Shown here in pieces: positions 1-43,984 of a DNA stretch of 43,984 nt (its first letter is position 1; each line of letters opens with the position of its first letter). The stretch comes from a virus. The notes beneath the pieces were generated by a model. That model made no database searches. It worked only from the letters and a program-made list of their open reading frames with translations, and had not been told where the DNA came from. Location: IMG/VR virus record IMGVR_UViG_3300005590_000017, positions 1-43,984 of that record. The stretch is one strand, 5' to 3'. The translations under genes were made by a program, and so were the position numbers.

Positions 1-51
1 ATCAGATTTCTAATCTGAGGGTCACAGGTTCGAGTCCTGTCGGGCGTGCCA
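1..51 (+). tRNA. 3' part of tRNA-Arg(UCU), attL core
   Basis: The sequence folds as the 3' portion of a tRNA. The anticodon stem TCAGA/TCTGA closes a seven-base loop with anticodon TCT. A five-base variable loop follows, then T-stem ACAGG/CCTGT around TTCGAGT, the acceptor strand CGGGCGT, discriminator G and encoded CCA. UCU reads arginine AGA/AGG codons. The 5' half lies outside the window. The same 51 bases recur at the right end, so this is the left attachment site. In a lysogen the phage copy would complete the host tRNA gene. The anticodon arm holds the inverted repeat TCAGATT/AATCTGA around TCT, the usual crossover place for tyrosine integrases that target tRNA genes. Confidence 0.93.
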
Positions 52-317
52 GCCCGGCTGATGGTCACTCGGGCAGCGGATCGGGAGGCGACGAGCCTCC
101 AGCTGGCGGGGAGCCGGTCTCGACCATCGAGACAAGCTCCCTCCCGCCAGGCTCCGCCCTCCTCGTCACCCCGGCGCTGCTCGGCCCGCACCTCTCGGAG
201 GTGCTCGCTGAGCTAGGCCGCGGGCGAAGCGTCCTGCTCGTCGGCAGTTCCCTCGACTCGCGCACCACGCGCGAAGGAACTAGCCATGACGAAAGCGACC
301 GAGAGAGCCAGCGGTAG
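3..317 (+). CDS. int: C-terminal tail of the integrase in the circular (attP) form
   Basis: When the two ends are joined through the shared core, the integrase frame continues here without a stop for 105 codons and ends at TAG 315-317. Codons 52-317 encode an acidic, Gly/Ser/Pro-rich segment, then a hydrophobic-amphipathic stretch (SALLVTPALLGPHLSEVL) and a polar end (ESQR). Third positions are mostly G or C, as in real genes here, which supports coding. There is no good internal start in this frame, so in a lysogen the segment would be untranslated unless ribosomes arrive from upstream. It overlaps the next gene by 32 bases. Whether the tail folds, tags the protein for turnover or controls direction of recombination is unknown. 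Confidence 0.6.
   Translation, partial: QISNLRVTGSSPVGRASPADGHSGSGSGGDEPPAGGEPVSTIETSSLPPGSALLVTPALLGPHLSEVLAELGRGRSVLLVGSSLDSRTTREGTSHDESDRESQR
56..69 (+). repeat. Direct repeat near att core, copy 2
   Basis: GGCTGATGGTCACT starts four bases after the att core and matches perfectly the copy at 43892-43905, on the other side of the core in the circular form. The two copies are read in different codon frames (PADGHS versus WLMVTG), so protein similarity does not explain them. An integrase or excisionase arm site is the likely role (inference). Confidence 0.65.
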
Positions 318-513
318 CTCGCTCTCGACCGAGGGACTCATCCACGCCCTCACGCCCATCTGTGCCCCGAGGGACACAGGGGAGGCGCGACCGATCCTCA
401 TCGCGTTCACCGCCCAGGAGTTCAACCTCCTGAACGAGCTGTGGGGCGAGTTGCACAACGCGCTCGTGGACGAGGCCATCCGTTTCGAGAAGCGCGACCC
501 CGCGCCCTTCTAG
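286..513 (+). CDS. Small early protein, unknown function
   Basis: A 75-residue protein, first gene of the rightward early operon. ATG 286 is preceded by GAAGGAAC, a usable ribosome site. No signal peptide, membrane segment or zinc motif is visible. The middle (AFTAQEFNLLNELWGELHNA) is probably amphipathic helix. Its start lies inside the last codons of the integrase frame of the circular phage, so in that form the two genes would be translationally linked. In the integrated form it is the first phage gene after the tRNA and has no clear promoter of its own. I do not recognise the family. Confidence 0.7.
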   Translation: MTKATERASGSSLSTEGLIHALTPICAPRDTGEARPILIAFTAQEFNLLNELWGELHNALVDEAIRFEKRDPAPF

Positions 514-525
514 GAGGTCGAAGCG

Positions 526-1095
526 ATGGATGCAAAGACACTCGAAGCTCTGGGGCTCTCTTCCGCCGACCTGGAGCAGAAGCTGTTGGACCGACTCGTC
601 GAGGCCGCCATGAACGGCGCGATCTTCGACGAAGAGGGCGAGCCGATCGGGCGCTTGGGGCGCCGGCTCGACGAGGAGATCAAGAAGCGACTCGACGAAG
701 GTATCCAGGCCATCGGCGAGAAGCACGTTCTCCCCAAGGTGGCCGAGATCCTCGAAGGCGTCTGCCTTCAGGCCACGAACGAGTGGGGTGAGGCGAAGGG
801 CAAGCCCATGACCTTCATCCAGTACCTCGTGCAGCGTGCCGAGCGCTACATGCACGAGAAGGTCAACTTCAGTGGCGAGTCCAAAGCTGAGTGCCGCGAC
901 TCCTACTCCTGGAGGGGGGAGCAGACCCGAGTTACCCACCTGATCCACGCGCACCTCAAGTACTCGATCGAGACCGCGCTCAAGACCGCCCTCAAGGACT
1001 TCGACAAGCACGTCGCCGCGGGCCTCGCCGAGACCGTCAAGGCCAAGCTCGAAGAGACGCTCTCGACGCTGAAGAAGCTGGGGGTGAAGGCATGA
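526..1095 (+). CDS. Helical early protein, unknown function
   Basis: A 189-residue, highly charged and mostly helical protein. ATG 526 follows AGGAGG at ideal distance, 12 bases after the previous stop. The N-terminal third (ALGLSSADLEQKLLDRLVEA) and C-terminal third (HVAAGLAETVKAKLEETL) look like amphipathic helices. No enzymatic motif is visible. Its stop overlaps the start of the Rad52-like gene (ATGA), which suggests coupled translation and a possible role in recombination or single-strand DNA handling (inference from position only). Confidence 0.75.
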   Translation: MDAKTLEALGLSSADLEQKLLDRLVEAAMNGAIFDEEGEPIGRLGRRLDEEIKKRLDEGIQAIGEKHVLPKVAEILEGVCLQATNEWGEAKGKPMTFIQYLVQRAERYMHEKVNFSGESKAECRDSYSWRGEQTRVTHLIHAHLKYSIETALKTALKDFDKHVAAGLAETVKAKLEETLSTLKKLGVKA

Positions 1096-2111
1096 AGCTC
1101 ACCTGCAACGGCCACTCCCCCGAGGAGCTGGCGAAGCGCCTCGCCGCCTTCTTCCCCGACGGCGATATCGAGTGGAAGCCCGACCGCTTCATCCCGCTCC
1201 AGGAGAACCGGGGTCGGCACCCAAAGCAGGACGACCCCTGCCGTGCGGTCATGCTGGCCTACGTCACCAACCGCGCCATCCAGGAGCGCCTCGACCAGGT
1301 CGCCGGCCCCGGCAACTGGCAGATTCGATATCGCCGCTGGGGCGACAAGGGCGTCATGGCGCGCCTCGGCCTGCGCTTCGAGCGCGAGGACGGGAGCGAC
1401 TACTGGGCCTGGCGCGAGGACGGGGCCGACGAGACGGCCATCGAGTCCACCAAGGGCGGGATCAGCTCCGCCTCGAAGCGCGTCGGCTCCGCCTGGGGCA
1501 TCGGGCGCTACCTCTACCGGATGCCCGACGCCTTCTGTGAGGCAGTCGCCACCAAGGTCGAGAACTGGCGGATCAAGAGCGGGAGGCTCAAGCGCTGGGG
1601 CGACAAGCCCGCCGTGCCCGTCGCCTTCCTCCCCGAGTTCCAAGGGAAGGACCCCCAGCCCGAGCGACGGCCCGAGCCTCGACGGCAAGAGCCGCAGTCG
1701 CAGCAGACCCAAGCTCCGCAGCAGGCGCAGACCCAGGCGCAGCACGCCGCACCGAACAACGTCGATGACGTCCTGCCGTGGCCGCTGGGCGAAGAGCCCA
1801 AGTGGCTCGACTGGCGCCTGAAGTTCGGCAAGTACGAAGGCGCGACCCATCGCTGGCTCGCGTCCGGGTCCGTCGGCGGCGCGCGGCAGAGCTACATGGA
1901 GTACCTGACCAAGGACGGCCCGCGCCCTCACGAGAACCCCAAGTACGCCGAGAACAACCGGCTCCAGCACGAGCGCTTCCTGACCTGCATCAAGGCCATC
2001 GAAGCGCGCGGCGCCGAGGCCGCGAACGACCAGCGCGACGAGCAGGTCGAGATGTACGGCACGCCAGCCGACGAGCCCGACTACGACCCCATCGACTCTA
2101 CGCCCTTCTGA
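1092..2111 (+). CDS. Rad52/Rad22-family single-strand annealing protein
   Basis: 339 residues. The N-terminal 175 or so match the Rad52/Rad22 annealing fold seen in phages: AYVTNRAIQERLDQVAGPGNW, then EDGADETAIESTKGGIS, then AWGIGRYLY. Such proteins pair complementary single strands during phage recombination. A Gln/Pro/Arg-rich linker (about 187-230) leads to a segment around 240-310 with FGKYEG, resembling the DUF3820 family found in some exonucleases. The extreme C-terminus is acidic and ends DPIDSTPF, much like the tail by which bacterial SSB recruits partners. I chose ATG 1092, overlapping the previous stop, rather than the longer frame from 891, because the family begins here and 891-1091 is covered by the previous gene. 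Confidence 0.88.
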   Translation: MKLTCNGHSPEELAKRLAAFFPDGDIEWKPDRFIPLQENRGRHPKQDDPCRAVMLAYVTNRAIQERLDQVAGPGNWQIRYRRWGDKGVMARLGLRFEREDGSDYWAWREDGADETAIESTKGGISSASKRVGSAWGIGRYLYRMPDAFCEAVATKVENWRIKSGRLKRWGDKPAVPVAFLPEFQGKDPQPERRPEPRRQEPQSQQTQAPQQAQTQAQHAAPNNVDDVLPWPLGEEPKWLDWRLKFGKYEGATHRWLASGSVGGARQSYMEYLTKDGPRPHENPKYAENNRLQHERFLTCIKAIEARGAEAANDQRDEQVEMYGTPADEPDYDPIDSTPF

Positions 2112-2121
2112 GGAGGACCCC

Positions 2122-3129
2122 ATGCAAGAGCAAGCCACCACGCAAGAGGTCTCCCCCGAAGGCGAGGCCCGCGAAATCGACGCCGAGATCATCCGCGCCG
2201 TCCAGTCCTACAGCGTCCAGGACGCCGCGATCGCTGAGCTGCGAGCCGAGTACTCCCTGCTCAAAATCGCCGGACCCGACGACCGCAAGGGATACCTGGC
2301 CGTCTCGGAGGCCCGCAAGCACATGAAGCGCCTGCGCGTCTCCGTGGACAAGACCCGCAAGGCCCTCAACGCCGACGCCCTCAAGTGCCAACGCGCGGTC
2401 AACGACGAGGCGAAGCGCATCGCATCCCTGATCGAGCCCGTGGAATCCGACCTCCAGGCCAAGGAGGACGAATACCAGGCGGCGAAGATGCGCCAGCGCG
2501 AGGAGGAGGAGCGGGCCAAGGCCGCTCGCCTCAAGAAGCGCATGGACCAGCTCGACGCCGTCCGTGCCCACGTCCCCAGCTTCGAGGTCGAGAAGCTCGA
2601 CGACGACGCCTTCGCGGCGCTCCTCGACGAGAAGACTGCCATCTTCGAGGCGGAGCGCGCGCAGGAGGAAGAAGAGCGACGGGCCGCCCTCGCCGAGGAG
2701 AAGCGCCGCGAGGCTGAGCGCCAGGAGCGTGAGGCCCAGGAGGCTGCCGAGCGTGCCCGGGTCGCGGAGGAGCAGCGCCAGGAGCGCGAGCGCCTCGCGG
2801 CCGAGCGGGCTGAGCTGGAGCGCCGGTTCGCCGAGATCGAGGCCGAGCGCGAGAGGCGCGCCACGGCGGAGCGCGAGAAGGCCGAGGCCGAGCGCCAAGA
2901 GCGGGAGGTCGAGGAGGCGAAGCGCCGCAAGGAAGCGGAGGAGCGCCGGCTCGCTGAGCTGGCCCCCCAGCGCGAGAAGGTCGCCGCCTACCTGGAGGCC
3001 GTCCTGCGCGTCGAGGTGCCCGTCTGCGACTACCGCCCCGACGTGATCCTCGCCCGCGCCCGCTTCGTGGAAGAGGTCGAGCGGCTCGCCGAGGCCGACC
3101 CCGAAGCGCAGGAGGTGGGCCGTGGATGA
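2122..3129 (+). CDS. Coiled-coil protein, partner of annealing protein
   Basis: 335 residues. ATG 2122 follows GAGGAGGACCCC. The N-terminal 110 residues (ELRAEYSLLKIAG, then a helix with RVSVDKTRKALNADALK and RIASLIEPVESDLQ) resemble the DUF1351-like phage proteins that commonly stand beside Rad52- or RecT-type annealing genes. Residues of about 110-290 form a very long charged coiled coil rich in Glu, Arg and Ala. A short globular end (EVPVCDYRPDVILARARF) follows. It probably helps the annealing protein or acts in a recombination/replication complex (inference). The Glu/Arg-rich repeats make database hits to unrelated coiled coils likely. Confidence 0.8.
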   Translation: MQEQATTQEVSPEGEAREIDAEIIRAVQSYSVQDAAIAELRAEYSLLKIAGPDDRKGYLAVSEARKHMKRLRVSVDKTRKALNADALKCQRAVNDEAKRIASLIEPVESDLQAKEDEYQAAKMRQREEEERAKAARLKKRMDQLDAVRAHVPSFEVEKLDDDAFAALLDEKTAIFEAERAQEEEERRAALAEEKRREAERQEREAQEAAERARVAEEQRQERERLAAERAELERRFAEIEAERERRATAEREKAEAERQEREVEEAKRRKEAEERRLAELAPQREKVAAYLEAVLRVEVPVCDYRPDVILARARFVEEVERLAEADPEAQEVGRG

Positions 3130-3346
3130 CCTCGACCTAACACGCCTTGAGCAGACGATCGGCTGCGCGATCCGCGACGCGCTGCCCAGCCTCACCAAGC
3201 GCGAGCTGTTCGCTGCGATGGCGATGCAGGGGATGCTGGCGAACTCCTCGCTGAAGCCCAGCCTCCCCTACGCCCGCACGGCACTGACCGCTGCCGACTG
3301 CCTGCTCGCCGCCCTGGCGGAGGAGGGCTCCGATGCCGAAGCCTGA
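3122..3346 (+). CDS. Small conserved phage protein
   Basis: 74 residues from GTG 3122, with GGAGGTGGG just upstream and an 8-base overlap with the preceding gene. The segment LTKRELFAAMAMQGMLAN followed by a short linker and AADCLLAALAEE is a pattern I know from many phage hypothetical proteins ('FAAMAMQG...A..AlaAAD'). These have no assigned function but are typical of early operons of temperate tailed phages. No metal or membrane motif is visible. Confidence 0.75.
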   Translation: MDDLDLTRLEQTIGCAIRDALPSLTKRELFAAMAMQGMLANSSLKPSLPYARTALTAADCLLAALAEEGSDAEA

Positions 3347-3524
3347 CCCCCGCGCCATCGAGCGCGCTGCCGTCTCCGCAGACGCCGCCCAGCTCGAGGC
3401 CCTCGCCGACATCCTCCGCAGCGTCGGCAAGGGCAACTCCGCCGAGCTGCTGGAGCGCATCACCCGCCGGATCCGCAAGCGCGCCGGGCTCCCCGTGCGG
3501 GAGGAGGTGCGTCATGCGGGCTGA
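3333..3524 (+). CDS. Small helical protein, unknown function
   Basis: 63 residues from ATG 3333, overlapping the previous gene by 14 bases. It is Ala/Arg/Glu-rich and predicted to be helical (AQLEALADILRSVGKGNS AELLERITRRIRKR in two adjacent helices). The basic end could contact nucleic acid. I do not recognise a family. The ribosome site of the next gene (GGAGGAGGTG) lies inside its final codons. Confidence 0.6.
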   Translation: MPKPDPRAIERAAVSADAAQLEALADILRSVGKGNSAELLERITRRIRKRAGLPVREEVRHAG

Positions 3525-5217
3525 GGACAGGGAGAAGGTGCGGGAGGCGCTGGAGTGGTGCCTGCACGTCATGGCGGGCGTCGGAAAGTCCGGTGAAGCG
3601 CCGTCCATCGAGGAGGGGCTCGCCGCGCAGAGGGCGGGCCGCGCCGCGCTCGCGCTACTTGGGCCCGGATACGCTGCATTGGCCGGACACAGCGCCACGG
3701 GCTCGGGACCGACTGGCTCCATGGCCTTGCTCTCCGAGGAGGGGGGCGGGCCCGAGCTGCTCGACTTCGAGACCGCCCTTCGTGAGTGGGCTCGCTCTGC
3801 TGGCGACAGGGAAGAAGGGGCGCGCCGCTGGGCCATCCTCGGAGAGGCCCGCCATGTCGCGCAGAAGCACGCGGGCTTCTCTCCCGCCCCGGAGGGCCCC
3901 GAGCCCGAGGGGGACGAAGACGGTCCGATCTGCAAGAAGCACGGCGAACGACTGGGCTGTGCTCGGTGCTCCGAGGAGCGGTTGCGGGATGCCCTGCGCG
4001 CCTCCCCAAGTCTCATGCGAACGAGGATCGGTCCCGGCGAGCCGCCCCCTTCCCCTGAGGGGTGCCCGACGTGCGGGGGGAGCGGGAAGCGCCGGTTCAT
4101 GGCGGAGTCCTGCGACACCAACATCACCAAGGCATACGAGGTGCCCTGCCCCGACTGCTCTGCCCCCGCCGTGGGCGATGACCCCGAGTGCGAGGCGGAG
4201 GATGGCGGCTTCTTCTGCACGCTCAAGGCCGGCCATGCAGGGGAGCACAAAGCGCACGGCACCGGACCGGGTGTGTACCACCGCTGGACCGACGCCCCCG
4301 CCCCCAAGGAAAGCGCGCGTGAATGGGCAGAGCGCCACGGCCACAGGCTCCCGTCCAAGGAGGAGCAACGCATCGCCCTCGATTCGGAGATCGGTCAAGG
4401 TGCCGGCCTCCCCGCCCCCCAGGACCCGTGGGATCTGAAACCGTGCCCGCTCTGCGGAGGCAAGGCCGTCGTCATGGGCGACGACCCCGGCGAACGGCAA
4501 ACGGTCGTGTGCCTCGGATGCGGGATCGGCTTCGACCGCCTCGGAGCGGCGTGCCCTATCGAGAAGCAGGTCGAGCATTGGAACCGCCCCCGCCCCGTGG
4601 AGGGGCCCGACTACGCGCAGCCCGAAGCGGTCCAGGACGCGCTGGAGTGGATCGACGCCCTGAACACGGTCAAGGCGGAACGCGACGCCGCCCGGTGCGG
4701 AGAGAGATCCGCAGACGCCGAAGTCGAGCGGCTCCGCGACAAGCTCCAGCAAGCCGAGGCCGAGCGAGACGCGGCCCGCGCCGAACTCAAAGCCCTCAAG
4801 GCCCGCGAGCGGGAGTGCATCGAAGCCTTCGAGCCGTGGGTCCAGGGCCCCGGCGTCGTCGGCGGGATTCTCCACCTCCAGGAGCAACTCGCCGCCCTGC
4901 GCTCCGCTCCTCCCTCTGAGGAGCAAGAGGCGCTGGCCCGGGAGATCGAGGAAGACTGGGACGGTACGCGCATCGGTGAATGGTCGAACGCCTTTCACCG
5001 ACGCCAACCGGTCACGAATCAGATGTCCGAGCTTGCCGCCCGTGTCCGCGCCCTCCGCCTTGGGGTGACGGAGGAGGAACGGCTCGCGCAGGCGGCAGAC
5101 CGGAAGCAACTGCGCGCTATCGCTGGCTCCTGTTCAGCGATGGGTCTTCAGGCTTCGGCTGACTGGCTCCGCTCCCTGGCCCAGCGCCTCAGCGGAGAGG
5201 AGGCCCCCCGTGGCTAG
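3514..5217 (+). CDS. Multi-zinc-module protein with Lar-like domain and coiled coil
   Basis: 567 residues from ATG 3514, with GGGAGGAGGTG upstream. Several modules are joined. Residues 184-215 have CPTCGGSGKRRF and CPDC, a DnaJ-like zinc ribbon. A Cys/His segment follows (CEAEDGGFFC, HAGEHKAHG). Residues 307-360 (KPCPLCGGK, VVCLGCG, VEHWNRP) match the Lar family of restriction-alleviation proteins, which in the Rac prophage modulate type I restriction. Residues of about 375-440 form a coiled coil, then a helical end that finishes SGEEAPRG. Lar proteins are usually far shorter, so this looks like a fusion of small early modules. A role against host restriction is a family-based inference. Two further four-Cys sites earlier in the protein (KKHGERLGCARC) are less regular. 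Confidence 0.72.
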   Translation: MRAEDREKVREALEWCLHVMAGVGKSGEAPSIEEGLAAQRAGRAALALLGPGYAALAGHSATGSGPTGSMALLSEEGGGPELLDFETALREWARSAGDREEGARRWAILGEARHVAQKHAGFSPAPEGPEPEGDEDGPICKKHGERLGCARCSEERLRDALRASPSLMRTRIGPGEPPPSPEGCPTCGGSGKRRFMAESCDTNITKAYEVPCPDCSAPAVGDDPECEAEDGGFFCTLKAGHAGEHKAHGTGPGVYHRWTDAPAPKESAREWAERHGHRLPSKEEQRIALDSEIGQGAGLPAPQDPWDLKPCPLCGGKAVVMGDDPGERQTVVCLGCGIGFDRLGAACPIEKQVEHWNRPRPVEGPDYAQPEAVQDALEWIDALNTVKAERDAARCGERSADAEVERLRDKLQQAEAERDAARAELKALKARERECIEAFEPWVQGPGVVGGILHLQEQLAALRSAPPSEEQEALAREIEEDWDGTRIGEWSNAFHRRQPVTNQMSELAARVRALRLGVTEEERLAQAADRKQLRAIAGSCSAMGLQASADWLRSLAQRLSGEEAPRG

Positions 5218-5491
5218 CCTCGACTGGGCAGCCATCCAGGACCCGGCGAAGGCTGGGCCGCCCGACCGGCCGGAGGCCACGCACTTCTGCCGCGTCTGCG
5301 TCCAGGAGGTCCGCCAGGACCAGGACGACGACGAGTGCGGGAGCTGCGGGCACCGGCTCACGGAAGGGGGCTACGAGCCCGGCGCGTGCCACATGTGCGG
5401 GGCGCTGCGGCTGACCGCGGACCCCGAATGGTGCGTCGAGCACGGCCCCGACGACATGGCCTGCCCGAGCTGCGTGCGGGAGAACCTCTGA
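5210..5491 (+). CDS. Cysteine-rich zinc-binding protein
   Basis: 93 residues from GTG 5210, overlapping the previous gene by eight bases; GGAGAGGAGG lies upstream. Pairs of cysteines (CRVC, CGSCGH, CHMCG, then C and CPSC) suggest two or three zinc ribbons in a small acidic protein. No catalytic residues are visible. It may bind DNA, RNA or a host protein. I cannot assign a family. Confidence 0.72.
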   Translation: MASLDWAAIQDPAKAGPPDRPEATHFCRVCVQEVRQDQDDDECGSCGHRLTEGGYEPGACHMCGALRLTADPEWCVEHGPDDMACPSCVRENL

Positions 5492-5613
5492 TGGCCGTCC
5501 TCACCTGGAGCGAGTGGCTCTTGCTCATGGTCGCCTGCTGGCTCCTCTCCGGGCCCGTGCAGGTGATCGTCCTGGAGCCGATCATGGAGTGGCTGGGGAG
5601 GCACAAGCGATGA
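5491..5613 (+). CDS. Tiny single-span membrane protein
   Basis: 40 residues. ATG 5491 overlaps the previous TGA (TGATG) and its own stop overlaps the next ATG (ATGA), so it sits fully coupled in the operon. Residues 7-30 are hydrophobic (WLLLMVACWLLSGPVQVIVL), followed by a short end with basic residues. That is a typical one-pass inner-membrane peptide. Function unknown; small early phage membrane peptides often modify the host envelope or block superinfection, but nothing here proves it. Confidence 0.55.
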   Translation: MAVLTWSEWLLLMVACWLLSGPVQVIVLEPIMEWLGRHKR

Positions 5614-6176
5614 GCACCAAGCCCCCGCCGGCCTTCCAGTTCTACCCCGCCGACTGGCTCTCCGACGCCAGGGTGCGCGAGATGACCTTCGAGGAGAAGG
5701 GCGTCTACATCGACCTGCTCTCCCACGCCTGGAAGGAGCGCGGGATCCCCGCCGACCAGAAGCGCCTGGCGAAGCTCCTCGGCCTCTCCCCGGCCAAGCT
5801 CGCGCGCCTGTGGGCGACCGTCGGGCGCTGCTGGGAGGAGCGCGGCGACGTGCTCGTGCAGCCCCGCATGGAGCGCCAGCGCGACGAGCTCGAGCGCCAC
5901 CGCGAGCAGGCCCGCGAGGCCGGCAAGCGGTCAGCGGAGAAGCGACGGAGCGGCAACGGAGGGGCAACGGCCCTCGCCCTCCTCGTTGCCCTGTCCGTTG
6001 GGGGGTCCGTTGACCTCCCGTTGGAACGGAACGGCAACTCTTCTTCTTCGTCTTCATCTTCTTCTTTAACCCCCCCAGCCAGACCAACCAGCAGTCGTAA
6101 CGCAACAGTGGCCCCCCCGCTGCGGGCGGCTGAGCTGGCCTGGTCTGGGGGGAGCGTGGGAGGAGGGATCGGATGA
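5610..6176 (+). CDS. DUF1376 replication-region protein
   Basis: 188 residues from ATG 5610. Residues 9-105 (FYPADWLSDARVREM, EEKGVYIDLLSHAW, LAKLLGLSPAKL) match DUF1376, a winged-helix-like domain common in phage replication-initiation regions and related to DnaD/O-type initiators by position. The rest is low complexity: a basic patch (AEKRRSGNGG), a hydrophobic stretch, nine serines, and a Gly-rich end. The Ser run is encoded by a TCT/TCG/TCA triplet repeat at about 6040-6066, the most AT-rich piece of the early region; poly-Ser tails are usual in this family. With no phage DNA polymerase visible, this protein is a good candidate to recruit the host replisome (inference). Confidence 0.8.
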   Translation: MSTKPPPAFQFYPADWLSDARVREMTFEEKGVYIDLLSHAWKERGIPADQKRLAKLLGLSPAKLARLWATVGRCWEERGDVLVQPRMERQRDELERHREQAREAGKRSAEKRRSGNGGATALALLVALSVGGSVDLPLERNGNSSSSSSSSSLTPPARPTSSRNATVAPPLRAAELAWSGGSVGGGIG

Positions 6177-6673
6177 GCGGTCTCTCGAAGCAGGGGGCCT
6201 ACGACTGGCTCCGGGCCCGCATCCGTCCGCTTGGCCTCGACCACACGGGGCGAGAGTCCGCGTGCCAGGCCGCCCTGAAGCGCTGGAGCCCGGAGGTCTC
6301 GCCGGACGGCTGGCGCCGCTGGGTTGACTCGTGTCTCCAGCGAGCGAAGCACGAGAGCGCCGAGAAGCCGTCGAGCGTGCTCATCGCGGCGCTGCGCGAG
6401 GACCCCGGCGATGCGCTGGAGCCTCCCCCGCCGCCCGCCCATCGCCCAGGGCAACCGCGGGCCGAGGACGACGCACGGCGCGCGCAGGAGCGCGAAGCCG
6501 AGCGCGACCTCCAGCGCCAGCCCAAGCCCCCGCTCTCGCTCGTGCTCCCGCTCTGCCGGGAACGCGGGATCTCGGGGCGGGAAGCCTGGGACCTGATCGA
6601 CGCCGAGTGGAGGCGCCAGGGCTGCCCCTGGTCCGAGGACTTCGACCCCCAGCCCCTCGAGGTGAGCGCATGA
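6173..6673 (+). CDS. Early protein next to DUF1376 gene, unknown function
   Basis: 166 residues from ATG 6173, overlapping the previous stop (ATGA). The N-terminus (GAYDWLRARIRPLGLDH, then ALKRWSPEVSPDGWRRWVDSCL) is helical. A Pro-rich and charged linker (EPPPPPAHRPGQ and an Arg/Glu/Ala run) follows, then a small C-terminal helical domain (LPLCRERGISGREAWDLIDAEW). The two-domain form beside a DUF1376 protein fits a helicase-loader or initiation accessory, but I see no Walker motif and do not recognise the family. Confidence 0.65.
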   Translation: MSGLSKQGAYDWLRARIRPLGLDHTGRESACQAALKRWSPEVSPDGWRRWVDSCLQRAKHESAEKPSSVLIAALREDPGDALEPPPPPAHRPGQPRAEDDARRAQEREAERDLQRQPKPPLSLVLPLCRERGISGREAWDLIDAEWRRQGCPWSEDFDPQPLEVSA

Positions 6674-7077
6674 GCGGCCCCAGCCTCTTCACCCCGCCCA
6701 CCTGCTCGACCTGCGGCTCCCCCTCCGCGCTCCAGGCCGCGGAGTACGTCCAGGGCCAGCGCAATGGGTTCCTCTGGGTCTGCACCCGCTGGCCGAGCTG
6801 CTGCTCCTGGGTCGGCTGCCACCCCGGATCCATGCGGCCCCTCGGCACGCCGGCGGACACCGAGACCCGGCGCCTGCGCTACCGCGTGCACCGCGCCATC
6901 GACCCGCTCTGGCGAGGGGGTCGGCGGCTCAAGAATCTCCGCAAGGCGAGGGACTCGCGACACCGGATCTACCGGCAGCTCGCGCAGCACCTGGGCGTCG
7001 AGGATTTCCATGTCGGCCAGGCCGACGCCGACACCTGCAAGCGGGCGATCGAGTGGGCACGGGAGAGGAGAGCGTGA
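6670..7077 (+). CDS. DUF3268-like zinc-finger phage protein
   Basis: 135 residues from ATG 6670, overlapping the previous stop. CSTCGS near the start and VCTRWPSCCSWVGCHPGS form a zinc site. After it comes PLGTPADTETRRLRYRVHRAIDPLW, the hallmark of the zinc-finger-containing phage family often labelled DUF3268, then a helical end (RHRIYRQLAQHLGV, FHVGQADADTCKRAIEW). Members occur in replication/recombination regions of tailed phages; their biochemical role is not established. I chose 6670 because upstream codons of this frame lie under the previous gene and lack family similarity. Confidence 0.8.
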   Translation: MSGPSLFTPPTCSTCGSPSALQAAEYVQGQRNGFLWVCTRWPSCCSWVGCHPGSMRPLGTPADTETRRLRYRVHRAIDPLWRGGRRLKNLRKARDSRHRIYRQLAQHLGVEDFHVGQADADTCKRAIEWARERRA

Positions 7078-7286
7078 GCCGGGCCAAGCGACCGGCCTGC
7101 GCGCTCTGCGAGCTGTGCGGCGTGCTCTTCGAGGAGCCCCTCGTCCAGACCGTGCGGCTCAGCCTCGGCCCCGTCGGTGAGTTCCAGCGCCGCGCCTGCG
7201 CCGAGTGCACCCGCGAGCTGTTGGGGGCCATCCGTCCCGTGTTCTCGCTGCCCGCCATTCGGAAGGCGGAGGACGTATCCGAGTGA
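7074..7286 (+). CDS. Small cysteine-pair protein
   Basis: 70 residues from GTG 7074, overlapping the previous stop (GTGA) with GGAGAGGAGAGC upstream. A GTG at 7053 would add seven residues but lies under the previous gene. CALCELCG and RACAECTREL provide four cysteines for one zinc ribbon. No other motif. Context: string of small zinc proteins before an HNH nuclease gene. Confidence 0.65.
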   Translation: MSRAKRPACALCELCGVLFEEPLVQTVRLSLGPVGEFQRRACAECTRELLGAIRPVFSLPAIRKAEDVSE

Positions 7287-7681
7287 AGCGCGGTTCCCGT
7301 CTCAAGCGCACCTCCGGCCCCAAGCGCTCCGCCCCCCTCAAGGCCCTGGGCAAGCGCAAGCGCGAAGAGCTGCCCGAGCTGGAAGCCTTCCGCTCCGCAG
7401 TCCTCAAGGCGCACCCGCTCTGCGAGCGCCACCGCAGGCGGGGAGAGCTGCGTCCTTCGACCGACGCCCACCACCTCGTCAACCGCAACGAAGGCGCCGG
7501 CCACCCGGACCTCCACAACCCGGAGAAGAACGGAGCCGGCCTCTGCCGTCGCTGCCACATCGAGGAGCTGCACGGCGGGGCGCCACGCGACCGCGACTTC
7601 TGGATCAAGCGCCGCGCCTGGCTGGACGCCGGCGGGCGCACCACTGACCCTGATTTCACTGACCCCGAACCCAAGCCATGA
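7283..7681 (+). CDS. HNH-type nuclease
   Basis: 132 residues from GTG 7283, overlapping the previous stop. A strongly basic N-terminus (RGSRLKRTSGPKRSA) precedes an HNH-like core: CERH, AHHLVNR with His63/His64, Asn79 in LHNPEKN, and LCRRCH with His92. The first cysteine pair of the common phage HNH zinc site is replaced by CERH, so zinc may be bound differently. Nucleases of this form are found in early regions of phages, and the Ref/NinG types act in recombination. It is not next to terL, so a packaging role is less likely. Confidence 0.78.
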   Translation: MKRGSRLKRTSGPKRSAPLKALGKRKREELPELEAFRSAVLKAHPLCERHRRRGELRPSTDAHHLVNRNEGAGHPDLHNPEKNGAGLCRRCHIEELHGGAPRDRDFWIKRRAWLDAGGRTTDPDFTDPEPKP

Positions 7682-8034
7682 TCGAGAAGTTCTCTCTCAA
7701 GTCCCTAGCGGACATCGACGCCGGAAGAGTGCGCGAAGCCTTCGAGCAGGCCATCGCACGCTGCGAAGCCGACTGCAAGGACCGGCCGGCCGTCGAGGCG
7801 GCGCGCAAGGTCACGCTCACCGTCTCCATGTCGCCGGTCATCGAGGCCGACGGCGAGATGGGCAGCTGCAACCTCCAGTTCCAGATCACCGACTCTGTCC
7901 CGATGCGGAAGTCCAAGGTCTACAACATGAAGTCGGCTCGCGGCGGACTGCTCTGGAACGAGCTATCCCCCGACGAGATCAACCAGACGACCATCGACGA
8001 GCCGAAGCCCCGGGAGGTGAGCCATGCTGGCTGA
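7678..8034 (+). CDS. Conserved phage protein, partner of DUF2303-like protein
   Basis: 118 residues from ATG 7678, overlapping the previous stop. The centre (RKVTLTVSMSPVIEADGEM, then NLQFQITDSVPMRKSKVYNM) and the end (SPDEINQTTIDEP) form a beta-rich pattern that I know from phages of high-GC bacteria, where it stands immediately before a DUF2303 gene, as here. The pair is co-transcribed and overlaps by 11 bases. Function unknown. Confidence 0.72.
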   Translation: MIEKFSLKSLADIDAGRVREAFEQAIARCEADCKDRPAVEAARKVTLTVSMSPVIEADGEMGSCNLQFQITDSVPMRKSKVYNMKSARGGLLWNELSPDEINQTTIDEPKPREVSHAG

Positions 8035-8821
8035 GCTGCTCACCAAGCTGCAGGAGATGGCGCGCGGAGAGGCCGCGGTCTCTTTCCACGAGCACCCGCT
8101 CATCCCGGGCAAGGGTTGGCTCTCGAAGGGGCAGGACCTGCGCGAGATCGAGATCCCGCCTCAGGAGCGGCTCCACGGGATCTACACCCTGTCGTCGCTC
8201 GTCGAGCTCGTCGCCAGCTCGGAGATCGCGGAGGCCCCGGAGGTCTTCTGCAGCGAGCACGGCGCCCACGCGATCCTCGGGAGGTCCAGGCGCGAGGGCG
8301 CACTCCTGCCCTTCACGCCGAGCGAGCGCTGGCAGGCCCTCGAGGGGCTGGCCCGCGATGGTGGAGCGATGTCGGTGCCGTCCGCGGTCAAGCTCCTACG
8401 CTTCGGCCTGCACGGCACTGGAACCGAGGCCGTCGTCCAGGCCCTGCGCCGCGTGGACTTCAAGCGGTCCAGCGACGGGGCATCCGTCACGGAGCACGGC
8501 CGGGAGAGCCTCGGCCGCTCCGTCGAGGCCGCGGTCCAACAGGCGGACTCGATCCCCGAGGAGTTCTCCGTCGAGGTCCCGGTCTTCTCGACGCCCGGGA
8601 CCCTGGCGGCCTCGACCCTCGCGGTTCGCTGCGGGATCTACCTCGACGTCCTGAACGAGACGGTCCAGATCCGGCCGCTGGCCGACGAGCTCGCGCGCGC
8701 CAAGCACGCCGCCGTCCAGCAGATCGCGGACACGCTGGAAACGCAACTCGGGGACCGTGGCCGCTCTCAGGTCCCCGTCTTCATCGGCACCGCTCGGCTT
8801 CGCCCCGGCGACGACCACTGA
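8024..8821 (+). CDS. DUF2303-like protein
   Basis: 265 residues from ATG 8024 with GGGAGGTG upstream. The layout resembles DUF2303 phage proteins: an early segment about a stored value (VFCSEHGAHAILG), LPFTPSERWQALEGL in the middle, a helical linker, and a beta-rich end (FSVEVPVFSTPGTLAAS, then AVRCGIYLDVLNETVQIRPL). The family is abundant in temperate phage early regions but uncharacterised. A strong hairpin follows the gene at 8828-8854. Confidence 0.7.
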   Translation: MLAELLTKLQEMARGEAAVSFHEHPLIPGKGWLSKGQDLREIEIPPQERLHGIYTLSSLVELVASSEIAEAPEVFCSEHGAHAILGRSRREGALLPFTPSERWQALEGLARDGGAMSVPSAVKLLRFGLHGTGTEAVVQALRRVDFKRSSDGASVTEHGRESLGRSVEAAVQQADSIPEEFSVEVPVFSTPGTLAASTLAVRCGIYLDVLNETVQIRPLADELARAKHAAVQQIADTLETQLGDRGRSQVPVFIGTARLRPGDDH

Positions 8822-8827
8822 TTCGAA

Positions 8828-8854
8828 CGCCCGCCGGCCCAGCGTCGGCGGGCG
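8828..8854 (+). terminator. Strong GC hairpin in a short intergenic gap
   Basis: CGCCCGCCG and CGGCGGGCG pair perfectly over nine bases with a nine-base loop. This is the only gap above 50 bases in the early operon (8822-8883). There is no T tract after it, so it may be a pause site, mRNA stabiliser or weak terminator rather than a classical intrinsic terminator. Confidence 0.5.
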
Positions 8855-8883
8855 CCTAGCTGAAACCGAGGAGGACTGAACCG

Positions 8884-9312
8884 ATGGGAACGTTACAGGA
8901 GAACTCTGGGCAGTTGGTTGTCATGCGTTGCTGGTGCGGCATCCAGCACGCTGTCCCCGCCTCTCTGAGGACGGAACAACTTCGGCAACACAACGACGGC
9001 AAGAACGTCATGGGTGTCTATTGCCCACTCGGGCATACGCACGTCCCGGCCGGCGAGCGGGAGGTGGATCGTTTGCAGCAACGCCTCCAGGCCGAGAAGC
9101 GAATCTTGGAAGCGGAGCGGGAGGAGCACGCTCAGACGCGCGCCGAGCTGGATCACACCGAGCACCGCCGGCGTGCCGAGAAGGCCGCGAAGACCCGGCT
9201 CAAGAAGCGCGCCGCCGCTGGCGTCTGCCCCTGCTGCAACCGGACCTTCGAAAACCTGGCGCGGCACATGCAATCCAAGCACCCCGACTTTGCGGAGGCC
9301 AAGCGTGCCTGA
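8884..9312 (+). CDS. C2H2 zinc-finger protein
   Basis: 142 residues from ATG 8884 with GAGGAGG ten bases upstream. Residues 115-133 form one C2H2 finger: CPCC (Cys115, Cys118), NRTFENLARH (His128) and His133. A coiled coil (about 60-105) links it to an N-terminal part with CWCG and a second Cys/His cluster (YCPLGHTHVP). Phage proteins of this type occur in actinophages and proteobacterial prophages, with no proven role; DNA binding is likely. Confidence 0.75.
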   Translation: MGTLQENSGQLVVMRCWCGIQHAVPASLRTEQLRQHNDGKNVMGVYCPLGHTHVPAGEREVDRLQQRLQAEKRILEAEREEHAQTRAELDHTEHRRRAEKAAKTRLKKRAAAGVCPCCNRTFENLARHMQSKHPDFAEAKRA

Positions 9313-9916
9313 CTCCCCCCAGACACCGGAGCAGGGGCGCGAGGACGTGCTGGAGCGCATCGCCGTCGAACTGGACGGGATCAAGGCGCTGCGGGCCGGG
9401 CACCGGAAGGAGTGGCCGCCCGGCTGCGAGGTCCACGACTCCGACCTGCACAAGTGGGCTGTCGGCATCCGGGCCGAGCGCGACCGCCCCGCCGTGGAGC
9501 TGGCCGAGGCCCGCGCTGAGCTGGGCGTTGCTACCGACCTGTTGAAGCGCGTCGTAATCCAGGGCGTGGGACAGCCGTGGACCGGGCGCGAGATGCACGA
9601 TTGGGCGTGCGACTACAAGGACTTCAGCAACGGGCATGGTCGGGCGTTCTACGCAAAGCCGCACGACAACTGCGGCCATCGCAGCCGCGAGACAAGCAAC
9701 GACGAGCCTGTCCCGTGCTACGACCCGCGCTGCATCGCCCTCCGCTCCCAGATGGCCGCCCTCCAGGAGGAGAACGCGCGGCTGCGTGGCCTGCTGGCCG
9801 AGATGCTCGCCCTGAACCCTTCGGTCACCGGAGACATGGAGAAGGTGGGCGTCTGGGCGGCGACACTTGCTGCGGCGCGCGCCGCCCTCTCCCCCTCCGG
9901 GGAGGAGGAAGGCTGA
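9305..9916 (+). CDS. Hypothetical early protein with C-terminal coil
   Basis: 203 residues. I chose GTG 9305, preceded by GCGGAGGCC and overlapping the previous stop; longer upstream reading is covered by the C2H2 gene. It has an N-terminal helix, a central Trp-, His- and Cys-containing part (GREMHDWACDYKDFS, HDNCGHRS), a short coiled coil (MAALQEENARLRGLLAEML) and ends PSGEEEG, whose codons carry the ribosome site of the next gene. Family unknown. Confidence 0.62.
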   Translation: MPDSPQTPEQGREDVLERIAVELDGIKALRAGHRKEWPPGCEVHDSDLHKWAVGIRAERDRPAVELAEARAELGVATDLLKRVVIQGVGQPWTGREMHDWACDYKDFSNGHGRAFYAKPHDNCGHRSRETSNDEPVPCYDPRCIALRSQMAALQEENARLRGLLAEMLALNPSVTGDMEKVGVWAATLAAARAALSPSGEEEG

Positions 9917-10191
9917 TGGACTGGACCCACTTCGCCTGGGCCTGCGGGCTCACCTTCGGGGGCCTAGGGACTGGCTTCCTGCTCGGATCGCTTGGGCGGC
10001 GGCCGCGCATCGAAGCGAGCAAGGTGACGAGTGCCCAGGAGTGCCTGCGCTGGTTCCTGGTTCACAGGTTTCAGATCGGGGTCTATGCCGGCCGCTACTC
10101 GACGGCTGAGTGCCTCGCAGCGATGCAACTCCTTGCTCACGCCGACCTCGCGGCCCCCGCCTCCAGCGGGGAGGAGGAAGCCGGTGGGTAG
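9916..10191 (+). CDS. Small membrane-anchored protein
   Basis: 91 residues from ATG 9916, overlapping the previous TGA, with GGGGAGGAGGAAGG upstream. Residues 6-27 (FAWACGLTFGGLGTGFLLGS) form one likely membrane span. The rest is a soluble helical domain ending SSGEEEAGG. No enzymatic motif. It could be an early envelope protein. Confidence 0.6.
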   Translation: MDWTHFAWACGLTFGGLGTGFLLGSLGRRPRIEASKVTSAQECLRWFLVHRFQIGVYAGRYSTAECLAAMQLLAHADLAAPASSGEEEAGG

Positions 10192-10465
10192 GACGCACAT
10201 CTGGAGACGCTACAACGGCGACCGCACGGCCCAATCGTGGTGCCCGGCCAGGATCCAAGAGACGGCGGGCGCCGACACCCCCACGGTCTTCGACCGCCCC
10301 GAGAGATCCGATTGCCTCTTCTGCCTCGTCGCGCTCCGCGACGAATCGCTGCGAGTGGCTGCCTGCGCCGCCCGCAACGCCGAGGCGCTGACGGAGCGGA
10401 TCGAGTCCCTGCGGCGAAAGAGGCGCCGCGCCGCGCCCCCCCAGGGGGAGGAGCGGGGAGAATGA
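10184..10465 (+). CDS. Small protein with CLFC motif
   Basis: 93 residues from GTG 10184, overlapping the previous gene by eight bases with GGGGAGGAGGAAG upstream. It opens with a Trp/Arg-rich part (THIWRRYNGDRTAQSW), has CLFC in the middle and ends with a basic helix (RIESLRRKRRRAAPP). Two or three cysteines may bind metal. I do not recognise the family. Confidence 0.58.
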   Translation: MGRTHIWRRYNGDRTAQSWCPARIQETAGADTPTVFDRPERSDCLFCLVALRDESLRVAACAARNAEALTERIESLRRKRRRAAPPQGEERGE

Positions 10466-10866
10466 AACTCTGCTACATCGAGGGCCCTTGGGCCTACTTC
10501 ACGACGGCAAAGCGCCAGTGGGGCGACGACTGGAACGACGCCCCCTACGAGCACAACGCGGGGAGACCCTACGACTGGCGAGAGTCGAGCACGGAGGAGC
10601 CCTACACGATCCGCAGCGTGGCCTTTGACGGGCCCTTCCAGACACCAGCCGCTCTCGGCCTCTCCGTCTCAGTCCAGGACATCAACGAAGGGCGCTTCGC
10701 CTGGCTGACGCTCGACCGGTTCGAGCGAGTGCCCGAAGGCTACTCGGGAGCGACCGCGCTCATGGGTGGGGCGTCCCTAGAGGAGTTCTGCCGCTTTGTC
10801 GAGGCCCTCGGCGGGACGGTGTACGAGCCGCGCGCTGCGGCCTCTACCGAGGAGGGGCGCGAGTGA
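10462..10866 (+). CDS. Conserved small phage protein
   Basis: 134 residues from ATG 10462, overlapping the previous stop. The pattern WGDDWNDAPYEHNAGRPY, then a part about display of values (FDGPFQTP, VQDINEGRFAWL), then GATALMGGASLEEFCRFVEALGG is shared by a group of phage proteins found in early operons of many hosts. Function unknown. The acidic, aromatic-rich composition suggests a small globular protein. Confidence 0.7.
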   Translation: MKLCYIEGPWAYFTTAKRQWGDDWNDAPYEHNAGRPYDWRESSTEEPYTIRSVAFDGPFQTPAALGLSVSVQDINEGRFAWLTLDRFERVPEGYSGATALMGGASLEEFCRFVEALGGTVYEPRAAASTEEGRE

Positions 10867-11246
10867 CGCTGCGGTTCTTCCTCCCCCTCAAGCCTCCGGG
10901 CCTCAACGGCCCCAAGGGGCTCATGCGGATGCACTACCGCGAGCGCGTGCGGCTGACCGAGGTCTTCGACCTGGCCGTGCTCGCCGCGCTCCCATCGCGC
11001 AACCTCATCCCGGGCCCCGTGCGCGTCACCTACACCGTCCACTACGCGAGGCAGCCCCGCGACCCGGACAACCTCGCCGCCTCGCTCAAGTTCCCGCTGG
11101 ACGCCGTCGTGAAGGCAGGCGTCCTAGAGGACGACGGGCCGCATGTCGTGGCCGAGCTCGTCACCCGCCAGATCAAGGTCCCCCGCGTCAAGGACGAGGG
11201 GTGTACCTTGGAGATCGAACAACTCTCACCCGAGGAAACCTCATGA
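10863..11246 (+). CDS. RusA-like Holliday junction resolvase
   Basis: 127 residues from GTG 10863. The signature is RDPDNLAASLKFPLDAVVKAG (Asp67, Asp69, Asn70), followed by LEDDG (Asp90, Asp91). These acidic residues form the metal site of RusA, an endonuclease that resolves four-way DNA junctions made in phage recombination. Length and order agree with the family (about 120 residues). It closes the run of recombination-type genes that starts with the Rad52-like protein. Confidence 0.82.
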   Translation: MTLRFFLPLKPPGLNGPKGLMRMHYRERVRLTEVFDLAVLAALPSRNLIPGPVRVTYTVHYARQPRDPDNLAASLKFPLDAVVKAGVLEDDGPHVVAELVTRQIKVPRVKDEGCTLEIEQLSPEETS

Positions 11247-11659
11247 ACACCCTGATCCTGGCGCTCGCCCCCTTCGTGGGCAGCGATCTCTGCCCCACCA
11301 CCCCGAGCTCCGCCGGCACCGGCGCGCGGCTCTTCGAGAACCCACCGGAAGGCCAAGGGGTCACCACGCTCGTCGTCAACGACGGCGTGCCCGGTCGCTG
11401 GGGCATTCGCATCAGCTCCTCTCGCCCGCTCGCGCCGAGCCCTTGGCCCGGTGCAGTCGGCACTCTCTGCATCGACCCGAGGGACTCCTTCTTCGAGCGC
11501 GACATCCCGCGCAAGCCCAACACCTCGGGGATCGTCGTCATGCCGCGCCCCTGGCGCCCCTGGCCGCAATACGTCCAGTGGTGGTACCGGGATCGCGACG
11601 AGCAGGGGAAGCCGATCAGCAACTTCTCCAACTCCATACGACTCGAAGTCTCAACATGA
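11243..11659 (+). CDS. Secreted-type protein with WYRD/SNF domain
   Basis: 138 residues from ATG 11243, overlapping the previous stop. It starts with a short hydrophobic segment (MNTLILALAPFVG) that could be a weak signal peptide but lacks a basic N-terminus. Then comes a single domain: DLCPTTPSSAGTGARL, TTLVVNDGVPG, VGTLCIDP, QWWYRDRDEQGKPISNFSNS. From memory, repeats of the form 'C..TPNSTG...WYRD...SNFTD' are common in predicted extracellular proteins of Planctomycetota and some Myxococcota. That link suggests transfer from the host lineage. It may be a surface or lysogenic-conversion protein, though its place within the early operon is odd for that. Confidence 0.62.
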   Translation: MNTLILALAPFVGSDLCPTTPSSAGTGARLFENPPEGQGVTTLVVNDGVPGRWGIRISSSRPLAPSPWPGAVGTLCIDPRDSFFERDIPRKPNTSGIVVMPRPWRPWPQYVQWWYRDRDEQGKPISNFSNSIRLEVST

Positions 11660-13323
11660 ACCCAACCCGCGCACGGAACAAGCTCGACAACGCACTCGGC
11701 CTGCTCGCCCAAGCTCGCGAAGCCCTCGAGGAGACCAAGACACCGGGCCGCCGGCGGCCAGCCCCCGAGCCGCAACCGAAGCCCGAACCCGATCCCCCGC
11801 CGCGCCGCAGGCCCAAGCCGAGCTCGGGCTACCCGGACGTCACGGTCGAATGGGACGACGGGCAGCGCTGGCAGCTTTCTCGCGACCACGACGCAGTCGA
11901 GGCGCTTCCTGGCATCTGGATCCTCCCCGCACACTCGAAGTGCCTCGCCCCGGTGATCGTGGCCGAGTCGCACGGGGTCAGCTGCGCGCTAATCGGCAAT
12001 CTCTTCTCGGGCGGACCGGGGGTCAAAGTCGGCGGCTTCGAAGTCCAGTGGCCCGACGACGCACGCGACCGGAACCCCAAGGTCTTTGGTCTCTGGCCGG
12101 GTCACTCCAGGGCCATCGTCCACTTCTCCCCGGGTTGGGGAGACGGCATGACCTTCGATCCTCCGGCGCGGAAGGAGGCTCTGCCGAACATCACCGACTG
12201 GATGAGCCGGCGGCATGGCTTCAGCGGCCGCGAGGGTTGGCAGCAGTACGGGGGCGCGAACCCCAACATCGGCGGCGGGCAGCACGTTTACCCGAACAAC
12301 GAGTGGTGGATGAATTCCAAGGAGGGGATCGGCATGGCCTGCGGCGTCATGCTGGGCTATCTCCACCGCGCCGGCTGGATGCGATTCGACCGCAGCGCAT
12401 GGGCCGATGGCAGGCTGGAGCCCGCGACGGTGCCCGCCGGCTTCTCGGGTCTCTCGCACACCCGCGGCGGCGACGAGGCGCAGCTCCCCGGCTACACGGG
12501 CGGCGGCAATCCGCCCTACGGCTCGCTTGACTGGCAGCACATGAGCCGGATCCTGCACATCACGCGCGCGCTCGCGGAGCAGGGCTTCTCGATCGCTAAG
12601 CTGATCCTCCGCATGATCGCGGAGGACGCGCGCCTGTGCTTCGTGGAGCCCTCGGGGCGCACCGGCGGGAACTACGTCCTGTGGTCCTGCGAGGAGATCC
12701 TCGCCCACTACCCGGGCGGGCGTGGCTCAGCCTGGGCGGGGCGCGAGTTCGCGTGGGCAATGCACGCCCTCGCCGACGCCGAGATCATCCTCGGTGGCTT
12801 CCGCGAGCCGCTCGAGAAGATGGTCGAGGCCGCCTTGCACCTCTTCGACCATGACCGGAGCTGCCTGCACCTGATCCCTCGCTGGGACCCGATCCACAAG
12901 CACAACGGGAAGCCCGTCGAGATCGCTGCCTGGGGCAACAAGTTCGACAGGAAGACCCACGCGAATGGCGACCAGCTCCAGCGCCCGCACGGCGACGAGT
13001 CGGTCCAGGTCACCTTCGAGGAGTACTTCAACATCCTGGCCATCGGTCGTGCCGCTGACGCTCTCCGGCACGGCGGAGGCCCCACCGACCTGGACGGCAT
13101 GCTCGGGAAGATGATCCGCGAGCTGGGCGCCTTCCCCCCCGAGATCAAGGTGCCCGACGCGCCGGAATACAACTCGACGCGCACGGCCATCTGGCAGCAC
13201 CAGGGCTGGCCGTTCCTCAAGCCCGGCTTCATCGACCTCGTCAAGGAGGCAGGGAAGGCCGGCCCCTGGGATTCCTCGAACCCCTGCTCCGCCGCCCACC
13301 CCGACCTCTGGCCCTCCTCCTGA
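11656..13323 (+). CDS. Large protein of unknown family before the RNA polymerase
   Basis: 555 residues from ATG 11656, overlapping the previous stop. Residues 1-30 are helical, 31-58 are a Pro/Arg/Glu-rich linker (EPQPKPEPDPPPRRRPKP), then two parts follow. About 60-190 is beta-rich (VTVEWDDGQRWQLS, GGFEVQWPDD). About 190-500 is rich in Trp, His and Gly with helices (WQQYGGANPNIGGGQHVY, DWQHMSRILHITRALAEQG, AGREFAWAMHALADAEIILG), reminiscent of alpha/alpha-barrel glycan lyases or hydrolases but with no motif that proves it. There is no signal peptide. I find no polymerase, helicase or amidase signature. Function unknown; an enzyme acting on polysaccharide is one possibility. Confidence 0.75.
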   Translation: MNPTRARNKLDNALGLLAQAREALEETKTPGRRRPAPEPQPKPEPDPPPRRRPKPSSGYPDVTVEWDDGQRWQLSRDHDAVEALPGIWILPAHSKCLAPVIVAESHGVSCALIGNLFSGGPGVKVGGFEVQWPDDARDRNPKVFGLWPGHSRAIVHFSPGWGDGMTFDPPARKEALPNITDWMSRRHGFSGREGWQQYGGANPNIGGGQHVYPNNEWWMNSKEGIGMACGVMLGYLHRAGWMRFDRSAWADGRLEPATVPAGFSGLSHTRGGDEAQLPGYTGGGNPPYGSLDWQHMSRILHITRALAEQGFSIAKLILRMIAEDARLCFVEPSGRTGGNYVLWSCEEILAHYPGGRGSAWAGREFAWAMHALADAEIILGGFREPLEKMVEAALHLFDHDRSCLHLIPRWDPIHKHNGKPVEIAAWGNKFDRKTHANGDQLQRPHGDESVQVTFEEYFNILAIGRAADALRHGGGPTDLDGMLGKMIRELGAFPPEIKVPDAPEYNSTRTAIWQHQGWPFLKPGFIDLVKEAGKAGPWDSSNPCSAAHPDLWPSS

Positions 13324-13327
13324 CGCC

Positions 13328-13591
13328 ATGACCCCGCGACCCAACATGAAGACCCCGGCCGAGCACCTCCTGGTCGAAGCCGGCATCGACGAGCAAGGCA
13401 TCACCGACATCCGCAAGGGGATCTCTGCCTCCGAGCGGCTCTACCGCGCCCTCGCCCGCGCCAAGCTGACGAAGCTCGCCGACCGCGCGCGCCTCGGAAA
13501 GCTCACCGAGAAGCAGCTCATCGCCGCGCTCGAGAAGAAGGGCGGGCACGAGTCGCTCATCAAGCGCGCTCAGGCCGGGGAGTGGCGGTAG
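13328..13591 (+). CDS. Small basic helical protein before RNAP
   Basis: 87 residues from ATG 13328; ATG 13346 is an alternative and neither has a clear ribosome site. ACGCC directly precedes the ATG, as at two other SD-less starts. The protein is helical and basic (YRALARAKLTKLADRARLGKL, LIAALEKKGGHESLIKRAQ). The RNA polymerase GTG starts right after its TAG. A regulator or partner of the polymerase is a guess from position; no helix-turn-helix is evident. Confidence 0.6.
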   Translation: MTPRPNMKTPAEHLLVEAGIDEQGITDIRKGISASERLYRALARAKLTKLADRARLGKLTEKQLIAALEKKGGHESLIKRAQAGEWR

Positions 13592-15943
13592 GTGGAGGAG
13601 CGCATTCCGCTCTCGATCACCGCTGACCAGCTGGGGCTCGAGCGCGAGATGGCGACCCGCGGGGTCGAGCGCTATCACTCCACCGTCTCGAAGGCGATGG
13701 AGAAGGGGCGGCTCTCACTCACCGCCCCCGGACGTCAGCTCGTCTCCGAAGCGAACGCCGACCTCGCCCAGGCGATCGAAGCCTGGCGCGAGGATGCGGA
13801 GGGCAAGAGCGGCGCGCGCGTCGGGGCGCTCGCCAACATGGAGGGGATGGCGGGGCACGACCTCGCGGCGATCACCCTCCAAGCGATGCTCGACGCCTCG
13901 ACCATCGGGGAGAAGCGGAACACCTGCATCTGCCGCATCGCGGGACTCGTGCGCGACGAGCGTCTCCTGCAGGCACTCCGCCGCGAGCACGGCCCGCTCT
14001 TCGAGCGCCTTCACTCCGCCCAGGTCCCGCGCCACATGCGGACCACGGCGGCGCACCGCTGGCTCGAGCAAGGCATCTGGTCCTACGAGGAGCCTCTACG
14101 GACGCACCAGATTCAGGTCGGCCTCGTGCTCTTCGAGCTCGCCCTCGACGCGGCCCCGCTCTTCCTCGTCGACGGCTACAAGCGCGACGGGAAGGACGTC
14201 GTCCTCGTCAAGCTCCGGGGCGGAGTGCAGGACTGGATCGAGCGCTCCCACGAGGCGCACGAAGCCCTGCGGCCCGTCTACCTGCCCATGGTGCAGGAGC
14301 CGGGGAAGTGGGGGCCCGACAGCCTCGGGGGCTACCGCTCCCACATGGCGCGCCGCAAGCCGCTCTGCCGCGTACAGCGCCGGCGCCACCTCGAGGAGGT
14401 CCGGCAGGCCGAGATGCCCCAGGTCTACCGCGCGGTCAACCTCGCCCAGGAGACCCAATGGCGAGTGAACGCGACGGTCTACGAGGTGGCGCGCGAGCTC
14501 TGGAATTCGAATGCGAAGGTCGCGGGTCTCCCCGACCGCGAGGAGCCCGAGCTCCCCGAGCGCCCCGACTCCGAGGACGAGGAGGAGCTGAAGGCGTGGA
14601 AGAGCCTGAAGTGCGACCTGCTCGAGCGCTTCCGCCTCGAGGGGTCATCGCGCCTCCGCCACCTCCGCACCCTCGAGCTCGCCCGCAAGTTCGCCGGCAA
14701 GACCATCTGGCTCCCCCACTTCCTCGACTTCCGGGGGCGCATGTACCCCGTCCCCCCCTGGCTCAACCACCAGGGCCCGGACTTCGCCCGCGGGCTCCTC
14801 GAGTTCTCGCGCTCCTCGAGGGTCGAGCACGGCTCGCCGGAGGCGGAGCTCTTCGAGGAGCACGGGCGCGAGCTCTGGAAGGGGGACATCCCCGAGGGGC
14901 TCGTCGAGGCCGTGCACCAGGACCCGCTGGACTGCCTGGCCTGGACCGGCGCCAAGAAGCCCTGGCAGTTCCTGGCCTGGGCGCTCGACGCCGCGGAGTG
15001 GCGCGCCGACGAGGGACACCCGATCCGGGTCCCGGTCTCCGCCGACGGCTCGAACAACGGGCTCCAGATCTACTCCCTGCTCATGCGGGACCCCGAGCTC
15101 GCCCGCGCGACGAACGTCTCCCCGGGCCCCAAAGCCGACCTCTACCAGGCCGTAGCGGACCGCGTCTGGGAGCGAGTGCAGCGGGACCCGGGGGACCTCG
15201 CCCGCCAGTGGCGCGCCTTCCTGCCCGATGGCCTCCCACGGGACGCCACCAAGCGCCCGGTCATGACGGCGCCGTACGGGATCCGCAAGCACTCGCTCGT
15301 CGGCTACCTGCGCCAGTGGCTCCTCGAGCTGCAGCGCGAGCGGGGGGAGCGGCCCTGGGGGCACTCGACCTTCAAGCCCTGCTACTGGCTCGGGGGGATC
15401 ATCTGGGCGGAGATGTGGAGCCTGATCGAGCCGGCGGAGCGCTGCATGAAGTGGCTCCGGTCGGTCGCCAACGCCTGCGACAGCGTCCGCTGGACGAACC
15501 CCGTGGGCTTCCCCACCCGCCAGGACTACCCCAAGCGCCCCAAGGTCACGATCAAGGTCGTGATCTCCGATGTCCCGCGCCGCGTCGGCGCGCGCCGCAC
15601 CCTCGAGGCCACCGACCCCGCCAAGCAGCGCGACGGGCTGCCGCCGAACTACGTGCACAGCCTGGACTCCGCGGCGCTCGTCGCCACCATGAACCGCGCG
15701 GCTGACGCAGGAATCCAGGACTTCGCCATGGTGCACGACTCCTACGGCTGCCCCGCGGGGGACGCCGTCCGCATGGGCGAGCTCCTGCGGGAGTCCTTCG
15801 CCGAGATCTTCGCCGAGCCGCTCCTCGAGCAGTTCGCCGCCGAGGTGGCGCACTACGCCCCCGAGGCCACCATCCCCTCTCCCCCCGAGCTGGGCGACCT
15901 CGACCCCGCGGTCGTCCTCGACTCTCGGCACTTCTTCGCATGA
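13592..15943 (+). CDS. T7-like single-subunit RNA polymerase
   Basis: 783 residues (T7: 883). The catalytic palm and fingers are complete: DFRGRMYPVP, motif A SADGSNNGLQIYSLL with Asp485, motif B KRPVMTAPYG with Lys554 and Tyr562, NPVGFP, PNYVHSLDS, and motif C FAMVHDSYG with Asp716. It ends HFFA, like the FAFA foot of T7. The N-terminal domain is recognisable but shorter. In the specificity-loop region (about 648-670; KVTIKVVISDVPRRVGARR) the T7 promoter-reading residues Arg746 and Asn748 have no counterpart, so the promoter must differ from T7's. GTG 13592 lets the N-terminus align with T7. It should transcribe the late genes once made from host transcription of the early operon. Confidence 0.96.
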   Translation: MEERIPLSITADQLGLEREMATRGVERYHSTVSKAMEKGRLSLTAPGRQLVSEANADLAQAIEAWREDAEGKSGARVGALANMEGMAGHDLAAITLQAMLDASTIGEKRNTCICRIAGLVRDERLLQALRREHGPLFERLHSAQVPRHMRTTAAHRWLEQGIWSYEEPLRTHQIQVGLVLFELALDAAPLFLVDGYKRDGKDVVLVKLRGGVQDWIERSHEAHEALRPVYLPMVQEPGKWGPDSLGGYRSHMARRKPLCRVQRRRHLEEVRQAEMPQVYRAVNLAQETQWRVNATVYEVARELWNSNAKVAGLPDREEPELPERPDSEDEEELKAWKSLKCDLLERFRLEGSSRLRHLRTLELARKFAGKTIWLPHFLDFRGRMYPVPPWLNHQGPDFARGLLEFSRSSRVEHGSPEAELFEEHGRELWKGDIPEGLVEAVHQDPLDCLAWTGAKKPWQFLAWALDAAEWRADEGHPIRVPVSADGSNNGLQIYSLLMRDPELARATNVSPGPKADLYQAVADRVWERVQRDPGDLARQWRAFLPDGLPRDATKRPVMTAPYGIRKHSLVGYLRQWLLELQRERGERPWGHSTFKPCYWLGGIIWAEMWSLIEPAERCMKWLRSVANACDSVRWTNPVGFPTRQDYPKRPKVTIKVVISDVPRRVGARRTLEATDPAKQRDGLPPNYVHSLDSAALVATMNRAADAGIQDFAMVHDSYGCPAGDAVRMGELLRESFAEIFAEPLLEQFAAEVAHYAPEATIPSPPELGDLDPAVVLDSRHFFA

Positions 15944-16296
15944 CCGTCTACGGGATCCAGGTAACCCAGCTCCCGCGCGTGCCCACGAGCACCCCGCGCC
16001 GGCTCTACCCCACGCTCAGGGGCATGAGAATCGCCCTCTCGCGCCTCCAGGGGCAGGACGGGGTCGGCAAGCCCTACCGAGTCCGCATGGTCGACCCCGA
16101 GGAGGCCGAGGTGGGGATGATGCTCGTCGACGACGAGGGCGCCCCGGTCCGGCGGAGCGGGGACCATGTCACGATCTACCAGGACCTGCACCGCGCACGG
16201 CACGCGGCGAGCCGACTCGGCGGCTCGATCCGCGGGATCCGGCGCGACCCCCTCACGAAGGCCGAGCTCGAGGGCTGTCCCGGATTCGGGACATAA
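15940..16296 (+). CDS. Small protein after RNAP, unknown function
   Basis: 118 residues from ATG 15940, overlapping the polymerase stop (ATGA). It has a basic N-terminal half (PTSTPRRLYPTLRGMRIALSR), a beta-rich centre (VGMMLVDDEGAPV) and a helix with basic residues (HRARHAASRLGGSIRGIRR). No motif known to me. Being last gene before the late region and coupled to the RNAP, it may act with it (inference). Confidence 0.68.
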   Translation: MTVYGIQVTQLPRVPTSTPRRLYPTLRGMRIALSRLQGQDGVGKPYRVRMVDPEEAEVGMMLVDDEGAPVRRSGDHVTIYQDLHRARHAASRLGGSIRGIRRDPLTKAELEGCPGFGT

Positions 16297-16310
16297 GCAA
16301 GATAGCTCCC

Positions 16311-16347
16311 ATCTGAACCCCAGTTGACAGGAAGTATACTGCTGACG
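16311..16347 (+). promoter_or_regulatory. Candidate late promoter region
   Basis: This 51-base gap (16297-16347) between RNAP and virion modules is locally AT-rich. It contains TTGACA (16324) and TATACT (16335), but only five bases apart, so they do not form a sigma70 promoter together. TATACT could pair with a poor -35 near 16312. Alternatively the whole block is a promoter for the phage polymerase. I could not find a convincing second copy elsewhere. Confidence 0.3.
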
Positions 16348-16617
16348 ATGACGTCCCCCAACGACCAGGCCCCGGAGCGGAGCCCCTTCGACGACCTGCC
16401 CCTCGGGCTGCGGAACCGGATCGAGGCGGAGGGCGGGGGCCGGTCGGCGGAGGAGCAGGAGCTCCCCCCGGTCCACCGCCAGCTCTGCGACTGGCTCGAG
16501 CGGCTCTGGCCGCCGTCCCTGCCCGGGGTCGACGTCAGCCTCGCCGCGATCCAGCGGGAGGCCGGGCGGCAGGAGGTGATCCACATGCTGCGCTCGATCA
16601 GCAACGCCCAGGAGTGA
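16348..16617 (+). CDS. Small virion-module protein, Bbp19-like pattern
   Basis: 89 residues from ATG 16348; TTG 16324 would extend it through the candidate promoter and is less likely. No ribosome site is evident. An acidic, Pro-rich N-terminus leads to a helical end (AAIQREAGRQEVIHMLRSI) resembling the 'EGRR..G..LL' part of Bbp19-like phage proteins that lie before portal genes. Function unknown. The next region carries a tandem CCAGGA repeat that begins inside its last codons. Confidence 0.6.
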   Translation: MTSPNDQAPERSPFDDLPLGLRNRIEAEGGGRSAEEQELPPVHRQLCDWLERLWPPSLPGVDVSLAAIQREAGRQEVIHMLRSISNAQE

Positions 16618-16647
16618 CCAGGAGGGGCCAGGAGCCCCCAGGAGGAG
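16608..16647 (+). repeat. Four 10-base CCAGGA repeats with SD-like cores
   Basis: CCAGGA occurs at 16608, 16618, 16628 and 16638, at an exact 10-base period; each unit carries an AGGAG-like core. The last lies eight bases before ATG 16651 and is the ribosome site of that gene. The array may boost ribosome loading or be recognised by a protein once per DNA turn. Confidence 0.7.
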
Positions 16648-16650
16648 ACG

Positions 16651-16827
16651 ATGTGCCAGAGCGGCCCCACGATCCCCGTCACCCCTCCGCCGCCGGCCGC
16701 TCCCTCCCGTCGCGAGGAGACCGCCCTCGAGCTCCGGCGCCCCGCCCAGCAGCGTGAGCGCCAGACCCTCGCCGCCCGCCTGGGCGTCCAGCAGCTTCGC
16801 GCCGGGCTCCTGAACACGCCTCGATGA
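16651..16827 (+). CDS. Small protein before portal (gp7.3-like position)
   Basis: 58 residues from ATG 16651 with AGGAGGAGACG upstream. It begins MCQSGPTIPVTPPPPAAP and ends with a helix (QTLAARLGVQQLRAGLL). Its stop overlaps the portal ATG (ATGA). Small Pro-rich proteins at this place are common in podoviruses with T7-type structure; T7 gp7.3, a tail-assembly protein, occupies the same spot, but sequence similarity is too weak to claim homology. Confidence 0.7.
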   Translation: MCQSGPTIPVTPPPPAAPSRREETALELRRPAQQRERQTLAARLGVQQLRAGLLNTPR

Positions 16828-18407
16828 CCGACGTCGAACTGCCCCTCGACCCGGGGCAGCCCGTCACCGACGACAAGCGGCCCGCCGCCTCCGCCTGGGC
16901 CGAGCTCGAGGGGGACCGGTCCGACTTCCTCGAGCGCGCGCGGGAGGTCTCCAGTCTCACGATCCCCTCGCTCATCCCCCCCTCCGGGGCGACCGGCTCG
17001 ACGCGGCTCCCCACCCCCTATCAGAGCACGGGGGCCGAGGGCGTGAACAACCTCGCGTCGAAGCTCGTCCTCACCCTCTTCCCGCCGGCGGCCCCCTTCT
17101 TCCGCCTGGCCGTCGATCCCGCGGCCCTGCGCGAGATGGTCGATGACGAGGGCAGCGACGAGGAGCTCCACGCCAAGGCCGCGGCCAAGATCTCGGCCAT
17201 CGAGCAGGAGATCGCCCGCGAGATCGAGGTGCGCGCGATCCGCCCCGCGATGTTCACGACCTTCCGGCACCTGGAGGTCGCCGGGAACTACCTCTTGCGC
17301 TGGAAGGACTCGAAGCTGCGAGGCTTCTCGCTGCCCGAGTACGTCATCAAGCGCGATGGCGAGGGGGTGATCCTCTGGATCATCACCTGCGAGCGGCTCT
17401 CGCGCACGAACCTCCCCAAGGGCGTCACGGCCCCGCCGGACGCGAAGGAGGTGAAGCTCTACACCGCCGCGCATCGCCAGGCCGACGGGAAGTACCGGGT
17501 CTGGCAGGAGATCGAGGACAGGCTCTTCGGCGTCGACACGGTCGAGGAGGAAGACCTCCCCTACATCGCTCCGACGATGTTCGACCTCGACGGGGAGAGC
17601 TACGGGCGCGGGCTCGGGGAGCACTACCTGGGGGACCTCGTCTCCCTCGAGGCCTTGGCCCGCTCGATCGTGCTCGCCTCGGCCGCCGCCGCGCACCTCG
17701 TCTGGATGGTGAACCCCAACGGCTTCACCAAGATCGCGGACCTCCAGAAGGCGCGCACGGGCGACTACATCGTGGGGCTCCCCAGCGACGTTCAGGCGCT
17801 GAAGCTCGACAAGAACGCCGACCTCACCATCGCCGCGAGCACGGCGGAGCAGATCGAGCGCCGGCTCTCGCGCGCCTTCCTCCTGAACTCCTCGATCCAG
17901 CGAGACGCCGAGCGCGTCACCGCCGAGGAGGTCCGCTTCCTCGCCCAGCAGATCGAGGCGGCGCACGGCGGGACGTACTCGCTGATGAACGATCAGCTCC
18001 AGCTCCCCATCGCGCGGCGCGTGAAGAAGGATATGGAGCGGCAGGGGAAGCTCCCGAAGCTCCCCGAGGAGCTGGCCGAGCTCAAGGTCATCACCGGCCT
18101 CGAGGGGCTGGGTCGCTCCGCCGAGCTCGACCGACTGCGCGCCCTCCTCGGGATCGCCGCCGACCACCTAGGCGTCGAGGAGATCGCGCGCCGCACGAAC
18201 GGCTCGAACCTCCTGAACCGCATCGCCGCCGCCACCGGCGTCGATGACACGGGCCTCTGGAAGAGCGAGGAGACGCTCGCCGCCGAGGCCCAGGCCGCCC
18301 AGCAACAGGCGCTCGCCCAGGCCGCGATCGGTCCGGGAGTCGGCGCCGCCGCCGGGCCCTTGGCCGAAGCACTCGTCCAGCAAGCCCAGAACGGGCAGGA
18401 AGCCTAG
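16824..18407 (+). CDS. Portal (head-tail connector) protein
   Basis: 527 residues (T7 gp8: 536). The N-terminal part LTIPSLIPPSG, then LPTPYQSTGAEGVNNLASKL and LTLFPPAAPFFRL match the T7-type connector family, as does RWKDSKLRGFSLPEYVIKRD further on. Late helices include SLEALARSIVLASAAAAH and the Ala/Gln-rich end. The protein should form the twelve-subunit ring through which DNA enters and leaves the head. Start ATG 16824 is coupled to the previous stop. The scaffold gene follows immediately, as in T7. Confidence 0.93.
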   Translation: MTDVELPLDPGQPVTDDKRPAASAWAELEGDRSDFLERAREVSSLTIPSLIPPSGATGSTRLPTPYQSTGAEGVNNLASKLVLTLFPPAAPFFRLAVDPAALREMVDDEGSDEELHAKAAAKISAIEQEIAREIEVRAIRPAMFTTFRHLEVAGNYLLRWKDSKLRGFSLPEYVIKRDGEGVILWIITCERLSRTNLPKGVTAPPDAKEVKLYTAAHRQADGKYRVWQEIEDRLFGVDTVEEEDLPYIAPTMFDLDGESYGRGLGEHYLGDLVSLEALARSIVLASAAAAHLVWMVNPNGFTKIADLQKARTGDYIVGLPSDVQALKLDKNADLTIAASTAEQIERRLSRAFLLNSSIQRDAERVTAEEVRFLAQQIEAAHGGTYSLMNDQLQLPIARRVKKDMERQGKLPKLPEELAELKVITGLEGLGRSAELDRLRALLGIAADHLGVEEIARRTNGSNLLNRIAAATGVDDTGLWKSEETLAAEAQAAQQQALAQAAIGPGVGAAAGPLAEALVQQAQNGQEA

Positions 18408-19247
18408 ATGACCTCCAACACCGAGACGGTCGCCGCCATCCCCGGCGAGATCGTCGACACCCCCTCGGACAACCCGAACACCTCCACCGAACACGCGGAC
18501 TCCCTGGCCGCCACCGCCGCCGAGGGCGAAGCCGCGCTCCAGCCCGAAGGCGGCGAAGCCCAGCTCGAGATCCCGGACAAGTTCCGCAAGGAGGACGGCT
18601 CGCTCGACGAGGCCGCGCTCCTCAAGAGTTACCAGGAGCTCGAGCGCAGCCGCCAGGAGCCCGAGCCGAAGCCGGAGGAGACCGAGCCCGAAAGCGGGGA
18701 CAAGACGCCCGGCGCGGACCTCGAGGCCGACCTCGCTGGCCTGGCCGAGGAGATCGGCAAGGACGGCAAGCTCTCCGACGCGAGCCGCCAGCGCATCGCC
18801 GACAAGTACAACGTCACCCCCGAGTACGTCGACCGGATCGTCGCGGGGGAGCGCGCGATCGCGCAGCTCAACGCGATGGAGCTCTATGAGCTCGCGGGCG
18901 GCCGGGACGACTTCAACAAGATGGTGGCCTGGGCCGCCAAGCACCTCGGCAACGACGCGGCTGAGACCTTCGTCTCCGAGGTGTCGGAGGCGCAGCAGGC
19001 CGGGAACAAGGCGAAGCTCACCGTCGCCATGAACGGGATGCTCGCGCAGTACAAGACCGCCATCGGCAAGGCGTGGGCGCCGGAGCTGACCGGCACCGAC
19101 CCCGCCGGCGAGACGATCAAGCCCTTCGCCAACGAAGCAGAGTTCCAGAAGGCCATCGCCTCCGAGGAGTACCAGCAGGGCGACGAGGCGTACCACCGCA
19201 CCGTGAACCTGCGCCTCAAGAAGTCGATGGCGATGGGGATCTTCTGA
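18408..19247 (+). CDS. Capsid assembly scaffolding protein
   Basis: 279 residues (T7 gp9: 307), acidic, starting at ATG 18408 right after the portal stop. The segment IPDKFRKEDGSLDEAALLKSYQELE is typical of T7-like scaffolds. A very acidic middle and a C-terminal helical part (FANEAEFQKAIASEEYQQGDEAY, then LRLKKSMAMGIF) follow; the basic C-terminus usually contacts the capsid protein. Its stop overlaps the ATG of a 24-residue Lys-rich frame. Confidence 0.9.
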   Translation: MTSNTETVAAIPGEIVDTPSDNPNTSTEHADSLAATAAEGEAALQPEGGEAQLEIPDKFRKEDGSLDEAALLKSYQELERSRQEPEPKPEETEPESGDKTPGADLEADLAGLAEEIGKDGKLSDASRQRIADKYNVTPEYVDRIVAGERAIAQLNAMELYELAGGRDDFNKMVAWAAKHLGNDAAETFVSEVSEAQQAGNKAKLTVAMNGMLAQYKTAIGKAWAPELTGTDPAGETIKPFANEAEFQKAIASEEYQQGDEAYHRTVNLRLKKSMAMGIF

Positions 19248-19321
19248 TGGGAAAGCACAGCCAGAAGAAGCCCCGCGAACGCAAGTTCAAGAAGAAGAAG
19301 AAGCCCAAGAAGAGCAAGTAG
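19247..19321 (+). CDS. 24-residue lysine-rich peptide
   Basis: ATG 19247 overlaps the scaffold TGA (TGATG), so re-initiation is likely. More than half of its 24 residues are Lys or Arg (KKPRERKFKKKKKPKK). A strong intrinsic terminator follows 21 bases after the stop. It could neutralise DNA charge, bind RNA or be a short C-terminal mate of the scaffold. I cannot exclude a chance frame, but the coupling and lysine bias (all AAG codons) favour a real gene. Confidence 0.5.
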   Translation: MGKHSQKKPRERKFKKKKKPKKSK

Positions 19322-19342
19322 CGCGAGCGCTGCTCTCCGCCT

Positions 19343-19383
19343 GGAGGCGCCCGAGATCAATTCGATCCGGGCGCCTCCTTTCA
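19343..19383 (+). terminator. Intrinsic terminator before capsid gene
   Basis: GGAGGCGCCCG (19343-19353) pairs perfectly with CGGGCGCCTCC (19368-19378), with four more pairs (GATC/GATC) inside after a one-base bulge, and is followed by TTTCATT. This is the most complete terminator in the left half. It should separate the portal/scaffold transcript from the capsid gene, so the capsid gene needs its own promoter or readthrough. Confidence 0.85.
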
Positions 19384-19504
19384 TTCACCCGCGCTTGAGC
19401 CACCCAAGTAGCCCGCGGCCCTCTACGGAGGAGAACCGGTCGGTCGGCACAGGGCATCGGCAGCGACGGGATGACCGTCACTGAATGCAAAGGGAGGTGG
19501 CCAA
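19384..19504 (+). promoter_or_regulatory. Capsid leader with strong SD
   Basis: The 121 bases between terminator and capsid start hold no gene. They should carry the capsid promoter, for which I see no consensus. Near the end, AAAGGGAGGTGG lies seven bases before the TTG start. An 18-codon upstream frame (ATG 19485, TAA ending 19541) overlaps the capsid start and could modulate it, but this is uncertain. Confidence 0.45.
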
Positions 19505-20494
19505 TTGGCCTCCATCACCGACATCACCTCACCGGGTCTAAACACCGACTCGGGTTCAGACGAACGCGAGCTCTTCCTCAAGAAGTACGGGGGAGAGGTC
19601 GCGGAGTCCTACAAGGAATCGCTCGTGGTCATGCCGCGAGTTCGGAACCGCGTCCTTCGCGGCGGCAAGTCCGCCACCTTCGGCGCTGTCGGCAACGCGA
19701 CCGCGGGGTACCACCTGCGCGGCACGCGCTTCGACGAAGACGCCCAGCTCCAGACGATCGAGTTCGGCGAGCGGGTCATCTCGCTCGACCGGCCGATGTT
19801 CCACTCGACCTTCATCGACGAGTGGGAGGAGCTGGTCAACCACTTCGACGTTCGGGGACCGATCACCCGCTCCCAGGGCCACGCGCTCGGCAAGCTCACC
19901 GAGGGGAACCTCATGCGCTTGCTCGCCAAGGGCGGCGACGCGACCTCCGGGGCCGTCGCCGACCAGCCCGGCGGGAACGACATGGTCTACCTGAACGCCG
20001 ACACCAACGGCGCGGACTACGTCCAGGCCCTCGAGGACCAGGTCCAGTACTGGGACGAGAACGACGTCCCGCAGGAGGGCCGCTTCTGCTGCGTCCCGCC
20101 CGCTCAGTACCGCCTGCTCGTCGACCAGACGGACTTCCACTCCATCGACCTCGGCAACAGCGGCAACGGCTCGCTGAAGCAGGGCTCGATCGGGATGATC
20201 CGCGGCGTGACGATCCTGAAGTCGAACCTCGTCCCGCAGGACGACACCTCGGGCGACGCGGCCCCCGACTACGCCACGAACGGCAAGGTCAACGACTACC
20301 GCGTCGACTGCGCCGACTGCATCGGCGTCTTCGGGACCCCGCGGGCCCTCGGCGTCGTGTCGCTGATGGGCGTCAAGATCGAGACCCAGAAGGACATCCT
20401 CCTGGGCGGCACGATCTTCAAGGCGTCCAAGGCCATCGGCGCGGGGATCCTCCGCGAGTCCGACTGCGGCGTGCTCCGCACGGTCGCCATCTGA
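19505..20494 (+). CDS. Major capsid protein, T7 type
   Basis: 329 residues (T7 gp10A: 345). Residues ERELFLKKYGGEVAESYKE, then VLRGGKSATFGAVGNATAGY and a segment with SLDRPMFHSTFIDEWEE, NHFDVRGPITRSQGHALG match the HK97-fold capsid of T7-like phages. The start is TTG 19505; there is no ATG or GTG in frame between an upstream stop region and Met40, and the strong GGGAGGTGG sits at the right distance. A rare start codon in the most abundant virion protein is unusual. A strong hairpin follows the gene, as after T7 gene 10. Confidence 0.92.
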   Translation: MASITDITSPGLNTDSGSDERELFLKKYGGEVAESYKESLVVMPRVRNRVLRGGKSATFGAVGNATAGYHLRGTRFDEDAQLQTIEFGERVISLDRPMFHSTFIDEWEELVNHFDVRGPITRSQGHALGKLTEGNLMRLLAKGGDATSGAVADQPGGNDMVYLNADTNGADYVQALEDQVQYWDENDVPQEGRFCCVPPAQYRLLVDQTDFHSIDLGNSGNGSLKQGSIGMIRGVTILKSNLVPQDDTSGDAAPDYATNGKVNDYRVDCADCIGVFGTPRALGVVSLMGVKIETQKDILLGGTIFKASKAIGAGILRESDCGVLRTVAI

Positions 20495-20500
20495 TCTCAC

Positions 20501-20531
20501 GGGCCTCCTGTCCTTCGCGGGCAGGGGGCCC
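20501..20531 (+). terminator. Long hairpin after capsid gene
   Basis: GGGCCTCCTGTCC pairs with GGGCAGGGGGCCC over 13 positions, two of them G-U, with loop TTCGC. It lies six bases after the capsid stop, where T7 has its late terminator, but no T tract follows (CTCCCCTCTCC). It may lower downstream expression or protect the capsid message. Confidence 0.6.
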
Positions 20532-20555
20532 CTCCCCTCTCCCTCCGATCACGCC

Positions 20556-21152
20556 ATGGCCGCCGACGCTACCAAGCTCGAGTCCGTCAATCAGATGCTG
20601 ACGACGGCCGGCAGCGTGCGGACCAGCTCGCTCAGCTCGGCGCGCGTGGACGTCATCACCGCCGAGCAGATCCTCGACGAGGTCGACCGCTCGGTGCAGC
20701 TCGAGGGCTGGCACTTCAATCGCCAGCACAATCAGACCTTCTCGCCCAACGCCTCGAACGAGATCGAGCTGACCGACGACATCTTCGAGGTGCATCAGTC
20801 CTCCGGCGAGGACTCGCCCACGCGGCGTATCCCGACGCACCCCACCGACTACGCCAAGCGCGGGGGGAAGCTCTACAACGCCGAGACCGACAGCTTCACC
20901 TTCGAGGCGGACGTCAAGCTCAACGTGATCCGCCGGGTCGCCTTCGAGGATCTCCCCCAGTACGCCCGCGACTTCATCACCGCGCGCGCCGCCTCGCGCT
21001 TCTACAAGGTGCAGCGGGGCAAGCGCTCGGACGACGCCCGCGAGGAAGAGCTGCGCGCACGCGCCACACTCATGCAGGCCGAGGCGCGCAGCGCCCAGCA
21101 CAACATGTTCCAGGGACCGAGCACCTCCTGGCCGCACTACTACCGGCGATGA
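20556..21152 (+). CDS. Tail tubular protein A
   Basis: 198 residues (T7 gp11: 196). MLTTAGSVRTSSLSSARVDV, ILDEVDRSVQLEGWHFN and NVIRRVAFEDLPQYARDFI, AASRFYK are hallmarks of the tail tube gatekeeper family that joins the portal to the nozzle. ATG 20556 follows CACGCC and has no Shine-Dalgarno site. The stop overlaps the next ATG. Confidence 0.94.
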   Translation: MAADATKLESVNQMLTTAGSVRTSSLSSARVDVITAEQILDEVDRSVQLEGWHFNRQHNQTFSPNASNEIELTDDIFEVHQSSGEDSPTRRIPTHPTDYAKRGGKLYNAETDSFTFEADVKLNVIRRVAFEDLPQYARDFITARAASRFYKVQRGKRSDDAREEELRARATLMQAEARSAQHNMFQGPSTSWPHYYRR

Positions 21153-24100
21153 CCGAGGTCCCCAAGATCGTCCCGACGCTCACCGGGGGGGTCTCCCAGC
21201 AGCCGCCGGCGCTGCGCTTCCCGGGCCAGGTCGAGGACGCCGAGAACACGCTCCTCTCGCTCGTCGACGGCGCGGCCAAGCGCCCGCCCACGAACCACGT
21301 TGCAGAGCTCGTCGCGGACCTCGAGGACAACAGCGCCTATCACCTGATCGAGCGCGACGGGACAGACTACGTCCTGGTCCTCTCGGACCTCGGTCCCTCG
21401 ATCACCAAGCCCGGGATCCGGGTCTTCGATCTCCTGGGCGCCGAGCAGACGGTCCTCCGCCAGGACCTCTCCCCCGCCTACGAGATCCCGACCCACTACA
21501 CCGGGAGCTCGCCGGGGAACTACCTGGGCGACTGGCAGCAGCCCGGGATCGCCTCCGGCTGGACGACTTCGGTCGGGGCCGACGAGGCAGGCGCCGCAGT
21601 CACGGCCGAGGCAGCACCCCTCGCCGGATACCTGCCCGCAGTCGAGCTCTGGGACATCAACGATGGCGGGGTGGGCCTCTGGGCGCATGAAGTCGACACG
21701 GCCTTCGGAGCGCGGTCAACGGTCGTCTCCATCTACGCGAAGAAGAACGAGGGGGCGGCGCAGTTCGCCCTCGAGATCCGCAACGGGACAACCCAGACGA
21801 CGTACAGCGCCGTCTTCGCCTGGTCGGGCTCTGCCCTCGTCACCAGCGGCACCCCGAACACCGGCACGGCCTACGTCGAGTCGATCGGATCGGGGTGGTA
21901 TCGCGCGATCTACGTCGTCGACGCCTCGATCGACGTGCCGGACGTGGGCGACCGGGTCTTCTTCGTGCAGCTCGCCATCGACGACGGGTCGAGCGAGAAC
22001 CGCGACTACTACTGGGGCATGGCCCTGAACCACGTCGACGACGCGACGGCGACGGTCGCCCCGCCCATCGTGGACGGCTTCGGACCCTTCCGGTTCCTGA
22101 CGATCGCGGACGCGACCTTCGTCCTCAACACCAGCTGGCAGACGCGCCTCGCGGCCCCGGCGAATCAGACGCGGCAGGAGTGGCTCGACGGGCTGTTGGA
22201 CGTGGCAGACGAGGTGCTGAAGGTCGGCGTGGTCTGGCGGACGAGCTCGACCTACGCCTGGTCGATCACGAACTCCGCGGGGACGCACTCGGGCACCACG
22301 GCCTCAGGCTACCCCCCCTCCCTCGGGGTCCCCGGCAGCGACCCGCAGAACATCGTCGCGCTACTCGAGCAGCTCGTCGACGACATCATTGCCGAAAGCG
22401 GCACGCTGGCCGGCACGACCTACTCCGTCGCGGGCAAGCGCCTCGAGATCCGGTCGACCACGCCGATCACGGCCTTCTCGTTCACGCCGGTCCTCATGAA
22501 CCCGGACCTCGAGACCATCGAGGACACCCTGCTCCTGTCGGTGCAGGACGCGCTCGGGTCGACGGACTACGACTGGGAGGTGGTGAACCAGGCCGGGACC
22601 TTCTCCGGCACGGTCAACATCGGCGGGAGCCCCACGGCGACGGCCATCGCGACGGCCATCGCCGCGGACATCGCCGGCGCCGACGCGAGCCTCGTGAACA
22701 CGACCTCGGACGGCTCGCTCGTCGAGATCAAGAGCTCCACGGAGATCACCTCCTCGACCTTCACGGCGGACATCCTGCTCTCCTACGAGCCGATCCTGGC
22801 CGATGTCTGCTACCTCTTCGTGCAGCAGGGGTCGGAGACGAAGACCTACTCCTGGGAGATCACGAACGGCTCGGGGACCTTCTCCGACGACTTCCTGGCG
22901 ACGGACTCGGACACCACCTCGATCGCCGGCTCGATCGCGACCCAGATCGCCCAGGCTGACCTCTCGCTCCGCGACACGATCGCGGTGGGCTCGATCATCG
23001 AGGTCCGGTCGATCAGCGAGATCACCGACTTCGAGACCACCGACGACGGGGCCGACACACTGCTCGTCGCGTGGAAGGACGAGGTCGACACGCTCGCGGA
23101 CCTCCCGGTGAACTTCCGGGACGGCTACCGGATCCGGGTCTCGGTGGATCCGACGACCGAGCTCGAGGACTACTTCGCGGTCTTCCGCCGCACGAGCGAC
23201 GACGGGCTCGGCTTCGGGCCGGGGGTCTGGGCGGAGTCCTCGGACTGGGGCTCGGTGACGGGCTTCGACCAGGGCTCCATGCCCCACCAGCTCCAGCTGC
23301 ACACCGACGACGAGAGCGGCACGGCGACGGGCACGGCCTTCGCCACCTACTTCACTTGGGGCCCCGTGGACTGGGTCGACCGGGAGGTCGGCGACGACAC
23401 GCTCAACCGCGCTCCCAGCTTCGTCGGGGAGACGATCGGGGAGATCTTCTTCCACGCGAACCGCCTGGGCTTCCTCTCCGGCCAGAACGCGATCCTCAGC
23501 GAGGCGGGGATCTACTTCAACTTCTGGCGGACCACGGTCATCTCCCTCCCCGAGTCCGACCGGATCGACGTGGCGGCGAACGAGCCGAAGCTCGCGGTCT
23601 TCAAGGCCGCCGGCGCGCTCGCCGAGCAGCTCATCATCTCCTCGTCGCAGGCGCAGTTCGTCCTCGAGGGGCAGCCGCTCACGCCGCAGACGGCGATCAT
23701 CAACAAGATCAGCTCGTTCCGCGTCTCGAACCTGCGGCCCCCGCTGCTCGGGCGCTCGCTGCTCTTCCCCACCCCCGGGGCCGAGTACGCCGGCGCGCAG
23801 GAGTTCTACCGCTCCGACGAGGGCGCCTTCAAGGCGGACGAGGTCACCCAGCCCGTGCCCAAGTACATCGAAGGCAACGTCGTCCTGGCGGAGTCCCACC
23901 CGCTCGAGACGATCGTCTTCCTGAAGGCCGGGAGCGCGCGGACGCTCTACGTCTACAAGCACGCGCGGGACGGGGACCGGCGAGTGCAAGCGGCGTGGAG
24001 CCGGTGGACCTTCGGGCCGAGCTCGGAGGTCGCGCATCTCGACTTCCTCGAGGGCCAGGGCGTGCTCCTGATCAAGCGCGGGGACGCGCTGAACCTCGAG

Positions 24101-24745
24101 ACGATCGAGGTGGGCGACGGGCTCGTGGACGAGGGGCAGGCGCTGCGCGTCATGCTCGACCGCCGAGTGCGGGACACGGACTGCACGCTCGTCTACTCGG
24201 CCCTCAACGACAAGACCACGATCACCCTCCCCTACGACCTCGACCCGCTCATCGTGGCGGCGGGAGTGGGCGTTGCGACGCTGGCGGGGGTGGAGCTGAT
24301 CGTGGACTCGATCGGCACGGACTCGATCGTTGTCGTGGGCGACCACACGGCGACCGAGTTCTGGGCCGGGGAGCGCTACACCCAGACGCTGACGCTCACC
24401 GAGCCCGTGCCCCAGCGGCAGGGCCCCGACGGGCCGATCCCGCGCTCTGGCCACTACCAGGTGCAGAACGTCGAGATCCAGGTCGCGGGGACGGGTGCCT
24501 TCGAAGCGCGCGTCACGCCGAAGGACTACGACGAGACCTTCGTGCACGAGTTCACGCCGCAGATTGTGGGCGCCGCGGACTCCGACGCCGGCGAGCTCGC
24601 CCTCTTCACCGGCATCCGCCAGGTGGCGATCATGGCGCCCGCGCCGGGGCTGCGGGTGCAGCTGACGAACAGCTCCGCCTCCCCCTCGCGCTTCACGGGG
24701 CTCGTCTGGAACGGGGACCTCTCCGCCTTCCGGCCGGGGGCATGA
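21149..24745 (+). CDS. Tail tubular protein B, enlarged
   Basis: 1198 residues (T7 gp12: 794). The start (PTLTGGVSQQPPALRFPGQ, ENTLLSLVDGAAKRPPT) and the later region (NRLGFLSGQNAILSEAGIYFNFW, ISSSQAQFVLEG) identify the nozzle protein. Two insertions explain the size. About 110-300 looks like a carbohydrate-binding jelly roll (TVVSIYAKKNEG, SIGSGWYRAIYVVD). About 365-645 contains three tandem repeats of 75-90 residues, each with Tyr-x-Trp (TYAWSITNSAG, DYDWEVVNQAG, TYSWEITNGSG), an AIA-type helix, and VEIKS-type strand; one copy is normal in such proteins. The insertions may bind host surface sugars. Confidence 0.93.
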   Translation: MTEVPKIVPTLTGGVSQQPPALRFPGQVEDAENTLLSLVDGAAKRPPTNHVAELVADLEDNSAYHLIERDGTDYVLVLSDLGPSITKPGIRVFDLLGAEQTVLRQDLSPAYEIPTHYTGSSPGNYLGDWQQPGIASGWTTSVGADEAGAAVTAEAAPLAGYLPAVELWDINDGGVGLWAHEVDTAFGARSTVVSIYAKKNEGAAQFALEIRNGTTQTTYSAVFAWSGSALVTSGTPNTGTAYVESIGSGWYRAIYVVDASIDVPDVGDRVFFVQLAIDDGSSENRDYYWGMALNHVDDATATVAPPIVDGFGPFRFLTIADATFVLNTSWQTRLAAPANQTRQEWLDGLLDVADEVLKVGVVWRTSSTYAWSITNSAGTHSGTTASGYPPSLGVPGSDPQNIVALLEQLVDDIIAESGTLAGTTYSVAGKRLEIRSTTPITAFSFTPVLMNPDLETIEDTLLLSVQDALGSTDYDWEVVNQAGTFSGTVNIGGSPTATAIATAIAADIAGADASLVNTTSDGSLVEIKSSTEITSSTFTADILLSYEPILADVCYLFVQQGSETKTYSWEITNGSGTFSDDFLATDSDTTSIAGSIATQIAQADLSLRDTIAVGSIIEVRSISEITDFETTDDGADTLLVAWKDEVDTLADLPVNFRDGYRIRVSVDPTTELEDYFAVFRRTSDDGLGFGPGVWAESSDWGSVTGFDQGSMPHQLQLHTDDESGTATGTAFATYFTWGPVDWVDREVGDDTLNRAPSFVGETIGEIFFHANRLGFLSGQNAILSEAGIYFNFWRTTVISLPESDRIDVAANEPKLAVFKAAGALAEQLIISSSQAQFVLEGQPLTPQTAIINKISSFRVSNLRPPLLGRSLLFPTPGAEYAGAQEFYRSDEGAFKADEVTQPVPKYIEGNVVLAESHPLETIVFLKAGSARTLYVYKHARDGDRRVQAAWSRWTFGPSSEVAHLDFLEGQGVLLIKRGDALNLETIEVGDGLVDEGQALRVMLDRRVRDTDCTLVYSALNDKTTITLPYDLDPLIVAAGVGVATLAGVELIVDSIGTDSIVVVGDHTATEFWAGERYTQTLTLTEPVPQRQGPDGPIPRSGHYQVQNVEIQVAGTGAFEARVTPKDYDETFVHEFTPQIVGAADSDAGELALFTGIRQVAIMAPAPGLRVQLTNSSASPSRFTGLVWNGDLSAFRPGA

Positions 24746-25224
24746 TCGAGGTCCGGCCGTCGACGCCGGACGACCCCCCGCTCCTGGCCCCCCTCCTGCG
24801 CGCCGCGGACGTGGCCGAGATCGAGGCCACCGGCAGGACGCCGCTCTCGGCTCTCGAGGAGGGGGTCGATCACTCGCGGCCCTGCCTGACGGCCTGGATC
24901 GGTGAGGAGCCGGTCGGGATGTTCGGGGTGCGGCCCTGCCCGGACATCGAGGCGGTCTGCGGGACGCGCTACGGGCTCATCTGGTACCTCGGCAGCGACG
25001 CGGCGACGCGGGACGCGCGGGGCTTCATGCGGGCCTCGCGGGCCTGGCTGGCGCGGCTCTGGGAGGGCTACGACGTGCTCGGGAACGCCGTCGATGAGCG
25101 GAACCAGGTGCACGTCCGCTGGATCGGCGCGATGGGGTTCCACTTCATCAAGCGCCACGACGCCGTCGGGCCCGATCGCCGCCCCTTCCTCGAGTTCTAC
25201 CAGCCCCGTCCTGGAGGTGCCTGA
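24742..25224 (+). CDS. Internal virion protein A (gp13-like, GNAT fold)
   Basis: 160 residues from ATG 24742, overlapping the previous stop. Similarity to T7 gp13: IEVRPSTPDD, VGMFGV, LIWYLGSD, WLARLWEGYDVLGNAVDERN and RWIGAMGFHFIK. The fold is that of GNAT acetyltransferases without proof of catalysis. T7 gp13 is needed for assembly of the internal core; the same role is likely here. Confidence 0.87.
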   Translation: MIEVRPSTPDDPPLLAPLLRAADVAEIEATGRTPLSALEEGVDHSRPCLTAWIGEEPVGMFGVRPCPDIEAVCGTRYGLIWYLGSDAATRDARGFMRASRAWLARLWEGYDVLGNAVDERNQVHVRWIGAMGFHFIKRHDAVGPDRRPFLEFYQPRPGGA

Positions 25225-25886
25225 TGTGCAACCCTGCCGCCGCCATCCAGGGCGCCGTCGCGGTGATCAGCATCATCCAGCAGGACGAGGCCGCCGACCG
25301 GACGAACGCCTGGAACGACTGGCAGGCCGGGCAGGCTCGGGAGGCCGCGAACCGCGCCGCCCAGGCCCGCTACCGGGCGCTCGCCGCGCGCCGCAAGGAG
25401 CAGCGCGAGAACGCCGTGCGCGAGGTCGAGGCCATCTCCCGGGACGCCCTGCGGGCCGGTGGGATCACGCGCCTGGCAGGCGCTGGGGAGTCCGTGGGCG
25501 CCGTCCTCACGAACATCGCCGCGCAGGCGGTCTCGGGAGGCGGGACTCTGCGGCGCCGCGAGGAGTTCCGGGACATCGGGGAGGCGATCGAGACCGAGGC
25601 GACCTTCGAGCAGAACCGCGGGCGGATCCTGGCCTCCCAGCGCGCCCCGGCCTACTCCCCCGGCCTCTTCTCCCTCAACTCGCTCCTGCGGGTGGGGGTC
25701 GCGAGCTACACCGGCTACCTCCAGGGTGAGACCCTGAGCCGGCCGAGCGACGTGGTCTCCGGCCAGGGCGCGACGACCCCGCGGGTCCAAGGCGTCCAGC
25801 CGACGCGGGGCGGGCTCGCGGTCCAGCCGGGCTACGGCTCGGGCCCCTTCCTCTCCGACGGCTCCTTCTACAGCTCTAGCGTCTGA
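25224..25886 (+). CDS. Internal virion protein B (gp14-like)
   Basis: 220 residues (T7 gp14: 196). It starts MCNPAAAIQGAVAVISI, a hydrophobic opening typical of the family, then an Ala/Arg/Glu-rich helix (ANRAAQARYRALAARRKEQR) and a Gly/Ser-rich end. In T7 gp14 is ejected first and helps form a channel in the outer membrane. Start overlaps the previous stop (TGATG). Confidence 0.85.
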   Translation: MCNPAAAIQGAVAVISIIQQDEAADRTNAWNDWQAGQAREAANRAAQARYRALAARRKEQRENAVREVEAISRDALRAGGITRLAGAGESVGAVLTNIAAQAVSGGGTLRRREEFRDIGEAIETEATFEQNRGRILASQRAPAYSPGLFSLNSLLRVGVASYTGYLQGETLSRPSDVVSGQGATTPRVQGVQPTRGGLAVQPGYGSGPFLSDGSFYSSSV

Positions 25887-28744
25887 TGGGCCTCTCTCCC
25901 CGCCGGTTCCGGCTCCAGGACCTCGACATCCCCCGCTCGACGGGGAGCCAGGTGCGCGCCGTCGACGGCTTCGTGGGCTTCACCCAGCCGCCGCCGAACT
26001 ACCGGGCCGACTTCATCGACTTCCAGCCGCTGGCGAACGCGGCGATCCAGAAGCTGACGCTCGACCAGCGCCGTGAGGAGGCCGACGCCGCCCTCGAGGG
26101 GGAGCGCCTGGCTGAGGACAACGCCGAGGTGCTCGAGGCGATCTCGCGCGCCGTCGACGGAGCGACCCAGGGGCTGACCGACCCCGGGGAGATCGCGGAC
26201 GCCCAGCGCGGGGCGCTGCGGAAGCTGGCTGAGGAGGGGGTCGTCCCGCCCCAGGCCAACCCCGCCTTCCTGGTCGGGGTGGCGCGCGCGGAGGCGCAGC
26301 GAGCCCTCCGGAACCTCGGACAGACCCTCCAGGCCAACGCGGAGCGCTTCACGGTGCTCGCGGACGAGAACGGCGACCTGGCCGAACCCTCGACGCCCGA
26401 CGCAGAGGAGTTCGTGGCGGGCGAATTCGCTCGGGTCTTCGACTCCCCCCTGATCCGGCACTCGCGGCTGGCCCGGGAGATGGTGACTCAGGCCCGGGAC
26501 CAGATGACCGACGCCTTCCTGGGCGACGTGGCGAACCGGCGCCTGCGGGAGCAGGAGACGCGCGCGAGCGCCCTCCGGGTCGAGCAGCTCACCGAGGGCT
26601 GGACCTCCGCCGGCGGCACGGACTTCATGGGGATCCGGGCCCTCGAGGACCCCGAGGTCGACGTCGAGCTCGTGCTGCAGTCCATCGCCGCGGGCAAGGA
26701 CTTCATGCGCGACCAGGAGGGGGTCCCGGCGGTCCACCGCGAGGTGATGACGGCCATCGCCTCCTACGTGGACCAGAACGTGGACGAGAGCCCTGCGCGC
26801 GTGCGGCGCGTGCTGTCGCGCCTGGGCGACCTCGAGCTGATCCCGGGGCTCGCGATCGACCGGGACACGCGCCCCGAGGTGGCCGTGATCCACCGGCTCC
26901 GGGCGCAGGCCGAGGAGACCGAGGACCGCGACCTCGAGCGCGCGAGCCGCCGCCGGCGCAGCCTCGACGGCGACCTCGAGCGGTCCTACACGGGCCAGTT
27001 CGTGTTCCACATGAAACAGGCCCCCCACGCCCCGCCTAACCAGCTGCACGAGATGGCGATGGCGAGCCTCGAGGGGTCGCAGGAGTTCCAGGAGCTCCTC
27101 GTCCAGGCCGAGGTCGACGAGCTCTCTCAGGCGCAGCAGGGCAACCTCCGCGCCGCCGGCGACCTCGCCTTCGCCCGCGCACAGGAGCGCTCCGGGGCCC
27201 AGGACGGCTTCGTGCGCGCGCAGCTGAAGCGCATGAGCCGGGAGGAGGAGGACGCGGCCCTCGTCGACGCCTACGCGCTCGAGCACTTGTCGCCGCAGGG
27301 CTACGACGAGTGGCAGGAGTCCGGCGAGGGCGGGGTCTGGAACCGGATCCAGCAGCTCCCGGGCTTCGACTCGCGCGTGGGCTCCCTGGTCGACCGCTCC
27401 GCCTTGCCCCAAGGGCTCGCCACGGCGACCACCCGCCGGCTGCGGGAGGCCCAGGCGGACTTCGAGGACGGGGTCGCGGCGCTGGCGGTGCGAGCGGACC
27501 GCGCCGGCGAGCTCGACGAGCTCCTCGCGAGCCCCGAGGTCGCGCGCCTGCGCCAGACCTACCTCGAGCAGCTCGACGGCGCCGTGCAGCCCGCGGAGGC
27601 GGCGCGCACCGAGCTCCAGTCCGCCGTCGGCCGCCGGGACCTGGCCGCCGCGGACGCCGCGCTAGAGAAGCTCCAGGGACTCGTGGCCCCGGAGGAGCTG
27701 CGGGAGTCCATCAGGGCCCGCGATGAGGTCGCGGACCTCAACGACCGGATCCTGGTGAACGACCCCATCTTCCAGCTCCACTTCAGGGAGATCAGCGAGC
27801 AGATGGCGGGGCTGCTCGAGCAAGAGGGCGTGGACGCGGAAGAAGCGAAGGTCCTCGGAGGCGAGATCCAGCGCGAGCTCTTCTTCCGAATGCGAGAGGA
27901 GCAGGCCCGCATCTCACCCCTCTCCAGGCGAGAGCAGATTGGCGCAAGGGCTGAAGCCACGGCCCGGGTCCGCGAGGAGATCGAGAACCAGCGGCTACCT
28001 GAAGCCATGCGCGAGGGGCTCGCTGTCGCACGCCGTGAGCCGGACGACTTCAAGCGGCTGAAGGATGGCCTCACCGAGTTCGAGTACTTCACCACGCCGG
28101 TCTCCCAAGGCGGGCTGACGCTTCGGGCAACTCTGGCCGCAGGGGAGCGCTTCGGCGGCCCCGTCAACGTGCCGGCGGTGCTCGACCGGCCACGATCCGT
28201 GGAGGGCCCCTTCGAGCGCCTGAACACGGACAAGCTCTTCGATCGCACCCTGGGCACGGCAGGCCGCACCAAGGCTCGCGAGCTCGCGGACGCGCTCCCT
28301 GGCGATCGAAAGGCGCGGTACGACGAGTGGGCCTACGTCCAATCTCTCGGCGGCGCGTTCTCCCCCGAGGACGTGCTAGCGGGCAAGGGCACGATCCTCG
28401 TCACGGGCAAGCCGGGCGACCTCTCCGGCGTCCGTGAGACGTTGGAGGCCGAGGGCTTCTCCTTCGAGCGCGGGCCCGCCGCGCCCCGACTGGGAGGTCT
28501 CACGACGAGCCCTGCGCCGATCCTGCGCTACAGCAAAGAGGTCGAGCTCCCCGAGCTGCACCCGACCCTCTCGCTCTTCTTCAAGACGGGCCAGGGGCTC
28601 AAGGATTGGCTCGACTCGACGCCGGAAGAGCAGCGCAGGGCCTTCTATGAAGAGCTGGGCCTGGACACCACCGACCTCCCGGTGGCCGACCAGCGCTTCA
28701 AGAACCGCCAGGAACGGCTGCTCCTGCGCTACCTGCCGCGGTAG
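25886..28744 (+). CDS. Internal virion protein C (gp15-like)
   Basis: 952 residues (T7 gp15: 747), starting at ATG 25886, coupled to the previous gene. Residues 20-60 (TGSQVRAVDGFVGF, RADFIDFQPLANAA) and the long helical middle fit the ejection-channel protein. The last 200 residues (from about 750; KLFDRTLGTAGRTKARELA, ILVTGKPGDLSGVRETLEAEG) are extra and unlike T7; they show no lysozyme or protease motif. From about 27800 the codons include more A and T at third positions than before, which hints at a later acquired C-terminal part. Confidence 0.85.
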   Translation: MGLSPRRFRLQDLDIPRSTGSQVRAVDGFVGFTQPPPNYRADFIDFQPLANAAIQKLTLDQRREEADAALEGERLAEDNAEVLEAISRAVDGATQGLTDPGEIADAQRGALRKLAEEGVVPPQANPAFLVGVARAEAQRALRNLGQTLQANAERFTVLADENGDLAEPSTPDAEEFVAGEFARVFDSPLIRHSRLAREMVTQARDQMTDAFLGDVANRRLREQETRASALRVEQLTEGWTSAGGTDFMGIRALEDPEVDVELVLQSIAAGKDFMRDQEGVPAVHREVMTAIASYVDQNVDESPARVRRVLSRLGDLELIPGLAIDRDTRPEVAVIHRLRAQAEETEDRDLERASRRRRSLDGDLERSYTGQFVFHMKQAPHAPPNQLHEMAMASLEGSQEFQELLVQAEVDELSQAQQGNLRAAGDLAFARAQERSGAQDGFVRAQLKRMSREEEDAALVDAYALEHLSPQGYDEWQESGEGGVWNRIQQLPGFDSRVGSLVDRSALPQGLATATTRRLREAQADFEDGVAALAVRADRAGELDELLASPEVARLRQTYLEQLDGAVQPAEAARTELQSAVGRRDLAAADAALEKLQGLVAPEELRESIRARDEVADLNDRILVNDPIFQLHFREISEQMAGLLEQEGVDAEEAKVLGGEIQRELFFRMREEQARISPLSRREQIGARAEATARVREEIENQRLPEAMREGLAVARREPDDFKRLKDGLTEFEYFTTPVSQGGLTLRATLAAGERFGGPVNVPAVLDRPRSVEGPFERLNTDKLFDRTLGTAGRTKARELADALPGDRKARYDEWAYVQSLGGAFSPEDVLAGKGTILVTGKPGDLSGVRETLEAEGFSFERGPAAPRLGGLTTSPAPILRYSKEVELPELHPTLSLFFKTGQGLKDWLDSTPEEQRRAFYEELGLDTTDLPVADQRFKNRQERLLLRYLPR

Positions 28745-28745
28745 G

Positions 28746-28979
28746 TCAGTCGATCCGGGACTGAATCAGGGCCTCGATCGCGGCGACCGCCTCTGGGTCG
28801 GCGGGTCGATGCCCGCTGCGGGAGGTCCAGACTCCCTCCCTCTTCAACCAGCCGTGGTCTCCGACCCGAACCGAGACGGTCACGCCGTCCTTGTCCTTGA
28901 CGTTGATGTGCTCGCCGGCGGGGTCGCTGCAAGAGGCCGCGAGCGCGAGCAGCGCGGCGAGTGCGAGGGTGCGCTTCAT
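28746..28979 (-). CDS. Small lipoprotein (moron)
   Basis: 77 residues on the minus strand. The N-terminus MKRTLALAALLALAASC is a lipoprotein signal with lipobox LAASC, so the mature protein starts at Cys17. The rest is a small charged domain (INVKDKDGVTVSVRVGDHGWL). The stop of the upstream minus-strand gene overlaps its ATG (ATGA), so the two form an operon. A lipoprotein gene placed against the late operon is typical of lysogen-expressed cassettes that exclude other phages; that is inference. It converges with gp15 with a one-base gap. Confidence 0.78.
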   Translation of the reverse strand: MKRTLALAALLALAASCSDPAGEHINVKDKDGVTVSVRVGDHGWLKREGVWTSRSGHRPADPEAVAAIEALIQSRID

Positions 28980-29245
28980 GATCTCTCCTTCGTCTCGTTC
29001 TCGTCCATGATCCGCATCAGGTGATTCGCCCCGAATGCCAGCGCCTCTCCAAGCGCCGTCAGTGAGTTGAAGTCGAGGCCGGCCCTTCTCATCAGGCCGC
29101 GGCAGTAGTCGCTCTCGTAGATCTCCTCGACCGCGCGGAGGTGGGCCTGGGCAGGGGCCAGGCCCTGACTTCGGAGGTGCTCCTCGCCGGACATGTAGAG
29201 CATGACCATGAGGTCCATCGGCCTGGGCGTGCTGTAACTCCCCAT
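28976..29245 (-). CDS. Moron partner protein, unknown function
   Basis: 89 residues on the minus strand from ATG 29245, with GGGAGGGG five bases upstream; a further start at 29284 would add 13 residues but has no ribosome site. Helical, with LMVMLYMSGEEHLRSQG, YCRGLMRRAGLDFNS and LAFGANHLMRIMDENE. No membrane segment or helix-turn-helix is clear. It precedes the lipoprotein gene with a four-base overlap. A promoter for this pair should lie in 29246-29346, which is GC-rich with hairpin-forming CCCGGG runs and no consensus. Confidence 0.65.
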   Translation of the reverse strand: MGSYSTPRPMDLMVMLYMSGEEHLRSQGLAPAQAHLRAVEEIYESDYCRGLMRRAGLDFNSLTALGEALAFGANHLMRIMDENETKERS

Positions 29246-29346
29246 TCTACCCCTCCCCCGGGATTCGGGGGCGGCGACCCCCATCTCCGGGACGCCCGGG
29301 CCCTCCGGGGCAGGATTCTCCGCTCTCTCAGACCCCCTCTCTGCCC

Positions 29347-32300
29347 ATGGCCGACTTCTCCGTCGAGAGCTTCTTCGACGACCGGGAACGCCAGCGAGAG
29401 GCCGAGCGGGACGCCTTGGGGCGCCAGGAGCCGCAGGGGCGGGTCTTCGACTTCGACGTCACCGAGGACTCGGACATCTTCAGCGGCGAGGACCTCTTGC
29501 TCGCGATCCCCCGGGGTGTCGAGGGTTTCGGGCGCTCGGTCGCGTCGCTGATCCCTGGCGTCGACCTGGACGACGAGCGGCTGTTCGGACGCTCCGACAC
29601 CCTGGTCGGCGCCGCTCTCGAGTCGATCGTGCAGTTCGGCCTCGGCTTCATCCCGGGGCTGGGCGTCGCGGGGCTCGCCGGGAAGACCGCGGTCGCCGCG
29701 CGCGCCACCGCCGCGCTGTCGGCCTCGCGCGCCGGGCGCTTCACGCTGGGCGCGCTCCAGGGCTCGGTCGCCGGCGGCGTGGCGGACTTCCTCGCCTTCG
29801 ACGGGCACGAGCGCAACTTCAGCTCGCTCGTCGAGACCATCCCCGCGCTCCGCAACCCCCTCACCGAGTTCCTCGCGACGGACGAGGAGGACCCGGAGGT
29901 CGTCGGGCGGATCAAGAACGTGCTCGAGGGCTTCGGGCTGGGCGCGACGGTGGGCCTCGTCGTGGAGTCGGTACGGGGCCTGAAGGCGGTGCGCCGGGCT
30001 CGGACCCTCGAGTCCTCCCCCAAGGCGCTGCGCGACGCCCAGGTCGGCGCCGTGGACCCGGGGCGGGCGATGGAGGGCGCGCGGGAGGCGCTGTCGCTGA
30101 AGGGCCGCCGGAGCCCGGAGACGCGACCGGAGCGCCTGCTGGGCGAGGGGGAGCCGCCGGCGGAGAGCCCCTTCACCTCCTCCCTGGACGACCCCGCGGC
30201 GCGCGCGGAGACGCTGAAGCGCATCGCGCCGGAGGGCGAGGAGATCCCGCTCGAGGCCCTGGCCTTCCGCCGCTCCCAGCAGGACCGGCCGAACCCCGGC
30301 GCGCACCCCCGCCCGAAGACCGAGGAGGGGCGCGCGGAGCAGCTCACCAACGGGCTCGACGAGAACAACGAGAACCTCGCCAGCTTCGCCGTCACCGAGG
30401 GGGGCGCCCACGCCCTGCGCGCGGTCGAGGACCTCAACCACTTCGGGCTGAAGAACAAGCCGCTGCCGAACGAGGCCAGCATCCAGCAGGCCCACGCCCA
30501 GGCCGCGGCCGTGCTCGGAGTCTCCGACGAGGAGTACATGCTGGCCCTGACCAGCCGCGTGCGCGACGCCGCCGACCAGACGCGCGCCTCGATCTCGACC
30601 TCCGTCGCGGCCCGCCAGATCCTCTCCAGCCTGGCCGACAACGAGGTGCCGCTCCTGGAGCTCGCCATGCGCGGGGACGAGGAGGCCACGGCGCGCCTGC
30701 TGCGGCTCATGCCCCTGCAGGGCGAGCTCCAGGAGGAGATCCTGAACCTCGGCACGGCGCGCGGCCAGGCCCTCCAGGCCCAGCAGATCAAGCGCCAGGA
30801 GGAGGGGCCGCTGGCCCAGCTCGCCGACGAGCTCGCCGCGTCCTTCCTGCAGGGCGGGGAGACGGGCTTCCAGGAGACCCTCGGGATGCTCCGGGCCATG
30901 ATCGAGCGCGGGGCGACCAAGGAGCAGGCGGCCCGTTTCTTCGACCTGCAGAGCCTCACCCTGGGCCGCCAGGTCTACCGCGCGACCCACGAGGCGTTCA
31001 TCAACTCGTGGCTCTCCTCCCCCCGCACGGTCACGGTCCAGCCGCTCTCCGCCGGGCTCGCGAGCATCTACAAGCCCTTCGAGAACATGGTCGGGGGCGC
31101 CCTCTCGGGGAACACCCGGGTCATCCGGCGCTCGATGCACGAGCTCGTGTCGCTGGCCGGCTCGGTCCAGGACGCAGCGAAGGCCGCCTGGTACACCTTC
31201 AAGACCAACCGCTCCCGCATCGACCCCGGCCGCGGGCTGCGAGACGACAACCTGGCCGAGCAGACCGTGATCCGCGCCGGGCTCTTCGGGACCCAGCCCG
31301 GGACCTGGGCGGGGGCGGCGATGGACTTCGCCGGGAAGGTCGTGGGCCTCCCCTCGCGGGCAATCCGCTCCGCCGACGAGTTCTCCAAGCACCTGGAGGC
31401 GCGCGCTGTGGTGCACGCCGACGCGACCCTCCGGGCCCTGGACGAGGGGCTCGACCACGCGGGGGCGCGCCGGGCCGCGGACGAGAAGGTGAAGGAGCTC
31501 ATCGTCGACGGGCAGCTCCAGACCGAGGCGATCGCGCGGGAGAAGGCGCTCGCCGAGGCCAAGGCCACCGGGATCAAGGACGAGGCCGCCGTCGAGCGCT
31601 TCGTCGAGGAGCGCTACCTCGAGCACTTCGACCCCGCCTCCGCCGGCTCGGTCGAGCGCGCGGCGAAGGCGATGCTCGAAGTGACCCAGCAGACCCCCCT
31701 CCCCGAGGGCGGGCCGGCGGCTGCGATCCAGACCGCGCGCCGCGGGGTGCCGGTGATGGACTTCGTCCTGCCCTTCTTCCGCACGCCGGTCAACATCGCG
31801 AAGTTCGTCGGCCAGCGCCTCGACATCCCCTCCGCGGCGCGCCACATCGCCGCCAAGCGCTTCGGCGCCGGCCTCCCGGGCCTCGAAGGCACGCGCTCCC
31901 GCTTCCTCCAGGAGATGATGAGCGGGGACGAGAACCTGAAGGCGGAGGCCGTGGGGCGGGTCGCGACCGGGCTCGGGCTCGTCTCCATGGCGGGGATGCT
32001 CGCGAGCTCGGGGATGATCACCGGCCGCGGGCCGAAGAACCGCGACGAGCGGGAGGCCCTCATGGACGCGGGGTGGCTCCCCTACTCGTTCCGCACGCCG
32101 AACGGCTACGTCCAGTTCCTGCGGATGGACCCCTTCGCCACCTTCTTCGGGCTGGCGGCGGACGGCTTCGACGCGATGCGAATGAACGGGGACGACGACT
32201 CGGACGTCTCCCAGCAGCTCGCCGACGCCTTCCTGATCTCGGTCGCCAACAACTTCACCTCGCGCAGCTTCCTCCAGGGCCTCGGGAACATCATCGAGGC

Positions 32301-32991
32301 TCTCGAGGACCCCGAGCGCAACATGGGCTGGGTCGTGGAGAGCTACGCCTCCTCGGTCGTGCCCAACGGCCTGAACCAGGCGGTCGCGCTCTTCGGGGAC
32401 GACGCGCTGAAGGAGACGCACGGGATCATGGAGCGGCTCGTGTCGCGCACCCCAGGGCTCTCCGAGGACGCCGCGCCGCGCCGCAACCTCCTCGGGGAAG
32501 TCATCGACCGCTCACCGGCGGTCTTCGAGGACCAGCTCGGGGCCTTCTACGGGATGTTCGTCCCGATCGCATACCGCGAGGTCTCCTCCGATCACATCCG
32601 GCGCGAGCTCGCCGAGCTCCAGCACGGCTTCCGCCCCCCGCGGACGCAGCTGGGCGGGATCGACCTGCGGGAGATCCGGAGCGAGCGCGGACAGTCGGCG
32701 CACGACCGCTGGGCCGAGCTCCACGGGAAGGTGAAGGTGCAGGGCAAGACGCTCCGCCAGGAGCTCTCCAGCCTGATCCGCAGCGCCGCCTACCGCCGGA
32801 CCTCGGGGCAGACCAGCGTCTCGGGCCCCTCGCCGCGCGTGCGCCTCGTGCAGTCGGTGATCACGCGCTTCCGGGACGCAGCCTTCGACCAGACCCTCCG
32901 GGAGTTCCCCGAGCTCGCCCGGGAGCTCTCCCTGCGAGAGCAATCCAGAGGCCAGCGCCGCCAGGGTCTGCGCGCGCTCCGACTCCGCTAG
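29347..32991 (+). CDS. Internal virion protein D (gp16-like) without transglycosylase domain
   Basis: 1214 residues (T7 gp16: 1318). After an acidic N-terminus comes GFGRSVASLIPGVDLDD and a Gly/Ala-rich membrane-like part (LGFIPGLGVAGLAGKTAVAA, LQGSVAGGVADFLAFDGHE, LRNPLTEFLA), as in the middle of T7-like gp16 proteins, then a long helical body (DFVLPFFRTPVNIAKFV, LRMDPFATFFGLAADGFD). The SLT lytic transglycosylase domain that begins T7 gp16 is absent. The protein should span the inner membrane during DNA entry. ATG 29347 has no Shine-Dalgarno site but a C-rich leader. Confidence 0.87.
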   Translation: MADFSVESFFDDRERQREAERDALGRQEPQGRVFDFDVTEDSDIFSGEDLLLAIPRGVEGFGRSVASLIPGVDLDDERLFGRSDTLVGAALESIVQFGLGFIPGLGVAGLAGKTAVAARATAALSASRAGRFTLGALQGSVAGGVADFLAFDGHERNFSSLVETIPALRNPLTEFLATDEEDPEVVGRIKNVLEGFGLGATVGLVVESVRGLKAVRRARTLESSPKALRDAQVGAVDPGRAMEGAREALSLKGRRSPETRPERLLGEGEPPAESPFTSSLDDPAARAETLKRIAPEGEEIPLEALAFRRSQQDRPNPGAHPRPKTEEGRAEQLTNGLDENNENLASFAVTEGGAHALRAVEDLNHFGLKNKPLPNEASIQQAHAQAAAVLGVSDEEYMLALTSRVRDAADQTRASISTSVAARQILSSLADNEVPLLELAMRGDEEATARLLRLMPLQGELQEEILNLGTARGQALQAQQIKRQEEGPLAQLADELAASFLQGGETGFQETLGMLRAMIERGATKEQAARFFDLQSLTLGRQVYRATHEAFINSWLSSPRTVTVQPLSAGLASIYKPFENMVGGALSGNTRVIRRSMHELVSLAGSVQDAAKAAWYTFKTNRSRIDPGRGLRDDNLAEQTVIRAGLFGTQPGTWAGAAMDFAGKVVGLPSRAIRSADEFSKHLEARAVVHADATLRALDEGLDHAGARRAADEKVKELIVDGQLQTEAIAREKALAEAKATGIKDEAAVERFVEERYLEHFDPASAGSVERAAKAMLEVTQQTPLPEGGPAAAIQTARRGVPVMDFVLPFFRTPVNIAKFVGQRLDIPSAARHIAAKRFGAGLPGLEGTRSRFLQEMMSGDENLKAEAVGRVATGLGLVSMAGMLASSGMITGRGPKNRDEREALMDAGWLPYSFRTPNGYVQFLRMDPFATFFGLAADGFDAMRMNGDDDSDVSQQLADAFLISVANNFTSRSFLQGLGNIIEALEDPERNMGWVVESYASSVVPNGLNQAVALFGDDALKETHGIMERLVSRTPGLSEDAAPRRNLLGEVIDRSPAVFEDQLGAFYGMFVPIAYREVSSDHIRRELAELQHGFRPPRTQLGGIDLREIRSERGQSAHDRWAELHGKVKVQGKTLRQELSSLIRSAAYRRTSGQTSVSGPSPRVRLVQSVITRFRDAAFDQTLREFPELARELSLREQSRGQRRQGLRALRLR

Positions 32992-32997
32992 AGCCCC

Positions 32998-33825
32998 ATG
33001 ACAGGCAGCTACGAGGCCCGCGACGAGTACACGGCGACGGGCGGTCAGACCGAGTTCGCCATCACCTTCCCCTTCCTGGACTCCTCGCACGTCCAGGTGC
33101 TCCAGAACGAGGTCGAGATCAGCACCTTCACGGTGACGAGCTCGATCCTGGTCACGCTCGACTCGGGCGCGACTGCTGGCGACTCCATCGTCGTTCGCCG
33201 CCGGACTCCTCACACCTCCCTCGTGGCCTTCACGGGCGGGGTGCCGGTGACGCAGGAGAACATGGAGACCCAGCGTAAGCAGTTCACCTACATCGCCGAG
33301 GAGCAGGCCGACGACTTCGCGGTCCCCCAGGTGGCGGCGCGGGTGTCGCCGGTGATCCGGCTCCTGATGACGCAGACCGCACTGCCGCTGGACGCCTCGA
33401 CGCTGCTCACGAACGGATCGAACACGGTCCAGATCGACGCGACCAAGGAGGCGCACGGGAACACCCCCTCGCAGTTCACCTTCCCCGGCTCGGGGGTCCA
33501 GCGTCCCGCCTCGGGTCTCTGGGAGGTCATCGTCGAGGGCGAGCTCGTCCGCACGGACACGACCGCGGGCGCCGTCGACGTCGAGTTCGACATGGTCAAC
33601 ACGACCGACGGGAACGTGCCGCTCGAGATGCAGGAGGACCCGATCGTCATGGGCGTCCCGCTCTCCACGGCGCCTGACGACGCGATCACGGTGCCCCTGC
33701 GAGGGCGCGCGTTCCTCGATCTCTCCGAAGCGAAGAGCCACCGGCTCCAGGTGGCGCGCACCGCCGGGGCCGCCGCCGTCACCCTCCAAAACTGCTTCGT
33801 CTCCTGGGTCCGCCTGGGCGACTGA
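32998..33825 (+). CDS. Tail fibre protein, short T7-type
   Basis: 275 residues. The first 105 (ATGGQTEFAITFPFLDSSHV, VLQNEVEISTFTV, GDSIVVRRRTP, METQRKQFTYIAEEQADD) match the virion-attachment domain of T7 gp17. The C-terminal 130 residues are beta-rich (SGLWEVIVEGELVR, DVEFDMVNTTDGN, AVTLQNCFVSWVRLGD) like a TNF/C1q jelly roll and probably form the receptor-binding tip. Much shorter than T7 gp17 (553). Starts at ATG 32998, six bases after the previous stop, without an SD site. Confidence 0.85.
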   Translation: MTGSYEARDEYTATGGQTEFAITFPFLDSSHVQVLQNEVEISTFTVTSSILVTLDSGATAGDSIVVRRRTPHTSLVAFTGGVPVTQENMETQRKQFTYIAEEQADDFAVPQVAARVSPVIRLLMTQTALPLDASTLLTNGSNTVQIDATKEAHGNTPSQFTFPGSGVQRPASGLWEVIVEGELVRTDTTAGAVDVEFDMVNTTDGNVPLEMQEDPIVMGVPLSTAPDDAITVPLRGRAFLDLSEAKSHRLQVARTAGAAAVTLQNCFVSWVRLGD

Positions 33826-33846
33826 CCCCAACCCCACCACTCAGCG

Positions 33847-34176
33847 ATGGTCACGACAGGCCGCACCAGCCTCCTCTTCAAGGGCGAGACCGCCGCCAGC
33901 GGCGACATCGTCAACGTCCAGCTCGCCGGCGACCGGCCGGGGACGGTCCAATGCGACTTCGACGAGTACGCCACCAAGGGCTTCAAGATGGAGATCCAGG
34001 GGCGGATCAACTCGGGCATGAACTGGACGATCCTGCTCGTGATCGACGAGACCGACATCGACGAGAACGGGTCGATGGCCGCGAGCGTCCGGCTCATGCC
34101 GCAGATGCGCGCCGAGGTGGTCTCGGTCACGAACTCCCCCTCGACCGACGGCATCGAAGCCTGGCTCGTCGAGTGA
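33847..34176 (+). CDS. Beta-rich virion-region protein
   Basis: 109 residues from ATG 33847, 21 bases after the fibre gene, with no SD site. Beta strands dominate (SLLFKGETAASGDIVNVQLAG, KMEIQGRINSGMNWTILLVID). No cysteine or signal. Probably a small structural or decoration protein attached to the fibre or head; I do not know the family. Confidence 0.65.
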   Translation: MVTTGRTSLLFKGETAASGDIVNVQLAGDRPGTVQCDFDEYATKGFKMEIQGRINSGMNWTILLVIDETDIDENGSMAASVRLMPQMRAEVVSVTNSPSTDGIEAWLVE

Positions 34177-34487
34177 CCGACCGCGTCCAGGAGCTGGAGG
34201 CCCGGGTCGAGGAGCTCGAGGCCGCCGTCGAGGAACGCGACCGGCAGCTCGCGAACTACCGCGGGCGCGGGCAGAAGATGCTTGACGGGCTGGCGACACA
34301 GCTCCTGGAGGCGATGCAGGAGAACCCGAGCGCGGCGACGCTGAACGTCGTGCGGCAGTTCCTCAAGGACCAGAACATCATCGACCTGCGCGGCGGACCG
34401 ACGCCGACGGGCGACCTCGGAAAGATGTACCCCTTCCCCTCTCCCCAGAACGAATCCGACGACTTCGGAGTGAAAGACCATGGCTAA
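34173..34487 (+). CDS. Small terminase subunit (gp18-like)
   Basis: 104 residues from GTG 34173, overlapping the previous stop (GTGA). A short coiled coil (VQELEARVEELEAAVEERD) leads to LDGLATQLLEAMQENPSAA and LNVVRQFLKDQNI, then a Pro-rich end with GKMYPFPSPQ. This order is typical of T7-type small terminases (DNA maturase A), which recognise phage DNA for packaging. Position two genes before terL supports it. Confidence 0.8.
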   Translation: MTDRVQELEARVEELEAAVEERDRQLANYRGRGQKMLDGLATQLLEAMQENPSAATLNVVRQFLKDQNIIDLRGGPTPTGDLGKMYPFPSPQNESDDFGVKDHG

Positions 34488-35055
34488 CCAACCCACCACG
34501 AGCGGGCGCAAGCACACCTCCGAGCGTCATCGGCTCGACCTCCTCGAGGAGATCGTGACCGGGATCGTCTCCTACGACCTCGCCACGGGCTCGATCTCCG
34601 TGGACACCTCGGATGCCGATTGGTTCGAGGACGGCGCGCACAACAAGGAGGTCTCGAACCTCCGCAAGAACGACCCCGACATCTCCTGGGCGCGGCTCAC
34701 CGACGACGGGTCGATCGACACGATCGACCTGGACGCGGGGCGCTACAAGATCACGTTCCAGCTCGTCGTCGCCAGCACGACCGGGGACACCCAGGCGATG
34801 AACCTGCGCTACGCGCTGACGAACGACGAGTCGACCCAGGAGTGGCTCGCCGGCGTGGCCGAGAACGGGCTCAGTGAGCCGGCGACGCCCGCGGGTCTCG
34901 ACAACCTCCAGATGTGGGTGAACCACACCGACTTCTTCGAGGTCACCGACGCGACGAACCTGCTCTACCTCCAGCTCGCCCTCGCCGTCGCCTCGCAGAC
35001 GGGCGTCGCGATCCTGAGCGGGCTGTCGAAGGTGATCATCGAGCGCCTGGGGTAG
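34480..35055 (+). CDS. Jelly-roll-like protein between terminase genes
   Basis: 191 residues from ATG 34480 with GGAG upstream, overlapping terS by eight bases. A helical N-terminus (HRLDLLEEIVTGIV) is followed by a beta-sandwich pattern of C1q/TNF type (GRYKITFQLVVASTTGDTQ, LRYALTNDESTQEW, LLYLQLALAVASQTGVAIL, SKVIIERLG). T7 has its spanin genes here. A virion surface or host-binding protein is likely; no spanin or lysis features are present. Confidence 0.68.
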   Translation: MANQPTTSGRKHTSERHRLDLLEEIVTGIVSYDLATGSISVDTSDADWFEDGAHNKEVSNLRKNDPDISWARLTDDGSIDTIDLDAGRYKITFQLVVASTTGDTQAMNLRYALTNDESTQEWLAGVAENGLSEPATPAGLDNLQMWVNHTDFFEVTDATNLLYLQLALAVASQTGVAILSGLSKVIIERLG

Positions 35056-36774
35056 GTGTCGGCGGTTCCGCCCCTGACGCCTGCGCTCAGGGACTTCCGC
35101 AATGCGCTCTGGGAGGTCATGGGCTGCCTTGGCCTCCCAGAGCCGACCGACCTCCAGTACGACCTCGCCGACTTCCTCCAGACCCCGGCGCCTCAGAAGC
35201 TGATCGAGGGGTATCGGGGGATCGGCAAGAGCCTCCTGGCGACGGCCTACGCCGTCCACGACCACCGGCTCCAGCTGGACGACCACGGGGAGACGGACCT
35301 CCACACGCTCTTCGTCTCCGCGGGCAAGGACTACGCCGACGAGATCTCGACCTTCGCCAAGCGGCTGATCACCGAGGTCCCGTTCTACCGGTGCCTGCGG
35401 CCGGGCAGCGACGGCTTCAGCTCCAACGTGCGCTTCGACGTGGCGCACAAGAAGCTCTCGAAGGACCCCAGCTTCAAGTCGGCGGGGATCTTCGGGCAGA
35501 CGACCGGCTCGCGCACCAACCGCGCCTTCCTGGACGACATCGAGATCCCGAAGACCGCCGGCACGGTGGGGATGCGGGACAAGCTCAAGAGCGAGTTCAT
35601 GTCGATCTCGGACCTCCTCCCCCCGGAGGGTGGCGAGATCGTGGTGCTAGGCACCCCCCACTTCGAGGACACGATCTATCAGTGGCTCCTGACGAAAGGG
35701 GAGTGGCTCGTGCGGTTCTACCCCGCGCGCTACCCCGACCCCGAGCGCGCGGAGCAGCTGGGCGACCACCTGGCGCCGATCATCCGGGAGCGCCTGGAGG
35801 CGGACCCGGACCTCGTCGGCAAGCCCACCGACCCCCGCCGCTGGGACGAGGAGCGGCTGCAGAAGCGCGAGGCGCGCTCGACGCCGGCGCACTTCGCCCG
35901 GCAGTACCTGCTCGACACGACGATCGGGGACCGGGAGGTGCACCCGCTCAAGCTCTCGGACCTGATCGTGACGGACCTGCACCCCGAGGTGGGGCCCGAG
36001 CGGATCATCTGGGGGACCGACGAGCCGATCGAGGACATCCCCATCTGGGGGCTCACCGGCGACCGCCTGCACCGGCCCGTGCGCGTGGCGAACAAGCTCG
36101 AGGTGAAGGAGTACGGGGGCGCGGTCATGGCGATCGACCCCTCGGGGCGCGGCAAGGACGAGACGGCCTGGGCCGTGTGCAAGATCCTGAACGCCACGCT
36201 CTTCGTCCCCGACTTCGGGGGCTACCTGGCTGGCTTCGAGGACGCGACGCTGCGCGCGCTGGCTGAGAGCGCGAAGCAGTGGAAGGTCAACGCGATCCGC
36301 GTCGAGTCGAACTTCGGCGACGGGATGTTCGAGCAGCTGCTCAAGCCTCACCTGCGGAAGGTCGGGCACCCCTGCTCGATCGTCTCCGAGCGCTCGCACG
36401 GCCAGAAGGAGGCGCGCATCTGCGACGTGCTCGAGCCCCTGCTCGGCCAGCACCGCATCGCCATCGACGCGAACGCGCTGCGGCGTGACGCGGCGCCGCG
36501 GGATGGGATGGGCGAGGAGGCGGCGATGAGCTACCGGCTGGCCTACCAGCTCTCCCGCCTGACGCGCCAGCGGGGGTGCCTGCACCACGACGACCGGATC
36601 GACGTGCTCGCGCAGGCGTGCGGCTACTGGGTCGAGCAGCTCGCCCTCTCCGCCGACGAGGCGCGCGACAAGGAAGAGGACGACTACATGGACGACGTCG
36701 TTCGCAACTGGCCGGGGCAGCAGCGCACCGGTAACTGGACCTCAGGATTCATTCCCAGCTACATGCGATCATGA
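35056..36774 (+). CDS. terL: Large terminase subunit (gp19-like)
   Basis: 572 residues (T7 gp19: 586) from GTG 35056, directly after the previous stop. ATPase: Walker A IEGYRGIGKS (Lys58, Ser59) and Walker B RAFLDDIE (Asp160, Asp161). Nuclease domain: AIDPSGRGKDETAWAV with Asp361, later FGDGMFEQLL and HHDDRIDVLAQA. This is the DNA-packaging motor and cutter. T7-type terminases usually make direct terminal repeats from concatemers. Confidence 0.94.
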   Translation: MSAVPPLTPALRDFRNALWEVMGCLGLPEPTDLQYDLADFLQTPAPQKLIEGYRGIGKSLLATAYAVHDHRLQLDDHGETDLHTLFVSAGKDYADEISTFAKRLITEVPFYRCLRPGSDGFSSNVRFDVAHKKLSKDPSFKSAGIFGQTTGSRTNRAFLDDIEIPKTAGTVGMRDKLKSEFMSISDLLPPEGGEIVVLGTPHFEDTIYQWLLTKGEWLVRFYPARYPDPERAEQLGDHLAPIIRERLEADPDLVGKPTDPRRWDEERLQKREARSTPAHFARQYLLDTTIGDREVHPLKLSDLIVTDLHPEVGPERIIWGTDEPIEDIPIWGLTGDRLHRPVRVANKLEVKEYGGAVMAIDPSGRGKDETAWAVCKILNATLFVPDFGGYLAGFEDATLRALAESAKQWKVNAIRVESNFGDGMFEQLLKPHLRKVGHPCSIVSERSHGQKEARICDVLEPLLGQHRIAIDANALRRDAAPRDGMGEEAAMSYRLAYQLSRLTRQRGCLHHDDRIDVLAQACGYWVEQLALSADEARDKEEDDYMDDVVRNWPGQQRTGNWTSGFIPSYMRS

Positions 36775-37178
36775 ACAAGGACGCACGGAAGGGCCATCAG
36801 TACATGTTCGTCGACGCCAACGCGACGGACGACACCTACTTCCCGAACCCGAAAGTCGGCGCGACCACAGACCCCACCAACGCCGACGGATTCGGGTTCT
36901 CGGACGACGGGACTGAGGGGGTCTTCTTCCCGGGCACGACGGGGAAGCACGCGATCATCTACTCGATCGTCGTGACCGGCGCGGGGTCGGCGGCAACGGC
37001 CGAGCTGCGGCAATTCGGCGGCGTCGCGACCTCCATCATGAACCTCCAGGCTGGCGCCTCGGGCATCGCCAACTTCTACAACTTTGGGCCCGAGGGAATC
37101 CGTATCCCGACCGGGTTCTCGTTGCTCACGAACAACAGCACCGCGGTCCAGGTTGCGATCACCTACGACCTCGTTTGA
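36771..37178 (+). CDS. Beta-rich virion-like protein, paralogue 1
   Basis: 135 residues from ATG 36771, overlapping the terL stop. It ends FGPEGIRIPTGFSLLTNNS followed by a strand ITYDLV. The same end pattern is found in the next two genes. KHAIIYSIVVTGAGSAAT and Gly/Asn-rich loops suggest a beta sandwich. A small head- or fibre-decorating protein is likely (inference from genome position and composition). Confidence 0.7.
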   Translation: MNKDARKGHQYMFVDANATDDTYFPNPKVGATTDPTNADGFGFSDDGTEGVFFPGTTGKHAIIYSIVVTGAGSAATAELRQFGGVATSIMNLQAGASGIANFYNFGPEGIRIPTGFSLLTNNSTAVQVAITYDLV

Positions 37179-37546
37179 AGCGACACCAGCTCTTCTCGAT
37201 CTTCGACGCCCCTCAAGACGTCTACTATCCCAAGGTCGAGAACATCATCACGAACGTCGGGTGGGGTGCGACGACGACCGCAGGGGATTCGGAGTTCGAC
37301 ACAGCTGGGCGACACGCGATCTTCCGCTCGATCCTCGTCGCCCCCACCGCCGGTAGCGGTGGCTCATACCCCACGATCCTGATCCGCGACGGGAACGGGG
37401 ACAAGGTCGCGCAGTACATCACGGGGGCGGACTTCGGTGAGGACCTGCTCTTCGGTCCTGACGGAGTGAAGATCCCGGAGGGCTTCTCCGTGGAGGTGCT
37501 CGACTTCGACGGGGGGTACATCTCGATCGTCTACGACGTGTCGTGA
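37175..37546 (+). CDS. Beta-rich virion-like protein, paralogue 2
   Basis: 123 residues. The start is TTG 37175, overlapping the previous stop (TTGA); there is no other start in frame, and no SD, so translation probably depends on re-initiation. The pattern RHAIFRSILVAPTAGSGG and LLFGPDGVKIPEGFSVEV, ending ISIVYDVS, matches paralogue 1 and points to gene duplication. Confidence 0.68.
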   Translation: MKRHQLFSIFDAPQDVYYPKVENIITNVGWGATTTAGDSEFDTAGRHAIFRSILVAPTAGSGGSYPTILIRDGNGDKVAQYITGADFGEDLLFGPDGVKIPEGFSVEVLDFDGGYISIVYDVS

Positions 37547-38004
37547 CTCAGCACCGCCACCAGGCGATGAACGTGCTCGGGATCGAGTACTTCCCGCCCA
37601 ACACCTTCTACTCGATTGGGGGGGCGGACAACTACTTCCCCTGGCCGGGCCGTCAAAACCAGGTGGTCTGGGGGGGAGTCACGGACGCCTGTCCGGACTG
37701 GATGTTCGCGCGCTCGATCGGGACCTGCAACATCTCCACGGGGAACCCCTCGCGCGTCGTGCACCGCAAGAAGCGCTGCATCCTGCGCGCCTTCCGTGCC
37801 TTCAACGCTGAGGCGACGTCGATCGTCTACATCCGGGAGTGGCACAACAACTCGTCGAAGCGCCACGCGCGCTTCGAGCTTCTCGTGCAGCCCGGGGTGC
37901 CCAGCAGCTTGCAGCTCGGCCTCTACGGGGTGGACATCGGGCAGATGCCCTTTGTGCAGACGACGGGGAAGGTGTCCTTCGAGATGGTCTACGACGTTGC
38001 CTGA
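37543..38004 (+). CDS. Beta-rich virion-like protein, paralogue 3
   Basis: 153 residues from GTG 37543, overlapping the previous stop. It starts MTQHRHQAMNVLGIEYFPPN and, like the others, carries a YFP-type opening, a central strand with RCILRAFRAFNAEATS and the end VSFEMVYDVA. It has two additional cysteines (ITD-type loop with ACPDW, GTCNIS). More divergent than 1 and 2. Confidence 0.66.
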   Translation: MTQHRHQAMNVLGIEYFPPNTFYSIGGADNYFPWPGRQNQVVWGGVTDACPDWMFARSIGTCNISTGNPSRVVHRKKRCILRAFRAFNAEATSIVYIREWHNNSSKRHARFELLVQPGVPSSLQLGLYGVDIGQMPFVQTTGKVSFEMVYDVA

Positions 38005-38007
38005 ATC

Positions 38008-38205
38008 ATGGACGAACTGCTGCGCCAGCTGATGATCGAGATCCTGATGCGCGAGATGCAGCGCCAGGAGTTCCGTCCCCCTCCCCCCCAGTTCCTGCCG
38101 GCACCTCAGCCGATCCAGAACATGTTGGGTCCGCTGGAGAGCCACCAGGGGACGGGGGGTCTCCTGCATGGGCTTCTGCGCGAGCCGCTGGCGGAGGTGC
38201 TGTGA
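38008..38205 (+). CDS. Small Met/Gln/Pro-rich protein
   Basis: 65 residues from ATG 38008. An amphipathic helix (ELLRQLMIEILMREMQRQEF) precedes a Pro-rich end (PPPPQFLPAPQPIQ). No membrane span. The next gene's GTG overlaps its stop. Function unknown; at the beginning of the presumed lysis and accessory part. Confidence 0.55.
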   Translation: MDELLRQLMIEILMREMQRQEFRPPPPQFLPAPQPIQNMLGPLESHQGTGGLLHGLLREPLAEVL

Positions 38206-38423
38206 GCGCCCCGATTAGCGCCGCCGGGCTGTGCGGCCTGGTGGACGAGCTGGGGAGCCACTGGCCGGGCTCGGAAGTGAAGGAGGGGATCGAGGAGCTG
38301 GCGTCGGAGCGGGATGCGGGGCTGCGGGTGATCCGCGCCTTCCACCAGCTCGTGAATCCCTCCGGCTGCCCGTGCGAACACTGTGCCGCCTTCGCGGCAC
38401 TGGGCCTCTCTCTCGACCCCTGA
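38202..38423 (+). CDS. Small protein with CPCEHC motif
   Basis: 73 residues from GTG 38202, overlapping the previous stop with GGAGGTGC upstream. A helical domain (GLCGLVDELGSHWPG, GLRVIRAFHQLVNP) ends with CPCEHCAAF, a possible metal site. Function unknown. Confidence 0.55.
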   Translation: MSAPISAAGLCGLVDELGSHWPGSEVKEGIEELASERDAGLRVIRAFHQLVNPSGCPCEHCAAFAALGLSLDP

Positions 38424-38430
38424 CCACGCC

Positions 38431-38838
38431 ATGAAGAGCAAGAAGACCCTCCTCGGCCTGCTGCTGACCGGATGCCTGGCCGTCCTCCCCGGCTGCCCGC
38501 TCCTGCCCATCGACTCCGGTCAGGGGGTGAGCTTCGACCCCGCGGCCGCGGCCGCGCAATTCGACATCGTCGCCGGCACGACGCTCGACGCCTCCTTCTT
38601 CGTCGAGGACGAGGAGCTCGCCGAGGACCTGGCGAAGGTCGCGGCGGCGCTGGCCGCGGTCGCGGACATGCTCGAGGGGGGGGGGATGGACGGCGGGGCC
38701 ATCGCCGCGGCGCTGAGCGTTTCCGACGAGCTGCTCGCCAGTGACGACCTCGGCGACGAGGTGAAGCTGGCCGTCGTCGGGGCGCGGTTCATGCTGCGCC
38801 AGGCGGCGGCCGCCGCGAAGACCCAGGCCGGCCTGTAG
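38431..38838 (+). CDS. Lipoprotein, candidate outer-membrane spanin
   Basis: 135 residues from ATG 38431, which follows CACGCC without an SD site. MKSKKTLLGLLLTGCLAVLPGC is a lipoprotein signal; either LLTGC or VLPGC may be the processed lipobox. The mature part is Ala-rich and helical with an acidic segment (FFVEDEELAEDLAKVAAA). The next gene encodes an inner-membrane coiled coil, so the two together look like an o-spanin/i-spanin pair that fuses membranes at lysis. It is longer than most o-spanins, so other lipoprotein roles remain open. Confidence 0.65.
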   Translation: MKSKKTLLGLLLTGCLAVLPGCPLLPIDSGQGVSFDPAAAAAQFDIVAGTTLDASFFVEDEELAEDLAKVAAALAAVADMLEGGGMDGGAIAAALSVSDELLASDDLGDEVKLAVVGARFMLRQAAAAAKTQAGL

Positions 38839-39198
38839 ATGCTCCTCGTTGACGGCATGGAGAACTGGAAGGAGCTCGGTGCACTGGGGGCCTTGATCGT
38901 CGTCGTGATCTGGGGGATCACCAAGGGGATCCCCAGCATTGTCGCGCGCTTCGACAAGCAGCTCTCGGCGCAGCTGGAGGCGTTCCGGGTGGAGCTTCGG
39001 CACGCGCGGGAGTCTTCGCGCGACGAGATCCAGCACGCCCGTCAGATCTTCCGGGAAGAGCTCCAGGAAGAGCGGGCGCAGTCACGGGCCTTGGTGGAGT
39101 CCGGGCACCAGGCGGTGAACAACTTGGCCGCGAGCTTCCGCGACCTCTCGGACGAGCTCCGCCGCGACCTCGCGCAGCGCGACCGCGAGAGCGCCTGA
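38839..39198 (+). CDS. Membrane coiled-coil protein, candidate i-spanin or holin
   Basis: 119 residues from ATG 38839, directly after the previous stop (ATG 38857 is an alternative). One membrane span (LGALGALIVVVIWGITKGI) followed by a long periplasm- or cytoplasm-facing coiled coil (LEAFRVELRHARESSRDEIQ, REELQEERAQSRALVES). This form fits Rz-type i-spanins, and also some BhlA-like holins. It is the best lysis candidate in the window. Confidence 0.65.
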   Translation: MLLVDGMENWKELGALGALIVVVIWGITKGIPSIVARFDKQLSAQLEAFRVELRHARESSRDEIQHARQIFREELQEERAQSRALVESGHQAVNNLAASFRDLSDELRRDLAQRDRESA

Positions 39199-39208
39199 CC
39201 CTGATCCA

Positions 39209-39231
39209 CGGTGGCGCCGCCTGGCCCACCG
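39209..39231 (+). other. Hairpin upstream of beta-propeller gene
   Basis: CGGTGG (39209-39214) pairs with CCACCG (39226-39231), with GCC/GGC inside. No T tract. It lies in the 62-base gap 39199-39260. The leader after it (CCCTGAATCCCCAACCCTGAAC) shares CCCTGAAC with the leader of the gene at 40658. Confidence 0.35.
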
Positions 39232-39260
39232 GCCCCTGAATCCCCAACCCTGAACGCTCC

Positions 39261-40568
39261 ATGCAGATTCTCACCGGCGGCGTAGCCGCTCCCCCCACGA
39301 TTCCCGCGGGCAAGCTCGACACGAACCTCCCGGACGCGGTGCTGATCAAGCGCATCGCTCCGCCCGAGGGCTACCTTCACGCGGACGTCTGCAAGTTCTA
39401 CGACGAGGGGGAGCGCCTCTTCGTGGTCTGGGACGACGGGGGCGTGCAGGGGAACAACCTGGCTTGCAGCTACAAGACCTCCGACGGTTCGAAGGAGTGG
39501 GAACAGCTGCTGACGGGTTCGATCTCGAACAACGACATCGCCTGGGACGCGAAGAGCTCGGACAAGCTGCTGTACCTCCGCACGCGCAACGGGGAGCCGG
39601 AGCTGTCGAAGTGGGACAAGGACGGTCGTCTGTGGGAGACGACGGACTTCGACACGACGCCGCACTTTTCCTGGTGCGGGGGGATCTCGGGTGCGGGGAC
39701 GCGGTCGATGATCGCTGGCTTCTACACCCCCACGCCGGCGGGTTGGGACACGCACCTGCTCGACGCGGCGGACGAGTCGATCAGCGCGACGATCAACCCG
39801 GGGTCGAGCTTCGATGCGGTGGCGGCGCTCTCGCGTGACGGGGACGTGATCCTGACCAAGCACCACGGTCCGGGCTTCACGGTCTACCGGCACTCGACCT
39901 CGCTGACGACCCACACGAACGTCTCGGCGCTGCTCCAGAGCTTCGACATGGTCAACGACCCGACGCCTCCGGGGCCGGTGGCGCTCTCGGCGGACGGCGC
40001 GGAGGGGATCGTCTTGGACGACGTCTCGAACATCGTCTATTGCCTCACGGGCGGTCCGGCGAGCTACACGCAGACGAAGATCACGCTGCCCAACAAGCCG
40101 CGCGCGTGCGCGCTCTCCTCGGACGGGGAGACGGCCGTGGTGGTGAGCCGGTCGGCGGACATCGCGAACGGTGGGCTGCTGGTGACGATCATCGACATGA
40201 CGGGGACGCCGTCGATCGCCCTCGATGGTGGTCTCCCGATCCAGTATTCGGTCCTGAACCCGAACGGGACGGCGCACGGCCTCCTGCGATTCCTGGGGAT
40301 CACGGACGATGGGTCGGAGATCGGTCTCGGCACCTTCCAGAACCACGACCCGGTCACCGGACAGCAGCACTCGGTTGCGCTGCGCGCGTCGACCTCGAAG
40401 CGCAGCTACCAGCGCCTCTTCGTGCCGGAGCAGAACGCGCGCGTCTGGTGCGGTGACTACGAGACGAGCGACGGGTCGCTGATGGCGATCGCGCCGCACC
40501 AGCCCTTCACCGGCCCGCAGCCGCACAAGGGCTACGTCGAGCTCCTGTCGCTACCGGCGGCTTCCTGA
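39261..40568 (+). CDS. Beta-propeller protein
   Basis: 435 residues from ATG 39261 without an SD site. Repeated short blocks of the form 'ALSRDGDVILTKH', 'ALSADGAEGIVLDD', 'ALSSDGETAVVVSR', 'GITDDGSEIGLGTF' mark the blades of a WD/YVTN-like beta-propeller, about seven. There is no signal peptide or membrane span, so it probably is a virion or cytosolic protein; a receptor-binding or tail accessory role is plausible because it is the last gene before a strong terminator of the late operon. Unlike T7, which has no such gene. Confidence 0.75.
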   Translation: MQILTGGVAAPPTIPAGKLDTNLPDAVLIKRIAPPEGYLHADVCKFYDEGERLFVVWDDGGVQGNNLACSYKTSDGSKEWEQLLTGSISNNDIAWDAKSSDKLLYLRTRNGEPELSKWDKDGRLWETTDFDTTPHFSWCGGISGAGTRSMIAGFYTPTPAGWDTHLLDAADESISATINPGSSFDAVAALSRDGDVILTKHHGPGFTVYRHSTSLTTHTNVSALLQSFDMVNDPTPPGPVALSADGAEGIVLDDVSNIVYCLTGGPASYTQTKITLPNKPRACALSSDGETAVVVSRSADIANGGLLVTIIDMTGTPSIALDGGLPIQYSVLNPNGTAHGLLRFLGITDDGSEIGLGTFQNHDPVTGQQHSVALRASTSKRSYQRLFVPEQNARVWCGDYETSDGSLMAIAPHQPFTGPQPHKGYVELLSLPAAS

Positions 40569-40586
40569 CCGCTGGAGCTTCCCCCT

Positions 40587-40626
40587 GGCCGGGGCGTGTC
40601 GTGCGGGCGCGCTCCGGCCCCTTTTT
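40587..40626 (+). terminator. Intrinsic terminator of the late operon
   Basis: GGCCGGGGCG (40587-40596) pairs with CGCTCCGGCC (40610-40619), ten pairs with one G-U, followed by CC and TTTTT (40622-40626). This is a classic intrinsic terminator after the beta-propeller gene and probably ends the long late transcript. Confidence 0.88.
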
Positions 40627-40657
40627 GCCCTCACCGAACCCTGAACCCGAACCTCTC

Positions 40658-41392
40658 ATGAAGACCTACCTCCTCGCCGCGCTGGCCGCGGCGGCCTGGG
40701 CCCTCGCCTTCCTGACGACCACGAGCTCTGCTTCGATCGAGACCCCCGCCCCGCTCTCGCCGCATCCGGTGGTGAGCTACGAGGGGGAGCTGGCGGACGC
40801 GAAGCCGCGCGACCTGGCCTTCGTCGTGCCGGACTACCCGGGTGAGGGGGAGCCTGAGGCGTGGGCGGCGGTGTTCACGGTGGAGCTCGAGCGCGAGATC
40901 ATCGTGGGCGGGCAGAACCGCTCGAGCGAGACGCACGCGGGGATCCCGCTGGACCGCTTCAACGGGGTCCTGGTGCACCTCTACTGGCTCGAGGCCGGGC
41001 TGCAGAGCGAGGAGCCGTGGATGGACTCGGTCCTGCCGAGCTCGTGGTACAGCGAGCGCATCCAGGCGTGGGGCCCGACCGAGCCGGCGCCGAACTGGGA
41101 GGACTGGGTCATGGCCCCGAACTGGGAGCGCGCCTTCCTGGCCGGGGACCCGTCGATCTACTGGGGCGTCGGCCTCCCCCCGACTCCGCAGGGGCCGCCG
41201 GAGCCGACGCGCACCCGCGAGCGGCATCTGCTGACGGGGACCGCGGTGGAGCCCGGGGAGACGATCTCGGGGCTCTTCCGCTGGGAGTGGGACGTCCCGG
41301 ACTGGCCCCCCGGCCACCACTGGCCGCGCCGCTTCACCACCCGCGTCGACCTCGAGGTCTACTTCGAGTGGGTCCCCGCGGACGAGCTCTGA
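40658..41392 (+). CDS. Secreted protein, possible lysogenic conversion factor
   Basis: 244 residues from ATG 40658 after a C-rich leader (CCGAACCTCTC) and no SD. MKTYLLAALAAAAWALAFL is a signal peptide, likely cleaved near SSASIE. The mature protein is rich in Pro, Trp and Glu with beta strands (FVVPDYPGEGEPEAWAAVF, VELEREIIVGG, HWPRRFTTRVDLEVYFEW). No catalytic motif is visible. It lies beyond the late terminator, so it needs its own promoter between 40627 and 40657 or readthrough; that suggests independent expression. Confidence 0.75.
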   Translation: MKTYLLAALAAAAWALAFLTTTSSASIETPAPLSPHPVVSYEGELADAKPRDLAFVVPDYPGEGEPEAWAAVFTVELEREIIVGGQNRSSETHAGIPLDRFNGVLVHLYWLEAGLQSEEPWMDSVLPSSWYSERIQAWGPTEPAPNWEDWVMAPNWERAFLAGDPSIYWGVGLPPTPQGPPEPTRTRERHLLTGTAVEPGETISGLFRWEWDVPDWPPGHHWPRRFTTRVDLEVYFEWVPADEL

Positions 41393-41585
41393 CCCCAATA
41401 GAGCCGCCCCCCTCGATCCTGGGCTGAGAACCGGAGCGAGAGAGGCGGCGAAGGGGCGCAGGCGAAGAGGTGAGGCACCGCCTGTGGCCGCTCTGGAACC
41501 TACGTCCTGAGGTCCGAGGCGCCAGGTAGGCGCCAAGGGCCAGGTGAGCCCAGCCTACGACGCGCCAGGGGCGGATTCCAGGGGC
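41393..41585. other. Intergenic region between converging genes
   Basis: 193 bases between the rightward secreted-protein gene and the leftward operon. A palindromic hairpin GGCGCC/GGCGCC (41518-41534) with loop AGGTA is the only structure seen. No T tract, RNA gene or convincing frame. Confidence 0.5.
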
Positions 41586-41855
41586 TCAGCCGCGCGCACC
41601 GGCCCGGAGGGGCACGGTGGGACGCGAGGCGCGCAGCCGGCCCATCAGCGAGCGCTGAGAGGGCCACAGCAGCCCCTCCATGCCCGCGACCTGGCAGAAC
41701 ACCTCGACGGGCCGCTCGACAGCCTCGTCATCGACACGCGCGAAGCCACGGGCCTCCAGCGCCTCCTCCGCTACCTGGAGCTCCCCCCGGAACCCGAGCC
41801 CCCAGAACCCCAGCGCAGCCAGGGAGCCAAGAAGCGACCCCCTCGTGAGCCTCAC
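41586..41855 (-). CDS. Small membrane-anchored protein
   Basis: 89 residues on the minus strand from GTG 41855, which overlaps the TGA of the upstream zinc-ribbon gene (GTGA). Residues 7-21 (SLLGSLAALGFWGLGF) form a short hydrophobic anchor after a positively charged start. The rest has a helix (ELQVAEEALEARGFARVDDEAV) and a basic tail. Longer readings of this frame upstream are shadows. Function unknown; tail-anchored regulators and small conversion proteins look like this. Confidence 0.6.
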   Translation of the reverse strand: MRLTRGSLLGSLAALGFWGLGFRGELQVAEEALEARGFARVDDEAVERPVEVFCQVAGMEGLLWPSQRSLMGRLRASRPTVPLRAGARG

Positions 41856-42040
41856 AGCTCGGCCCTCCACTCGCAGGAAGGGCAGCGGATCTCGACGGAG
41901 TAGACGCCGGCGCTCTCGCAGCAGGCGATCACGAGCGTCTCGGGCTGCTCGGGTGGCCGCTCCCACCAAGCGAGCTTGAACGCCTCCCCGCACTTCGGGC
42001 AGGTGAGCAGCGGCACCTCGTCCTCGACCCGCTCCGCCAT
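41852..42040 (-). CDS. Zinc-ribbon protein
   Basis: 62 residues on the minus strand from ATG 42040, with GGGAG close upstream. CPKCGEAF (Cys14, Cys17), Cys40-Cys41 and CPSC (Cys53, Cys56) build a compact zinc ribbon. First gene of the two-gene leftward operon beside the integrase control region, so it is among the few genes that could be expressed in the lysogen; a regulator role is possible but unproved. Confidence 0.75.
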   Translation of the reverse strand: MAERVEDEVPLLTCPKCGEAFKLAWWERPPEQPETLVIACCESAGVYSVEIRCPSCEWRAEL

Positions 42041-42774
42041 GCTCCCAAGCTACCCATCTGCCTGCCGACGACCAAGCCGCGACACACCTCCCCGCAAGAG
42101 CCCGCCCCAGCGCCGCGAGCCACACCTCGAGCTCGGAGCCAGCCACCCCACGGATGTTGAGTGACGTACCTCCGGGGGCTTCTCGAGGAGCGCGGGGCGC
42201 GTGTGTCCCCCGTGGGGTCTCCAGGGGGGCCGGGGGGTCAGCGAGGGGCGGAGGCGGCGCGTGCAGCGTCTCGTGAGGCTCATGCTGCCTGGTGACGCCC
42301 AGCTTTCCGGGAGGGCTGGAGCTGGCAGGCGTGGTGAGCGAGGGGAGCTGAGAGCCGTCAGCCTCTGAGGGAGAGCCTGAGAGGGGACGCCTTTTCGCGT
42401 CGTGGTGCTCGTCCTCTGCTTGCTGCACTGTCGCTGAGGAGCCCGAGGCTTGCTGCTGATGCGCTAGCGATCAACCGGCCGTGCTGCGCGAGTGCGCTTC
42501 GCTACGGGCCGCCTGAGCTGGTGAGGCTCGGAGAGTGGGGAGAGCCGGCCGCCGTCCCAACGGTGCGGAGAGTTGGCGTGATAATCAAGAGTGGACGTTG
42601 TTGGGAGTGCCGGGAATGGGAAAGGGGGGTTGACGGTTCGCGCTGTCTTGGGTTGGGGTTGGGGTGATATGGCTGAGATCCTGAGGGAATTGGCCGTGAC
42701 CTGGGGTTGCTCTTCGGAGTCCGTCATCTGTAGGCCCTGCTCGCCTTGGGGCCTGAGACATCGAGAGGAGCAAC
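42041..42774. promoter_or_regulatory. Integrase control region, largest non-coding stretch
   Basis: 734 bases without a convincing gene. Frames here have poor codon bias. It should hold the leftward promoter for the zinc-ribbon operon and the rightward promoter for int. Seen: runs of C/G around 42195-42240, TTGACG at 42630 with no fitting -10, GATAAT at 42580 with no fitting -35, two G-rich clusters (42603-42629 and 42648-42664), and a hairpin AGGCCC/GGGCCT near 42732-42754 just before the int ribosome site. Confidence 0.5.
42603..42664 (+). other. Potential G-quadruplex cluster before int
   Basis: The plus strand has GGGAGTGCCGGGAATGGG followed by AAA and six G (four G-tracts with loops of 6, 3 and 3). 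Farther on GGGTTGGGGTTGGGG follows. Both can form G-quadruplexes in DNA or in the int leader RNA. Located 110-170 bases before the int start. Confidence 0.5.
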
Positions 42775-43984
42775 ATGGGGGAGCGTGAATTGGTGCGGGT
42801 GGTCCGGCCGGTGGCTGGGGACCTGCGGCTATCGAGGGTGGCGCAGCTGTACGTGGAGGAGCTGCGGGGGCGGGTGAGCGTGCGGCACGTCCAGGTGGTT
42901 CGTGGGGTGCTCGATGCTTGGATCGGTGCTGTTGGGGACCTGGCATCGAGCGAGGTGGACGAGGCGCTGGGGATCGCCTACCGGGCAGACGCGGTGCGGC
43001 GTGGGCTCGCGGTGAGGACGGCGAACAACCACGTCCAGACGCTGGAGAGGGCGCTTCGGTGGGCGAGGCGGGCGGGGCACATCGAGCGGAATGGGCTGGC
43101 GGAGGTCGAGAAGCTCCCAGAGAGGGAGAGGGACAAGAAGAAGAAGCGGCGGGCGCTGACGGACGAAGAGCTCGTTCGCTTCGTGGAGACGGCGAGGGAG
43201 GACGATCGGAAGGCGATGGAGGCCGGGCGGCGGAAGGTGCCACAGACGGCGCTGTGGCTCGTGCTGCTCGGGACAGGGGGGCGCCGGAAGGAGACGCTGG
43301 GAGTCAGGTGGCGGCACTTCAACTTCGAGCCCGATGGGCTGCCCGAGGAGCTGGAAGGGGCTGCGACCGTGCGCTTCGTCGACACCAAGAACGGCAAGGA
43401 GAGGGTCGTGCCAGTGGCTCCCGACGTGGCTGCAGAGGTGCGCGCGCTGCGCGAAGTGCACCGGGAACTCCTGGGGCGTGAGCCGCGCGCCGGAGACCAC
43501 GTCTTCCTCTCCCCTCAAGGTCGCCCATTCGTGGGCGAGTCACAGGGGAACACGCTGCGGCTCTTCTACCGGGTGCTCGAGCGCGCGGGCATAGAGAGAA
43601 AGGTGGACGGGCGCTCGATCGACCTTCACGCCTGCCGGATGACCTCCAACGCGCGCTACCAAAGAGCCAACGTCGAGACCGGCACGCGACAGAAATTCCT
43701 CGGGCATTCCGACCCGAAGCTCACCGAGAATATGTACGGTGATGTTGGCGAGGCCGAGAGCTTCGCTGCTCTTCAACAACTCGTAGAACGGGAACTCCGA
43801 CGACTCGGCGCGACTGACGACGAGATCGAGGAGGCTCTGAGGGCCATCAGTTCTGGCAGCGACTCCTCCGCCGTCGCTCGCTTGATGGACTGGCTGATGG
43901 TCACTGGCGGAGAGCATCCCGGTTCGAGTGACGATCAGATTTCTAATCTGAGGGTCACAGGTTCGAGTCCTGTCGGGCGTGCCA
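42775..43984 (+). CDS. int: Tyrosine recombinase (integrase), open at right end
   Basis: ATG 42775 has GAGAGGAGCAAC upstream. The N-terminal 110 residues form an arm/core-binding helical domain (VAQLYVEELRGRVSVRHVQ). Catalytic residues of the family are all present: Arg170 (GTGGRRKETLG), Lys205 (DTKNGK), His285 and Arg288 (LHACRMTSN), His311 (FLGHSD) and Tyr321 (ENMYGDV). The frame has no stop before the window end: it passes the att core (from codon 387) and stays open. In the circular phage it continues to base 317, giving 491 residues; in a lysogen it reads into host DNA. This protein integrates the phage at tRNA-Arg(UCU). Confidence 0.93.
   Translation, partial: MGERELVRVVRPVAGDLRLSRVAQLYVEELRGRVSVRHVQVVRGVLDAWIGAVGDLASSEVDEALGIAYRADAVRRGLAVRTANNHVQTLERALRWARRAGHIERNGLAEVEKLPERERDKKKKRRALTDEELVRFVETAREDDRKAMEAGRRKVPQTALWLVLLGTGGRRKETLGVRWRHFNFEPDGLPEELEGAATVRFVDTKNGKERVVPVAPDVAAEVRALREVHRELLGREPRAGDHVFLSPQGRPFVGESQGNTLRLFYRVLERAGIERKVDGRSIDLHACRMTSNARYQRANVETGTRQKFLGHSDPKLTENMYGDVGEAESFAALQQLVERELRRLGATDDEIEEALRAISSGSDSSAVARLMDWLMVTGGEHPGSSDDQISNLRVTGSSPVGRA
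43892..43905 (+). repeat. Direct repeat near att core, copy 1
   Basis: GGCTGATGGTCACT ends 28 bases before the att core and is identical to 56-69 on the other side of the core in the circular phage. Nearby, GGTTCGAGT at 43921-43929 repeats the T-arm sequence inside the core (43960-43968). Both may be recombinase binding sites. Confidence 0.65.
43934..43984 (+). repeat. attR core: copy of tRNA-Arg(UCU) 3' end
   Basis: Fifty-one bases identical to 1-51. In the lysogen this is the displaced host tRNA 3' end at the right junction; in the phage it is attP, adjacent to and inside the integrase frame. Identity ends exactly at CCA. Confidence 0.93.

Follow-up and report, generated by a model that had tools for sequence, protein, structure and literature searches.

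A candidate attachment site inside the integrase gene of a T7-like podovirus

Does a phage whose attachment site lies within its own integrase gene make one enzyme before integration and another afterwards? This question is raised by the window studied here, the whole 43,984-nucleotide stretch of the viral record IMGVR_UViG_3300005590_000017. The window represents a T7-like podovirus that encodes a single-subunit RNA polymerase, a T7-type head–tail connector and a terminase, as well as an Erf-like annealing protein, and the phage is probably temperate. Its closest relatives by terminase (L022–L025, 58–78% identity) contain no match to its integrase gene, int; two of them, L022 and L023, are fragments. 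We consider it probable, at about 0.72, that attP sits inside the 3′ part of int and that the phage makes a self-altering integrase like that of phage Mx8. The features on which this reading draws are, in order from int across the two window ends:

42775–43933, + strand: tyrosine integrase gene, constant part (open reading frame, Pfam, PHROG, positions of the catalytic motif)
43928–43958, no strand: imperfect inverted repeat centred on the anticodon TCT (43942–43944), GTGACGATCAGATT / AATCTGAGGGTCAC, 12 of 14 pairs
43934–43984, + strand: att core, right copy, the 3′ part of a tRNA-Arg(UCU) (identical to 1–51; tRNA match)
1–51, + strand: att core, left copy (Rfam tRNA model, 5′ truncated; tRNA-Arg matches)
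52–317, + strand: putative Int tail in the circular form, codons for residues 404–491, with stop TAG at 315–317 (open frame; codon score)
286–513, + strand: opening gene of the left operon, encoding 75 aa (gene call; homologue in the relative G004, tblastn E 1e-5)

The integrase gene and the attachment core

The int reading frame starts with the ATG at 42775 and meets no stop up to the end of the window at 43984. Its product matches Pfam PF00589 (Phage_integrase) over residues 128–324 (E 4e-11) and PHROG 1, integrase (E 1.7e-35). Within the Pfam domain it has the Arg...His-x-x-Arg...His...Tyr arrangement of tyrosine recombinases, with a complete catalytic set (Arg170, His285, Arg288, His311 and Tyr321) that lies entirely upstream of the core. 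The Tyr321 codon is at nucleotide 43735, so the preliminary description was right to place this residue on the constant side. Its count of 387 phage-encoded residues needs a small correction: there are 386 whole codons before the core, and the first base of codon 387 is the last base before it; the remaining coordinates and arithmetic stand. GC content by codon position in int is 0.74/0.46/0.82, and the codon score of residues 1–339, against the codon usage of the phage's well-identified genes, is low (0.04). Upstream of int, about 730 bases (42041–42774) hold no convincing gene and are possibly its control region; no sigma-70-like site was found there.

The two ends of the window carry an exact 51-bp direct repeat, bases 1–51 being identical to 43934–43984, and the window ends fall exactly on the ends of this core. 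The Rfam tRNA model recognizes the core with 35.8 bits (model positions 25–71, 5′ truncated), from the anticodon arm to CCA; its best matches in annotated phage records are tRNA-Arg genes, and the loop TTTCTAA gives the anticodon TCT. The core is thus identical to the 3′ part of a tRNA and adjoins int, as is expected of an attP that targets a tRNA gene. Moreover, the int frame runs through the right copy, translating it as (D)QISNLRVTGSSPVGRA. Of the three frames in which the core can be read, two hold a stop and int uses the third, an outcome with a one-in-three chance. The repeat, the tRNA match and the open reading frame together confirm the earlier claim that an attP core lies inside the integrase gene with the frame open through it. 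Searched as 49 exact bases, the core had no match in other viral contigs, and with up to two mismatches it had none in 398 Pseudomonadota genomes; no lysogen, attB or attR was encountered.

The inverted repeat centred on the anticodon suggests where recombination might occur. Seven of its pairs are internal to the tRNA itself, and the five outermost join 43928–43932 to 43954–43958, with the left side formed by phage int codons outside the tRNA-derived core. This extension into phage-only codons fits a crossover site written inside int codons, and we predict that the repeat probably marks paired core-type Int binding sites and the crossover. Anticodon-centred sites are one main class in Islander (PMC4383910). 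Two further repeats, 43836/43947 and 43921/43960, were weighed as possible arm or duplicate sites and rejected, since a hand estimate puts the number of such chance matches in this stretch at about one.

The reading frame beyond the core

When the circle is closed over one copy of the repeat, int continues in frame for 491 codons to the TAG at 315–317, which reproduces the 491-residue circular Int of the preliminary description. The last 88 of these codons form the tail. By chance, a frame of this length stays open in 24% of Markov sequences with the local composition; among dinucleotide shuffles of the tail sequence the share is 39%. Chance readthrough of core and tail together is roughly 1/8 to 1/12. 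The openness of the tail frame alone is therefore weak evidence, whereas its codon content is stronger. Scored as above, the tail reaches −0.08 per codon in the int frame versus −0.46 and −0.59 in the other two forward frames, and only 0.3% of shuffles combine an open frame with an equal or better score, which suggests that the tail is probably coding. The 'coding-like third positions' reported earlier hold only in part: GC by codon position over 54–284 is 0.74/0.64/0.78, and the middle position is unusually GC-rich. The well-identified genes have 0.61–0.77/0.37–0.57/0.87–0.97, so that by this measure the tail is less coding-like than the structural genes. In codon score, int and tail look alike and both are unlike the structural genes. 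Taken together, we think it quite likely that the tail is translated, and give even odds that it has a selected function.

The first 30 or so residues of the tail are rich in Ser, Gly and Pro. A single-sequence AlphaFold model, of low confidence (pLDDT 64.7), has about 34 unstructured residues followed by a possible strand–helix–strand segment. The preliminary description proposed looking for integrases with a matching C terminus; none came to light, as residues 404–491 have no homologue in viral contigs, annotated phages, Pfam or PHROGs. Separately, the integrase of Myxococcus phage Mx9 (L084; OQ709411, 18795–20441) ends in an excisionase-like HTH_17 domain (residues 489–537, E 3.5e-11), possibly a built-in direction factor. 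A helix-turn-helix reading of the present tail, an idea taken from Mx9, found no support in the domain search or the fold.

The last 32 bp of the tail (286–317) overlap the gene at 286–513, which has a likely ribosome-binding site, GAAGGAA. Its homologue in the relative G004 occupies the same place, adjoining an Erf-like gene, and the stretch before it, ahead of the left operon, contains no int match, no tRNA match and no convincing gene. The int–attP block was therefore probably acquired or lost as a whole. Integration would separate the left operon (genes 286, 526 and the Erf-like 1092; window 52–3129) from int and leave it directly downstream of the host tRNA-Arg gene.

Relatives of the integrase are few and distant. 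In searches for relatives of int or of the tail, annotated phages gave no match at 1e-5 (at a limit of 1, the best had E of at least 0.03), plasmids gave one match (E 8e-4), viral contigs 12 distant relatives and genome contigs six; none was found at 1e-20 in 398 Pseudomonadota genomes. The nearest relative with a readable gene, on contig G013/L070, is 32–34% identical over residues 19–336. It ends about 36 residues past its catalytic Tyr without running through a tRNA core, indicating that the extension over residues 340–386, the core and the tail are not general to integrases of this type. Homologous integrases that stop before the core had been named in advance as grounds for doubting the overlap; the L070 enzyme is in part such a case, but its low identity limits what it says about this one. 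The same contig carries a tRNA-Arg(CCT) gene (6554–6630, minus strand; ARAGORN).

A probable self-altering integrase and its alternatives

As in Mx8, the attP core lies within the int reading frame, after the codons for the catalytic domain, and it follows from this position that integration would replace the C terminus of Int. On the circle, a single gene would produce the 491-residue protein, with its final 88 codons beyond the core. Recombination by Int between the core and a tRNA-Arg(UCU) gene of the host would probably take place at the anticodon loop. In the lysogen, the left copy of the core would restore the host tRNA at its 3′ end, while the right copy would fuse int to host sequence downstream of the tRNA. 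The prophage form would then consist of residues 1–386, 17 core residues and a host-encoded end, and excision would bring back the long form. The two forms may differ in activity. A bolder version is that the tail is a separately acquired module that only the circular form possesses, for example one that governs direction or stability, so that in this T7-like phage integration acts as a genetic switch of Int. Integration would also cut the left operon (genes 286 and 526 and the Erf-like gene) off from the int promoter and place it behind the host tRNA-Arg promoter. We regard this version as doubtful.

The arrangement could have less meaning than this. Int may need nothing past residues ~340–386, GC-rich DNA may simply lack a stop until 317, and the region after the core may be an attP arm or a promoter region with no selected protein function. 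Such an incidental overlap would sit comfortably with the frequency of open frames of this length here (24–39%), the tailless L070 integrase, the G004 stretch devoid of a convincing gene and the lack of tail homologues in viral contigs and annotated phages. Against it, the int frame is far superior to its two alternatives in codon content and outscores 99.7% of shuffles, and we judge the incidental reading somewhat unlikely. The repeat itself might also have another origin, as circular contigs often end in short assembly overlaps and T7-like virions have direct terminal repeats that are packaged with the linear genome (244 bp in LUZ100). Neither kind of repeat should coincide both with the 3′ part of a tRNA-Arg up to CCA and with the edge of int. 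Contig ends placed exactly at core ends are, by contrast, what would be expected of an assembly interrupted by several kinds of junction, attP, attL, attR and attB, in one sample. An origin in assembly or packaging thus seems extremely improbable.

Integration might alternatively be suicidal, as in the archaeal SSV type, inactivating Int and locking the prophage until intact Int arrives from elsewhere. What recommends this comparison is that SSV-type integrases also have attP inside the gene (PMC8371274). In the window, however, integration would leave the start codon and the full catalytic set together on the phage side, and the prophage form is expected, like that of Mx8, to retain its catalytic domain. 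We therefore think it very unlikely that integration inactivates Int. The self-altering, Mx8-like integrase remains our preferred reading, and it also bears on annotation: int genes on circular contigs that are cut at the att core will be called with an incomplete C terminus.

Comparison with known systems

In the integration-dependent immunity of the mycobacteriophages BPs, Brujita and Charlie, integration alters the repressor gene that holds attP. The preliminary description saw this as the nearest parallel, and the likeness is genuine in that integration alters the attP-containing gene, there the repressor and here int. Mx8 of Myxococcus xanthus is closer, however, as its attP lies in int itself and its genetics are published: according to a review, integration yields a recombinant int whose 3′ end is new, and the altered integrase is still active with changed specificity (PMC6070905). 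In Islander (PMC4383910), too, the integrases of Mx8 and SSV are described as reaching across attP. As a control, the Mx8 int frame (AF396866) was examined and contains a tRNA T-arm at about codon 458 of 575, on the opposite strand.

Like Mx8, the window phage has its attP within the codons of a tyrosine integrase, and integration is predicted to give its int a new 3′ end, as it does in Mx8. The part beyond the core is also about 100 residues long in each. The T-arm in Mx8, which we take to be that of tRNA-Asp, is antisense to int, whereas the tRNA-Arg(UCU) of the window is in sense. Mx8 is not T7-like, and it is in Mx8 that the activity of the altered form has been assayed. The two integrases have no significant similarity (blastp E 0.068 over 50 residues); close common descent is not supported, and they would work alike without being close homologues. 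The arrangement thus looks like an occurrence independent of Mx8. It is not a new kind, as Mx8 is the precedent. Having an att site inside the integrase gene is also a feature of the archaeal SSV-type integrases (PMC8371274), but there the N-terminal part is split from the catalytic domain, whereas in the window the start codon and the whole catalytic set precede the core, and only a C-terminal tail would be exchanged.

Among T7-like phages, P-SSP7, S-TIP37, LUZ100 and HTVC019P likewise combine this phage type with a tyrosine integrase, and where attP has been described it is tRNA-derived. LUZ100 and its relatives have integrases near the polymerase gene. In the cyanophages P-SSP7 and S-TIP37, a tRNA-Leu attP lies downstream of int, unlike the attP of the window, which is inside the int frame; the literature we searched contained no report of a T7-like phage with attP within int. 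In bacteria the arrangement is known chiefly from Mx8, and it appears here, apparently independently, in an unrelated type of phage. If the tail does have a function, phages would have arrived repeatedly, by placing attP in int, at a link between the prophage state and the form of the recombinase that needs no separate regulator.
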